Of a stretch of 64,000 nucleotides of DNA, positions 1 to 64,000 are shown piece by piece (position 1 is the stretch's first letter; each line of letters begins with the position of its first letter). The stretch is from Chrysemys picta bellii. Lineage: Eukaryota > Chordata > Testudines > Emydidae. Where the stretch lies: positions 65,497,587-65,561,586 of the forward strand of contig NC_088797.1 in NCBI RefSeq assembly GCF_011386835.1, in the 5' to 3' direction. The notes below the pieces were generated by a model, which had not been told where the DNA came from, made no database searches, and saw nothing but the letters and a program-made list of their open reading frames with translations. Both the position numbers and the translations under genes were made by a program.

Positions 1-1585
1 GTTTCACATCCACAGGGGAAGGAACCTAACTCAGCATTCACAACTGATAATGTCATGTGTTGAGGGTCACTTCGTGTTTTAAATTAAAGCCCCTCCAAAC
101 TGGAGATTGTAATGAATATGTAGTGGCAGATCTGACACAGAGTGGCTAAAGGGCACCTGGATAGTGAATTAAACTGAAACAAAAATTCTAGCCAGTAAGG
201 AAACGGTTTAGGTGGGATGGCTGTGCCCAGTTAGCACTGGGTCCTGTGGATACTAGGGCTTATCATGGTATTGGAAACCATTTGCAGGTAGTGTTATAGC
301 CAAACAACTGAATGTAAAACAGCTTGTGTCCATGTACACCAGGACTGTAAACCATGGGCCTCATTGTAAAGGCCCTTGCTAGAGAGTATGGCACTTGCTG
401 TCATGAGAAGACACACCGACTTCAAAGGGACTGCTCACCACAGTAAGCACTACTCCATCCAGGAGTAACACTTTTATGGGTTAGACCCAATGCAGGAGAA
501 TCAATGTGTGTGTCGTTCAGGGTCAGATAACAGGCTTGTTTAATAAAATCTCTGTCCCACTGGGCTACAACTGTGCTAGCTACAATACAGCTGGAAGATG
601 GGTAAGTACAATTCTGCTAGGACCATGCTCATCGTCTGGTTTTGAATATAACTGTAACTAGCTCATTTTAAGCCATACCCGGGGCAAAGCCTTAAAAGCA
701 CTCAGTCATGCCATGTGGTTTATAACAAATATTGCAGATCATTGATTTATTCCGTAATGGCTCCCTGTCATGTAAATGAGAATGTGTGACAGTGTGTGTG
801 GATATTCATGTCACATGCACAGGTCCTGAGTCATGAGATGAAAGACCAACTGCCTACAGTCATACTTATGGTGTGTACATGACACTGACGCTGCACAAAC
901 ATACCCCTGCCCCTTCCATCCCCGAGTGAATTGTGTAATGGTAATATGAATGTTTTATCGAATAAGATCAGAGCTGCTGGGTGGATATAATCTTATAATT
1001 AAATAATTTCGTATTTTCACCAGCTTCTCAGGTTGTCTCAGTAATTTTTAACATCTTCAGTAATTCTCCATTGGAAAAAAAACCTCAATTCATGGTGCTT
1101 TCTATACATATGCTCTAATCTATACAGATCTAAACTAAAAAAACCCACACAGTCTGAAAACGCCACTAATGGTACATCAGCAACATAGGCTGCAGAGTAA
1201 CCTCATTCTATTTTCCCACAGCCAAGAGAAGGCCTCAAGGCCAAAATGTCACCTCAGCTCTCCTTTGATCTCAACATATTTTATTAACCCATTTTACACC
1301 ACAGAGAGGTTGCAAGGAAACATGTATGTTCTCGTTCACATAAAACACATGTGGTTCTTACATCTTGCACACAACTCTGTGGACAATTTTCATACAAAGA
1401 GTATTTTAGATATAATTTGTATATCTTCTGAGTTAAAAGTAAGAAGGGGGCAGATAGGCAGGCAGCATTTATTGTGCAATGTTTATGATTTATTATTCCT
1501 CCTCCTCCTCCATATTTTCTCTTCAACTTCATTTAAAGACATTTATGAGAATCTAGTGAAATATAATAATACCGTGTTCCTCTAA
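1..1585. other. Non-coding stretch, no gene recognised
   Basis: Unique-looking sequence of ordinary base composition. The longest open frame (about 138 codons from 1169) has no recognisable domain and overlaps an antisense open frame of similar quality, as expected for chance ORFs. A short run of CCT triplets lies at about 1497-1511. I see no promoter, RNA gene or clear repeat here. Confidence 0.6.
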
Positions 1586-1589
1586 TGGC

Positions 1590-1792
1590 ACTTTTTTCAT
1601 CCCATAATTGCAAAGTGTTTTACAGAGTTTAATTAAGCTTCACAACACACCTGTGAGCTGGGTGTACATTTGCTGCAACCATGCTCTTTTTTTACATACA
1701 TAATCTGGAAATTGAGGCAGGAAGAAGTGGTTTATCCAAGGGTACGTGGCAGAGCCTGGAATAGAACCCAGAAGTCCTGATTAGACCTGTGT
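1590..1792 (+). repeat. MIR-like SINE, 3' two thirds
   Basis: The order of phrases matches the MIR family: a 'caaagtgttttacagag' segment, then 'cacaacacacctgtgagctg', a degenerate 'ggaaattgaggcag', and finally 'ggcagagcctggaatagaac' leading into 'ccagaagtcctga'. The A-box end is missing or too diverged to see. MIRs are tRNA-derived SINEs mobilised in the past by L2-type LINEs. The copy is old, with many substitutions and a T-rich insertion near 1686. Confidence 0.6.
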
Positions 1793-1799
1793 GAATCCG

Positions 1800-3820
1800 G
1801 CAGGTTTGCTTCTCATGGGTTTCACCAAAGGACCATACAGGTGAAGTCTGCAGGAGCTGCCAGGGACCCTTGTGGATTCATTAGTTTCTCCCCAACAAGC
1901 CGCCAGACCCCTTCCTTCCTTTAGCTTTCTTTATGAAGGCCTTTTTGGGCAGCTCACTCCCCAGTCCATAGTTCTGGAGCCTCTCCGGACCTCAGGCATT
2001 CTGGGTGTCTGCTCCTCCCTCCCTTAAGGTCTTCGGGGAAAACAAATGGATGCTTCCCATCCACAGATTCTTCACCAGCATGATGAACCCCATGGTATGG
2101 TTGCTACAGAAATCGGGACAGGGAGTCCCGGACTAGCCAGCTACGCCAGCAAACTAGGGGCTGTTTAGGTGTTTCTCAGTCCCATCTGAATGGCTGGCAG
2201 TGGAAGCTCTACTGCTGCACTGTGTGGGACGGGAGGGCTTGTGCATCCTGCTGTCTCCTATCAAGACCCTTTTATGGAGTAAATCAGCAACTGTTTGTAC
2301 CTGGAAGTGGTTCCCTGGAGATGCTGCAGAGTAGGAACAAGAGGCTATACCTCACCACCTGGAGTCTAGAGAAAATGCAGCGGGGGCCACTCAGCCCCTA
2401 GACTGGAGCAAAAGAGGGGCAGGCTGTAGTTCCTGAACCTTCAGTGACCATGGGCTGAGAATTATATATACACTGAACCTCTCCCCTCCCCTGCCCCGAA
2501 AGTGAATGGATAGGAAGCTCCCGATGAATACTTCCCACATCTCTAGTCCTGACTCCCTGCCTCGTGTGCTGATCCGCAGAACAGACACTATTGTCTAGTG
2601 TGTATAACAGCCCTGGAGCTGGGTAAGATGTGCATTGGAATTAAAAGGAAGGGTTTGACTGACAACAAGAATGATAATGTGCCTGAGAGCTGAGAATGCC
2701 ACTCACCTGGTGGTATCCACTATGGTGAATACAAGTTCCTGGGCCAAGAAAGGGTCTCTGTAAGCAGAATCCAATGTGTCAATATTATGGTTATGAGAGC
2801 TCATCATTGGGAAGCCAGTGGCATGAATTTGTTCCTGAGCACTAGTGTTCAAAAGTTGCTACTTCTCCTCTGGGAGCCAATGCAAAATGACATGCTGGGC
2901 TCAGCCCCCTTCCTAGTGAACAGCTATTTATACCTCCGAAACAATCACCACAGCTGGTATGCCTCGACCTTTGTGGTGCAGAATATCCATACCCCAGAGG
3001 CAGCCGATCTACTGTTCCCTCCATTGTAGAGACAGGGCTCAGGTGTAATAGGCACAGAAGGGGCTGATTTACTTCACATGCTTGGAACATGCAGCACCTG
3101 TAGTTTTTTGGCTCTCTGCCTCACAGACTGAGACACAACTTGTACTTCATGAATGCCACCATGGATTAAGCAATCACAATTGCTGACTGCACTACCATCT
3201 CTCCAGGTTATGCACATTCCTCCAGTACATTCATAGGCTGGTGGGAAGCTGGCCATTGCTTCTGCTGTACCTGTTCATTAGCTAAAGAGAGGGTTTCAGT
3301 TGCCAGAGCTGTCAGTCTGGCCTCTCATGAACACTGAATCTGCTTGAAAATAAAATGGCTCCCTTTTTCTGTTTGCAATCTGGCAGAGGCAAATGCTCCC
3401 TTGCTATCATATGCCCCTCATCATGCCCCAGTATGGCTGCAAACTCTCATACAGGCTCTGCATGTTTGTCTTTTTACCAAAGAAATATAATTAGACCACA
3501 AATGAGGCATGCAATCTGAATGCTGAACAGTTTCTGCATTTTGCTGTTGCCTTCTTCCTAGTGCCTCTCCTCGCTCCTTTGCATTGCCCTCTTCCAGCAG
3601 TGAAATCAACAGCTGTGGCCACATGCACAGGACATGTTCTGACAGCAGCTGGACACAGATGCCGGACTCTGAAATATGTGACTTCAGCAGTGTCATCTGG
3701 GTCTATGACTGGCTTCTCTGCTCATTGTACTGGAGGTTTCAGGGCTGCTTTTGGGCTTGTTTCTGGGTCTGATTCTCCTTTGAACAAAGGACCTGTGATG
3801 AGGATGTACCTGGCCTTCAT
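1800..3820. other. Non-coding stretch, no gene recognised
   Basis: Overlapping short ORFs occur on both strands (for example about 80 codons at 2787-3029 and 91 antisense codons at 3421-3696), but none shows a domain, signal peptide or codon-usage contrast. No splice-flanked exon stood out. I could not assign a repeat family, although parts may be old LTR or DNA-transposon remains. Confidence 0.5.
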
Positions 3821-3824
3821 GGCT

Positions 3825-4620
3825 CCCTGCTGGAGGCCACCCCAGTCCTACTACACTCTAGGAAAGGAGCAGCAAAGGTGGGTCCTCCAGGCCTGCCTAG
3901 AGAGGCTGCAGGGAAGCAACCAATCAGAGCCCAGCTCGCTCAGATAAAAGGAGCTGCAGGACCTTAGTAGGTCAGTTTCTGGCTCAGATTAGAGAGAGAG
4001 GAAGGATATATTGTTGGCCATAGGTGATTGAGTGGGTAGTTGGAGTACGGTTCTGGCTGCATTTGGTTAAGCTGGGAAAGAGAGGACCTGAGAACCTTAA
4101 TGCTGAGCTAAGGGGTAAAGCTAAAGGGGCTAGGTGCAAAGAGGCCCAGCAGCAATTAAAGTGAGCAGTATGTGGGTGCTATTTATAGGGTCTTTGGCTT
4201 AGAACCCAGAGTAGTGGGTAGGCCAGGTTTCCCCACTGGTGAAGTGGTGTAAACTCCAAGAAAGGGACCAGGATTGTTGGGAAGCCTGAGGGAAAGATGA
4301 ATTGAAAGAGTCCAAAGCTGGGGTTGAAGACCCTGATGAGGGCAGATTGACAGTTTCTGTTGGACTCTGCTGTGTGACTTGGCTGGAGGACTCTTTGCTA
4401 CTCTGTGTGATGTGGCTGGAAGGCCAAGGCACTTGAAGACCTGCCAGGAGTGGGAGAAGGACTGCAATACCACATGCAGGAGCAGGAGGTGCTCAAGCGG
4501 TGGGTGCCCCTCACTACAATACTGCTCTGGCATTGTGAAAGGGCTTGAAACTGAGTGTAGCAATCAGGCCCCAGTGCAAGACTTTGCTTCAGTCTTTGAA
4601 ATCCAGCTCTTTTGATGAAC
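3825..4620 (+). repeat. LTR-like segment with promoter boxes (old retroelement remnant)
   Basis: A CCAATCAG box (3920-3927) is followed 16 bases later by an ATAAAAGG TATA-like box (3944-3951) and then a long G/A-rich leader, the arrangement of a retroviral-type U3/R promoter. The downstream phrases (gaggcccagcag, gaacccagagtagtgggt, gaagcctgagggaaag) resemble abundant turtle LTR-type repeats as I remember them. Neither TG/CA ends nor a target-site duplication could be located, so the limits are approximate. ORFs on both strands here (78 and 126 codons) have no recognisable product. Confidence 0.4.
3920..3951 (+). promoter_or_regulatory. CCAAT box plus TATA-like box
   Basis: CCAATCAG at 3920 and ATAAAAGG at 3944 are spaced as in a polymerase II core promoter; initiation would be expected near 3970-3980. 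The context suggests the promoter of an old LTR, not of a host gene, because no coding exon follows. Activity is inferred only. Confidence 0.35.
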
Positions 4621-4917
4621 TTTAGATTCAAAATGAGTTGTCAGTTCTTTTTTAGACCTAGCTGGTTCTGTGTAAGCCAGTTTTACTGCCTTGCCCTTGG
4701 GCTCTGCTCACACTTAAGTATAAGAGCTATGTTTTATTATTTATTTAGTACATGAGCTGTTTGCACCAGAGAGAGAGGATGTATTTTGTCATTATAGAAG
4801 CAAAAAATCAATGTCTGTGAAATCAGGCAGCCAAAGACCTGATCATGCACCTTTTGAAGTCTTGTTATTGACTCTAATGGTGCAGCATCAGGGCCCAAAT
4901 GCTTGAGCACTTACTCA

Positions 4918-5010
4918 GGGCCAGAAATTGCTCTCCGTTACATTGGTATAAAACTGGAATGATTCTGGTGTGGGTGCAGTAACTCCACAGTTACACCAAC
5001 GTGTCTGAGC
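4918..5010. repeat. Ancient imperfect inverted-repeat element (TACACYGGTGTAAA type)
   Basis: The segment contains 'ccgttacattggtataaaac' and, inverted and diverged, 'agtaactccacagttacacc'. The layout (outer arms around a short centre) matches a class of old amniote repeats seen several times in this window. Family name uncertain. Confidence 0.4.
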
Positions 5011-8000
5011 ATAATGTACTTTCAGTCTTCATTCAGGTGATCTCCCTAAAAGGTGCATAGCCCCCCTGCAGCCTCCTCCTCGACCCCTCTTGGGCTTTGC
5101 CTCATTGACTTGAGTCTTGAGGATTGAATACAATTTTGGCTCTGAGGTCCAATTCTCCCATCGCAAGTCACTCCCATTGACCTCATTGCTCATGTTCTGC
5201 AGCAATCAGGAGAACCATGGCACAGGGAATTAGAAGAGCAGCAAGCTCCAGAAAGTGGACCTGATCCTTCTTGCCCACTGGCAGAAATCAGCAGGAACTC
5301 CACAGTCAGTAAAGCCAGCATCTGAGAACAGACTTAGGCCCTGAGTTTTCATGCAGAGTGATTCCCAGTCGTGTCTAAGTGTTTGTGTTTCCAAAGGATG
5401 AGCTGCACCTTTCATTTGTCCTTTGAAGATTATTTTTGCTCTTTTGAAAGGATTTTTTATATATATAAAAAAAAAAGAAACACAAGGTTACAGAATGGAA
5501 GCTGAGATTCTATCTGTTTTACTGAATGATTCTGGAATACAATATAACAGGGACAGTTGCACACTTAATCATCTCACTCTCACAAGTGGAAAGGCTGCTT
5601 GACGGGAGAGTGCAAAGATATGAATGTAGGAGCTGGGGCAAAGGGAAAAAACCTCAGGAACAAAATAAGTATAAAATGTATACAAATTTCTGCTAGGAGT
5701 ATTTGTAGTGACAGATGGTTGGGCAGATAGGGCAAAAAATATATATTCTCTTCTCCTAGAGGGAAATAGGTGGAAGTCCATCAAATAAACTTTGTCCTGG
5801 CATATTTTATATTCACATGGAGGAAAAGGAAAAGATCTTTTTCGTTGTGGGTTTTTCCCTCTGCTGTTTTTTCCCCTTCTCCCAGGCCAGAAATAAGATC
5901 ATAGCAGATAAGCCAGGCACAAAAAAAAAAGGAAAGGGGGATGGGAGGGGGAAGGAAAAAAGGTTATTCCGAGTATCAGAGAGGGGGCTAATTGTCAAGG
6001 TTATATCTCCAAAGATGATTGATGTGAGGCTGGGTTTTTCTGTCAGCCTGTCACAAAGCAGGAATGTTTAATGTTCTCATTATTGGTTACGCTGTTGTGT
6101 ATATTTCTCTGTCAGCACTGCGGACCCATCTGAACTGCCAAGGCACTTCAAAGCCCTGCAGGTCATTTATCATCCTCCTGACGCTGTGAATGTTCAGCCT
6201 CAGCTGAGTGCCAGGGATTTGTTATGACTTGAGAGCCAGCTGACAGACAGGTCTGCTGCAAAAAGAATTCCTTTTTGTCACACTGCGAAAACATCAATGT
6301 TCCTATAATGGCCTACAACTGTCAAAGGGGACTGCCACCTGACAGTTGTGTGGTCTCACTAATTTGCAGCCCGGTGACTTGTTTCCTTGAGTTTAGATTC
6401 AGTTACGGTGTCACATACAAACAGGTCACCATCTGTTGTCCTGTGCCAGGGGCCACATGGTATGGGGTGGAAGAGAGCGGAGAGGAGGAGGCAAAGTATA
6501 CGTGCTTGAAGGAGGTGGGGGAAGCAGTGAAGAAAATCAAAATGGCTATGCCAATTGAAGCCACATCTTTATTTTGCAGCCCATCTTTCTGGCTTAATGC
6601 TATGTGAATCTCTGAAAGTTGTGATGAAAATCGAGACAGGGAAAGAAAGGAACTTGCAAACAGCCAGAGCTAGTGAGAGAGAAAATATCAGGGCTTTGTT
6701 TTCTTTCCCAGGCCATGACATGATTAATCGTTTTCTTCTGATCTAATTTTGGAACATGAAAAACAGCACATTTGTCTTGAAGAAAAATGATGTGCCGTAC
6801 TGCGCAGATGGAAATTTCGAGCAATGAAAAAGATTAAAGTGAAATTCCACTCCTTAGACCTAATCATGAGTTGTAGATTATTCTGTCGTTCTAACCAGAT
6901 GGTAGGCTTGATTCCACAACCCCCTTCTTATATTAATGAATACTAGACTGTTATATTTGACTTAGGTAAGTGAAATGTCTATCAAGCCTAATGGACTGCC
7001 AGCCAGCGTAACACATGTTGTACCACTGAGGGTCCTTGCTGCATTTTTCATGTTTTATACTAATGTAGAACATTTTGTTTCCTACTGTTTTCCATCATTG
7101 TCACTGTTTGCTAAATATTTTCACATGTAGGGGGGGAAAGTGGAAGGGGGGAAAAAAGCTTGTGTCCAGAGCTAATTTCCTCACGTTGGTCGCAGCTATA
7201 ATTCTACAAGTAAAACAGTCACCTGAAGCAATGCATACAAGAACTCAATAGTAACTTGATTAAGTTCCCAGTCAACAAGCCTGCACTAGGCTGTATGTTA
7301 ACAAACCTAATTATAGGCAGCATGGTGATAGATTGTGCAGAGTGCATGTAGCACATCTGAGGTCATGTCTAGAAAACAAGTTTTGCCCCAGGGGACAGGG
7401 ATGGGGTGTCATTTCTAAATAAAATAAAATTGGGTTCACTGATGTTTTCCATTGGGTTTCCTTCCACTTACTGACAAACATTTTTTTTCCTAGGAGTATC
7501 CTGAGCGATCCTCAGGAGAATATAAGAATGGAGGAGCAGAAATTAGAGCAAATGGGGAATTCTCTTTAACCTTGTCAATTGCACAGTCCTGTGACTTACG
7601 TAATTTCTACCAATTTAGGCTTTGCAGAGCTATGGGTGCTGATAATTGTATGCTAGGATGGAGGTGGCTGTTCATGTTCAGAACCCAATATTTATCACTT
7701 CAAGGGTTTCGCTGCACTGGATTAGCACTTTTCATATATAGTGATTTGGATGAGAGTAATGGAACCCTCTTATACAGAAAGTAAAGGGTAAAAATCTCTG
7801 GTTTCTCCTCTTCTCAAAGCAATAGTTAGGCCATTGTTACACCCAGCATTTGTATTTGTGTATACAAATGAGTCTGTCCTAGAGAATGCTACCAGTCAAA
7901 AGAAACTCTTGTATACAGAGCTAATTTTAGCCTTGGAAAGAGTCAACAGGATGCACAGACCAGGTCGCTCTTTACCCAGAGAAGGAAAGAGTAGAAATTT

Positions 8001-8260
8001 AAGCAAGGTGGCAAGAATGATCCAGATCTGGACTTAGTCAAATGTGATATTTACAGTAAAATTGTAAACCTCAGAGATCCAGCTATGCTGAACAAATCTT
8101 CCTGAGCAAGAAAAGCAAGGAACAGAAAGGAGACCTTTTTAATCAGGTAACTAAGGTTTTATGGCTAAAGAAGAAAACTGTTGGAGACTCGAAAGAATTG
8201 CAGGCTTATTCCACTGTTTCAGGATTTTTCTTTCACTTTTCTTGTCTAGTACTATTTCTT
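5011..8260. other. Non-coding stretch, no gene recognised
   Basis: Mostly unique sequence. It has an A-run at 5470-5481, homopurine tracts at 5920-5965 and 7131-7158, and no gene. The 84-codon frame at 5817-6071 and the 110-codon frame at 6275-6607 lack any recognisable domain. The part near 6060-6260 is less repetitive and richer in TGACAG-type motifs than its surroundings and could be conserved non-coding DNA. A phrase at 7940-7960 (ttggaaagagtcaacagg) weakly recalls the CR1 RT, but the flanks do not support it. Confidence 0.5.
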
Positions 8261-8262
8261 AA

Positions 8263-8335
8263 GGGCCAAATCCTGAAGTTACCTACGCATTCCTTATGCA
8301 GCAAAAGTGCCACTGAAGCTAATGCTGAGTAAGGA
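8263..8335. repeat. Fragment of ancient palindromic repeat
   Basis: 'gggccaaatcctgaagttac' followed by a centre with 'cactgaagctaatg' resembles the GGGCCAAATYCTG-headed old repeats common in turtles and crocodilians. The right arm is degraded. Assignment is by recognition only. Confidence 0.35.
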
Positions 8336-8981
8336 ACTTAGAAATAAACTCCAAGCAAAACCCCAGCTAAGAATAATCTGCACTGTGGAGCATTCAGACG
8401 CAGAGCCAAGTCTGAACGTTGTGGCATTCGCCTGCTGGTTATGGGCCTATTTATATTGGGGGACAGCATGAATCTTTGCCCATAAGGAATGTCTTCCAAA
8501 CTCAAAGCAAATCTTCTGGGTGGGTCAAAAAAGTTCTTCTTGTGACATTGCTCTCTGTAATTAATGTTGTTCTCACCCCATGTCTTTGCACTACTTGGAT
8601 CTATCCATGAATAGAAGCTGAAGACTTTCACCACACTTCCGGTTTGGCTGGATGTAGGTGCTTTCTTTAATCTCCCCCAAGCTTATTCTCAAGAGATGAT
8701 CACTATCGCTGGTGACCATTTCTTTGCAAAGTTTTGCATGAATACTTTTGCTAATTCATTTGAGGCAAGGCTCTGACTTGCCCTGTGCCCTCAATCAGGG
8801 ATATAAGAGGGAGCAAGACACCTTTTTACTTGTCTGTGCAGGCTACCTCTTTTTCCGGTCAATAGAAAGGGGAGAACATGTGTTTGTGGGAAGTTGCTCT
8901 CTCTCTGTATGGGGCAAGCTGAACTGGTTCAGCATGGAGGGGGAAGTGATCTGTATGGTGTATTGGAAACTATCACTTTAA

Positions 8982-9267
8982 GGGTACGTCTATACCCAGC
9001 CGCTAGTTCGGCGGCTGGCAATCGAACTTTTGGGTTCGACTTATCGCGTCTTGTCTGGACGCGATAAGTCGAACCCGGAAGTGCTCGCCGTCGACTGCGG
9101 TACTCCAGCTTGGCGAGAGGAGTACCGTGGAGTCGACGGGGGAGCCTGCCTGCCGCGTGTGGACCGAGGTAAGTTCGAACTAAGGTACTTCGAACTTCAG
9201 CTACGTTATTCACGTAGCTGAAGTTGCGTACCTTAGTTCGATTTGGGGGTTTAGTGTAGACCAAGCC
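8982..9267. mobile_element. PIF/Harbinger-like MITE, 286 bp, TSD TAA
   Basis: The ends are GGGTACGTCTATAC and, inverted, GGCTTGGTCTACAC, flanked on both sides by TAA (8979-8981 and 9268-9270), the 3-bp TWA duplication typical of PIF/Harbinger transposition. The interior carries no ORF of interest and consists of three successive hairpins: 9032-9050 with 9058-9076 (19 bp perfect, 7-nt loop), 9088-9106 with 9119-9139, and 9176-9206 with 9212-9240. It is far more CpG-rich than its surroundings. ORFs overlapping it on both strands are products of the palindromes. A related but distinct copy lies at 52197-52476. Confidence 0.8.
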
Positions 9268-9605
9268 TAAGTGTCAGGGGTTTCCTGGCCCTGCTTGCAA
9301 GATAGGGGGCTCTGTAGGGAAGTGTGCAATCTGTCTCCTCTGCAATCAAGCTGCAGAGAGCCAGCCTAGAGCAAGATGGGTTGAGTTAGAGCCTGGCAGC
9401 CCAACCCAAACCTGATGGAACCCAACTACAAGGGTTGCGTTCAGATCAGGTCAGAAAACAGCTTGACCCGCTTGGGACAGGGAGATGCTGATCACAACCT
9501 CCTGCCTGTGGGGCCACGCCAGTGGTGTAGTGGTTTTAAAAAAGTGAGTAAACTAACCAAAACTAAACTCCATGTTCCCCAAATGAAAATTAGTAAATTC
9601 TAGCT

Positions 9606-9830
9606 CAGGCGTAGGCAAACTTTTTGCCCGAGGGCCACATTTTGCCTCTCGCTCCTCGATGCATGCAGCAGCAAGATGGCAGTAGTCAGTGGGAACAGAA
9701 CACGCAGCCCCTGCTGCGCCAACCCCCCAGGGCAGGAGATGGCTGGAGACAGATCCTGAGCATGTGATGTGGGGAGCGGGAAGCCCCCACCAGGATGAGT
9801 CCCAAGGACAAGGCAGCAGCACTGAAACAA
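9606..9830 (+). mobile_element. hAT-like element, 5' terminal fragment
   Basis: CAGGCGTAGGCAAACTTTTT followed by 'gcccgagggccacatt' is the same terminus as the complete hAT-like copy at 29825 (CAGGGGTGGGCAAACT). The G-rich interior may extend to about 9830, but no matching inverted right end (AGTTTGCC...CTG) was found, so the copy is truncated or rearranged. Two antisense ORFs and one sense ORF overlap it and are not credited. Confidence 0.55.
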
Positions 9831-9944
9831 TTTCAGGGGGAAGGGAGGGTTCAGGTCAGGACTGGTCTGAAAATGAGGTTCAGATTTAAAATGAGCCCTG
9901 ATCAGCTCTCTAGATTGAGTTGCACCTCTCTACTTTAGGGATCC

Positions 9945-10085
9945 ACTTGCTTTTGGGTTCCTGTGTGGGTTCCTTTTGGGTTCCTGTCTTCCTGTTTTGG
10001 GGTTCTTGTGTGTTTGAGGTGCTGAATTCTAAGAAATAAAGTAGTGTTACATTGAAACCTTCCAGAAAGATAAAAACACAATACT
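9945..10085. repeat. Short tandem array of TTTTGGGTTCCTGT units, possible LTR tail
   Basis: About four imperfect copies of a 14-19 bp unit (cttttgggttcctgtgtg, ccttttgggttcctgtcttc, ctgttttggggttcttgtg) lie in 9948-10012. They are followed by AATAAAG (10036-10042), which could be a poly(A) signal of an LTR R region. No TG/CA ends or duplications were found, so the LTR reading is weak and the tandem units are the solid part. Confidence 0.4.
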
Positions 10086-10089
10086 CTGA

Positions 10090-13000
10090 CATGCAGCACA
10101 TGAACGTAACAATCTGCTCCGGTAAGGGCCAATGGCAGATTGTTTCCCCATTGGAGCAAAGCGGCAGAGAGGGAGGGAGTTGTGACTCTAGGAGCTCCTT
10201 CCCGGAACAGCTCCTTACTGTGGCCACGTTTCAGTCTCACCCTTAGCATGTTTCCTGAGCCTCAGGACTCTGCTTTCCCCAATTACAAAGAACCAGAACT
10301 TCCGCAGCTGTTCATAGCTTGTGAAATTCAATCCTTGTTCTGAAGTTCATGATGTCACAATTTTTGCATGAAAGTAGCACAGGAAACAGACCTGGATCCT
10401 GCCCCCGTAACTTGAGGAGGAGTTTAGCTTTAAACAAAGACTTTGGGGCAGTGGAAAGTGAGGGTAACAAGTTTGAAACTGAGGGCAAAATTTCTTGTTG
10501 GTGGCGCTTTAAAGTGACAGTAGATAAGCCAGCTGGTTTCCCACTAGTACACCCAAAGTATTACGGCACACTGTGGCTATACGCAAACCCCAGTATTAAC
10601 CTAGCTAAACTACTCATAGAAGCACCTGGTGCAGTAGCCTTACTGTCCTATGATCAGGTAACTGTTACCCATGTCAGCTGATGGGACCAGGAAATGAAGC
10701 TCAGCACTCCTGTTGTTCACAGCCATGAGTTGTGTTGGGGTGGGGACCAAGCTATATGGAGCAGCAGATCAGAAAGTAACCTCACTACAAGCAAACTGAA
10801 TATAAAGGTAAGATGTAAGCCAGCTTCCATGTGGCCAAACCCCATATGAATTTTGTGATGGGGAAATGTTAGAGGATTAGAGTTTGGAGGCTTATCTGAA
10901 TTATCCAAACCTTTAAAAAAAATCCCACTAGGCTACACATCTTTCTAACCTGCACAGTCCCCCTTCACCTCTGTCTGATAACTTCTTGCCAGGAAGGACC
11001 AGCAACCTCCAGAGTCTCTCATATATGGACCACTCACCCATCAGGTGTCTAAAGGGTGCTGCCCCTAAAATCTGGATTCCACCCTCCTCCCCCTGCCACA
11101 CACCCACTGCAACAGTCAGCAACACACTGGGCCACTCTTGCTTGCCTTCCTACTGAGAAGATGCCTCTAGTAACTATCCTGACCACGGGCTCCACCCGCT
11201 AAGTACCAGAACCATGATATCACTCAAACCAAAGGGAGAAAGGAACATAGTGTTTCTGGGTCACCCTGACAGTGCAAAATTTTTACATGGAATTTTTCAT
11301 TGGAGGGGGAGAAAAAGTCAGCGTTTGAAAAGATGTTTCCGTTTGGCACACACTTTCTCCAACTCCAGACACAAGCATGATTGTCAATTTTCCATACACC
11401 ACTTTCTCTCTGTATCTTGCATCAATTTTCTTTCATAGGCACTCATGCAGCAGCTCTATTTGGTGTGATCTAGGGCGAGGTCCCCCATTTACCATACTAA
11501 GGTAGTGCCCTGGATGTTCACTCCTATTCTGTCATCACATGCCAGCTATGGATGTGCTTATTTCCTCCAGGTCCTTCCCTCTGGTTTCACTTCCCCCAGG
11601 AACTAACCGTTTGAAAAGCCAACAAATCCTAAAATCCTGAAAACACTTGAGAATCAAGCTGATCTTGGGCACCAAAAGCAAACAGTAGCCAGAAAGTTTT
11701 ATTCTCCCGTATTGTCAAGAGAACAGATTCTTGAAAGAAGCGTGTTTCTGTGTACATGCGAATTCTCTCTCATCAGGGTGCCAGCTAACTTCTAAATATT
11801 GAAGGATTCTTTCAGAAGCCATTGTCTTCGTTTACACTTCAGCTGCCGCTTACATTAATTACCCTGTAATCTGCCCATAAGTGACTTTCTTCCCATTTTT
11901 AATGGGAGCTAAGTGGGTTAGGGAGTAGCTTAATCCTGGGGGTAGCAAAATTCCAAATGAAAATTATTCTGTTTTGCGAGGGTTTTTTCTACTTTAAATA
12001 TTTGGCTTTAACTTTCTCATAAAACTAGACATTCTAAAAAACAAAAACAAAACAAAACAAAAACCACCCAGAGCATGGATACCCAGTATGGTGGGGAAAG
12101 GAAAAACTCCCACCGGCTTCAGCAGTCATACCTCTCAAGCTTTGCTCACCAGCTCTAACATAAGTGGGTTTGGGTGGGGTCATTGTGGGTTGAAGACTTC
12201 TGTGCCAAACTAGTGTTGGTAACTCAGTAAGTGTCAGTCTTTCTGCTGGGTAAGCATTTCAGCATGATATTGGATATGGGGGGTGCCCTTTTCACTGTGA
12301 CGTAAAACGAGCAGCACTTTTCACTAGAGATGGGTTGTAAAACCCCAAAGCCCTTCTCAAATTTATCAGATTGATCCTCCTTTTGGGCCAAGATCGCACA
12401 GACTCTGCCTCGTGCCCAGGTACAGCAGGGGGCAGAAAGCACCTTGCTCCTTCTCACTTTTGATTCTGTACAGACCTAAGCATGACTTAGCCCTCTGGAT
12501 TTAACCCTTTAGTTACAGCTGGGTATGGAATTCTTCACTTGGCCTAAGTGGTGCTGATACAAAATAGCTTCACCATTTGCCAGTGAAGGAGGCAGAGTGT
12601 TCGTTTTTGCAGTGTTGAGTTTAGAAAGCATTTAGGGATCCTTCCAGATGCGATGCTGCAATGTATAAGCCATAATTTCATCATTATTTTATTTGGGATA
12701 TGTAGCAATAAGTTGGCATCTGATAAAAGGGAATCTCGTTTGTAAATGAAACAGCTGAGACTAGCCAGTAGCTGAACGCTTTCTATGAAGAAGCACATGT
12801 TCCCAGCAAAACTCTTTAAAGAAGTTACCAGAAGAGGATTTGAAGGAAAGAAAGCCACATGATTATTAGTGAACCACTGACATTAGTTGGAAATAACAGA
12901 ATTCATTGTTACATTTTTTTGTTGTTCTGAAAGCACCTAGTAGCTATTTGATTTACATCAGTGATTAACTTCATCCCTATAGTTTCATCACAGAACAGTC

Positions 13001-13150
13001 CTCTTTTTGGACTTGAACAGTAGCCATTGGATCTGGAGTCGGGTGCGGAGGGTGAGGTACTTGCTTACTTCTCTCATGTGGCATGGGTATTAGCCTTTAG
13101 TTAACTCTGGCCCGTATCAGGGACTGGGGCCAGGAAATAAAGCTCAGGGT
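10090..13150. other. Non-coding stretch, no gene recognised
   Basis: Small ORFs of 60-110 codons (for example 10349-10681 and, antisense, 12544-12858) show no domain. A (CAAAA)n-like simple repeat occupies about 12037-12064. No promoter, RNA gene or clear transposon was recognised. Confidence 0.5.
12037..12064. repeat. (CAAAA)n simple repeat
   Basis: A run of aaaac/aaaaac units within an A-rich stretch. Confidence 0.75.
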
Positions 13151-13151
13151 T

Positions 13152-13239
13152 GAGATTTTCAAAGCCAACTAAAGGATTTAAACACATTCATCTCAATGGC
13201 AGTTGTGTGGCTAAATGCCGTAGTCATCTTTGAAAATAC
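13152..13239. repeat. Ancient inverted-repeat element, GATTTTCAAAG termini
   Basis: Left end GAGATTTTCAAAG and right end CTTTGAAAATAC are inverted copies about 88 bp apart. The centre (catctcaatggcagttg) is also partly palindromic. This is a small non-autonomous element of DNA-transposon layout. No target-site duplication could be defined. Confidence 0.5.
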
Positions 13240-13273
13240 TAACCCAGAACCATGCCTTTACTGTAGGGACAAA

Positions 13274-13363
13274 GGCCCAGCTCCTCAAAGGCATTTAGTC
13301 TCATGACTTCCCCCTAAGCTGGTGTTGAAGTTAGCAGCCTAAATACCTTTGGGAATCTAGGCC
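13274..13363. repeat. Ancient inverted-repeat element, GGCCCAGMTCCTCAAAGG termini
   Basis: GGCCCAGCTCCTCAAAGG at the left pairs with CCTTTGGGAATCTAGGCC at the right, giving about 25 bp of imperfect terminal inverted repeat over a 90-bp unit. It lies about 30 bp from the previous element of the same general architecture but with different ends. A half-copy appears again at about 62808-62850. Confidence 0.55.
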
Positions 13364-14905
13364 AAATTTCCTAAAGCTGATTTTAACAAAACAAAAACAC
13401 GTAGCCTGGTAGCCATGATGAATTTCAGTAAAAAGTTGGGAGGACAGTTGATTAGATTTTCCCGTAGTTGGACTATTTTCATACAAAATGCTCTCCAGTT
13501 TTTTGAACACAGTTTCCCCAGAAGAAATACAGTGGGTCTAAAATTCACATAATGATAAATCCATGAGTCTAATACTTGGTATTTCAGATTTGCTTACTTC
13601 CTTAAGTTAATGTGACTTCAACATGTTTCCAGTTCTTTAAACCTGAACTGATAGTCACACTTTAAAAGGTGATGATTTGCAAATGATGATTTCCTGCCTA
13701 CAGTGCACTATGTATGTACAGCTGAATGTCCATCAAGGTGCCACTAGATGCCATTACAGTGTAACAGGTATCATTCAAAATGCAGTCTGACAGCATTTCA
13801 GTCAGGGCACTTTTCAGCACCAGACATCAAATATGTACATCATATACCCAGAACATGTTCTTCTCATGAGAAGAACACTAAGTAGGTTAGACCTAGGGCC
13901 TTGTGAATAGAACTTATAGACTACACTCTGGAAGTCCTGAGTTCCAGAAATGATGCTCCTGGACTCTAACACTCCATTGACAGTGCAGATCTCAACCTTC
14001 AATGTAGTGTAGCCCCTCTGTGGTTCCCCTCTGTGCTCAGTCTAGATGATGAGTCTGGGACAGTCTTCAGCTATAGAGGCAAGTGCTTTAGTTCAAGCTG
14101 TAGAGACTCTCATGTTTATAGCTGTGGAGGTTCTCGTTTGGTCGTGGGTGTTGTCCAAGATGGTGCTCTAATATAAACAAGAGCTTGACCACAGCAGCTC
14201 AAATCCTGGACCTCAGATGGTTGGGAAGAGCTTCCTCTGTCAACTTGCTGGTTAGTGTGTAATGTTCCCTCCTCCGTGAAAATAGGAGTCTGTTGCAGCC
14301 CTGGCTACAGAGCCTGACTCATGCTTAGGGATGTCCCCGGCTTGATCCCTAGTGTCTGCCTACATGGCAACTCTCACGCTAGCAAGTCCACCCTGCCCCC
14401 AGCTGAGGATTTAGATTCATAGCTCACATTGGACAGTGCCTTCTTCGTAGCATGGAAAGCACAGCAATTACGGCTGCCGTTACATGAGCCAGGGATGTGG
14501 CGTTTGGCGTGAGGGAAATGGTGGCTCATAATAAATGAGAGGATGAAAACCTTGACCTGCCACTTAGATTGGATAAATACATACTTTAGTCTCAGTTGTG
14601 GAGAGGTTAGGGCCTGCTTGTTATACATCTTTTTGCCAGTGCTAATTGGACATGGAAAAACCTACGTTGGAATGACAGGAGCCCTTTTGTCACAAAAATA
14701 GGCAGAAGGAAACATGGCGAGATTGTTCTCTGAGCAGTCTGGTGCAATGACTCTGCAATCCTGCCGTCTAGCTATCAGAGCAAGACTGTCCAGCCCTGCA
14801 TGGATGCCCCAGGGGAGGAGAAGGCACCTCAAGCTCAGGGACTGCCTACAGTGGTACGACAGAGCTCCCCTGAGTGCAAGACTGTCTGAGATTATTGCTG
14901 CTGAA
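13364..14905. other. Non-coding stretch, no gene recognised
   Basis: Only short ORFs without domains are present (for example 84 antisense codons at 14374-14628). No recognisable repeat or RNA. Confidence 0.5.
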
Positions 14906-14910
14906 ATTGA

Positions 14911-15118
14911 AGCCCCATTGTGCTAGGCGCTGTACAGGCACACAGAGATTGAAGTCCCTGCCCCCAAAGAACTCATAGCCCAAATAGACAGGACAGATTT
15001 TGGGAGGGAGGAGAGATAATCCCCATTTTACAGATGGGGAGTTGTGACAGTGAGACCCCACTGCACATCTGTGATGGAATTGAACCATATTTCCTGAATC
15101 CTAGCCCAGTGCTTTAAT
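14911..15118 (+). repeat. MIR/L2-type interspersed repeat
   Basis: 'cattgtgctaggcgctgtac', 'agtccctgcccccaaagaac' and 'ccccattttacagatgggg' occur in the order seen in a very common sauropsid MIR-like repeat, ending with a degenerate 'tgatggaattgaacc' and 'cctagcccagtgctttaat'. Related partial copies lie at 23628-23700, 24219-24310 and 26640-26710. Confidence 0.6.
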
Positions 15119-15199
15119 CACAAATTCAGCGTTCTGTCGGATCTACTTCCACTCCCATTGAGTTTAATGGGAGTTTTGTCACTGTGAAAGGAGGATTGG

Positions 15200-15620
15200 G
15201 ACCATAAGAAGGTATATTAGAGCTCTAAGTATTATTAATAGCCTTGTCCCACCACCAATCAGGTAAAAGCTCTAATTACAAACACCAAGTTAAATAATTA
15301 CTGGCTATTTACTAAGAATTGATGAAAATGAATAAATATTTTTGGAAATCACTTAGTGTTTAAATTACTCACACTAAATTAATACAAATATTTCTAAGTA
15401 AAGAGAATAGTCATAGAAAAGTACATTATTCAGTAAAAGAATTCATTAGTATTTAATTACAAGAAATGGCATCAATTATTAAACATTACTACAACTTGCT
15501 TGGAAAATTGATACATTCTTCTCACCACTATTAATAACTTCAATTACCAATGTGATGTACCAGTAACTCTTTTTCTTTGGGTGCTAATTTTCATATAGTG
15601 TCTATAATACAGTATTATGT
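15200..15620. other. AT-rich stretch with TAATTA-type motifs, possible conserved non-coding DNA
   Basis: This block is markedly AT-rich and contains repeated homeodomain-like cores (TAATTA, TTAATA, ATTACT) with no repeat family or ORF. Such blocks are often enhancers near developmental genes, but composition alone cannot prove that. The stretch continues without features to about 16040. Confidence 0.2.
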
Positions 15621-16042
15621 TTGCTAGCCTTAAACATTTTTGCTTTGAGTTTCACTCTAGTGCAGATTACCTTAATTTTCCACAGTTTATTTCCTAGTTG
15701 AAATACACGCTCTGGGTGTCTCTTAATCAGTTAAGATCAGGCTCAGGATGGCTGGTGTGTTTCTTGTAGCACAATATACACTCCTCCAGAGTTTTCTAAA
15801 TCATAACCAAAGAATGAAGACTCATTTAGGCCTGCATTCCCCCTGCCACTCTTTTTCATGTTCTTTCATGTTGTCACTAGAACACTCTTAATAGTGGCTT
15901 GTTTGCCACTACCTCCATCTCACTAACCCTTAACAGATAAGAGATCTTGCATTCTCTGGACAATGGAAAGCTACAGCCTCAGCTGTCAAATACTTTTACA
16001 TGTAAAACAAATGCAGAATCTGAACACTGTGATGTTGTGCCT

Positions 16043-16282
16043 GGGTATGTCTACACAGGGATAAAAATCCCTTGCTGACCTCAGGCTTGCATGGCTTGGG
16101 ACCGGAGGCTGAAAAATCGCTGTATAGATGTTTGGGCTGGAACCCAAGGTCTGGGACCCTCCACTCTTGCAGGGTCCCAGAGCTCGGGCTCCAGCCAAAG
16201 CCTGAATACTTGCATAGTAATTTTTTCCCCTGACCCAGGCCAGCCTCGGCTATGTCATGGATGTTTTATCCCTGAGTAGATA
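16043..16282. mobile_element. MITE with GGGTATGTCTACAC terminus, right end incomplete
   Basis: The left end GGGTATGTCTACACAGGGAT pairs with the inverted right end, which reads TTTTATCCCTGAGTAGATA before the sequence changes abruptly. The terminal bases needed to complete the inverted repeat are absent. Internally, 'tgggaccctccactcttgca' and 'gggtcccagagctcggg' form a second palindrome. The terminus resembles the Harbinger-type ends at 8982 and 52197, but the left flank lacks a clear TWA duplication. The break coincides with the start of the R2-like element. Confidence 0.65.
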
Positions 16283-17780
16283 ATGCTTGACGTCACCAGC
16301 CAAGCCGCCGAGTGGATGGGCCTCTGCTTCAACCCCAAAAAGTGCGCCTCCCTCCACATTGATGGTGGCGTAGGAACTGGTCCGGCCGTCATGGTTCCTG
16401 ATCCAGGGGGAGCCCATGGCCTCCCTCGAAGAGGGAGAGGTATACCAACACCTCGGCACATCCACAGGACTCCGCGTCCGACAGACCCCCGAAGACACCA
16501 TCGCAGAGATCCTGCGAGACGTGGCCCAAATTGACTCCTCCGTGCTCGCCCCCTGGCAAAAGATCAACGCCCTCAATACTTTCCTGATCCCCGCATCTCC
16601 TTTGTCCTCAGGGGATCGGCCATAGCCAAGGTGCCCCTGAACAAGGCCGACAGTACCATCAGGCAGTGGTGAGGAAATGGCTCTACCTTCCCCAGAGGGC
16701 CAGCACCAACATCATCTACATTTCCCACAGGCAGGGTGGTGCCAACGTACCTCGGATGGGTGACCTGTGCAACGTGGCAGTGATGACCCATGCTTTCCGC
16801 CTCCTGACGTGCCCCAACCCGATGGTGAGGAGCATCGCGCAGGAAGCCGTACGGGACGTGGTCAGGAAACGCATCGCCAGGGCCCCCTCCGAGCAGGACA
16901 TCGCCACTTACCTCAGCGGCTCCCTGGAGGCTGAGTTTGGGAGAGAGGGGGGAGACCTGTCCTCTCTCTGGTCCCACACCCGCAACGCCTTGAGACGCCT
17001 AGAAAAGAGGATCAGCTGCTGCTGGAAGTGGTGCGAGGAGCGCCGGGAGCTACTGGTGCCACGCATAAAGACCCCAGACCACACCATCATCACCCCGACC
17101 GCCAGAACAAGCAAGTGGGACGCCAGCAACCACTTCCTCCCTGGGGGCAGCTTCACCAGGTTCGCTGACTGGCGGTTCGTCCACAGGGCCCGACTCAACT
17201 GCGTTCCCCTCAACGGAGCCATCCGCCACGGCAACCAGGACAAGCGCTGCAGGAAGTTCAGCTACTCAAACGAGACCCTGCCCCATGTCCTGTGTGGATG
17301 CAAACAGCACTCCGGAGCCTGGCGGCATCACCACAATGCCATCCAGAACTGGCTGGTGAAAGCCATCCCGCCATCCCTGTGGAAGATCACCCTCGACTTG
17401 GCCATCCCTGGGACAGACAGCAGACTGCGACCCGACATCGTCGTGACAGACGCAGAAAAGAAGAAGTACTCATGGTAGACGTCACAGTGCCATTTGAAAA
17501 CAGGTCACCAGCCTTCCACGAGGCCCGAGCACAGAAGGTGTTGAAGTACACCCCACTGGCCGAGACCCTGAGAACCCAGGGCTATGAGGTCCAGATACAC
17601 ACCCTGATCATGTGAGCGCTGGGCTCGTGGAACCCCCACAACGAGCCAGTTCTGAGAGCGTGCAGATTCGGTCGACGCTACGCCTGGCTCATGAGACAGC
17701 TCATGGTGTCCGATACCATCAGGTAGTCCAGAGACATTTATACAGAACACATCACAGGACACCATCAATACTACATTTAA
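16283..17780 (+). pseudogene. R2-like ORF: RT thumb, zinc finger and restriction-like endonuclease (broken)
   Basis: The reading starts just after where the RT catalytic box would lie (AEWMGLCFNPKKCASLHI at 16310-16363) and shifts frame four times: near 16380-16415, 16590, 16655 and 17460. The longest open part (16666-17478) contains the R2-like block with CRK.......ETLPHVLCGC, where the second zinc ligand of the usual CxxC is phenylalanine, then H and N of 'HHHNAI'. The endonuclease motif LRPDIVV (about 17426-17446) precedes the last frameshift and VDVTVPFEN (about 17472-17498) follows it. The C-terminal tail continues through a TGA (17613-17615) and a TAG (17724-17726) to SRDIYTEHITGHHQY and a TAA at 17778-17780, a tail I associate with R2-clade proteins. 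It cannot make a functional protein. Confidence 0.75.
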
Positions 17781-18122
17781 TAATTGAGACCACCAACTCA
17801 ATTTCCCTGAGAAAGAAATAACCCACTTTCTTCCCTGACGAACCAAGGGATGCACCCCACCCATGTACTTATTCACTACACCGATACTGACTTGGACTCT
17901 TTATACATTCCATGGGTGGCGTACTTATCCACTGACACTTTAAAAACTCTTGCATCCCAATCTGGGTCTATGCTGGTTATGCGATATGTATGTATCTCTT
18001 CATCCTTGCAACCGATACCTGTAATCCCTCATAACTCAAGCCTGACCCCAGATGTACAGTACTTTCCCTCTTAACTTGTGTATATTTAATTTTAAACATT
18101 AACTTTAATAAAAATGTTATAC
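16283..18122 (+). mobile_element. R2-like non-LTR retrotransposon, 5'-truncated copy
   Basis: Coding remnants cover the end of the RT, a zinc finger and a restriction-like endonuclease, followed by a 3' UTR of roughly 340 bp ending in an A-rich stretch near 18105-18122 (taataaaaatgtt). Everything upstream of the RT thumb, including the catalytic RT box, is missing, which fits incomplete target-primed reverse transcription. R2 elements normally insert at one site in 28S rDNA; no 28S sequence is recognisable on either side, and the 5' side is a MITE. The GC content is much higher than that of the flanks. The exact 3' boundary and target-site duplication could not be fixed. Confidence 0.75.
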
Positions 18123-19080
18123 CTTCTGTGACCAGATAGCATTTCAGAGGATTTTACCTAGTGGATCCTGGCTTGCTGTACGAACAGGCACAACCACAAT
18201 CAATCATTGACCGGTACACTGGAAATATACCACGCTCTCAAACAGTTGTAAAAACCTTTGGTGCTTCTCTCCCCATTTCCCAAACTGTGTATATGGCCTG
18301 CCACAAATATATGCAGCAACCCATAAAGGGCTTCAAGCCTGATCTAACCACACAGTTGCAGGTTTCACTGAAGGTGTGACTTTTTTTTTATAAGCCAATT
18401 TAGTTAAGCTGGTACAAACCTCTGTGTGAGACACTAAGGCATTCCAGAACCAGTAAGAACTTGTTTAAACATCTTTTTGCCATATTCATCCCTGAATTCC
18501 TCACTGACTTAATGGGGTAACATCAGGGAGGAATCTGACACCTTATTTCTGGTGAGGGCCATGACCAGTTACAATGGAAACCTATTAAATTAATCAGCTT
18601 TATTTTTTCTTGCATTCTGAGTATAGGGAAGTAAATGCATTGCTTGTGGGAAAGTGTATGCATGCAGCTGGACAATCCTTAGAGACCACTCTAGTTAGCC
18701 ACAGTACAGGAGTGGCAGGAGAGCAACAATGCAAGCTTTCCTGGTCTGGCCTCACCCCTGGCCTCTCATCTCTTGGCATGAGAAGGTAGCTCAGGCTCCA
18801 TCCATACTAGTTCTCTCCCACACTCCTCTGTACAGGCAGCTAGCTAGTTGCAGCAGGGTTTTTTGCATAAGCAATCCTGGACACTGGGTAGAGACTACCA
18901 AATCATGTCCTAGAAGTTAGAGAACAGCCATCGAATGTCAATGACTTTTGCTAATTAACAAATTCTGAATTTCAACTGATGCTATAATAATCTTTTTTGC
19001 ACCAAAATATTATTCTATTAATTGGGATTTGTATAAAAGCTCCAGGAATTTACTGTAATGAGTTGTGGATTGGTGAACAA
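18123..19080. other. Non-coding stretch, no gene recognised
   Basis: AT-rich unique sequence between the R2-like and CR1 elements. No ORF with a recognisable domain; the region up to about 18400 may include degraded repeat sequence. Confidence 0.45.
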
Positions 19081-19338
19081 TATGCATTGATTCATCAGAC
19101 AGCCACACAGATTCAGCAGACAGCGGCACAGGAGCCAGCAAATGGAGCTGTAAACAGGGGAGTTGGAGTGGGACTTTGTAAGGGGAATTTGGGGGAAAGT
19201 CTAGGAGAATCAGGCAGAGGAACAGACAGGCTACTGAAGGGAGTGTGTGGTGCTTTTTGGGGGTTTGTTTTGCTGTGGGTGGTGGTGTTTTGGTTTGGTT
19301 TGGGTTTCCCGGACTAACAGGATTTAGGTGGGAAGGCT

Positions 19339-20421
19339 ATGACAAATATAGAGGCAGCAGTGGTAGTGACCCAAGCAGTGGAAGACACAATGAAGATGAC
19401 TGGATGTGGAAACTGCGGTATGTACATGATCCTGGAGGGGGTACCTGAAAAGAGTTTCGTCTGCATGAAGTGCCACCTGATAGAGCTGATGGAAGAAAAG
19501 ATCCGAGACTGGAGATGCAGGTGGAAACTCTGGTTGAGTTTAGAAGGGGGTTCGAGCAGATGATGGAGCAAAGACATGAGGAGGCTAAAGGGAAAAGCTC
19601 AGACTTGCAGATGGAAGCAGGACCAAAGAACTCTTTGCTGGGTGAGGAAAGTGGACAGTGGAAGCATGTGATTAAGAGAACCAGGCAGAAGAAAAGACGG
19701 GCTAGTGAAGGAGAAATAGAGTTCAGGAACAGGTTTGCGGAGTCGGAAAATGAAGAAGGGGCACAGCAGGTGGTCACTGAAGGTGGGAGGGCAAGGAAGA
19801 AGAGAAGAGCAGCTAGTTCTATAGGAAGAGGGGAAAAGTCAATGGAGATAACACCAAATATGAGCGCCAGGAGGATATGGGATGGGTTGCAGAGGATTGC
19901 AAGGGTGAATAGGAATCGAGAGGACTTGCAGCCAGAGAGAACAGGGGATAGACTGGAGAATCACACCATCACCAGGAAAAGGCAGGTCTACATGATTGGG
20001 GACTCCTTACTGAGGAGAATAGGAGCCTGTAACCAGAGCTGATCCAGAGAACAGAAGGGTGTGCTGTCTGCCGGGTGCTAAGATATGAGATCTGGACTTG
20101 AGGTTGAAGAGGATCCTAACAGGAGCGGGAAAGAATCCACTGATTGTCCTTCATGTGGGAACAAATGATACGGCTAGACTCTCGCTGGAACATATCAAGG
20201 GAGACTATACCAGGCTGGGGAAGACGCTTAAGGAAATCAAGGCTCAGGTGATCTTCAGTGGGATTCTGCCTGTTCCTAGAGAAGGGCAACAAAGGTGTGA
20301 CAAGATTATGACGATCAACAGATGGCTTAGGCAGTGGTGCTATAAGGAGGGCTTTGGGATGGATGGCCACTGGGAGGCATTCATGGACAGAGGACTGTTC
20401 TCTCGGGATGGACTTCACTGA
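19339..20421 (+). pseudogene. CR1 ORF1 (zinc-binding plus SGNH/GDSL esterase-like), frameshifted
   Basis: From an ATG at 19339 the N-terminal part shows C-x2-C-x15-C-x2-C (residues 23-45 of that frame), followed by a charged, helical, coiled-coil-like stretch that shifts frame near 19505. The second frame (to 20042) ends with QVYMIGDSLLRR, the GDS serine block of SGNH hydrolases. After a stop (20040-20042) and a further shift, the third frame carries VLHVGTNDTARL (the GxND block) and ends with RDGLH, the D-x-x-H block. All three catalytic blocks can therefore be seen. Esterase domains in ORF1 are known from CR1/L2-clade LINEs and may help the RNP meet membranes. At least two frameshifts and internal stops make this copy dead. 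Confidence 0.75.
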
Positions 20422-20501
20422 GTAGGGAGGGAAATAGACTTCTAGGATGGAGGCTGGCACAACTGATTGAGAGCTTTAAACTAGGAATTTGGGGGAGATG
20501 G

Positions 20502-21368
20502 TTGGGAGATGTCCAGGTAATCTCCACGCCAGATTTTAACATTGAGAGGGAAGAAAACAAAGTAAGAAAGGATACAGCCATGGGTAGGAGAATGGACATA
20601 ACGAGGAAGGGTAGTGTAGATACCAGTCTAATAGGTGATACTGGCGTTAGAATGTCTGTGCCTAATCGGGTAAAGGATGTCAGTGAAGCCAAACAGCAAA
20701 AATTAAGATGTTTGTACACCAATGCGAGGAGCCTAGGTAACAAAATGGAGGAACTAGAGTTACTGGTGCAGGAAGTGAAACCAGATATTATAAGGATAAC
20801 AGAAACATGGTGGCATAGTAGTCATGACTGGAGTACAGGTATTGAAGGGTATGTGCTGTTTAGGAAAGACAGAAATAAAGCCAAAGGTGGTGGAGTAGCA
20901 TTGTATATCAATGATGAGGTAGACTGTAAAGAAATAAGAAGAGATGGAATGGATAAGACAGAGTCTGTCTGGGCAAAAATCATATTGGGGAAGAAAGCTA
21001 CTAGAGCCTTTCCTGGGATAGTGCTTGGGGTGTGCTACAGATCACCGGGATCTGATTTGGATATGGATAGAGACCTCTTTAATGTTTTCAGTGAAGTAAA
21101 TACTAATGGGAATTGTGTGATCATAGGAGACTTTAACTTCCCAGATATAGACTGGAGGACAAGTGCTAGTAATAATAATAGGGCTCAGATTTTCCTGGAT
21201 GCGATAACTGATGGATTCCTTCACCAAGTAGTTGCTGAACCAACAAGAGGGAATGCCATTTTAGATTTGGTTTTGGTGAGTAGTGAAGACCTCATAGAAG
21301 AAATGGTTGTAGGGGACAACCTTGGTTCGAGCAATCATGACCTAAACCAGCTTAATGGGACTAAATAG
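20502..21368 (+). pseudogene. CR1 ORF2 N-terminal part: APE-type endonuclease, truncated
   Basis: A continuous 288-codon frame. Endonuclease signatures, counted from the 5' end of this frame: YTNAR (N74), ITETWW (E101), VCYRSPGS (Y179-R180), IIGDFNFPDIDW (D210, N212) and GSSNHD (residues 276-280), where the catalytic aspartate of the usual S-D-H is asparagine. APE endonucleases nick the target strand to prime reverse transcription. The frame opens at a non-ATG codon, so the true start is not visible. It ends at a TAG (21366-21368) shortly after the internal deletion junction, so it is separated from the RT. Confidence 0.8.
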
Positions 21369-21377
21369 GGGGGCCCA

Positions 21378-22863
21378 GATAATCTTCATCCAAGAATATT
21401 AAAGGAACTGGCACATGAAATTGCAAGCCTATTATCAAGAATTTTTAATGAATCTGTAAACTCAGGGGTTGTACTGTATGACTGGAGAATTGCTAACATA
21501 GTTCCTATTTTTAAGAAAGGGAAAAAAGGTGATCCGGGTAACTACAGGCCTGTTAGTTTGACATCTGTAATATGCAAGGTCTTGGAAAAAATTTTGAAGG
21601 AGAAAGTAGTTAAGGACGTTGAGGTCAATGGTACTTGGTACAAAATACAACATGGTTTTACAAAAGGTAGATCGTGCCAAACCAACCTGATCTCCTTCTT
21701 TGACAAAATACAACATGGTTTTACAAAAGGTAGATCGTGCCAAACCTCCTTCTTTGAGATGGTAACAGATTTTTTAGACAAAGGAAATGCAGTGGATCTA
21801 ATTTACCTCAATTTCAGCAAGGCATTTGATATGGTTCCACATGGGGAATTATTAGTTAAATTGGAAAAGATGGGGATCAATATGAAAATGAAAGGTGGAA
21901 AGGAACTGGTTAAAGGAGACTGTAACAGGTCATACTGAAAGGTGAACTGTCAAGCTGGAGGGAGGTTACTAGTGGAGTTCCTCAGGGATCGGTTTTGGGA
22001 CCAGTTTTATTTAATCTTTTTATTACTGACCTTTGCACAAAAAGTGGGAGTGTGCTAATAAAGTTTGCGGATGACACAAAGCTGGGAGGTATTGCCAATA
22101 CAGAGAAGGACCGGGATATCATACAGGAAGATCTGGAAGACCTTGTAAACTGGAGTAATAGTAATAGGATGAAATTTAATAGTGAAAAGTGCAAGGTCAT
22201 GCATTTAGGGATTAATAACAAGAATTTTTGTTAAAAGCTGGGGACTCATCAGTTGGAAGTAACAGAGGAGAAGGACCTTGGAGTAGTGGTTGATCACAGG
22301 ATGACTATGAGCCACCAATGCGATATGGCCGTGAAAAAAGCTAATGCGGTCTTGGAATGCATCAGGCAAGGTATTTCCAGTAGAGATAAGGAAATGTTAG
22401 TACCATTATACAAGGCACTGGTGAGACCTCATCTGGAATACTGTGTGCAGTTCTGGTCTCCCATGTTTAAGAAGGATGAATTCAAACTGGAACAGGTACA
22501 GAGAAGGGCTACTAGGATGAACCGAGGAATGGAAAACCTGTCTTATGAAAGGAGACTCAAAGAGCTTGGCTTGTTTAGCCTAACCAAAAGAAGGCTGAGG
22601 GGAGATATGATTGTTCTCTATAAATATATCAGAGGGTTAAATACCAGGAAGGGAGAGGAATTATTTAAGCTCAGTACCAATGTGGAAACAAGAACAACTG
22701 GATATAAACTGGCCATCAGGAAGTTTAGACTTGAAATTAGATGAAGGTTTCTAACCATGAGAGGAGTGAAGTTCTGGAACAGCCTTCCAAGGGGAGCAGT
22801 GGGAGAAAAAGACATATCTGGCTTCAAGACTAAGCTTGATACGTTTATGGAGGGGATGGTATG
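21378..22863 (+). pseudogene. CR1 ORF2 reverse transcriptase and C-terminal part, broken
   Basis: RT signatures in order: GNYRPVSLTS (about 21537-21566), QHGFTKGRSCQT (present twice because of a duplication), YLNFSKAFDMVPH (about 21804-21842), SGVPQGSVLGPVLF (about 21972-22013) and [10 protein letters not shown] (about 22061-22090). The polymerase aspartate of the LDF motif is asparagine here; the FADD box is intact. A frameshift lies near 21890-21960 and stops near 22232 and 22742. After the RT comes the CR1 C-terminal region with [15 protein letters not shown] and RRATRM. The copy cannot make active polymerase. Confidence 0.85.
21641..21757 (+). repeat. Tandem duplication inside the CR1 RT (63-bp period)
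   Basis: The 42-bp stretch beginning CAAAATACAACATGG at 21641 recurs identically at 21704. The second unit then skips 9 bases (caacctgat) and resumes with 'ctccttctttga'. Both the 63-bp shift and the 9-bp loss are multiples of three, so the RT frame is preserved and the QHGFTKGRSCQT motif appears twice. Confidence 0.9.
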
Positions 22864-23315
22864 ATGGGATAGCCTAATTTTGGCAATTAATTATCTTTGA
22901 CTATTAGCGGTAAATATGCCCAATGGCTTGTGATGGGATGCTAGATGGGGTGGGATCTGAGTTACTACAGAGAATTCTTTCCTGGGTGTCTGGCTGGTGA
23001 GTCTTGCCCACATGCTCAGGGTTTAGCTGATCGCCATATTTAGGGTTGGGAAGGAATTTTCCTCTAGGGCAGAATGGCAGAGGCCCTGGGGATTTTTTGC
23101 CTTCCTCTGCAGCATGGGGCACGGTCACTTGCTGGAGGATTCTCTGCACCTTGAAGTCTTTAAACCATGATTTGAGGACTTCAATAGCTCAGACTAAGTT
23201 AGGGGTTTATTACAGGAGTGGGTGGGTGAGATTCTGTGGCCTGCATTGTGCAGGAGATCAGACTAGATGATCATAATGGTCCCTTCTGACCTTAAAGTCT
23301 ATGACTCTATCAGCA
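22864..23315 (+). repeat. CR1 3' UTR and tail
   Basis: Typical CR1 3' UTR phrases (gagattctgtggcctgc, agactagatgatcataatgg, cccttctgacctt) lead to the octamer-like terminus 'agtctatgactctat' at 23299-23313, where CR1 reverse transcription is primed. Only about two tail repeats remain. Confidence 0.8.
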
Positions 23316-23627
23316 GATCTGTTAATTTACACAATAAGTTTTTTTGTTGTGCTCTTAGTTTTGATACATCTGCAATACTGTTTTCCATCTAGCAGGGCTT
23401 CATTGAGATGGGATCCATTGCCATCCTTTGTAGTAATTAAATTAACCACTTATTTTAATGTATTCCCTTTGTAAATCTAACACTAATTACTTTTTGTGAA
23501 GCACTTTGATCTGCTCAGATGGAAGATGCTAAAGATCGTTGCTTAGTAGATGCTACAAAGTTTTCTGTGAGTAATCACTTGAATTAGAAATCAGTTTGCT
23601 TCAGCTGTGTTCATGGCCATTATTTTA

Positions 23628-23700
23628 TTGTTTGTATTGTGGTAGTGCCTGGGAGCCCCAGTTATGGACTGGGAGCCTATGGTGCTAAACAACAAAGCTG
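23628..23700 (+). repeat. MIR/L2-type repeat fragment
   Basis: 'tgtattgtggtagtgcctgg' followed by 'gagccccagttatggactgg' and 'ggtgctaaac' is the head of the same repeat type as 14911-15118. Confidence 0.5.
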
Positions 23701-23804
23701 GAGTTGTTGGTGTGTTTTATTTTGGTTTTTTCCTGAATGCTCATGGGAAACCAACTTGGAACTCACCTGAGTATTCACTGATTGAGGTTCTAGGTTACAA
23801 TATC

Positions 23805-23975
23805 TCAGGTGTCAAAATCTCGTTGAAGCCAGTGGAAGTCCAGCCATTGATTTCAATGAGCTTTGGATCAAGCTCTCAGTCCTCTGCTACCATTGACTCT
23901 TTTTTCTTCACTGTGGTCTCAATCCATTTAAGCATGTGCTTAAAGGCTTGGCTGAATCTGACTGAGGCCAAAGAG
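23805..23975. repeat. Ancient palindromic repeats, two fragments
   Basis: A segment with 'gaagccagtggaagtc' and, inverted, 'cattgatttcaatgagct' is followed by 'catttaagcatgtgcttaa' and 'ggcttggctgaatctgactg'. Both resemble hairpin-forming ancient amniote repeats. Boundaries are blurred. Confidence 0.4.
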
Positions 23976-24218
23976 CTGATGACCAGTAAAGGCAAATAGT
24001 ATTTTCTATGGAACTCTGCTTCGCACAGCGTGAGGAGTGTGGCAGACACCTATTGAGCCCTAGCACAGAAGGGTTCAAATGAGCCAGAAAAGGATGTGGC
24101 CGCACCCTTCACAGCTAGGACGGGGCTTGTACATGCAGATACTTTGTGTCAGTGACTTTGGTGGCCATATCAGGAAAACTACAGTATTCTACTCACCATA
24201 ATTCCTTTTACAGAAACA

Positions 24219-24310
24219 CCCAGCAGCTCCAGTCAGGGTCCAAGACCCATTGTTCTAGGCACTGTACAAACCAATAGGAAGAAACGGTCCCTGTCCTGAG
24301 GAATTTATAT
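24219..24310 (+). repeat. MIR/L2-type repeat fragment
   Basis: 'gctccagtcagggtccaaga', 'cattgttctaggcactgtac' and 'cggtccctgtcctgaggaa' match the order of the 14911-15118 repeat. Confidence 0.5.
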
Positions 24311-24427
24311 GCAGCACATCTTGTAGGGATACTGTACATGTTCTAAGACACTGCTTCCAGGCACAACAGGGGGCCAGGGACCCCAAGCCCTTTTGCCAGA
24401 GCTCTGGTGTGGAGGCGGCTAAGGGTT

Positions 24428-24502
24428 TGATCCTGCACCACTGCAGTCAATGGGAGTTTCGCCATTCACTTCAGTGGGAGCAGGATTGGAGCCTCAAGGA
24501 GC
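24428..24502. repeat. Ancient palindromic repeat (TGATCCTGCACC head)
   Basis: 'gtttgatcctgcaccactgc' at the left faces 'gtgggagcaggattggagcc' at the right, with 'gtcaatgggagt' and 'cacttcagtggg' in the middle. A short element with diverged inverted ends. Confidence 0.45.
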
Positions 24503-24791
24503 TAAAACCTTTTCCAGCGAGGACTACGCACACTTCCACAATTATTAGCTGTGGATGTGACAGGAGCCAGCCAACTAATTAAAACAGTTTAGTTTGGTTT
24601 TGTTTTGTTTAAGAGAAGCATTTAACTTCTTGAACTCCCTAATCCTGCTTCCCTTCCCTAAACAGCTTCCTCTCCCTGAAAGCTTCAATAGCTACCTCAA
24701 TCAGTGACAATACCCTCTGCTTTGTGACCAGTCATAAGTAGCCAAAAAAGCTCGAATAGTGGTGACCATTCACTATCAATCCAGGAAGTAA

Positions 24792-24850
24792 GATAGATAT
24801 AGATATCTATATATATAGATATATAGATATATATATAGATACAGATACTG
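24792..24850. repeat. AT-rich microsatellite, (ATAGAT)n/(TA)n
   Basis: Runs of gatata, atatagat and tatata units form self-complementary sequence that could extrude a cruciform. Ordinary microsatellite expansion is sufficient explanation. Confidence 0.8.
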
Positions 24851-26510
24851 ATTTAAAAACAATTGCACAAGAGCTCTTGCGTTGTGAAGGAGCCATGATC
24901 TGCTTGCAGACATTTTAGGAGCCGTAAAAGAATCCAAATCTTAGCAACTTAATGCATTTGGATTGCATGTTTTCTTCCCCCTATAGCAGGGACCAATTTA
25001 CAAAGTTTTGAAGATGTTAGGATGCAAGGATTTTGCTCATCTCATTATGGCATTGAATACTACTGAATTACTGGAGTAAATTATTTGTTGAGAAATCTAC
25101 ACACAGCAGTAATCTGTTTTGGTTCAATGCACAGAAAATGTATTCCACTGAACAAATCTATCCCTGCAACATATGTTTCATTGGGTTCCACTGTATTTTC
25201 TTTCACCCATATCCTTTAAAATTAAACAAAGTAAAATAATGCGTCAGTCCCCTAATGTTCTTGTGACCTAACCTATCTCTTTGAATTTCCTTCCCTTAAT
25301 GGTACTGCAGGTGGATAAAGCTTTCATTTAATCCTTTAGCCACCCAAGCTAGGCACTAAGACCTCCACTAGTCCCAAGCTTTGTTTTTGTTTTTAACTTA
25401 AGTGTGAACAGATTTCATGCCTTACAAGTAAATACATAGCAGCTGCAGAGGCCTAGGGTATAAAAGGAGGAGCAGAAAATAAGAGAAAAGACGATGAAGC
25501 TGATGAATTACAGAAGGAGGATAAGGTAGCATTATCAGTGATGTTACTGAAACATGAGAGTGAGAGAGACTCTCAGCTTCAGAGTCAATTTTATTCACTT
25601 TGCCCTGGCCCAGGCTATGATTCCACCTGTTGCTTTCTGCATCCTGTGGAACCCTTTCCCCAATGCTGGCCTGCATATAATCTAAGCTCTATGTAGTCTG
25701 TGGGTAATATTTCAGCCTTGAATTCTTGGAGAGGCTTGTTGTTGTTGTTGTTGTTATTAATTTTGTGATTTCACTTTTTGGTGGGTTTGTACAGATGGTG
25801 AGATAGGGCTAAGACAGATTTATGCTTAGATTTATTAGGTCTATTTTCTGCAGGCCAGTTGACATCAATAGAGTTGTGTTCCATTTATTCAGAAAGTGCA
25901 CCCTGAGAAAGTATGAAGTGGGTCCTGATTGCAGATCTTAGTTCTTACAGGTCACAATTCTATTGTTCTTGAACAATAGAGACTTATAAACAAAGTCTGA
26001 CTAGAATCATTGTGAATTATGACACTGCTAAGAGCCATTTCAGAAAACAAAATGGGCCAGAAGAGTCTTACACAGGCATTTGAATCTTTGAAAAGCACTG
26101 GGTTAAATCCAGGTCTAATGTGAGGCAGAGATCCATTCACTGCAGTGGAGATATGCCCCCTGCATCAGAGATGAATTTGGCCTGTCAGGTTGTTTTTCCT
26201 CCTCATACAGCAAATAGTCTTAGTGATGACTGAGAAAAATAAATTTGCATGCACAGAGAGTGAATGATGTGACTTGTTACTGATTAAGGCCCTGATTACT
26301 GTTGACTTCAACAGGCCTACTCCCATGCTTCAAGTTAGGCATGTGCTAAAGTATCTTGATTTAGGGCCTAAAAGATGCAGTGGATGGCCTAATCCCATCT
26401 GGTGTGCTAGGACTCCTACTTACAATGTAAATCATTTTCATCTCGTGGTTATCTTGCTCTCCCTGGGTCAGTCTATCTGTATCCATCTGTTGTCTGCCTT
26501 CAAAAACTTA
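24851..26510. other. Non-coding stretch, no gene recognised
   Basis: No ORF with a recognisable domain. It contains a (TTG)n run and, at 26285-26345, a degenerate piece of an ancient palindromic repeat ('ttgacttcaacaggcctact'). Confidence 0.5.
25737..25755. repeat. (TTG)n microsatellite
   Basis: About six uninterrupted TTG units. Confidence 0.85.
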
Positions 26511-26606
26511 GGCCCTGATCCTGCAAACTCATATACATGTAATTCTAGTGGGACTACTAATGGTAGTAAACCTAAGCATAAGTGCATTTTTGCAGGACTG
26601 GGGCCT
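26511..26606. repeat. Ancient inverted-repeat element, GGCCCTGATCCTGCAAA ends
   Basis: GGCCCTGATCCTGCAAAC at the left pairs with TTTTTGCAGGACTGGGGCC at the right (two mismatches in the paired bases). The 96-bp unit has the layout of a very short non-autonomous DNA transposon. Elements with related ends occur at 24428-24502 and 51564-51690. Confidence 0.6.
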
Positions 26607-26637
26607 TGAATGTAAACTCTCTTGAGCAGGAACTGCC

Positions 26638-26710
26638 TTTTCATTATGTATATGCAGCACCTAGAGGCCCCAGTCAGCGATCAAGGGCCTATTGTGCTAC
26701 AAATGAATAA
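26638..26710 (+). repeat. MIR/L2-type repeat fragment
   Basis: 'tatgcagcacctagaggccc' then 'cagtcagcgatcaagggcct' and 'attgtgctac' match the head of the 14911-15118 type. Confidence 0.45.
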
Positions 26711-28002
26711 CAATGTGTTGCATATCATGGGGTTCAAAAGAAAGCCCCTCAAAGTCTAAAAACCAACCGATATTTGGAAGGATTTAGATGAACGGAATAA
26801 ATTTGTTTAGGGAAAATTAAAAAGGTCACTAGGATAATCTTTGGTTAACTTATTATTTGTGCACACATACAGGATGTGTACATGTTTACACAGTCTCTTG
26901 ATATAAAGATTATTCAGTGCATTTGTTATCAGCACTCTAATCCCACCTCTTTGAAAACAAGAAACCTCCCCTACATGGAGCTATTCTGCAGGTTTTTTCC
27001 ACCCCCTTGGAACTGCAGATCTCCTAAAACAGCAGACTCATATTACTTCGTTATATGAGCTGTTAAGGTTTTTAATTTTGGCTGCTTGTGCCCAGAGGAC
27101 AAGTAATCAGCTATTAAGTTAATAAGCATTATGCTGTAGTACATCAGACTGATGAGGTTAGTGTTAAAAATCTGGCATATGTAGGTATTTGGAAACTTCC
27201 TATGTTAGTGGAATGAATGCTTTTCCATGAGAAGATCAACTTAACAAGCCAATTAATCCTATGGGGGGAGTGGGAATGGAAACTTTCTAAGTATTAGACC
27301 TCCACCTCTGTAATAATGGCCTATAACTTACATAAAATGCGGGATTTGAGTTTCTTACAGTTAAACAGGTGGTCAAAAGCAATAACAATTTAGAAGTTGA
27401 GAATCTTCTGCTCTTTTTTAATGCATCTATAACGAGCATCTAAAAAGTCTGTGTGCAACTATTTAGAGAATTATAATTAACTGTCTCATTTGTTAATGAT
27501 TACGTAAAATATAAAAGTATTGACTAGCTGGTTGGGGTTTTTATACCAAGTGAATGCAGACAGGGACTTGAAAAATTAGTTAGTATGCAAAGTCTGCTCA
27601 CAAATGTGCCAAACATGTTTTTAAACAAAAAGCAGAAAACCTTGTTAGGATTTTAAAAATATATTGTACTGAGCAGAAAAATACTACAGTACAGGCCTGT
27701 GCTTCAGCAGAGCCAATGCCAAATGAAGTAGTCATTTGGGAGTACATTAATTCTTGCTGAGAATTTGTCCGGTGTTTCCAAAAAAAGTGGATGTCAAAGT
27801 TTCCACATGCCGAGTTTGTACTGGTGCGGGGAGTGGAGGGGAAGTTCGGGTTTATCAAGCTAAAGTTTGCCTTCTGCGTCCTTAATCAGTCTGAAGCTAA
27901 TTAGCAGCCTCCACACAATAAGGCCACAAGTCATTAATCATAGGAGATGCAAGCAGTCAGCCTACCCTCCCCCTGTGCGTGACATTTCAAGAAAAGTTTT
28001 GG

Positions 28003-28022
28003 TTTTTTTTTTTTTTTTTTTT
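28003..28022. repeat. Poly(T) tract
   Basis: A run of 20 T. No adjacent retroposed gene was recognised on the minus strand. Confidence 0.9.
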
Positions 28023-29153
28023 GATGGGGCTTCAGAAGTCACAAGGATTGCTTTTCATGGTCACTAGTGTGTGAAGTATAAGCCATGTCTGGATGTGACA
28101 GACAAGGGACCACTGTTCAAGTACCCAATGGACACTTTTTTTAAAGCTGTCCTCTCGTAGAGTGGAATTAACTGACTTGATTTGCTTTGAGTTGAAGCAT
28201 AGTTCAGCTGAGAATAAAAAAAGTTTTAACAAGTATGATTTTTGTTAAAGGAACATTTTGTAGTTTTGGGGCAGAAGGGGTTTACAATCCTTTCTTAAGC
28301 ACAGCTAATTAGGAATGAAAGTCCTTTCACATGCCTAATACAGTTTAGTACAGTGTGTCTTTTTAAATCTAATGCTAACAGCCACAGATTAAACAGTATT
28401 AAAGTCCTGGAAAAATATAGTTTTCATGAGATTATCAATCAAATTTCTTCCAAACAATTTTGATTGATGTTAAATGCAAATAGTCTCAAGTGACATTTAA
28501 AAAATTGATTAAGCATTTCACTTTATTTTATTTTAATCTGTTTAGGTTCCTATAATCATGCCTATCTCCACAGTATCTGAGCATCTAGATCTGCTAGTGT
28601 CTTCTGACAAACATTCTCCTTGGAGACCATTCTGTTTTCTGTATTTCTCTTTCTTTGGTTTTATTACTAGGGATATCTATATGAAAGCTCCGAAGTAGTT
28701 CACATGATCCTACTTCTTATTCATCATTTGTGGCCAAACTCCATTGTTGATGGTGTCAAAGTTAGAGGCTGGGTAAATTTTAATGATGGCAGAAACAAGA
28801 TTATGATCTCTGGTAGGGAACAGTCAGCAGGAGGAGATGAATGTCTAAGTAACAATGATATTAAATTCAGGCAATGTCTCTTTTTTAGAAAAGTTGATGT
28901 ACAGTACAAGCGCAATTGTTTTAGTGAGATTTCCTGAAGGCATCACTCTACAATAACCACATGGATGTCATTTTGGCCTGTATAGTTTTAGATTTTGTCT
29001 TTTAGCATTATAAAATACGTTAGCACTTGAAACTGATAATTGATAGCCCTTCTGTCTCTCTTCAGTCCCTCACAAGTTCTCCACATGCTACACTGCAGCT
29101 GCTACTGCCCACAAACCCACTCCCAATAGGGGTCAACACTTAGAGGGAGACAT

Positions 29154-29174
29154 GGAGAGAGAGAGAGAGAGAGA
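29154..29174. repeat. (GA)n microsatellite
   Basis: About ten GA units. Confidence 0.9.
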
Positions 29175-29465
29175 CCATCTAGGCTTAGCTAGCATGACCT
29201 AGTCAGGTAATTCACATAGCTTTCTGGTTAGACAGTGCTTCAGAGCAGCCAGCAGCCCATGTGAATGCTGACCTCTCCCCTCCTGACCTTTGGAGTTCAG
29301 TTCCCACAATGCATGTTCATAGGGGTTACTGAGGGAGTTCAAGTGAACAAGCTGCTTTTAAAAAGTAGAGCTGGGCCAGCCCCATTCAAGACTTCACAAA
29401 CCATTCAAGTGTTGGGGGAGGGAGGGTTGTTGGGCTTTTTGATTTTATATTGGTTTCTTCGTGGG

Positions 29466-29484
29466 TTTTTTTTTTTTTTTTTTT
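29466..29484. repeat. Poly(T) tract
   Basis: A run of about 19 T in a T/G-rich context, with no retrogene recognised beside it. Confidence 0.9.
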
Positions 29485-29824
29485 GTCTTATGGTATTTGG
29501 GGATGGGGGGAGTGCTATAGATTTGCAAACTTAATTTGTGCCTACAAACCACTTTCCTCTGTAATTTAAACCCATTATGCTTCTCAGCGTGATCCTGTTT
29601 ATATATTAAAAAAGGAAAGGAAGAGAAAGCCATTAGCTAATAGATGGAAACAAAGGAAGCCAGTGCTCTATACTAGGAAGGAAGTAGTGTGTCCTGTATA
29701 TGGTAGTTTGATACATGTATTTCCTTAAAAGCACTCTGGACGGGGATGAGACCATCCAATAAGAGTCTGACCCCCCCCATCCCCCAAATCCTCCATCTTC
29801 TATGCTTGTTGGAAGGATTTAGGG

Positions 29825-30458
29825 CAGGGGTGGGCAAACTTTTTGGCCTGAGGGCCACATCGGGGTAGTGTATTAAATTGCTCCACGTAGGAATGTGCTA
29901 CTTACAGTGTACTATTTAAGGCTGCCAGTCCTGCTGCTCTGAGCAGCATGGTAAGGGGGCGGGGTGTGTGGGGGGGGTTGGATAAGGGACAGGAGACCCT
30001 GGGGGAAGTCAGGGGACAGGGAGCAGTGGGGGATTGGATGAGTCAGGGGTTCTGAGGGGGGCAGTCAGGGGGCGGGAAGTGAGGAGAGCAGATGGAGGCG
30101 GGGGCCAGGCTGTTTGGGGAGGCACAGCCTTCCCTACCTAGGCTGTAGTATATTAAATTGCTCCCCGTAGGAATGCGCTACTTACGGTGTACTACAAGGC
30201 TGCCAGTCCTGGTGCTCCATAGGTAGCACATTCCTACGGAGAGCAATTTAATACACTACACCCGGCGGCCCTTGCAGGTGCACTGCCCAGCAGGAGCTCA
30301 CAGCCCCACTGCCCAGAGCACTGGCGGCACAGCAAGCTGAGGCTGTGGGGGACGGGGGGACGGCAGGGGAGAGGCCAGGGGCTAGCCTTCCCAGCCAGGA
30401 GCTCAAGGACTGGGCAGGACAGTCCTGCGGCCCGCAGGCCATAGTTTGCCCGCCTCTG
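29825..30458. mobile_element. Non-autonomous hAT-like transposon, 634 bp, TSD ATTTAGGG
   Basis: The ends are CAGGGGTGGGCAAACT and AGTTTGCCCGCCTCTG, which pair as terminal inverted repeats with few mismatches. The identical octamer ATTTAGGG flanks both sides (29817-29824 and 30459-30466). CAG-type ends and an 8-bp duplication define the hAT superfamily. There is no transposase. The GC-rich interior holds three copies of one module: direct copies at about 29865-29945 and 30145-30220 and an inverted partial copy at 30221-30259. The last two form a hairpin. Confidence 0.9.
30145..30259. repeat. Internal hairpin of the hAT-like element
   Basis: An arm starting GTAGTATATTAAATTGCTC (30145-30182) and an inverted arm ending GAGCAATTTAATACACTAC (30221-30259) pair over about 37 bp with a few mismatches, separated by a loop of about 38 bases. 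Confidence 0.8.
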
Positions 30459-30710
30459 ATTTAGGGACTAGCCAGGAAAGGTTAAAGGCTTGTGAGGGCA
30501 AGTCAGCTGAAGATCATTGAGCAACCAGAGTTTTATATGGCAGGTAGAAAAAGGATGCTTTTGTGTCAGAGTGGGGATGAGGCTGACCTGATGACAGGAG
30601 AAGGTGTCTGGGTTAGCAACTCAGTGAGGTCTATTTTTGTTTATTTTGGGACTTGGAGTGAAGACTTCATTTGGAAACCATGTTTGTTTCTGGGAGGAGC
30701 GTCTGGGAAG

Positions 30711-30940
30711 CTGGGCCGGCTCAGGCGTTTTTGCCGCCCCAAGCAGCGAAGGAGAAAAAAACAAAAAACAAAAAGCCGCGCCGCTTCATTCCTTGGCAGC
30801 AATTCGGCAGCGGGTCCTTCGGTCCAAGAGGGACTGAGGGACCCGCCGCCGAATTGCTGCCAAAGACCCGGACGTGCCGCCCCTTCCCATTGGCTGCCCG
30901 AAGCACCTGCTTGGTTAGCTGGTGCCTGGAGCCGGCCCTG
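30711..30940. mobile_element. Non-autonomous hAT-like MITE, 230 bp, TSD CTGGGAAG
   Basis: The ends are CTGGGCCGGCTCAGGC and GCCTGGAGCCGGCCCTG (inverted: CAGGGCCGGCTCCAGGC). CTGGGAAG is repeated exactly at 30703-30710 and 30941-30948, giving an 8-bp duplication. The interior contains a near-perfect hairpin, 30795-30818 with 30838-30861, around a 19-base loop, and an A-rich stretch near 30756-30775. ORFs of 93-158 codons crossing this element are by-products of its GC-rich composition. Confidence 0.85.
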
Positions 30941-30948
30941 CTGGGAAG

Positions 30949-33170
30949 GTGAGCATGGAGGCCTGTAAGCACCGTTTTCCTACTGGCTTTTCTCCTCTCT
31001 GCTCCTTTCCTCATAGCTTCCTTTATGTGGAAGGTAAACCCCATAACGGTTCAGTTGAAATGGAGCTTTCAACATCAGGGTCTGAGTGGGTTTCAGAATT
31101 AGACAAAACAAGTTCATGCATCTGTAATATAAAGCCCCCACATATAGACTTCTACAAGAAGCCTTAGGAACACTGAAAGAGCCATTAAGTTCCTTCTGTT
31201 ATGTCGATGTAATAAGACACTTCAAAAAGTCGTCCCCCCCCCCATATATCTTTAAACCACAGATCATAACAACTCTGAAAATGGTGGTTGTGGTCTATTG
31301 TGTTAACTCATACGTTTCAATGAGGGGATATTCTTTCTCTTTCCTTTTTTCAATGCTTCTGAGGGGGTGAAAAAAGATGACATGCAAACCACACACAAAA
31401 AATGTAATGAAATAGCATTCAGGGTATGACTAAGCTCACACAAGCACGGAAACAGCGTTAAGACTGAAACACCATCATTACTTCAGCTCATTACCTCTTG
31501 GTGTTGTTACTCATATAGTCTATTAGATCATCCATTGTCTGGGAAGCCTTGTATTACCTGGCCACAAAGAGATGTGTTCTGCTTCAGCTTTTAAGTCTGT
31601 ATTTCCTTGTTTTACCAGGTTAATGCAAAACCTTCCTCCATGTTACTGTAAAAGTTTTTGGTGACTTATGTGTATTAATGGCATTAATTAAACTATCAAC
31701 ACAACTCGATGGGAGAAAATGTGTCTTCTGAACTTGTTTCTTGAATAGGAGTAAATGCCTCATTAATCTTAAACATCAACCCAAGAACACTGTTTGTTAG
31801 CTAGAATAATAAACGACTTTACAGGAAATACACAATAGCAGATGCTGGAATGCATCCATTCATTAGTCACTCTGCATAAATATGCCCTTATTTCCATGAA
31901 GAGAGAGTTAATGGAGAACCAGACTGACAAACATGCACAAGCCTTCTCTCGCTTACTGGCAAATGGAAGGGAGAAAATGTCATACACATTTCCCTGCTGT
32001 ATTCAAAGCATCACACACCTTATCACATGTGTGTATTCTGTGTTGCTTGTCTTGCTTTCATCAGGTTGAAATGCAGAGAGGGTAAAACTGCCAGTCACTG
32101 GTGTTTGTGGTTTAGAAACCCATTAAGGCATTCTAGTTATTCCTGTCTTTTGGCTACAAAGTCTATCTCTGTCACCTCAAAGTTAGGGAATCACCAAGTA
32201 ACCTCACAGTGCTGCAGATTTAGGACCATTGATGCCAAGTGAGCTTTGGATCCATTACTTAAAGATATAGTACTATATATTTCCCGATAGTGGTAGGTGA
32301 TGATTCTAGCCAGCATCTCCTGACACAGTTACATTCTGTTTTCAATGGATTTTTAAAATAAAATAGTTTCACGTGTATTCATTTTTCCCCTCTCTTCTGT
32401 GGACTTTTATGTCTGTCTATTTAGTTTATAAAAGAACAAGAAGAACCTACCTGAACAATCTAAGCACCTCTAACAAATACAATCAGTCAAAAACAAAGAG
32501 AGAGGAAAAAGAAACAGCAACTCAAGAATGTCTAATAGCAAGAAAACAGGCACCACAATGACCAGCCAAATTCCTCATTTCTCTCTGAACATCACTCCTG
32601 CAGCACCTCTGTTAAGAAGTCTTTCAGGAATATTGAGAGAATTTAGTTTGTGTGGATACTGCCTATCACTTGTGATAGTATGTGTTAGTGAAGTTGGATT
32701 GAACTATTAAACTTCAAGAAAAATATCCATATCAAGAGTTCTCACACAGTTTCAGCAGGTCATGATACACCCTTTTGAGTCTATCTGCATTCTTGGGCCA
32801 AGATTACTGATGAGAACAAGGAAACTTTCATGCCTTAACCAAGTTCCTAGGCTCACTTGATAGCACTGGTACATAATTCAATCAATCTTCCCACAACTCT
32901 TCCCATTATGGAGGATAACGAACTACCACTCTCTAAACATGCTTGCCGTTAAATTATAATGTTGATACATTCTTCAAAGGTGTCATTTGGCCTTTTGTGT
33001 TTTCTTAATGCATTACTGTTTTGCCACAATAAACCAATCAAGTCTTTGTGCTTGTCAAGCAGTCCAATTTACAGTGTGTGGGAAAACAAAGTTTGATTTC
33101 CTACCATTGGTTTCTCTGAAAAATTAGAGAGATTATATGCTAACTTTTGGGAATGGGGGGTAAGGGGTGA
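30949..33170. other. Non-coding stretch, no gene recognised
   Basis: AT-rich unique sequence, with a C-run at 31234-31243. Short ORFs (60-80 codons) have no recognisable domain. No repeat family was assigned. Confidence 0.5.
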
Positions 33171-33295
33171 ATCATGGAATTGTAGGAATGGAAGGGACGT
33201 TGAGAGGTCATCTAGTCCAGTCCCCTGAACTCATGGCAGCACTAAGTATTATCTAGACCATCCCTAACAGGTGTTTGTCTAAGTCCTGCTTCATT
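33171..33295 (-). repeat. CR1 3'-end fragment, antisense
   Basis: 'aatggaagggacgttgagag' followed by 'gtcatctagtccagtcccct' is the reverse complement of the CR1 3' UTR end (compare the sense copy ending at 43701, with 'gatgacctcctgaggtccc'). Only the tail-proximal part is present. Confidence 0.7.
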
Positions 33296-34712
33296 CTGTG
33301 GTGAATGTTCCTAGCAGAGTTAAGAATGTATCCCTCCCTTTTGTGATCATGTCAAATTTAAATGTTGTTATTAAAATTAAGCAATGGCAGAGAAAAACCA
33401 ACCTGAGTGACACTGAAAGTAGTACTTTTTTCTCTATGGACCTAATTCTGCAACCTGAAGCAGACCTGTTGAGTGGGCAATGTGAATAAGTACTACTCAG
33501 GTTGCAGCATTGGGGCCCAGGTTGGCAGTGAAACAGTATGACAACATTGTGCATGGAAAGCAGAATATGCTTCAGAAAACATAAGAATACTTGATGATAA
33601 TGGCCTACATTTTCAAAATGACTAGTGATTTTTTTTTATGCCTCTATTTGAGCGCCCAGATATCTGAAAAGCACTTGACTTTTGCATGTGCTGAGCAGCT
33701 GCCCTCTGTAAACCAGGCCCCTTTAGTGATTTTGGATGCCCAGGTCAGGACACCATAGACACATTTCTAAATATTTAGTCTGATAGTTTATTATTAGTGA
33801 CAGATAATAGTAAAATCTTTGCCTAGTAAAATGGGATGCAAATCCAAGTGTCTAATGATTAAAGATCCTGTGGCACTTTTTGGAAAACTACGGGTGTTAA
33901 TCCTTGTCATAGCCAAATTTCATTTTTATGGGTTGACTTACATTCAACCTGCTCAAATTTCCAGTGTGGTTTCAAGTCGGGAAGGTGCTCAGATACTGTG
34001 GTAGTGGGTATAAGAACCTAAATACACAGCTGTTTGTCTTAAAATCCCTGTACTATAATATCATGGGCACATGATAGCTACATTTGTATCCTGGGGTGAC
34101 TGCATTTCAGTGATGGATTGAGACCTCTCAGTATATACTGATCCAAACTCTTCACTGACTTACACCCTGTGCAATTCTTCTGAAGTCAGTTGGATGGCCC
34201 ACAGTTAATATTCCCCAGTGTGATCCTTTGGGGGTGAAAAGTGCAATGCAGAACAGTAACGAGAAAGGATCACTTCTACTGCTTGTTCTGTCTAGTCCTC
34301 CACTACTTGAGGCAGAAAGCTGCTTTGGAAAAAGAGGACTGAGTCGGGCTTTAAAAATGGAACATAGGGTTGGGAATCCCCAGCACACCCTCTGCATCAG
34401 TTTTGGCCAAACAAAGAACTTGCATCCGCTTTCAATAAAATCAAAGGGAATTTTGCCATGAGAGCAGGATTTAGGCCTCAAATGTGTGTATAAAATAAGA
34501 CACACACAAGCTGCCAGCAAAATTAGCAAATAATTCTGTAAATATTTGTCCTGTTGCTTTTTACCCTCCTTTTTTAAAGAAGCCTTTCTCCTGTCAAGAG
34601 TGAGAACTAGCAGTAGTTCCAACTAGGACCTAGATTCTCTGCTGTTTCTCAGGAAACAGCTCAAGAAAAGGGGTGGGTGAAGGTGGCTTTAAGCCAGTTT
34701 TGCACCTTCCAG
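33296..34712. other. Non-coding stretch with old repeat debris
   Basis: No gene recognised. At 33430-33520 ('ctgcaacctgaagcagacct' and 'ggttgcagcattggggccca') and at 33608-33720 there are degraded pieces of ancient inverted-repeat elements. A 156-codon antisense ORF (34152-34622) has no recognisable domain. Confidence 0.45.
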
Positions 34713-34824
34713 TAGGGTGACCAGATAGCAAGTGTGAAAAATCGGGATGGAGGAGTTATAGGGTCCTCTATGAGACCAGTATATTGGGATGGTCCTGACT
34801 ATATTGGGACATCTGATCACCCTA
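34713..34824. mobile_element. Small MITE, TAGGGTGACCAGAT ends, TA flanks
   Basis: TAGGGTGACCAGATAGC at the left pairs with ATCTGATCACCCTA at the right (one mismatch in 14), over 112 bp, with 'aaaatcgggatgg' and 'atattgggac' inside. If TA is the duplicated dinucleotide (34713-34714 and 34823-34824), this would be Tc1/mariner-like, but the superfamily is uncertain. Confidence 0.6.
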
Positions 34825-36290
34825 CCGACCATATTCTGAGCTGCCTGAGGAATAGTGGTATAATTTAGATCATCCCCAAGAGTTTCTCCTGCAGCCAAGA
34901 ATTGCTGGAATATAGAGTCCTCTGGCTGCTCCTTTTCCTGCTACCAGCATGCTCCTGTGCCAGGGGCTGCTCAGGGAGCAGCATAGGGCTATTTATGCCA
35001 GCTGCCCCTGCAATAGGGGAATTCCCTTGGGACCATTCAGCTCTTTTCATGGCCCATGCATATCCCTGGAATAGTCTCTGCAAAAGAATGGTACTAAGAA
35101 GGCACAGTGGGGGGTCAGAATCTAGATCTAGGGTCATCTAAATAACTGTGCATGCTCTCATAGGCCCCCTCTAATGATAGCTTCTGAGCAATGGAAAAAT
35201 CTCTCTAGCACTTAGTATCCTGACACGTCCACTCTTGAGTTCTGACCATGTGCCTTAGCTGCTAGCGTGCCAATATTTTACTTCCTCTAGGGAATATGCT
35301 CAAATTATTCTTCTTAAACTGTTTTTCATGAACTAGCTTTGCAAATCAGAATAGCCTCAAGCTAACAGTCAGGAAGAAGATGACAAAGTAGACTTCTGAG
35401 GCTAAATTCTTTGCTTCTTAAACAGTAGATTCTCTGGGACCCATGCTGTGGCTTCCTGTATGTTTGGACGGCATGTGTAGACCATTGTGGATTCCAACTG
35501 GAATAAATAATAGGAGAAGGGTAGGAAGAATTGACTGACTGCAAAAGAACTTTCCTGAAAACAAAGAATGAAGTGTGTAGACAGGAGGCAGTGGACAGAT
35601 CTGCTTAGTGAAAAGAATTAATAGAATAGTAAAAGCATGGAAATCCTAGTATTAAACACATCCTACAACTTTAGGGGCCATTCTTCGCTATTGGTGTCAG
35701 TGGGAGCAACACCAGGTTCTCAAGGTGTTTTGCCATAAGCATAAGAGGAATAGTGTACAAAACAAACCTACAATATAGTAGAGGGATTGGCTTGAATGGA
35801 TCCTTCTGAAACAAGAATAGCAAAGACCTCTATGCTTTATAATCTCCTTATGCAAGTAACCCTTCTATGCTGACCACAATCAGAAAGTCTGAGTTTGGGA
35901 AGTGGAATTGGTGCTTCATGCTCAGTCATGTGAAGAGTGATATTTGTCCATTTAATGTATAAGAAGCTGTCTGGGTAGAATATGTCATCCTGAGTGTGTG
36001 GCATTGTCAGAGCAGTCCAAAGACCGTTTAGGATCATGCAAAGGTTTTACAGAAGAAAGCCAAAAGGTGAAACTAAACTTTGGATCTTCCCTCTCATGGC
36101 TCAAAGTATATTCCAAGGGAAATGCAAGCACTCAAATGGCTGTTGGAGGTGCAGAAAGCAGCATTATTAGAAAGGCAGATTAAATTTGGCTGGTTTCTAA
36201 TTCTATAAAAGGGAAGAAGAGAATTGTAGAAATTAGGAGCCAGAGTCTCCATTGCCATGTGCAGCCATTTATTTACACTCATGGAAACTA
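34825..36290. other. Non-coding stretch, no gene recognised
   Basis: Short ORFs on both strands (for example 79 codons at 34902-35141 and an antisense frame of 90 codons over it) have no domain. No transposon was identified. Confidence 0.45.
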
Positions 36291-36295
36291 GAACA

Positions 36296-37345
36296 ATATA
36301 ATACTAACATGGCGCACGTTAGATGGATTAAAAGATGGCTAATTGAATGGTCTCAGAGTGTAATTGTAAATGGGGAATCGTCAAGCGGGTGTGTTCTAGC
36401 GGGAAACCACAGGGATTCGTTCTTGGTCCTATGCTATTTAACTTTACCAATTACCTGGAAGAAAACATAAAATCATCACTGACAAAGTTTGCACGTGACC
36501 CAAAAATTACAGGGGAGTGATAAATAATGAAGAGGACAGGATTCTGATTCACAGCAATCTGAATTGCTTGGTAAACTGGGCACAAGCAAACAATATGCAT
36601 TTTAATATGGCTAAATAGATACATCTAGGAACAAAGAAGGCAGCTCAGGTTTACAGGATAGGGGACTGTACCCTAGGAAACTGATTCTGAAAAAGATTGG
36701 GGAGTCGTGATGAATAATCAGCTGAATGCGAATGGCCAAATGAGCTAATGTGATCCTGGGATGCATAAACATGAGTCTCAGGTAGGAGTAGCAAGGTTGT
36801 TTTATCTCGTATTAGGCATTGATGTGACCACTGCTGGAATCCTGTGTCCAGTTCTGGTGCCCACAATTGAAGAAGGATATTGATTATTTGGAGAGAGTTC
36901 AGAGAAGAGCCATGAGGATTAGAAAGGATTAGAAAACCTACCTTATTGTGAAAGAGCTCAAGGAGCTCAAAAAGAGAAGGCTAAGGGGTGACTTGATTAC
37001 AGTCTATAAGTATCTACATGGACAACAAATATTTAATAATGGGTTCTTTAATCTAGCAGAAACAGGTCTAACATCCAGTGGCTGGCAGTTGAAGCTAGAA
37101 AAATTCAGATTGGAAATAAGGCATAAATTTTTAACATTGAGAGTAGTTAACCATTGGAACAATTTACCAAAGGTTGTGGTGGATTGTCCATGATGGAGAA
37201 TCCACCACCCTTTTTTTTTTTAAATCAAGATTGGATGTTTCTGTAAAAGACGTTCTAGGAATTATTTTGAGGAAGTTCTATGGCCTGTGCTATATAGAAG
37301 GTTAGACTAGGTTATTGCAATGGCCTTGGAATCTATGCATCTATA
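36296..37345 (+). mobile_element. CR1 LINE, old 5'-truncated copy
   Basis: It begins in the RT region corresponding to the 'RWI..WL..W.Q.V' part and runs to the CR1 tail 'ggaatctatgcatctatag' (37328-37346). Recognisable pieces are a degenerate GDSF-like/LGPMLFN segment near 36410-36440, FARDPKIT where the catalytic FADD box should be (36488-36511), SSGWQLKLEKFRLEIRHKFLTLRVVNHWNNLP (37074-37169), and the 3' UTR. Many stops and shifts make it much older than the copies at 19 kb and 42 kb, and a different CR1 subfamily. Confidence 0.8.
36948..37193 (+). pseudogene. CR1 ORF2 C-terminal fragment
   Basis: An 81-codon open stretch with KRRLRGDLITVYKYL and KFRLEIRHKF, the conserved CR1 C-terminal block of unknown function, ending before the motif is complete. 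It is part of the old CR1 copy and has no intact N-terminus. Confidence 0.75.
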
Positions 37346-37457
37346 GAATGTGGGTGTAAAACACTATAATTCAAGTAGGCTTTACACCAACTTTGCATTC
37401 ACTTTTCACTGGTACGAATGATGCCACAAGTGGCAGGGCAAAGGAATATATATCCCC

Positions 37458-37525
37458 ATCCCTATTACTATTAGATCATCTAGTCCCTCCCCTCAGTGCC
37501 AGTGCAGGATTGTTCAGTGCACGAA
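37458..37525 (-). repeat. CR1-like 3'-end fragment, antisense
   Basis: 'ttagatcatctagtccctcc' and 'gtgcaggattgttcagtgc' are antisense CR1-type 3' UTR phrases; a similar piece lies at 46545-46640. Confidence 0.55.
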
Positions 37526-38586
37526 AGTTTGATGTGGAGTTGGCGAAGGTCTCCATAAATATGGAATAAACTTCATGAAGTAGGGGAAGGGCGTTTGCTG
37601 ATTCATTCATCTATCCTCCCCCTGTTGTCTGAGCAGAAGATTGTATTTGCTACTTTCATATATAAAACATTTGATTAATGAGACCAAACAAGTTTGACAT
37701 TCATTACTCTGTGGATCCTTTTCAGTACAAGTGTCAGGGCACCCGGAGAAACCCGCCTGTGGAGTGATGAAGTGAAAGATCTGGGACTGTACTATTGACT
37801 TTAGCCTTGTTTATTAGTAAACTGTAGAACATGAGATCCATGTATAGTGCCTGCAGGCACTGGGATGAACATAGGTTTCGCACTGTTCCTGTTTACAGTT
37901 ATTATGGGAGTGTTTAACTATTTTCCAAGTGGCTGAAATGGATGTTCGTTGCTTGGATGTATCTGGGAGTGCTTTAAGAGACAATGGATGGAGCGGAGGT
38001 CTAGGAGTCACGTTTCCTGGCTTCCACTTCTGGATCTCCACTGTGACTCATTGTGTGACTTTGATCACCTGATATGGAGCCACATTTTCAAACCTGCATG
38101 TATGCAAATGTGCATTCAGATAGGGTACACATTTGTGTGTCCCGTTTGCATGGTCCAACAGCATACCATTTTGATGACTTCACATGTGTGACCATAGAAA
38201 TGACCAGTTATTGCAACTGTCCTTGGAATGACTTTTGACAGTGGGTGCAACTGCAGCCATTGCACATGTTTATCCACACACAGTTCTGAAAATCTGGCCC
38301 TGGCCCTCTCCAAACCTTACAACCCGAGCCCACGGACTAGGGGCTTCTCCTGCTTAAGTTGTGGCCGAGCTCCATTGTTTGCTATATAGTGACATAGCCA
38401 TGGCCCTGCTCCCCTTGCTCCTCTCCCCGCCCTGGTGTTAAAGCCCCCTGTCCTTGAGCTTTGGTTATACAAGGACTGGCCCTCTACCTACTCCCCATAC
38501 TACAAGGGGCGATGCTTCTTGGTCACCCCCCTCCTCCACCCTTGTAGATCCACACAAGGCTGACAAGCTAAGCCTCTGTTTGACTG
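37526..38586. other. Non-coding stretch, no gene recognised
   Basis: Short overlapping ORFs without domains, and no assigned repeat. Confidence 0.45.
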
Positions 38587-38715
38587 TAATTCAGCAAAGT
38601 ACTTAAGCACAGGATTTACCTTAAGCATGTGAATAATACCATCCCTATTCAGAAAAGCACTTAAACGCATTGTCTTCAATTTAAGCATGTATTTGAATGT
38701 CTGGCTGAATCAGTG
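38587..38715. repeat. Ancient palindromic repeat (TTAAGCAYRTG core)
   Basis: 'taattcagcaaagtacttaa' and, inverted, 'tttaagcatgtatttgaatg' with 'ctggctgaatcag' form the outer arms, and 'agcatgtgaataata' lies between them. The repeat is a known-looking ancient amniote type; a shorter piece occurs at 23920-23970. Confidence 0.5.
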
Positions 38716-40050
38716 CCTTTAATAGTAAAATAAGCTTGTCCCTGATTAAAAGTATGAACAAATGCTTTACCTACATGGTTAATGAGGCTGCAGCCATTAC
38801 TGTGCATCCTTGCAGCTGTACATCAAAGTGTGATCTTAATTAGAGTCTAATTATCTTTTCATTTATTTTCTTCAGCATGTGAATTTATACCTTGCTAGAA
38901 GTTTTCTTGGGACTGTAAATTACGCTAGCATTAATAATATTACATGGGTCCTAATTTGTGTATCTGCACTTATTTATCTGGTTTTTATTAGTCATAATGA
39001 AGTAAGTTTGGAGGAATCAGGCAACTAATCTATTTGTGGAGGGAACTAATGTTAGCTAATACTATTATAATAAACAGAGATTGCTGTTTCTGATTTATTG
39101 AATAGGAATAATTATGCCATATACATCGTGGTTAGGGTGCTTTTTTATACAAAAATAATGGTTGTTTTTTGAAAGCTCCCTTTGTAACAAAGGATTGAGG
39201 AGAAAAGTCTGTACTTGACACTGGAAATGGAATTGTTCATAAATGAACACATGCACTCTCTGTTCAAGTATCACTTATTAATGGGGTTGTGCAGACACCT
39301 CATCAGCTTAATTTACAGTTCATTAATGCTTTGCTTCATTATAACAATTCATCTTCTTTGAAAACTTTAGCTGGAAAAAGGTTTATTTTTAAGCTTATAG
39401 AAGTTTGTATTGTCCAAAATCTGATGATGACATGCACTATTTGTGGTGTATTTGTCACAGAGTACATATCATCAGAATAACTTGCACCTATTCTGGTATA
39501 CCTTCCTTCCATCCCAATAAATGTGTGCTTTAAAATCATTAATTAATCCCTGCAACATCCTTGTGAAGTAGAGAAATATTATTAACCCCATTGTATAGAT
39601 GGGGAAATTCAGGTGTAGACGACTAGTTCTACAAAGGGGCTTCCAGCTGCCACTGTAAGTCCAACATTTAAATACCACTGAGATCCTCAAAAACTAATCT
39701 GCTGCCTAATTCTAGCCATGCTGATGTTTCTGCCAGAAAAGGTTCCTGAGGCAACTAAGTTTCAACCGGTGAACATGCACGAAGCCACCTAAGTCCTTAT
39801 GCTACCAAGCTGCTTGGTGTCTAGCTCCACCTGATCCCTAGGAGAAGGAATGCTTATTGTTAGGATTGTGGTATCTTGCCTAAGAGGCTGATCCAGTAGA
39901 CGTTCTCAGAGCATGCCTACCATTTGGGGTCTTGCACACAAGACAGCCAGATGGGGTGGGGGTTCCCAATACCCAGTAACACAGCTAGGGTTAGGGTATT
40001 TACATGAGATGTGGGGGAAATTGTTTTTTCTAATCCCCTCTCTGACTGAT
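38716..40050. other. AT-rich non-coding stretch, no gene recognised
   Basis: 38820-39120 is unique, AT-rich and carries clustered TTAATTAG, TAATTA-like and TATTAGTCATAATG motifs with no repeat identity, so it is a candidate for conserved regulatory sequence. 39540-39780 contains MIR-like phrases ('ccccattgtatagatgggga'), probably an old SINE piece. Confidence 0.35.
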
Positions 40051-40290
40051 TTGAAGCAAGAACTTGAACTCAGGTGTCCCTACATCCCAGGTGAGTCTCC
40101 TTACCAGCACACTATCTTGTATTCTGGACTGGGTTTTTTCTCGCTCGCTCCTGTTTGAAGCTGTTCCACTTTGTATTAAATATTCACTGGGTCAAGGAGA
40201 GAGCGATTGGATCTATAACTTGGTGGTTAAGGCACTCTCTGGGCTGTGAGACCCCACAATTCAAATCTCTGAGCTAATGAATATTGATTC
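40050..40290. repeat. Two tRNA-derived SINE halves in opposite orientation
   Basis: 40060-40125 is antisense ('gaacttgaactcaggtgtcc', then 'tacatcccaggtgagtctcc', the complement of a B-box region and its flank). 40206-40285 is sense ('cttggtggttaaggcactct' then 'caattcaaatctctgag', A- and B-box-like). Both match MIR-type tRNA-related repeats common in turtles. The pair forms an imperfect inverted repeat. Confidence 0.5.
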
Positions 40291-41274
40291 CCAAAATGAG
40301 GGAGGTGCTTCCCTCTGGCCTGGCGTTAAGTGCCAGGTCATGCCCCTTTCTTTGGCCTTTCCTACTAGCTAGCTCAGCTCTCCACTCAGCTTGCTGGCTT
40401 ATGTGAATTTCTTACTAGACTAACTCTCCCCGCACATTGTAAAGGGAGCCATGGTGTCTAACTCGGAGCTGAAGATGCCATTGAGTGGGGAGGCACCTTT
40501 ATTTAAAAACAAAAAGGCATGGAAATGCTGAGCCCACGTCCCTTTGGGAGCTAGCACAGAAGGATTAGCTAGGATGAGATTTTCAGACATGACTGGTAAT
40601 TTGGAATGCACCAGTTTTTGGGGCTTCACTTGACACATTAAAGGGGACTGGTTATCAGGTGTTCAGCTATCTCTGAAACTCCTACTCCTTTTAGGGTGCC
40701 TTATGTGGAGCACCCAAAAATTAATCCACTCCAAAGAACTCATCTTTTTTGTAAATCTCCACCTTAGTCATCTCTGGCAGAGCTGGAAATGGAGCCGAGG
40801 TCCAGGACTCTGAAATGTCTTCCATTTCAAGTGTCATTCATTTTAGTCCCGAAATTACAGTGCTCCACACAAAATAGGCGTACCCTCTCTTTTATTATTG
40901 ACTGTCAGAAATAAAGAATCCTAAAACTGAAGCTCTACAAAGTTATCTACATTGCAAGGGTAAATCCCACTGCATTTAAAGTTTCCTTCATGATATATAT
41001 ATTACATCTCTCACTTTGGACCTTAGTTACACATTGTGTCTCACATTTGGGCTTGGCAGGATAGCAGGTATGCCAAGGACTCTTGACTCCCCACCCTGTA
41101 CCTTAACAAAAGGACCCATCCTTCTTACCCTTTTCCTTACTTGCTTCTGAACCTTCCTTTTCCTCTTTTCCTTTATTTTATTTGGGGTAAGGAAATGATT
41201 TGGAATGGGAGCATAGATGGAGAATGCATTGTTCTGTCAGGTGGTACTGATATACGTAGTTTTCCAGTCCTTTC
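40291..41274. other. Non-coding stretch, no gene recognised
   Basis: No ORF with a domain and no assigned repeat. Confidence 0.45.
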
Positions 41275-41545
41275 TCTTAGTGTGCCCAGCAGAAGTTCAG
41301 GCCTGCTGGGGGTATTAGCTGTATTATGCAGAGTTCTCGGTAGAGGGAGCTGTGTGAGCTGCAGCGGAGTTTGTTCTCTGCCTTGCTCTCAGATTGGAGT
41401 CAATTCTTGAGGCAGAGTTGCTCCCTGGGAACCAGGCATTGGCATTTGGGCTGAGAACCCAGGAAGGGGATTGACTGCATGTTGTCTGTGGTCACTTCTG
41501 TTCCAGGTCTAGTGTATGTGTGTAAATAAAACTAGCTACACTTCA
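41275..41545 (+). repeat. Possible LTR 3' part with poly(A) signal
   Basis: A G-rich segment ending 'gtgtgtaaataaaactagct' (about 41517-41536) has the look of a retroviral R/U5 region with an AATAAA signal, directly before the MITE at 41546. No TG start, CA end or duplication was seen, so this is a weak call. The 89-codon frame at 41141-41410 is not credited. Confidence 0.3.
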
Positions 41546-41787
41546 GCTATGTCTACACTATGGACCTTACAGCAACACAGTTGTACTGCTGCAGCTGCGC
41601 CACTGTAAGGTCTCCTGTGTAGCCGCTCTCTGTCGGCAGCAGAGAGCTCTGCCACCAACATAATTAAACCACCCCCCAGGAGCAGTGGTAGCTACGTCGG
41701 CAGGAGATGCTTTCCCACCGACAGTGCTGCCCACATCGGCGCTTTTGTTGGTGAAACTTATGTCGGTCAAACTGCGAGGCCCCAGAC
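41546..41787. mobile_element. MITE with GCTATGTCTACACTA end, truncated by CR1
   Basis: The left terminus is followed by 'gtactgctgcagctgcgcc' and 'gtgtagccgctctc', then 'taattaaaccacccccc', phrases I associate with an abundant turtle MITE. Internal palindromes include 'gctgcagc' and the tgtcggcag/ggcaggag pair. The expected right terminus (TAGTGTAGACATAGC) is absent; the sequence switches to CR1 near 41788. The end resembles the other Harbinger-like elements of the window. Confidence 0.6.
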
Positions 41788-42020
41788 TAATGCTACCATG
41801 CCTGACTAACCTAATTGCCTTCTATGAGGAGATAACTGGGTCTGTGGATGAGGGGAAAGCAGTGGATGTGTTATTCTGTGACTTTAGCAAAAGCTTTTGA
41901 TACGGTCTCCCACAGTATTCTTGCCAGCAAGTTAAAGAAGTATGGGCTGGATGAATGGACTATAAGGTGGATAGAAAGCTGGCTAGATCGTTGGGCTCAA
42001 TGGGTAGTGATCAATGGCTC

Positions 42021-42678
42021 TGTCACGGAGTCCCCGGGCAATGCTCTGAAACTGCTCCCCACAAAGCCAGTTGGGACTTTGGGGAGCCTCCTCTCCCTCG
42101 GAGCAGACTGTCTTCAGGGCAAGAAGCTCAAACGGCTTCACCTCCTGGGTCTGATCTTGGAGCATTCAGCATATGCCCCTCCGTGCGCTTCTCACAGCGA
42201 GTCCACCCAGGCGGGGTCCTGGGGAAGCCAGAGAGTCCTGCATGCACCCCCACTTCGCAGTCAGACGTGACTCTCAGCCAGCCAGTAAAACAGAGGTTTA
42301 TTAGATGACAGGAACACGGTCTAAAACAGAGCTTGTAGATACATAGAATGGGATCCCTCAGCCGGGTCCATTCTGGGGCCCAGCGAGTCAAACACCCACG
42401 TCTGCACTCACTTCCCGTCCCCAGCCAGCTCCAAACTCAAAACCCCCTCCAGCCCCTCCTTTCTGGCCTTTGTCTCTTTCCTGGGCCAGGAGGTCACCTG
42501 ATCTCTTTGTTCACCTTTAGCTATCCCCTTGCAAGGGAGAAGAGCCCTGGTCATTTGTTGTTAGGAGACAGATTGTCAGCCATTTATGCACACTGGAGAC
42601 TTAAGAAATGCATAGGGGAAACTGAGGCACCCACACAGTATTCAGAGGAAACATTAAGAACAGTCCCACTTCATCACA
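42021..42678 (-). mobile_element. Solo LTR, 658 bp, TSD GGCTC
   Basis: Inserted inside the CR1: TGTCACGGAG at one end and CTTCATCACA at the other (TG...CA ends in either orientation), flanked by identical GGCTC at 42016-42020 and 42679-42683. Five-base duplications fit Gypsy-type or endogenous retroviral integration. A minus-strand AATAAA (the complement of 'gtttatt' at 42296-42302) suggests the LTR reads on the minus strand. No internal gag/pol sequence is present, so it arose by recombination between two LTRs. ORFs here (114-140 codons) are not genes. Confidence 0.9.
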
Positions 42679-42684
42679 GGCTCC

Positions 42685-43581
42685 ATGTCTAGTTGGCAGC
42701 TGGTATCAAGTGGAGTGCCCCAAGGGTTGGACCTGGGGCCGGTTTTGTTCAATATCTTCATTAATGATCTGGAGGATGGCATGGACTGCACCCTCAGCAA
42801 GTTTGCAGATGACACTAAACTGGGAGGAGTGGTAGATACGCTGGAGGGTAGGAATAGGATACAGAGAGACCTAAACAAATTAGAGGATTGGGCCAAAAGA
42901 AACCTGATGAGGTTCAACAAGGACAAGTGCAGAGTTCTGCACTTAGGATGGAAGAATCCCATGCACTGCTACAGACTAGGGACTGAATGGCTAGGCAGCA
43001 GTTCTAAAGAGAAGGACCTGCGGGTTACAGTGGATGAGAAGCTGGATATGAGACGACAGTGTGCCCTTGTTGCCAAGAAGGCTAACGGCATTTTGGGTTG
43101 TATAAGTAGGGGCATTGCCAGCAGATTGAAGGACGTGATCATTCCCCTCTATTCGACACTGGTGAGGCCTCATCTGGAGTACTGTGTCCAGTTTTGGGCC
43201 CCCCACTACAAGAAGGATGTGGAAAAATTGGAAAGAGTCCAACGGAGGGCAACAAAAATGATTAGGGGTCTGGAGCACATGACTTATGAGGAGAGGCTGA
43301 AGGAACTGGGATTGTTTAGTCTGCAGAAGAGAAGAATGAGGGGGGATTTGATAGCTGCTTTCAACTACCTGAAAGGGGGTTCCAAAGAGGATGGATCTAG
43401 ACTGTTCTCAGTGGTACCAGATGACAGAACAAGGAGTAATGGTCTCAAGTTGCAGTGGAGGAGGTTTAGGTTGGATATTAGGAAAATGTTTTTCACTGGA
43501 AGGGTGGTGAAGCACTGGAATGGGTTACCTAGGGTGATGGTGAAATCTCCTTCCTTAGAGGTTTTTAAAGTCAGGCTTTAA
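42685..43581 (+). pseudogene. CR1 RT C-terminal half, 298-codon open frame
   Basis: The frame opens at an ATG two bases beyond the LTR's GGCTC duplication, which is not the natural start. Residues 11-14 VPQG and 40-43 FADD are RT motifs; the next residue after VPQG is leucine where serine is usual. Further on come [41 protein letters not shown] and HWNGLPR, the conserved CR1 thumb/C-terminal region. No stop interrupts it, which marks a relatively young copy. Without the endonuclease and motif A it cannot act alone. Part of the 41788-43701 element. Confidence 0.85.
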
Positions 43582-43678
43582 AGTCAAGCCCTGGCTGGGA
43601 TGATTTAGTTGGGAATTGGTCCTGCTTTGAGCAGGGGGTTGGACTAGATGACCTCCTGAGGTCCCTTCCAACCCTGAT

Positions 43679-43701
43679 ATTCTATGATTCTATGATTCTA
43701 T
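43679..43701 (+). repeat. CR1 terminal octamer repeats (ATTCTATG)n
   Basis: Two and a half to three units of ATTCTATG, the hallmark 3' terminus of CR1. Confidence 0.9.
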
Positions 43702-44190
43702 TTCAGTAGGGCTACATCTGGAGTAAAGTGGTACCCAGCATGAGAACACACATTGCAGCGTGGCCCAAAGTGACTGCCTTCGGGCAAGCAATGCTAGATG
43801 AGAAGGGTGCAGTCAGATCCTGCTCTGCTTCCTTTAATTGCCTCGTGCCAGGGTTGGCAGAGGTTGGGGAACTCTGTACCCCTGCTGTGTTAAACAGAGT
43901 CTCATCCCATGTGAAATGTAGCAAGTGCATTAGATTGACTTGTCTGCAAGTTTGTGTCATTAACCCAAAATAATGTGTACACGCAGAGCTATGCCTTCTC
44001 TGGCTTAATGGCCTCTATGCCAGGGCCCTGGCTTTTGGAAACTGTCCTCATCTGCCAGCCAGTGTCCTATCCCATATTAAATAGGGAACATGGGGGTTTA
44101 AAATTCATAAGCACCTGAGTGGGCCGGGCTGTGCCTTGAAGACACTGGCTGTGCCAGAGGAGGGGGCCATGCAGTGGCCTGAACATGGCT
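43702..44190. other. Non-coding stretch, no gene recognised
   Basis: Two complementary ORFs of about 82 codons overlap each other and have no domain. The missing right part of the MITE cut by the CR1 was not found here. Confidence 0.4.
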
Positions 44191-44197
44191 AGACAGA

Positions 44198-44545
44198 GGG
44201 TATGTCATGGAGTGGCTGGCCCCTGTCACTGAAGTAGATCCAGCTCCTCTGTGCTGAAGCTGGTGCTCCCAGATGGGCCACTTAAAGGGGCGGGACTGCA
44301 CGTGGCTTATAAAGGGTCAGAGAGTGGTGCAGTGAGAACAGCACTGGATGGGAGTAGGACCAATTGGGAAAAGGAGCTGGCTGAGGGGGAGTGAGCCACA
44401 GAGCTGCAGGAGCAGTGGGACTACCAGAGTCCCCTGGGAGGAGAGGCAGGGAGAGCCAGAGATGTGAAGGATGAGCTGTGGACCTGTTTTTGTTAGTTTT
44501 ATTGTCCAACTTAGCCTCAGAGACTGTGGGCATGGCAGTGAGTCA
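44198..44545 (+). repeat. LTR-like segment with TATA box
   Basis: 'atgtcatggagtggctggcc' opens the region. CTTATAAAGGG (44307-44317) is a strong TATA-like box followed by a G/A-rich leader and 'gttagttttattgtcc' at the end. This recalls the promoter half of an LTR. No duplication or CA end was located. Confidence 0.35.
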
Positions 44546-47500
44546 TTTAGCAGCTGAGAAGAAGGCCTGCCTTATCATAGGGTGTATATGCATGGATGGA
44601 GAAGAGTAATAGCAGAGCCTCTCTGGGAACTAGCACAGTGCCTGGATTTCCCTACCCAGATTGAGGTCAGACCTTATGCAAGGCTGGAGGCTGCTTGTAC
44701 CTTCTCCTTTATCTGTGCATGCATGTTGAGCCAGTCATAACATTATCCTGCGTCTTAAAATATTTCACTTCCCATTTGCATGGTCCATGGATCTGTGTCT
44801 TTGCAAGAGGACTAAGTGAGGGAATGTACAGGTTTTGCAATGGACACAGCCTAAGGCACTGGAGAAGCACCCTTCTCCCAGATTTAAGATCCTGCACTGA
44901 AATAGCAGCATCACTTTAATGATCAGAAACCATGCTCTCATGGCCAGAATGAATGATACCACCTCAAAAGCCCAGGTGCTCTTATGATTCTAAACTAGTT
45001 ACTGCTGCCTGCCAGCCCACACATAAGTACCCTGTACAGCATTTTCCTATTTGTTAATGAGTGATTTCAATGTGCTGGGCAACTGACTGCATCTGCTCTG
45101 CAACCCACATAGGAAAAGATCGCAACAGCATTCAAGGCAGTCTCATCTGATGGGGCCATAAGCCCAGAGCTGCCTGCTGCACTGCTAACCTTGTCGCCTT
45201 TCCATGGAATGGTTCTCTGAAATCAGCCCCTCAGTTTGTTTACCCCACAGAATTAGCTCAGAGAGCAGCAGGACATTCTAATGCAATTGAAAACATGAAG
45301 GATCCTTCAAACCGGGGCCAGGGGAGGACTGTTTGTAACCTCACTGTGTGGCTCTTCTGCACTTGAGATGCTTTATACAAAGATCTTATCATATATAATC
45401 TGCTCGCCTCTAAGATTTATTCAGTTCAGGTGGCTTAAAGTAAGTAAAACTGTGTTCTCTGTACCTAATTCTTTTCCTTTTGTCTTCCTGTGCAAATACA
45501 AATAACTAATGGAGGCGAACAGTAAATTGCAGCGAGCAGTGGAAGTGCTAAATGGTAGCAACACTTAAAACATTGCTGAAATTCAAAAGAGCAGCTGTTA
45601 GACATTTAAACCTATCATTCTATTCTGCACATAGATCAAATTTACTTCATAGCACTGTCATAAAAATGTATGAGAATGTAAATGCTTGAGTGACCCATTA
45701 ATCTTTCAAGTAGTAAACATAAAATCTTCTTAACCCCGGTGATGATATAACCATACTTTATTTTGAATGAAGGCTTTATCATTGAAGTGAAGATGTTCTG
45801 TGTCTTTCTGTAGTATATAAATAAGAACAAATTAATATTAAAGTCTGATGTCTATGAAAAGTATATACCGTTATATTGATTGCAATATGAAGATATATGT
45901 AGTGAACTGAGCGACACTCAATTTCTGATGAGCACAGAAAAATCTAATAATAAATACAAAAATATGTAAGGTTATTTACTGAAAATAACCACCAGTAGTG
46001 GGATCATTATTATTTAACAACTATTCAATAATGACTGTTTGTTCTTACAAAACTGTCCAGAACACCTTTCTTTTTTGTGTCAAATTATGAACTGGTTTCT
46101 GAGTTGTCTTGGGAGAGTGGCGGAATTAAATATCAGAATGTTGGTCATTCAGTTCCACTTATAGGGCACAGTCCTATTGTCTTTATTCAGGCAAAACTCA
46201 CATTGCTATAGACAGGATATCTGATGGGATAAGGATTGTGGAAACATTTCTTTTTGGTCCAATTTTGGTTTGAGTGTATGGTGAAACGTTCTGCATTATT
46301 CTCTTATTCCCAAATTCCCAGTTTCTGTCATTTACCTTCCACTGCCCCTTGAAAGCCTCCTTTGAAAAACATTGTGTCATGTTAATTTATACTTTCTAAG
46401 GCAAGAAATGTAGCTGTCAATGGACAACCAATTCCCTTATTCTCATAGAGCCAAATTCAGCTTTGGTATAAACAGGAACAACTCCATTTGACTTCTGTGA
46501 AGTTGTCCAGTTGAAAGCAGTGCATCCATGGAGGTATAGAATTAGAAGTCAGAGTTGGAAAAGATCTATTAGCTCATCAGTTCTATCCTCTCATCCAATG
46601 CAGGATTGTTCCTGGCTGTCCATTGAGACGTCTCAAGCAATGGGGATTTTATAAAGGGACGAAATTCCCCACATATGAAATTAATTGGAACATGCCCAAA
46701 TAAACATGAGAAGAATTAAATTAATCTTTTTTTCAATGAGATTTGGAATTGTTAAAGACCATAGGGGAGTAAAGTCAACATCATTAAAAACAAATCAGTT
46801 AACCTAAACTAACACAGCTCATCTAGTCCACCTGTTTAACATTGGAGAAACCAACCTCCAATATAAACTGTCTCAGTATTGGCTAGTACATAGAGTAAAG
46901 GCCTTAATGATCAGTTGCAAAGCTGTACAAGTAAAGAAGCCAAGTCATAAGACAGTTGACAGGAGCAATAGGTTAGTAAATGGGATCAACTTAGGCTCAT
47001 GTGTTTTGAATGATCTGTACATGACTGGTGAAGAAAACAGACCAAAATATAATTCATGTTATGTACAGTATGTGATGATCCAGGATTTGACAGCTTTCTT
47101 CAGTTATAATACGGATAAATATTGAGTGCTTCATGACTTGGAGGGCATATGAACCCTAGCAAAACGGAATTTCAGGAAAAGAGAGTTTGTTTGTTTTTAT
47201 TTCACGGGACATTTCCAAATGTCAGATAACCTGATTTCAAGATAATTTAAGTTTGCCTGCACACACCCTTAATGCCCTTTTGTATCCTACTAATGTGTCA
47301 ATGCATGACCTGTTTAGGGGAGAAATGAAGGTGTACAGATTAGGTTACGTGCTGGGAGCAGGGGTTCTATATTTTAAACATCTCCCCAAAACTCAATGTT
47401 TTTAACTTCATTTTTAAATAGATAACAAATATTAATTTTAATACAGCCCGAAGACTGCCTGCAGAATGGGGTGCAGTCCAAGTTGCAGATGTACAGTATT

Positions 47501-48309
47501 AGGAACTTGTACTCATGCCTGGAGACCTGACTGTTGCATAGCCCTTCTGAGTTCAATGGGAACTAGTCACATGAGGGAGTTTGCTGGATAAAGCCCAAAG
47601 ATAGTAGAACATCCTGCTAATAAGTAGTGTGACTGGCTGAACATCCTACCCCCAGTCCTGCAATGAACTCTACACAGGAGCTCTGCACTGAGACCTCAGC
47701 ATAGGATTAGGACCTAGTTTGCCAAGGACTAGGCCTCATAAGATCTGTATTTGGCATAAGTTAGTACTGCTTAAGTGTTTAAAATCTTGCCTTGCCTGCA
47801 GAGCTAGTATTTTCGTTGAAAACAAAGCTGGATCTAAGACCACAGCCGGAGTTTTGTTTTATCTTGTGAGAGCTCCATTAAAATTCTTGGTATTGTTCCA
47901 AAGAGATCCGTAGGCTCTAACTGGTAATATTGTGATCACCAAGTAAAAGCAAAGAATGGTGATTGAGGGTATCAAAATAGATCTGCTCTAATGAACCTTA
48001 GCAAGTAGGGTCACATTAATAAATGGTAGTTCTGTGTGAAATGTTTGTATTAAGGCTTAGACACACTGCAATGGAGACATACAGGTTCAAGACCTAATGC
48101 TTCCAAGAGCCTCAGCCTATTTTCATGAATGCTCATGTAACCTTTCATAATAGACCTCCTTGATGAGCATTTATTAGAGATGGGTGAATACTAGTGTGTT
48201 GCAAGATATTGGGGTATCTCAAGGAACATTTCTCTTTAACAAGATCAAAAGGAGAACTTTAGCTAAACAAAAAAACCCATGATGCATTGGAAAGAGTCCC
48301 CTGAGTTAA
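44546..48309. other. Non-coding AT-rich stretch with one CR1 fragment
   Basis: No gene recognised. An antisense CR1-like 3' piece is listed separately at 46536-46645. A degraded ancient repeat ('cccagtcctgcaatgaactc') lies at about 47650-47735. The rest (45400-46100 in particular) is AT-rich and unique. Confidence 0.45.
46536..46645 (-). repeat. CR1-like 3'-end fragment, antisense
   Basis: 'tatagaattagaagtcagag', 'ttggaaaagatctattagct' and 'caatgcaggattgttcctgg' are diverged antisense CR1 3' UTR phrases, as at 37458-37525. Confidence 0.5.
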
Positions 48310-48390
48310 TATGGGTTTTCAGAGTAGCAGCCGTGTTAGTCTGTATCCGCAAAAAGAAGAACAGGAGGACTTGTGGCACCTTAGAGACTA

Positions 48391-48447
48391 ACAAATTTAT
48401 TAGAGCATAAGCTTTCGTGGACTACAGCCCACTTCTTCGGATGCATC
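48391..48447 (-). ncRNA. Hammerhead-ribozyme-like motif, minus-strand arm
   Basis: Exact inverted copy of the plus-strand motif, read on the minus strand; it shares the palindrome centre. A transcript across the whole element would more likely fold into one 93-bp hairpin than into two ribozymes. Confidence 0.4.
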
Positions 48448-48496
48448 CGAAGAAGTGGGCTGTAGTCCACGAAAGCTTATGCTCTAATAAATTTGT
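48440..48496 (+). ncRNA. Hammerhead-ribozyme-like motif, plus-strand arm
   Basis: In order: CCGAAGA (48447-48453; canonical CUGANGA with U4 changed to C), an A, stem II GTGGGC/GTCCAC with a TGTA loop (48455-48470, one G-U pair), GAAA (48471-48474), a 2-bp stem III GC/GC with a TTAT loop (48475-48482), then TC (48483-48484) where cleavage would occur. The tiny stem III resembles the minimal hammerheads reported in Penelope-like elements. The U4 change and the extra A before stem II make self-cleavage of this copy doubtful. Confidence 0.4.
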
Positions 48497-48547
48497 TAGT
48501 CTCTAAGGTGCCACAAGTCCTCCTGTTCTTCTTTTTATGGGTTTTCA

Positions 48548-51500
48548 CTGTCCCTCCAGCAGTGCCCGAGTTCTACGGGCAGAAAGCTCTGTGGCTGTTC
48601 ACATCAGCACACTACACACATGCAAGTGCGCACACAGTGACCCAAATCCCTCAACAAAAGAATTAAGAGCTACTCCCTGCATTCAGAAATTGATCCTTTT
48701 ACTAACATGATGACAATAGACCAGCTAAATCATTGTCTACTTTGAATATAAACACACACCTTTTCAAGTCCTACTACAATTCCAGTTAAACTCGCCTGTG
48801 ACAAAATTGCCATTCACTTACTAGATTACATGTCCCAGAACACCAAATCTAGGGTTGGCGGTCACACCCTGTTGCTAGGTGTATACGCTCTATGCTAGGC
48901 AGTGCTCCATGACAGGAAGCTCATGCTGCAAGATGGACACCTAGTGCAGGTAACTGTGCATGAGTTCTCTCAGAAAATTCTGTCACATAATCACACAAGT
49001 GATTAAAACAACACTATAAGGTACCTGTTTTGAGCATCAATATATAGTTTGGGTTACTTCATAAGGTACCTAAAGGACCTATTCAATATTTACTTCTCCT
49101 AAAGATAACTCCTGAAATATCTTCTTTGAAACTCAAACAGCCATAGAAATATAGGTTTTTCTTGCATCTCTGTCCATCCCCACTATATTGCCAGTCTCTA
49201 GATAAGACCTGTGTGTTTTAGGATTACCCTATATCACACCAAAGCAAAAGAAATTAACTGTTCAAGAAGAAGGAAAGGAAAAGCACAAAAACAAGCCAAC
49301 CCCATACACACTCACACATATTAGCAGCAACCTCTTTTGTCTCATGCCTTTCTACTAGTCCATCTAGGCAGTTATTGAATGTATTGATTATAGCCACCCT
49401 TAAATCCCTAATAAATATTGCACAGCTAATTAGAGGCTCCCGTGCCCCACTCCTGAATAGTAATTCAATCTTTTAAATCTACTTCATTTTCATTGTATTT
49501 GGTTGACTTTTGTATTCTTTCCACAGTTATAGCAGCCAATGAATTTTCTGTCAGGAAAACAGAAACAGAAAATAGAAGCAGAATATTTTAATCAGTTATT
49601 GGAGAATGTTGGCTGAAAATAAAATATAAATCTGAAAACATGAGAATTGAGAACCAGGTTTCTGGTGTGAAAAGTTATGCTTGTCCACTCAAAGGGCAAA
49701 AGCATATCTTGTGTCCAATTCAAACTACCCAAACACAGCTCAAACTTTTGAATATAGAATGTTGCAAACAAGCTATCCATAGACCAATAATTCTTCAGAG
49801 AAAGTACTTAGTGGGGAAAAAATTGCATTACAAGTAAATTAGAGAAAATCACTATCTGCCAGTGGGCCATTTGCTAGAATAAAAAGAGGTGAAAAGTATT
49901 GAATAAGTTATTCGTTGTGAATTATTTGCTCATTACGAATTGAGCCCCCTGTTCTTCTCATGAATGTGAGCCACACACAATTTCGCTCTCACTACGTAGT
50001 TTATTAGTATTCAGTTTTGTTTGAATCATCTCATACACTATTTCTCCTAATATGCCAGCCCTCCTCAACAGCTGAAACAACTATGTCTATAAAGATTACT
50101 CACAGTCGAACATTTGCAACTTTTTAGGTGGCAGAGAAGTGAAGTTACTATAAAAATAGTAGCTGGAGGTCAAAATTGCACTACATTAAATGCTGCAAAA
50201 TTCAGAAATGTCAGATACAAGACTAGGAAATTACAGGGACTTAGACTATAAGGTAAACAGAGGCTGCTAACCAGCATCTTAAAGCCTCAGAACCCTGACT
50301 AGTTAGATAGCAGCAAACTGTTTTCCTCTAACTTGCTATTGGGAATGCATTTTTAAGTAATCTTTCCCATGCTTATTTGTGTACATCATTTTTTGGGCTA
50401 CAGCAAGCATGCACAGATAAATATATCCTTCTCCAAACTTAAAAAGAGAGAATAAGAACATGAGGTACACTTCTGTGCATATTAGAGAGTGTCCCAAGAT
50501 GAGTGCAGTGGGGAAGGAGGTAATGTTCCGCTTTGTTCAGAAGCCATATACAGAGCTGAACACTGAGTTTCCCATCCTTACTGCTTACAAATTGTGGTTG
50601 AAATTTTCAAAGCTGACATAAGGATTTAGCTACACAACTGTTAGGATGAGATTTTCAATGACTGCAACTAAAAGGTAATTTTTGCTCAGTAGCACCAAAT
50701 GTAGAGCACTGGTATGTTGGAAATATTAATACTAGAGAGGGGTATTATCAAGAACTTCCAAATATCATTGACATGGCTTTAAGGAGGCAGCATTTCAGTG
50801 TGTTGTATGTTGACTGAGATAATTCAGTAGGTTGCTGCCAGACTTGCCTTGATCAGGATCTCCTGAGGAAAATTCATGCTAGATAATGAGAACTTCAGAT
50901 CAGAAGCTCTTTCACAGATGGTGAAATTCTCCTCTGATCAGAGGGCCAGCACAAAGTGTCCTGTTTAAGTCCTTGTGCTGCCTCCCTGACCAGAGGTGAA
51001 TTTCACCCAAATGCACAAAACCTAATATTTATGGAGAGGGTCTCACACCGCAAAATGTGGATCTGGATCCAGATTCTGAACACCCTGAAGCATGAAAAGG
51101 AACAAGAAGTCCAACTGGAAGTTCTAATTCAGCTCACTTCTAGTATTTTTAGAGTCTGAGTCTCTGCTGTTCTGAGAGCATCGGACAGAGTGCTGAGACT
51201 TTAATTTGCAAGAAAGTCACTTTGTCTCTTGCAAGATCAAACCATTACTTTGGTAGTGAAAATCCCTTTTTACTTGCCTCTGTTTGTTCTATTTTGGGGG
51301 GCTTGGCAGAAAGATGTGGTTTGTATCAGCTTGGGGAATGGAGATATACTGAGAACAATACAGTTACAATAGGACCCACTTCTCCCCATTCCCTTTGCTC
51401 AGCTTAGTGCCCTTTGCTCAGTGGCACTAACCCTATGAAGTCACTGCAAAATCTCTCTCTGCAGGGGAGGAGGGTGCAGGGTGGTGGAGAGGCTCCTTGT

Positions 51501-51563
51501 GCACTCAGGCAGATGTCAGTCACAATCTGGTCCACACACTTAGCAAACACACTTATAAACTAT
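48548..51563. other. Non-coding AT-rich stretch, no gene recognised
   Basis: Short ORFs without domains. At 50590-50720 'gaaattttcaaagctgac' and 'gagattttcaatgactg' suggest fragments of the GATTTTCAAAG-ended ancient repeats seen at 13152. Confidence 0.45.
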
Positions 51564-51690
51564 GACCCTTATCCTGCAAATGGCTCCGTGTGGGCAGAAC
51601 CTGGCTTCCGTGTGGAGCCCCATCAACTTCAGAGGGGGTCCCTGCAGACACAGGATTTGCCCACATGTAACTACTTGCAGGATTGGGGCC
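51564..51690. repeat. Ancient inverted-repeat element (ATCCTGCAAATGGCTCC ends)
   Basis: 'cccttatcctgcaaatggct' at the left faces 'ctacttgcaggattggggcc' at the right. 'gtgtggagccccatcaactt' and 'cagagggggtccctgc' sit in the middle. The 111-codon frame across it is not credited. Confidence 0.55.
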
Positions 51691-52193
51691 TATGTCTGAA
51701 TCCTTTCCTCACCCACAGAAATGCAGCCCACTGCAAGCCAGCTCTTTAATTGCTCATAGTTGCACTACAGAACCATTTTGGACAGCAAATGAAAAATTCC
51801 TTATCCAACTGGCAATAAAGGGAGAATTTTAAGTAAATAGAACGTAATTTCCCCAAACCGGAACTTGTCCAAGACATTGGAGCTAACACCTCTTGCAAAA
51901 GCACAATGGAATTCAGTGACCCTAGTAATCAGAACTTCAGTTTCATATCTTAGTCAAAAGACGGCACTTCCTCTGGAAATAGGGCATGGTTTTTCATACT
52001 GCTTGAGAGGGAAAGAGTACCACCAAATAAATAACTTCAGCTACATCCTGGATTTTCCTTGGAAGTGTCCCAATCAAATATACTAACCATCTAACCCTGC
52101 TTAGCTTGTAATAGCTCAGGGTAGTCTGACTACTCTTTGGGGTGGTGTTCTCCTCTATGGAGGTAGCATGCCTTAGAGATTTCTTAGGGCAGG
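51691..52193. other. Non-coding stretch, no gene recognised
   Basis: No repeat or domain recognised between the ancient repeat and the MITE. Confidence 0.4.
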
Positions 52194-52196
52194 TCT

Positions 52197-52476
52197 TCAC
52201 TACGGGGGGAGGGGGGGTCGATTTAAGATACGCAAATTCAGCTACGCGAATAGCGTAGCTGAATTCAACGTATCGGAGCCGACTTATCCCGCTGTGAGGA
52301 CGGCGGCAAAATCGACCTCCACGGCTCCCCATCGACGGCGCTTACTCCTACCTCCGCTGGTGGAGTAAGCGTGTCGATTCGGGGATCGATTGTCGCGTCC
52401 CAACGAGACGTGATAATTCGATCCCCGAGAGATCGATTTCTACCCGCCGATTCAGGTGGGTAGTGTAGACCTAGCC
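52197..52476. mobile_element. PIF/Harbinger-like MITE, 280 bp, TSD TTA
   Basis: The ends are GGGCAGGTCTTCACTAC and, inverted, GGCTAGGTCTACACTAC. TTA occurs at 52194-52196 and 52477-52479, as for TWA-targeting Harbinger transposases. Like the copy at 8982, it consists of consecutive hairpins: an 'attcagctacgcgaatag' hairpin near 52238-52266, a 'gcttactcc...ggagtaagc' hairpin near 52341-52371, and a GGGGATCGAT/ATTCGATCCCC pair near 52381-52426. It is CpG-rich compared with its flanks. It carries no transposase gene. Confidence 0.85.
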
Positions 52477-52479
52477 TTA

Positions 52480-55060
52480 GTTAAGGTTTTAGTTGGATTT
52501 ACCTGTGCAATATTTCTGTGAACTGGAGCTGCAAATTAAAGGCCTCTGAGCCCAAATACGTTGATATCTGTTGGAGACTTTGGCTCATGCTGCTGCTTCT
52601 TGGAAGACATATTTATAAGGAGGAAATGTGATTGTGGGTTGTATCTTGCTGTATGAGATATTCTGCATGTTGTCAGATTAGGTCACAATCTGAGACTTCT
52701 TACTCTGTGATCAACAATTTCTGAAAACTAATATCTGAAAGGGAACACATAGCTGGAAGGACGTCACCATGAAAATGAGCTCTTAGCAATAATTTCTCCC
52801 CTCTAGAGAAATCTGTATTAAAGCCTGTATTTCCTTAAAATTTACTGTAATCTTCAAGCAACCAAATTCCTTCTCAGTGGTCAGACTGAATCAGTCTTGT
52901 ACCTGCACTTTTTAGTGGCTCCATCAGCTTCTACCAAATTGAAGCTTCCATTAAAACAAAAAAAACCTATCCTTTATGGTTATGAAGACAGCCTACTAAC
53001 TGATCCAATGCAGACCTGTTGTCTTGAGTCTGTGACAGAAATCATAGCTCTAAGAGGTGAAAACTGAACCCACTCATCTCAGTGGGGTTACTAACTCTGA
53101 AATGTAATGATTGTGATTATATAAATTTGAACATAACTATTTTACTACTCATCACATTACCAGAATAATCCAGCTACTCTGTGATTGTGGGTGGGGCATG
53201 AGAAAAGTGCTATTTTAATTTCTTTTCCCCCATCAATACTCTCCTGCATTCTGGGTCATTAGAAGAAATGCAGGCAAAATCTAGAAGGTCCACAATTTGT
53301 CATCTTTCAATATATTGTACTACACTGAATGTAGATCAGTTAAATGGCATGAAAACTTTGTTGGCCACCTTAAAGTCACCTCTTTCCTCTGAGATCTTCT
53401 TTTCTTCTGGCTCCCCGAAGTAGCAATTGGCTTTGGAGGATGCCTGAGGACCACTTTCTCCCCTACTCCACAGAACTGAGAGGTTCTCAAGAGAATAAGC
53501 TGCTAACCAGGTTTATGGGGACTCAGAACAAATTTCCCTCTATCAAAAAAAGAATTACACAATTCTCAGGTGTATCATAGTGGCTCAGCACTTGTCTGGT
53601 GTTATAGGCCATGCCAGAGACAGGATCCAAGATTACCTGTATGACTGGCCTGTCCCAGTTGGCATTATTAAGCAAATAATTAATAAGCAACTGTCCCTCG
53701 TCCCTGTCCCAAGTTTATTTCCATCTCACACAGTACTGGAGTGTTACCTTTTATTATTATAAGTTATATTGTAAAGTAGGAAATTGATGTTACAGGCAAC
53801 ATACTAACAAAATTAATTCCATTACCACCTGCACTGTTGTTTTTCTTTGCTTTGTTTGGGTCTCTGTCTCAGAAATGAATATGACTGTTTGATTACTGGC
53901 CTAGTGACCCAGTGATAGCTTTTAGTGCTTGTACAAGAGAATCGAATCTGCTTTAAGTAGCTCTTAATTTTGTCCTCCTTGCAACGATGGAAGAGGCAAG
54001 GAAAGACTGTTTCCACATGAGATGACGCTGACCGCACCACAACCTCCTACCAGTTAGGTCTAAAGGTGTAATTGTTTGTGTCTGAAGAGAAGGTACTTTA
54101 TACGTTCCCCTCTCTGCCAGAACAAAAGAGTGACATGTAACAGGCGGAAGGTGCTGAGACAAATGTTGCAGAAATAATCCTAAAATGAAGAGCTGAGCCA
54201 AAACAGCCTCCTCTTTGGTTCTGAGAGAGTGAGTCACCAACAAAACAAAAACATGTGAAACATCTAGGATTCCTTGAGATGCTCTAGATATGGAGTAAAA
54301 TGGCATAAAAGAAATATGCTGAATCACTCACTGGCCATTAATAAACCACTCTATTGAAGGGCTCTGTGCCTAGACCCACCAATGCCTTCATTTTACAAGC
54401 AAGCAATTAGCAGAAAGGAAAACTGTAAAGCATGTCTCTCCTGTTCCACCTTTGTACATTACTGCATTCTCAGGATGATATAAAAAACCTGACTCAGAAT
54501 AATTCATTAGCATTTTAAGTGTTATACAGCAGATATATAATGTTAACAATTGGGTGAATCAATGCATGGAGAAATGTTGTTCCATATCATTTTTTATATG
54601 GTGACTTGCCAAGATGTTCTAATACATGGCTGATACTCTAAGATCCTAACTTGACTAAACCCCACCATGTTATACTACTTCACTGGAAATGTGTTCAAAT
54701 AACAAAAAAAATCTGGTAGAGCCATAAAAATAACAATGGTACCCTACTGACTTCTCAGTCATAACAGTGAAATAGCGGTGCCTTCCTTTGTATACAGCCT
54801 AGCCCCATCAAGCTGTGTTCTTTTGTAAACGCCAATGTTAAACAGAATTGGGTCTGAGCAGCATTGTGCTGGAAGATGGTAAGGAATCTGCAGTAAGTGA
54901 TGCTGGTGACACAAGGGTGGTCCAGCACCTTCCAGGGATCTGATTCTCAGTCCCTTTGGCTTCAGTAGTTTTATTCGTATGAGTAATTACTACCTGGTGT
55001 AAATAGGGGTTGTGGAATCAGGCCCTCATCAGTACTGAACCAATGGGCCTGATTGTCAGA
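52480..55060. other. Non-coding stretch, no gene recognised
   Basis: No domain-bearing ORF. A degraded ancient repeat occurs at about 54955-55023 ('gtatgagtaattactacctg' and 'gttgtggaatcaggccc'). Confidence 0.45.
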
Positions 55061-55069
55061 CAAACCAAG

Positions 55070-55330
55070 CACTCACATCACTGAAATCAATGGGAGTCTC
55101 TCTATTGATTTCAACGGGAGCAGGATCAAGGCCAAAACTAGACCCAGTGATCAAGATTGTCTAAAGTGACTAGTGGCTTGGGGTGCCTCAACTTTTGGAT
55201 GCCCAACTTCAAACACCTTGAAGGGGCCTGGTTTTCAGAAAGTGCTAAAAACCTGTTCTCTCAAAATCAGGCCCTTTTGGGCACCCCAAAATGCAGACAC
55301 TCAAACTTGCTAGACATTAGTCGAGGCTTT
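55070..55330. repeat. Cluster of ancient palindromic repeats
   Basis: First, 'actgaaatcaatgggagtct' pairs imperfectly with 'tctattgatttcaacgggag' (55080-55121). Then 'gtctaaagtgactagtggct', 'ttggatgcccaacttcaaac' and 'gggcctggttttcagaaagt' belong to a second repeat type also seen degraded at 33608-33720. Confidence 0.45.
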
Positions 55331-57727
55331 AAAAAATGACTGAGTAGCATTAGGGTGAGTATATTGACTTAGTTTTAAAGTACTGTGGAAACAGGAAGAT
55401 ACATCTTATCTCTTGCAGGTGAATCATACTTATCTTGCCTGGTAGGTTTTTTAATATTGAGGCATTAATGCAATGTAGAGTACAGGCAACTTTAAGTTGT
55501 ATTGTAAAAGCAGCAAAGCTACAAGTTTTGTTTTGTTTTTAATGGAAATTGGACAGAACTTCTTTCCACCTAACTTCACTGTATCTTTTTTTTTTCTATC
55601 CAGTATTTTAATTGGTCCATACTAATTAAATTTTAACTTGTATAATTTCATCCTAGTCACTGGTAAGGAACCAGAATATGAGCCAGCCTTCCTTACCAGA
55701 CCAAAGAGAGGGGACCCATAAGTAACTTTCATTATTGCTTTCGCACCTAAAAAACCATGCAAGTTTAGCATATCACTTAGCAAAGGTTAATGTTGAATGT
55801 CGCTGGAATGAGCTGATGAAGTAAAGATTAATATACTCAGTGTTTGCAAATGTAATTCCCTGATAAAATACAAATAAACTGAACGATTTGTTAGGATAAT
55901 TACATTAAATTTCACAGTTGACAAAGCACACACAAAATTGCCTATTTTTCCTCACTATTTGTAAACATTTTCCAAACCTTTCTTTCTCCTTCCAGCCCAG
56001 GAAAGAGTGCAGCAAAAATTTGTCTTGAGTTGCTCATATAATTTTTAAAAACTAAGAAAAAAATCCAGTCCAGGAAAAATGACTTTGTTCATTTATATAA
56101 CCACAGGGATTCCATGATTAGTTAATTTATATGGAGGACGGGTTTATAACTGCTAACTTAGCATCGTGTCTTACAACAATTATTTAAAAAAATCTTACAA
56201 AAGTGGGCAGTAAATTTAAGTGCTTTTCAACAGCTGTCTTCAAAGGGCTTCACCCCGTACCAGATATTCAATAAATCCTCTGCCAAGACAGTGAGTGGTT
56301 ACATCACGCCAAAGACTATTTTAATTATTCAATTTGGAAATAAAATGCCAGGTGTTAATTGATTTTTTTTCCCTGATAGCTTTTAGCATTGTAGCTAATA
56401 AAGTTTTGGACTCACTAGCCAAATACTGAGTTACTAATATTCAGAATCATAGTGACCTAGGCTCTGATGCCACAGACACACAATCACAGGAAACTACTGT
56501 GTGTAAAGTAAAAACATGAGTGTAACCATTTGTAGGCTCAGCATCAGCTTCTATACACAAGACCAGGGTTCAGATTTCCACTCCAACAGTGAGGATAAGG
56601 CACTAGGAGAGAGCCAATCATAGCATGGTCATAGAGCCCCTTTGCACGTGCTAGAACTGAAAATACAGAAAATACAGTATAGGAATACTTAGTAAAAACT
56701 CCTTTATATTGTGCAATAGAATGAAAAACTTGAATGGCTTCAACGTACCAACTACAGTGATGCTCTACTGCAAGTAAAAGGCCCAGATGCTTGACTATTG
56801 CTTGGGAGTACAGTGCACAGCTCCCCACCAATAAAAACCTGATCTTGCTTACCCTACTCTGTTACAATTCCCAGAGTTCCTGGGAGACATGCTTCAGCGG
56901 GGAGTGCAGACTTGGACCCCAAGTGTTAAATGTACAGAGAAAGCTTTAGGAAAGGAGTGTCCAAGACCTACATCCTTGGCCAGTGACAAAATGAAAGGAA
57001 ACTTTCTCTTCTTTCCTCCTTGCTCTCCCCAAGGTTCTTAAACAACACTCTCATGTCTTAGATAAGTGTTTTTACCACAATTAAGTACTACTGTGTGACT
57101 CTTCTTTCTCATTTTGGCTTCCTTCTCTAATGCAGAGTAATAGGTCTGAACCTGCTCTTCTAAAGGAGTCCTATTTCAACAGCACCCCCAGGCTGTGTGT
57201 ATAACCAGCGGGTTCTCCTCTGTTTCTGTGTGGAAATTGTGTGGTGGTTTTGTCTTGCTCAGAATATTTTCTTTCCGGTTTCTCCGGTCTTTGTTTTCAT
57301 TGTTCCATTGTAGCATTTTGGCCATATTGCCTAAATAAAGGCAATCCCACCTCTAACATTCCACATCCCATAATGGGAACCAGAATGCGGCGACAGACTG
57401 TGCCTACTCAACCAGAGACAATGTTACTTGAGGACCCCTCTTGATTTTGTTCTCATGTTTCTGACCCTCCAGGCCAATGAGGCCTCTTCCCCCCTGGAAG
57501 TATTCAGTCAGCACAACAATAGTGTTTGCATGACCATCAGGAGCACTAAAATACAATGCATAAGTCTCAAGAGTAGATTGAGGCTTCCTAATGCCATAGG
57601 CCAAACATGCTCTAGTGTGACTGCTCTGACATCAGTGGAGTTACATCAAGGATGAATTTGGCTCATTGAGTTTTTCTTCTCTTGGTGGATGACTGACAAC
57701 AGGATTAGAAGGAAGCCTTCTGCTAAA
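55331..57727. other. AT-rich non-coding stretch; 56080-56430 possibly conserved
   Basis: No gene recognised. 56080-56430 is unique and contains several TTAAT/TAATTA-type cores, an AGGTGTTAATT motif (56350-56360) and CAGCTG (56230-56235), a mix found in tissue enhancers, but this rests on motif impression only. The 95-codon antisense ORF at 56544-56831 is not credited. Confidence 0.35.
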
Positions 57728-57790
57728 GGGTCTGATCCAAAAGCCAATTGGAGTCTTTCCATTGACTTGAGTGGACTTCAGATTAGGCCT
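57728..57790. repeat. Ancient palindromic repeat (GGTCTGATCCAAA head)
   Basis: 'gggtctgatccaaaagccaa' at the left faces 'gtggacttcagattaggcct' at the right, with 'ctttccattgacttg' in the middle. Confidence 0.5.
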
Positions 57791-60040
57791 TAAATGCTTT
57801 TAATCAGAAATCAGCATGGAAGCTGACCCTGCAGTTCTCAATCATGTAAATAGTGCATTGAATTCACTGGGACTATCACTTTGAGTGACACCTACTCAGC
57901 TGAGTAAAGAGCTCTAGGACTTTAAAATCTGTGTTACTAAATGTATTTGTGATGCATTTCACAGGCTGGCTCCTTTCTCCAACCTCCCTGTTCCCCCTGA
58001 CCCAGAATGCCCAGCAATAATTCTGTAAGTAATCTTGCACAGACCCAACCACATTCAAAACTTCATCTTTAGAGTGGAACGAGTAAGCTGCGTGTCTATG
58101 GAGCACAGGCTAAGTCGTGCTGACGTGAACAATGAGACATTTGGCTGGTCAGCATCCAAATGGCCTTGCTGTTGTATGGTTACAGCATGTTGTAGTTATT
58201 CAGGACTCTAGGCAGAGTTTCATGAGCAGGAGTCACTAAGAAACTGTTCCCATCCATTCACCTTTAACTGTGAGTGTCCCTACACTTTAGGACTTTCTTA
58301 TCAGTCATGAACATCTACTAGGACTCTGCCCTATAATACAATTTACTCTCTCTGTGACTGCATTTCTACCTGAGAAACACAGCAATGAATGAACATGAAG
58401 CTCTCTATTAGATTGGACCAAAAGCACTGCACAGCAACAGGAAATAAGGTAAGGATGAAATAAAACCATTTCTTAGGGGCAGATAAAATGGTTTACAGAG
58501 GTTTCACAGACTAATCCAGTCGACTGGCATTGCGATTACTGGAACCGTTACCATTTAGTTTGACATGTTATGAAATAGCAAGAACCTTGAAGTTCATCTT
58601 TATTATTAAGGTTGGTTCAACTGCTATATTAAAAATTATTCCTAGAATACATCAGATTTCTTAATATAATAATACATAATTCTAGTGATGCTGGAGAAAT
58701 TCCTTACCCTATACCTATTAAAATCTCTTGCATTAATGCTGCCATATATTTCTAAAGCAAATTTAAGTAAAATAATGCATTGGTATTCAAAGAGGTAAAT
58801 GTAATTAGAAATAAAAATGGAAGATATCTACAGTCACCTCCCCAAAAAGAGATTTACTTTAAAGAACAAGATGGAAACATTTGCCCTAAAAGCATTTACC
58901 AGATGATTTCTCAAGAGCTAAAATACAAAACAGACTCTCTTCCTGCTGTTCTTAGCTATCCCAAACCAGGTAGGACTGTGTTTATCTTCAATTCTGAATT
59001 TCTGGACTAGCACGATCATTCAGCAGCTCTTCTTGGACAAAATACATCGTCATTTACTCTATTAGAAAATAAATGTATGGATGTATTATGGAATTTGCAT
59101 TCCATTACCTTGGTTTGCATGCCATAAAACATTTATTACACCCTTGGGCTACAGTCTTAATAATGACTGGGTGAAATGCACTAATGTGATCTTGGCCTTG
59201 CTATAGAACAAAAGATTAATGCTCTTTGATGTCACCCAGCTAATAGTTGTGCTCGCCAATTTGCCCCTTCAAAAGACATTACAGTCACACAGACAATCCC
59301 TATAAGACTGAAGGGAGCAAAAAATGTTTAAGCCTAACCACAAGCTGAAGTCCAGTTAACCACATAAAACCCAATGTAATGCTTAGCTCTAAAAATAAAG
59401 GGGTGCGTGGGTTTCCTCCACTGGAAGGGGGGAGATGCTCCACGTTTTATTCTCTCCTTTCCTTTTTTGATTATCCCCCACTGACATTCAGTTTTTAAAA
59501 GCCATCAATATTTCCTTATATTTTATGGCAGATACAAAATAACATTTTAGTTAAGCTCCTGGAAGACATATATCAATAGAGCCTACAATTCCAGGCCTCT
59601 CAAGTTCTTTTCATGTAATAAATTTCACTTGCCTCTGATTAAACTATTGAATTTTTTATCTACCTGCCTCTCTTTAGAGAGAAGAAAAGGAGGAAGTCTT
59701 GCATTTAATTTAATAGGCAACTTTGAAATTTGTAAGTTGGTATAGCAAATACATAATTAATGCCAGTGACATTTACAGAAAACTGAGATTGCAATTAAAT
59801 TATGTTGTCATAACATCACAAGCTGTGGTCTTGTCAGATATCAAAAGCTGAGCGGGACTGGGCTGGATCAATATGTGGCTGGAACCCATCTAGGAAAAAC
59901 CTACAAGTGAGTGATTGCCACCTAGAGAATCACTATCTTCTTTTGGGCCAATAGCCCATTATGGCAAGGGGGGACACTTGTGCTGCTGGATATGCCCAGG
60001 TTCTATTGAGATATTAGATGAAAATAACAGGAATAAGGGA
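57791..60040. other. AT-rich non-coding stretch; 59060-59330 possibly conserved
   Basis: No gene recognised. 59060-59330 has an exact octamer ATTTGCAT (59093-59100), a second TTTGCAT (59114-59120), AACAAAAG (59207-59214) and CTTTGATG (59224-59231) within 140 bp, combining POU-, SOX- and TCF-like sites. This is a candidate enhancer by motif content only. Confidence 0.3.
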
Positions 60041-60114
60041 GCCAGCTCCTCACCTAGTGTTAATCAGCATTGAAAATAATGGAACTATGCTGATCTACAC
60101 CAGCTGAGGAGCCG
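60041..60114. repeat. Ancient inverted-repeat element (CAGCTCCTCA arms)
   Basis: 'ccagctcctcacctagtgtt' followed by 'aatcagcat' pairs with 'atgctgatctacaccagctg' followed by 'aggagccg', giving arms of about 28 bp with few mismatches around a centre 'tgaaaataatggaact'. A 74-bp hairpin unit with DNA-element layout. Confidence 0.65.
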
Positions 60115-60284
60115 TTCCAGGTAGCATTAATTATCATGTCCTTGCACATTCTAGTTTTGCAAATCTATTTAAATTTCTCCTGCCGTTTCAACTGTATTCT
60201 TCATTTCCTCTTCCATGAAATGTTGTGCAGTGTTGCTTTCCACTAACAGTGTTTTTAACCTACTGGTGGCTGCACTTGAGTGTT

Positions 60285-60304
60285 GAGAGAGAGAGAGAGA
60301 GAGA
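60285..60304. repeat. (GA)n microsatellite
   Basis: About ten GA units. Confidence 0.9.
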
Positions 60305-63185
60305 AGTGACTTCTGTCTCAGTTAGTAAAGCTATTTGGTAACCACCTGGTTAAAAGGAACTAGATATATGATTGTTATCATTAAAACCCTTTGTAAAATC
60401 CAGTGTGCTGCCAGACAGATAGACATTCTGAAGGCTCTCAGCTAGCATACAGAACTTCATAAATCTTGAAGAAAAAATGTGCTAAAGATGTTAGTGAGTC
60501 AGCCCTTTGTAAACAATGTGGTAGGCATAGCAGATTGTTTGTGCAGAGTAGAACACCTCATTTTTGTGTTGTAAGGGAGAGAAGAGTGATCATTATAAAA
60601 GTCCCAGGAGAATTTGAAACCTAGCAAGCAAAATAAGATTGTGTGTGAGATCTTGTAATGAATATGGCATAGAAAAGACTGATGGATTGATGCTCACTGA
60701 ATGTTGGATTTAAAATACCTATTTTCAGGTTAAGTATAGCCCAGACAAATGTAGCAAATCCAATGTTCCTTGGATTGACCCTTATGAGCTTTCCTTCCAG
60801 TGAGGTAATACAGACTATGGACTTTTTTCCACATGACTTGTTTTGAAGTAAACTTTTTCAGATCTATGGAAAATCTGTAATAACATTTCTGCAATGGAGC
60901 ATGTTATACTGTAGCTTCCCCACATGGAACATGAATAGTCATTCACAGTAGTGAGAGTTAGGTGTATTTATCAGGAGAAATCAACTTATATTGACAATAT
61001 TAATATAGAACTTTGGAAGCCTCAAAATTCTTTACAGAATTATCATTTACACATTACGTATCTAGGAATAGACATTTAAAATGGAATTATGTTTAATTTT
61101 ATTACATCCATATCTTCACTTCATCTAATTCCCAAAGTCTGCAGCAAAATGCAATAATACATCTATTGTATTAGGGCCAGTAACGCTACAGATTTGGGGC
61201 ACGAAATGGAGAACACCAGATGCAATTTAGGTGAAATAAAATTATCCATAACGGAAGATTTCTAAGGCCTTGGGATGACCTTCTTTACTCTTTTCCAAAG
61301 TGCCATGGGGTGTTTAATGGCCAGATAAGATCTGAGCCTCAGTTTTAAGACCTACACTCAGGACGGCACATCCAGGATCTGCTATAACACCACGATGAGA
61401 TATTTTGTTCAAAACTGATATGGAGCAAATTGCAAATACAGCTTCCTGTAGCTTCCTGGTTCTGCCTTGGCCATCTCTCATCCAAATACCAGCCTGACCC
61501 AACTCTCCATGCCCTGAGTTCTAACAAGGCCATGATCTGATGAGACATGGTTACAAGCTGCAGGAGAAATGTCTCTGTTTCTGTTGAACTCTATCAGCTT
61601 GCCAAATGATAGACTTGGGGCAGACAAGTGTTTGCGTATCCATCAGGGGAGTATCTACAAGTGGGCCAGGTCCTTCACAGCTCTTTCCCACAACAGCATG
61701 ACTCTCTCAGAAGCTACATTTACAATGCTTTTCTGCCTATGTTTTTGTCCATTCCTGCTCTCTGAGAAGGTAGAGGTCATAGTGCGTGTTGAGAGTAATG
61801 CTCTCCACTTCTGCTTTACAGAATTTCCAACAGAAATTCTGCAGGTTTATTATGATGCTCATGGTTCCCAGCTCTGCTCGCTTCTGGCTGACTCCAATCC
61901 CTCAACAAATTGCACACACTGTGCTCTGCAAAGTCCACTTTGCAGTGATTGCAGAGGCTTGGGGAATGGGATGAGGGAGGCCTTGCCTTTTGTGGTCTGT
62001 TCCACCAACCCTTCCTAGCTTGGTAGTCGGATGTGGCCACTATTTATGTGAGTTTGCTACACAACAGTGTGATACTATGGCTCAAAGATCACAAAGCAGC
62101 TGCCATGAGATAAGGTACTCACCAATTTTATCCCCAGTCATCTTGGTTAGCATATCCGTTACACCTGTCAACCAGACTTGATCTGCCAACAAACACATGC
62201 ATACCTTCCACAAGCAGGCCAAAAACCCTGTAGAACACATTTTAAGAATTAATGAATAAACTACCAGCAACACAAACCCAGTTAGGGCTTTCCCACTCTT
62301 GATCCAAATTCATGTGACCATCCCAGAACATGGAATTCAGGTTCCTCAGGAAACAACGTCTGCTTGTTGTGTGTATTACCACTGATGCCCCCAAATTACT
62401 TCAGGCAACAGAATATAGAGAAATATTTGGATACATAATGTTTCTTTTAAGTTTTTTTTTAAATGTAAAGGTTGTGAAAGTTAGGAAATGCCAAAATCAA
62501 GGTTGCCAATGTGGTATGGTGCAGTCTTTAATTACATGATCACATTACAGTTTTTCCACAGGACACTTGCCTTTTTCAATGAGTGGGTAGCAATTCAATA
62601 TTTTTAATCCTCCACATTCATTTACTGCCCCCATCCAAACCTAGCACAGAATACAAAATCATTAATTTCCTCCTGCAAGTTTCTGTCACTGTAGTATCTG
62701 AGTGATTTACAAACGTAAATGAATTTATTTTCATACCTAGGGAATGAAGGCACAGAGAAAAAAAGGCCAAAAGTGCCAGTGAACTTTGGGTGTCCAATGT
62801 AAGACACCAAGGATCAGATCTACAAAGGTATTTAGTCCTCTACCATCCCACTGGGCCTTGATCTTTCCAGATTACTTAGTTTTACTAAAACATATATGTT
62901 CAAAGCGCAGCTCCAATCAACTTCAGGTAATCTGGAGTGCCCATCATCCCTGCAAATCTGTCCCACGTGTCTCTCACTGGGCACCCAGAAAATGAAATAC
63001 ACAATTAGTGATTACCTGTTTAAAAAAATTGGAAGTGACTTGCTCAGCATCCCCTAGGAACTCCTATGACAGAGGCAGAGATAAAACATAAAACATAATT
63101 CTGCAGCATGGCATTCAACTTTCTTAACCAAAAAACTATCCTTTCTCTTCCTGTAATCCCCTGCTTCATTCACTACACACTTTCC
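60305..63185. other. Non-coding stretch, no gene recognised
   Basis: The longest ORF (149 codons, 61569-62018) has hydrophobic and cysteine-rich parts but no family I recognise, and an antisense ORF overlaps it; I do not call a gene. A half-copy of the ancient repeat type at 13274 lies at about 62808-62850. Confidence 0.45.
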
Positions 63186-63189
63186 AATG

Positions 63190-63865
63190 GTGAGCCAGCT
63201 TGTACTCCACTCTGGTTTCATGACCCGCTGGCACTATTAGTTGGCAGCTTGTCCATAGGGTCTTGAGCACAGCCATGTACCTAGTGCAGTTCATGAACTC
63301 CCCCAAAACTTGTCCCATTTGCAGCAAGAGGGAGACCCTGGCACACGTCTATGTAGGGTACATCAGGTTGCAGCCCTTCTTCTGTCTCCTGTAGAACCTC
63401 TTACTGTGATTCTTGTTGCTCTTTTCCCCATATCTCCTGATCTGTGCACACCCCATCCACGGTTCCACAAAGTCACGGGACATCATTGTCAACCTCCTCC
63501 TGGCACTGGCCAAAATGGCTATCCATCACTCCAGGAGGATGAAACTGGGGAGGGGGGTACTTTGTGATTGTGGGGCCTATTTCTGGTCCCTTGGCCCCTC
63601 ACATCTCTGGGCAGAGTTCCCCTGAGCAGTGTCCACTGACTCCATGGATGCCTTTGAGGAGCAGTGGGTGTTGTCTGGGGTTCTCTGCTTTGGATCCAAG
63701 ATTCATTACTCCTGTTTTTTCATTTGTTGTCCCCAGCAATCAATTGTAGCCTAGGCCCTTACCTGAAGGGTGGGCCTTTAGTTATGGGCAGGGCTAGACC
63801 TGCCTTCCCCAGTATTACAAATAGGACACACTTTCCAACTTCTGCAACAAATAAAGCAAGAGACC
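63190..63865 (+). mobile_element. LINE 3' end (ORF2 C-terminus plus 3' UTR), clade uncertain
   Basis: A broken coding stretch (63275-63710) is followed by a 3' UTR-like region containing AATAAAG (63849-63855), which suggests a poly(A)-ended LINE and not CR1. The C-terminal zinc-finger-like signature recalls L1/Tx1-type LINEs that I associate with turtle genomes, but no RT is present in the window to confirm this. The 5' part is missing or too diverged to see. Confidence 0.5.
63275..63710 (+). pseudogene. LINE ORF2 C-terminal zinc-finger-like region, broken
   Basis: One reading frame from 63275 gives TCPICSKRETLAHVYVGY, matching the CPxC...ETLxHxxxxC pattern of the C-terminal zinc knuckle of many LINE RTs, with the last cysteine position read as tyrosine. 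Stops follow at 63392-63394 and 63407-63409. The same frame then stays open through SRDIIVNLLLALAKMAI, CDCGAYFWSL and WAEFP to a TGA at 63623-63625, and continues recognisably as DAFEEQWVLSGVLC. I associate this string of motifs with an abundant turtle LINE protein; the function of the region after the zinc knuckle is unknown to me. Confidence 0.55.
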
Positions 63866-64000
63866 TTTAGACAACAGCCGAATCCACTGCACAACCCTTA
63901 TTCATTGCCACCACACCCTCCAAACTGTGCTCTGAAGAAATAGTATGTGACCAGGTAATTAAAGACTGTATCATAACGCATATGCACAATGAGGCTGAAT
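63866..64000. other. Window end, no gene recognised
   Basis: Short AT-rich stretch after the LINE tail. Nothing recognised. Confidence 0.4.

Follow-up and report, generated by a model that had tools for sequence, protein, structure and literature searches.

Utopia, a lineage of non-LTR retrotransposons that carry a restriction-like endonuclease (RLE) and target U2 snRNA genes, was published in 2015 (PMC4640811). According to sections of that report, its hosts include Chrysemys picta, Chelonia mydas, Pelodiscus sinensis, Anolis carolinensis and Alligator, and its 3' junction lies at U2 nucleotide 39. The same sections describe weak targeting in reptiles, with short U2-like sequences at the junctions and copies lying outside U2 genes; reptile copies within U2 have a 20-bp target-site duplication, and duplications are rare outside U2 (PMC4640811). 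Excerpts from two further sources distinguish Utopia from R2 by the absence of a Myb domain (PMC13188248) and place Utopia-1B_CPB and Utopia-1_CMy in the NeSL clade (PMC7650587). Non-specific R2 families and R2 elements with 28S-like 3'UTRs have also been described, fish included, in part of PMC5035012.

The window analysed here is a 64,000-nucleotide (64-kb) stretch of the Chrysemys picta bellii genome. Between positions 16283 and 18119 it holds a dead, 5'-truncated copy of Utopia, the RLE non-LTR element whose preferred site is U2 snRNA nucleotide 38/39; we make this assignment with high confidence. A coding remnant (16283-17777) that comprises the reverse transcriptase (RT) tail, thumb, zinc knuckle and RLE is followed by a 3'UTR that runs to 18119, and the remnant matched a Chrysemys protein far above chance (E 2.3e-131). 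The first-pass annotation of this DNA, which read the locus as an R2-clade remnant spanning 16283 to 18122, was right about the coding content and about the start, but placed the end too far downstream, since the element stops at 18119 and the bases from 18120 onward belong to a split MITE. The features of the locus are as follows.

16043..16282, no strand assigned: MITE, with its left end GGGTATGTCTACAC at 16043 and its right inverted repeat broken off after 16282
16283..16369, + strand: Utopia coding piece 1, RT directly past the catalytic YxDD motif, 5' truncation point (tblastn; P0012 from residue 44)
16374..16592, + strand: Utopia coding piece 2, RT end and thumb (tblastn and alignment)
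16595..16666, + strand: Utopia coding piece 3, frameshifted (tblastn and alignment)
16669..17463, + strand: Utopia coding piece 4, thumb, zinc knuckle and start of the RLE, with 31 codons absent relative to P0002
17248..17301, + strand: zinc knuckle, CRKC...H...C in relatives and CRKF here (alignment to P0002)
17466..17777, + strand: Utopia coding piece 5, RLE and C-terminal end, with two in-frame stops
17778..18119, + strand: 3'UTR and element 3' end; other copies finish at query position 1837, which is window 18119
18120..18124, no strand assigned: remainder of the MITE right inverted repeat (TACCT versus TACCC)

The copy starts 14 residues past the YxDD motif (residue 44 of P0012), and 10 of 11 longer copies lose their match at position 1500 of L001, which corresponds to window 16282. 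When 118 relatives were compared by tblastn with the whole 64-kb window, 245 matches were obtained at E <= 1e-3; none started upstream of 16280, and all finished by 17777 bar two that reached 17807 and 17852. The N-terminus is missing from the window copy, so that the N-terminal fingers and the Myb region fall outside the surviving part. The joined coding pieces (residues 45-499) are 75% identical to the Chelonia mydas protein P0002. Measured against that protein, the copy carries four frameshifts and two in-frame stops, has lost 31 codons through a deletion and shows a further gap of 2 codons, and the change of the second cysteine of the zinc knuckle to phenylalanine has cost it one metal ligand. 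Pfam gave no useful match on the reading frames of the window. A difference in GC content from the flanks, also claimed at first pass, was borne out locally: values of 0.51-0.66 across 16400-17799 compare with 0.27-0.41 across 15200-15999 and 0.39-0.49 across 17800-18999, and single 200-base windows farther upstream also reach 0.53-0.54.

Proteins from turtles and alligator, most of them annotated as 'T26G10.4-like', are the closest relatives, the top seven having E values of 2.3e-131 to 6.4e-105; beyond reptiles, the named hosts that appear first are an ant, a nematode and a scorpion. The longer relatives possess an RT, a zinc knuckle and an RLE, some also showing N-terminal finger-like motifs; Pfam found no Myb domain in eight of them, in a scan run without R2 as positive control. 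The window's family shares with the reptile Utopia elements (Utopia-1_CPB/-1B_CPB, Utopia-1_CMy and Utopia-1_AMi) a turtle host, the domain plan of RLE elements, 3' junctions at U2 nucleotide 39 and loose targeting away from U2; Utopia-1_CPB is, we presume, the name of a Chrysemys picta Utopia. Unlike these references, the window copy is 5'-truncated, broken and situated inside a MITE repeat. The name Utopia, which draws on target, hosts and tree and not on the Repbase Utopia sequences themselves, is most likely correct. The copy is an ordinary example of an already known kind, belonging to a published family.

The 2.37-Gb assembly, in which the window is part of contig C7, was searched with the element; scores were obtained for 40 of 1183 candidate places, making the copy counts lower bounds. 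Thirty-seven of the 39 other places, each matching to at least query position 1822 or carrying such a part, were fetched with flanks. A separate search with RF00004 returned 46 scored U2 matches from 101599 candidates, several of them on contig C15 near 10.8-11.2 Mb. There, locus L083 carries Utopia sequence with a DNA identity of 69-73% to the window copy, and its 3'UTR leads without a break into a perfect (100%) match to U2 nucleotides 38-187. Five 743-base tandem units occupy C15:11199404-11202376 (L078-L080, L083 and L084), each consisting of a Utopia 3' end and then U2 nucleotides 38-187. Positions 3-1148 of L083 form 382 stop-free codons in the stretch examined, and judged from that frame the lineage has perhaps been active recently.

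The 3'UTR of the dispersed copies has a further connection with this array. In 38 of 38 copies (window included), the last 420 bases contain a match to the spacer that lies 43-230 bases downstream of the U2 genes of the C15 array; identity over the best stretches is 74-87%, and L067 and L080 reach 88.5% against the window. The block, whose identity to the spacer is 75-88% over stretches, occupies 17862-18095 in the window and 1733-1920 in L066, and was likewise located in L067, L069 and L080. Five of the eight intact U2 loci that were read contain it (L066-L069 and L071, with an interruption in L067), whereas in the other three (L070, L072 and L073) the match is restricted to the first 42 spacer bases. 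In the array lineage, represented by L083, the inner 3'UTR differs by BLAST; the last 30 bases look alike by eye. One possible but doubtful account of this block is that the dispersed turtle Utopia exchanged its inner 3'UTR for spacer from directly downstream of U2 genes and loosened its targeting at around the same time. Such a capture would parallel the fish R2 elements with 28S-like 3'UTRs and, if true, would tie the acquisition of target-locus sequence by a 3'UTR to loss of target specificity in a second RLE group. The opposite direction, in which the spacer block is an old truncated piece of Utopia, is somewhat likelier, because divergence sets in sharply at about +42 and the last 23 bases of the element are absent from the spacer.

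In order to score the junctions, 28 of the 38 left flanks were used (10 were dropped, having fewer than six references in agreement or wrong chaining) together with 34 of the 38 right flanks (four were dropped for more than three mismatches in the 3' tail); both sets contain the window copy. The U2 score at right junctions exceeded all 20000 permutations, and that at left junctions was modestly raised (permutation value 0.00225). U2-like sequence follows many of the fetched 3' ends: that of L040 is followed by 26 bases of U2 starting from nucleotide 39, those of L038, L021, L024 and L037 by shorter or imperfect U2 stretches, and others have none. On the left side, TAGTA (U2 34-38) ends 4 of 28 flanks, as against 8 of 14980 background positions.

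The right-hand signal recurred in a larger set of copies. Of 58 listed exact 3' ends, six were already in the set and the other 52 were fetched additionally, L100 and L122 being kept despite unusual sequence ahead of the tail. At least 8 of the 12 positions of U2 39-50 were matched in 15 of the 52 further ends, compared with 1 of 364 control positions, which overlap one another and were taken from the same flanks. With the first two bases of the flank set aside, the next nine positions carried the respective U2 bases of TCTGTTCTT in 42, 35, 41, 30, 36, 26, 22, 31 and 25 of 52 ends, and 18 bases farther on the same bases occurred in 14, 8, 21, 10, 11, 19, 14, 17 and 11 of 52. The 3' tail with at most two mismatches was found at 473 places, versus 59 for the reversed pattern. 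A pattern spanning the U2 junction was also counted (58 places, 0 for its reverse), but was rejected as a measure of the window's family; many of these 58 places read ..ATTTAAATCTG as the array lineage does, and others are further variants. The family thus prefers U2-like sites, and the first-pass suggestion of a relative with another site preference proved sound, the relative being Utopia. Of the comparison of genome copies and flanks proposed with it, the outcome was U2-like 3' flanks, with 28S not being the 3' flank of the family.

U2-like flanks of single copies could in principle derive from a U2 tail borne on the element RNA instead of from the choice of genomic site. This explanation is not favoured, as U2 matches also occur upstream of the cut and crocodilian empty sites are described in the relevant section of PMC4640811. 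We favour choice of U2-like genomic sites. What is added to the published picture is modest: a chromosome-scale view of relaxed U2 targeting that takes in several hundred 3' ends and shows U2-like bases flanking the cut on either side, alongside a second lineage residing in the U2 array of this genome.

The window copy itself is not adjacent to U2, and the score of its site is at background (5 of 10 on the left, 6 of 12 on the right), with no significant likeness to U2. Its 5' neighbour had been called a MITE at first pass, correctly so. In a genome search with this repeat, in which 40 of 888 candidate places were scored, it proved to be dispersed, and 11 of 20 fetched loci had paired inverted repeats of the same kind, ending in GGGTATGTCTACAC...GTGTAGACATACCC or near variants. 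The element splits the window's right repeat into TTTTATCCCTGAGTAGATA on its upstream side and TACCT on its downstream side, and once these halves are put back together 21 of 24 bases match. The MITE is therefore the older of the two, and Utopia entered its right inverted repeat. No duplication or deletion is evident at the junctions of the window copy. The reverse order, a MITE inserted into Utopia, was rejected, given that the 118 proteins have no match upstream of 16280 and that the MITE repeat is the interrupted sequence.

The inverted repeat might conceivably mimic the U2 site, making MITE ends a recurrent landing place for turtle Utopia. GTGTAG in the MITE resembles U2 31-36, and it precedes the cut by three bases in the repeat of other MITE copies, as compared with two in U2. 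This likeness was, however, chosen after the fact, and the site of the window scores at background; a MITE end was found in 1 of 90 right flanks, namely the window's own, and GTGTAGAC with at most one mismatch in 0 of 28 left flanks, a set that includes the window, where it has two changes. We consider such mimicry improbable, and MITE ends as a recurrent target were rejected for want of a second case in the 90 right and 28 left flanks.

What is published on target-primed reverse transcription by RLE elements suggests a course for the insertion of the window copy into the MITE. The Utopia protein would have nicked a site inside the MITE inverted repeat, and the element RNA would have been copied from its 3' end by priming at the nick, with synthesis halting after about 1.84 kb. 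The product would then have been joined without an obvious target-site duplication. The copy has since decayed, as four frameshifts, two stops, the 31-codon deletion and the loss of the zinc ligand show.

The relation to R2 was addressed with a maximum-likelihood tree of the RT-end/RLE region (41 rows, 486 columns, LG+F+G4, 1000 ultrafast bootstraps). Of the 321 proteins found, 36 were selected with a view to a spread of hosts and to Ulp1 domains; the remaining rows were the window copy, L083 and three R2 proteins of known structure, and R4, HERO, CRE and named NeSL references were not part of the tree. The window grouped with Chelonia, Pelodiscus and Carettochelys (support 100), and adjoining this group was a second turtle lineage, to which the copy from this genome's U2 array belongs (99). 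Farther out came Alligator with one more protein (97), followed by ants, a bee and other proteins (100). R2Pm, R2Tg and R2Bm were set apart from the remaining 38 rows (support 92), and Ulp1-bearing NeSL-like elements fell on the window's side, away from R2. As read from these sequences, the tree argues against R2; alone, it gives no ranking of other clades.

An R2-clade element, inserted off target by R2 machinery or carried out of the rDNA with flanking material, was the first-pass reading, and homology to R2 is indeed real: all five PDB matches to the window ORF at E up to 10 are R2 structures (E 8.3e-7 to 0.081), the order of RT, zinc knuckle and RLE is common to both, and R2 is reported from turtles in a portion of PMC5035012. 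The match of the window ORF is weak, and that of the longer relative P0002 to R2Pm is stronger (E 4e-24), from which we conclude that R2 is a true yet more distant relative. The motifs that had been taken as a mark of R2 are not specific to it, and in the window copy the zinc knuckle is broken. R2 differs in its 28S target, and, as far as three R2 references show, the phylogeny places the window outside its clade. The 3' junctions of the family match U2 and not 28S, which speaks against off-target R2 machinery, as does the rejoining of the flanks as a plain MITE inverted repeat. That empty site also speaks against moved rDNA, and no Rfam family, rRNA included, reached its gathering score in the window, in agreement with the earlier remark that no 28S sequence was visible. 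An R2-clade origin is therefore very unlikely. R2NS and BLAG, non-site-specific R2 or R2-like elements, are also RLE elements found outside rDNA, but by their descriptions in parts of PMC5035012 and PMC7650587 they belong in or near the R2 clade.

Assignment to Utopia removes an apparent case of R2 escape from rDNA. A position outside rDNA is normal for the window's family, and off-target reptile Utopia copies had already been described; therefore there is no change of R2 specificity to explain. That the copy is another RLE lineage near NeSL (R5/LIN, Togen or HERO) is scarcely credible, since 3' junctions are U2-like across the family and a sister lineage sits in the U2 array, even with Ulp1-bearing elements on the window's side of the tree and Repbase references outside the comparison.

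Three minor observations were made along the way. A protein from a 'Desulfobulbaceae bacterium' MAG (P0228) is 47% identical to P0222, an Ulp1-bearing RLE retrotransposon, and is probably animal DNA binned with a bacterium. Several turtle gene models (P0005, P0036, P0109, P0114 and others; e.g. cutC, septin-2 and teneurin-2) have stretches that match the element, as if pieces of Utopia had been fused into annotated turtle genes. Downstream in the window, an open frame of 197 codons (19449-20042, + strand), without a Pfam match, resembles the first ORF of CR1 LINEs.
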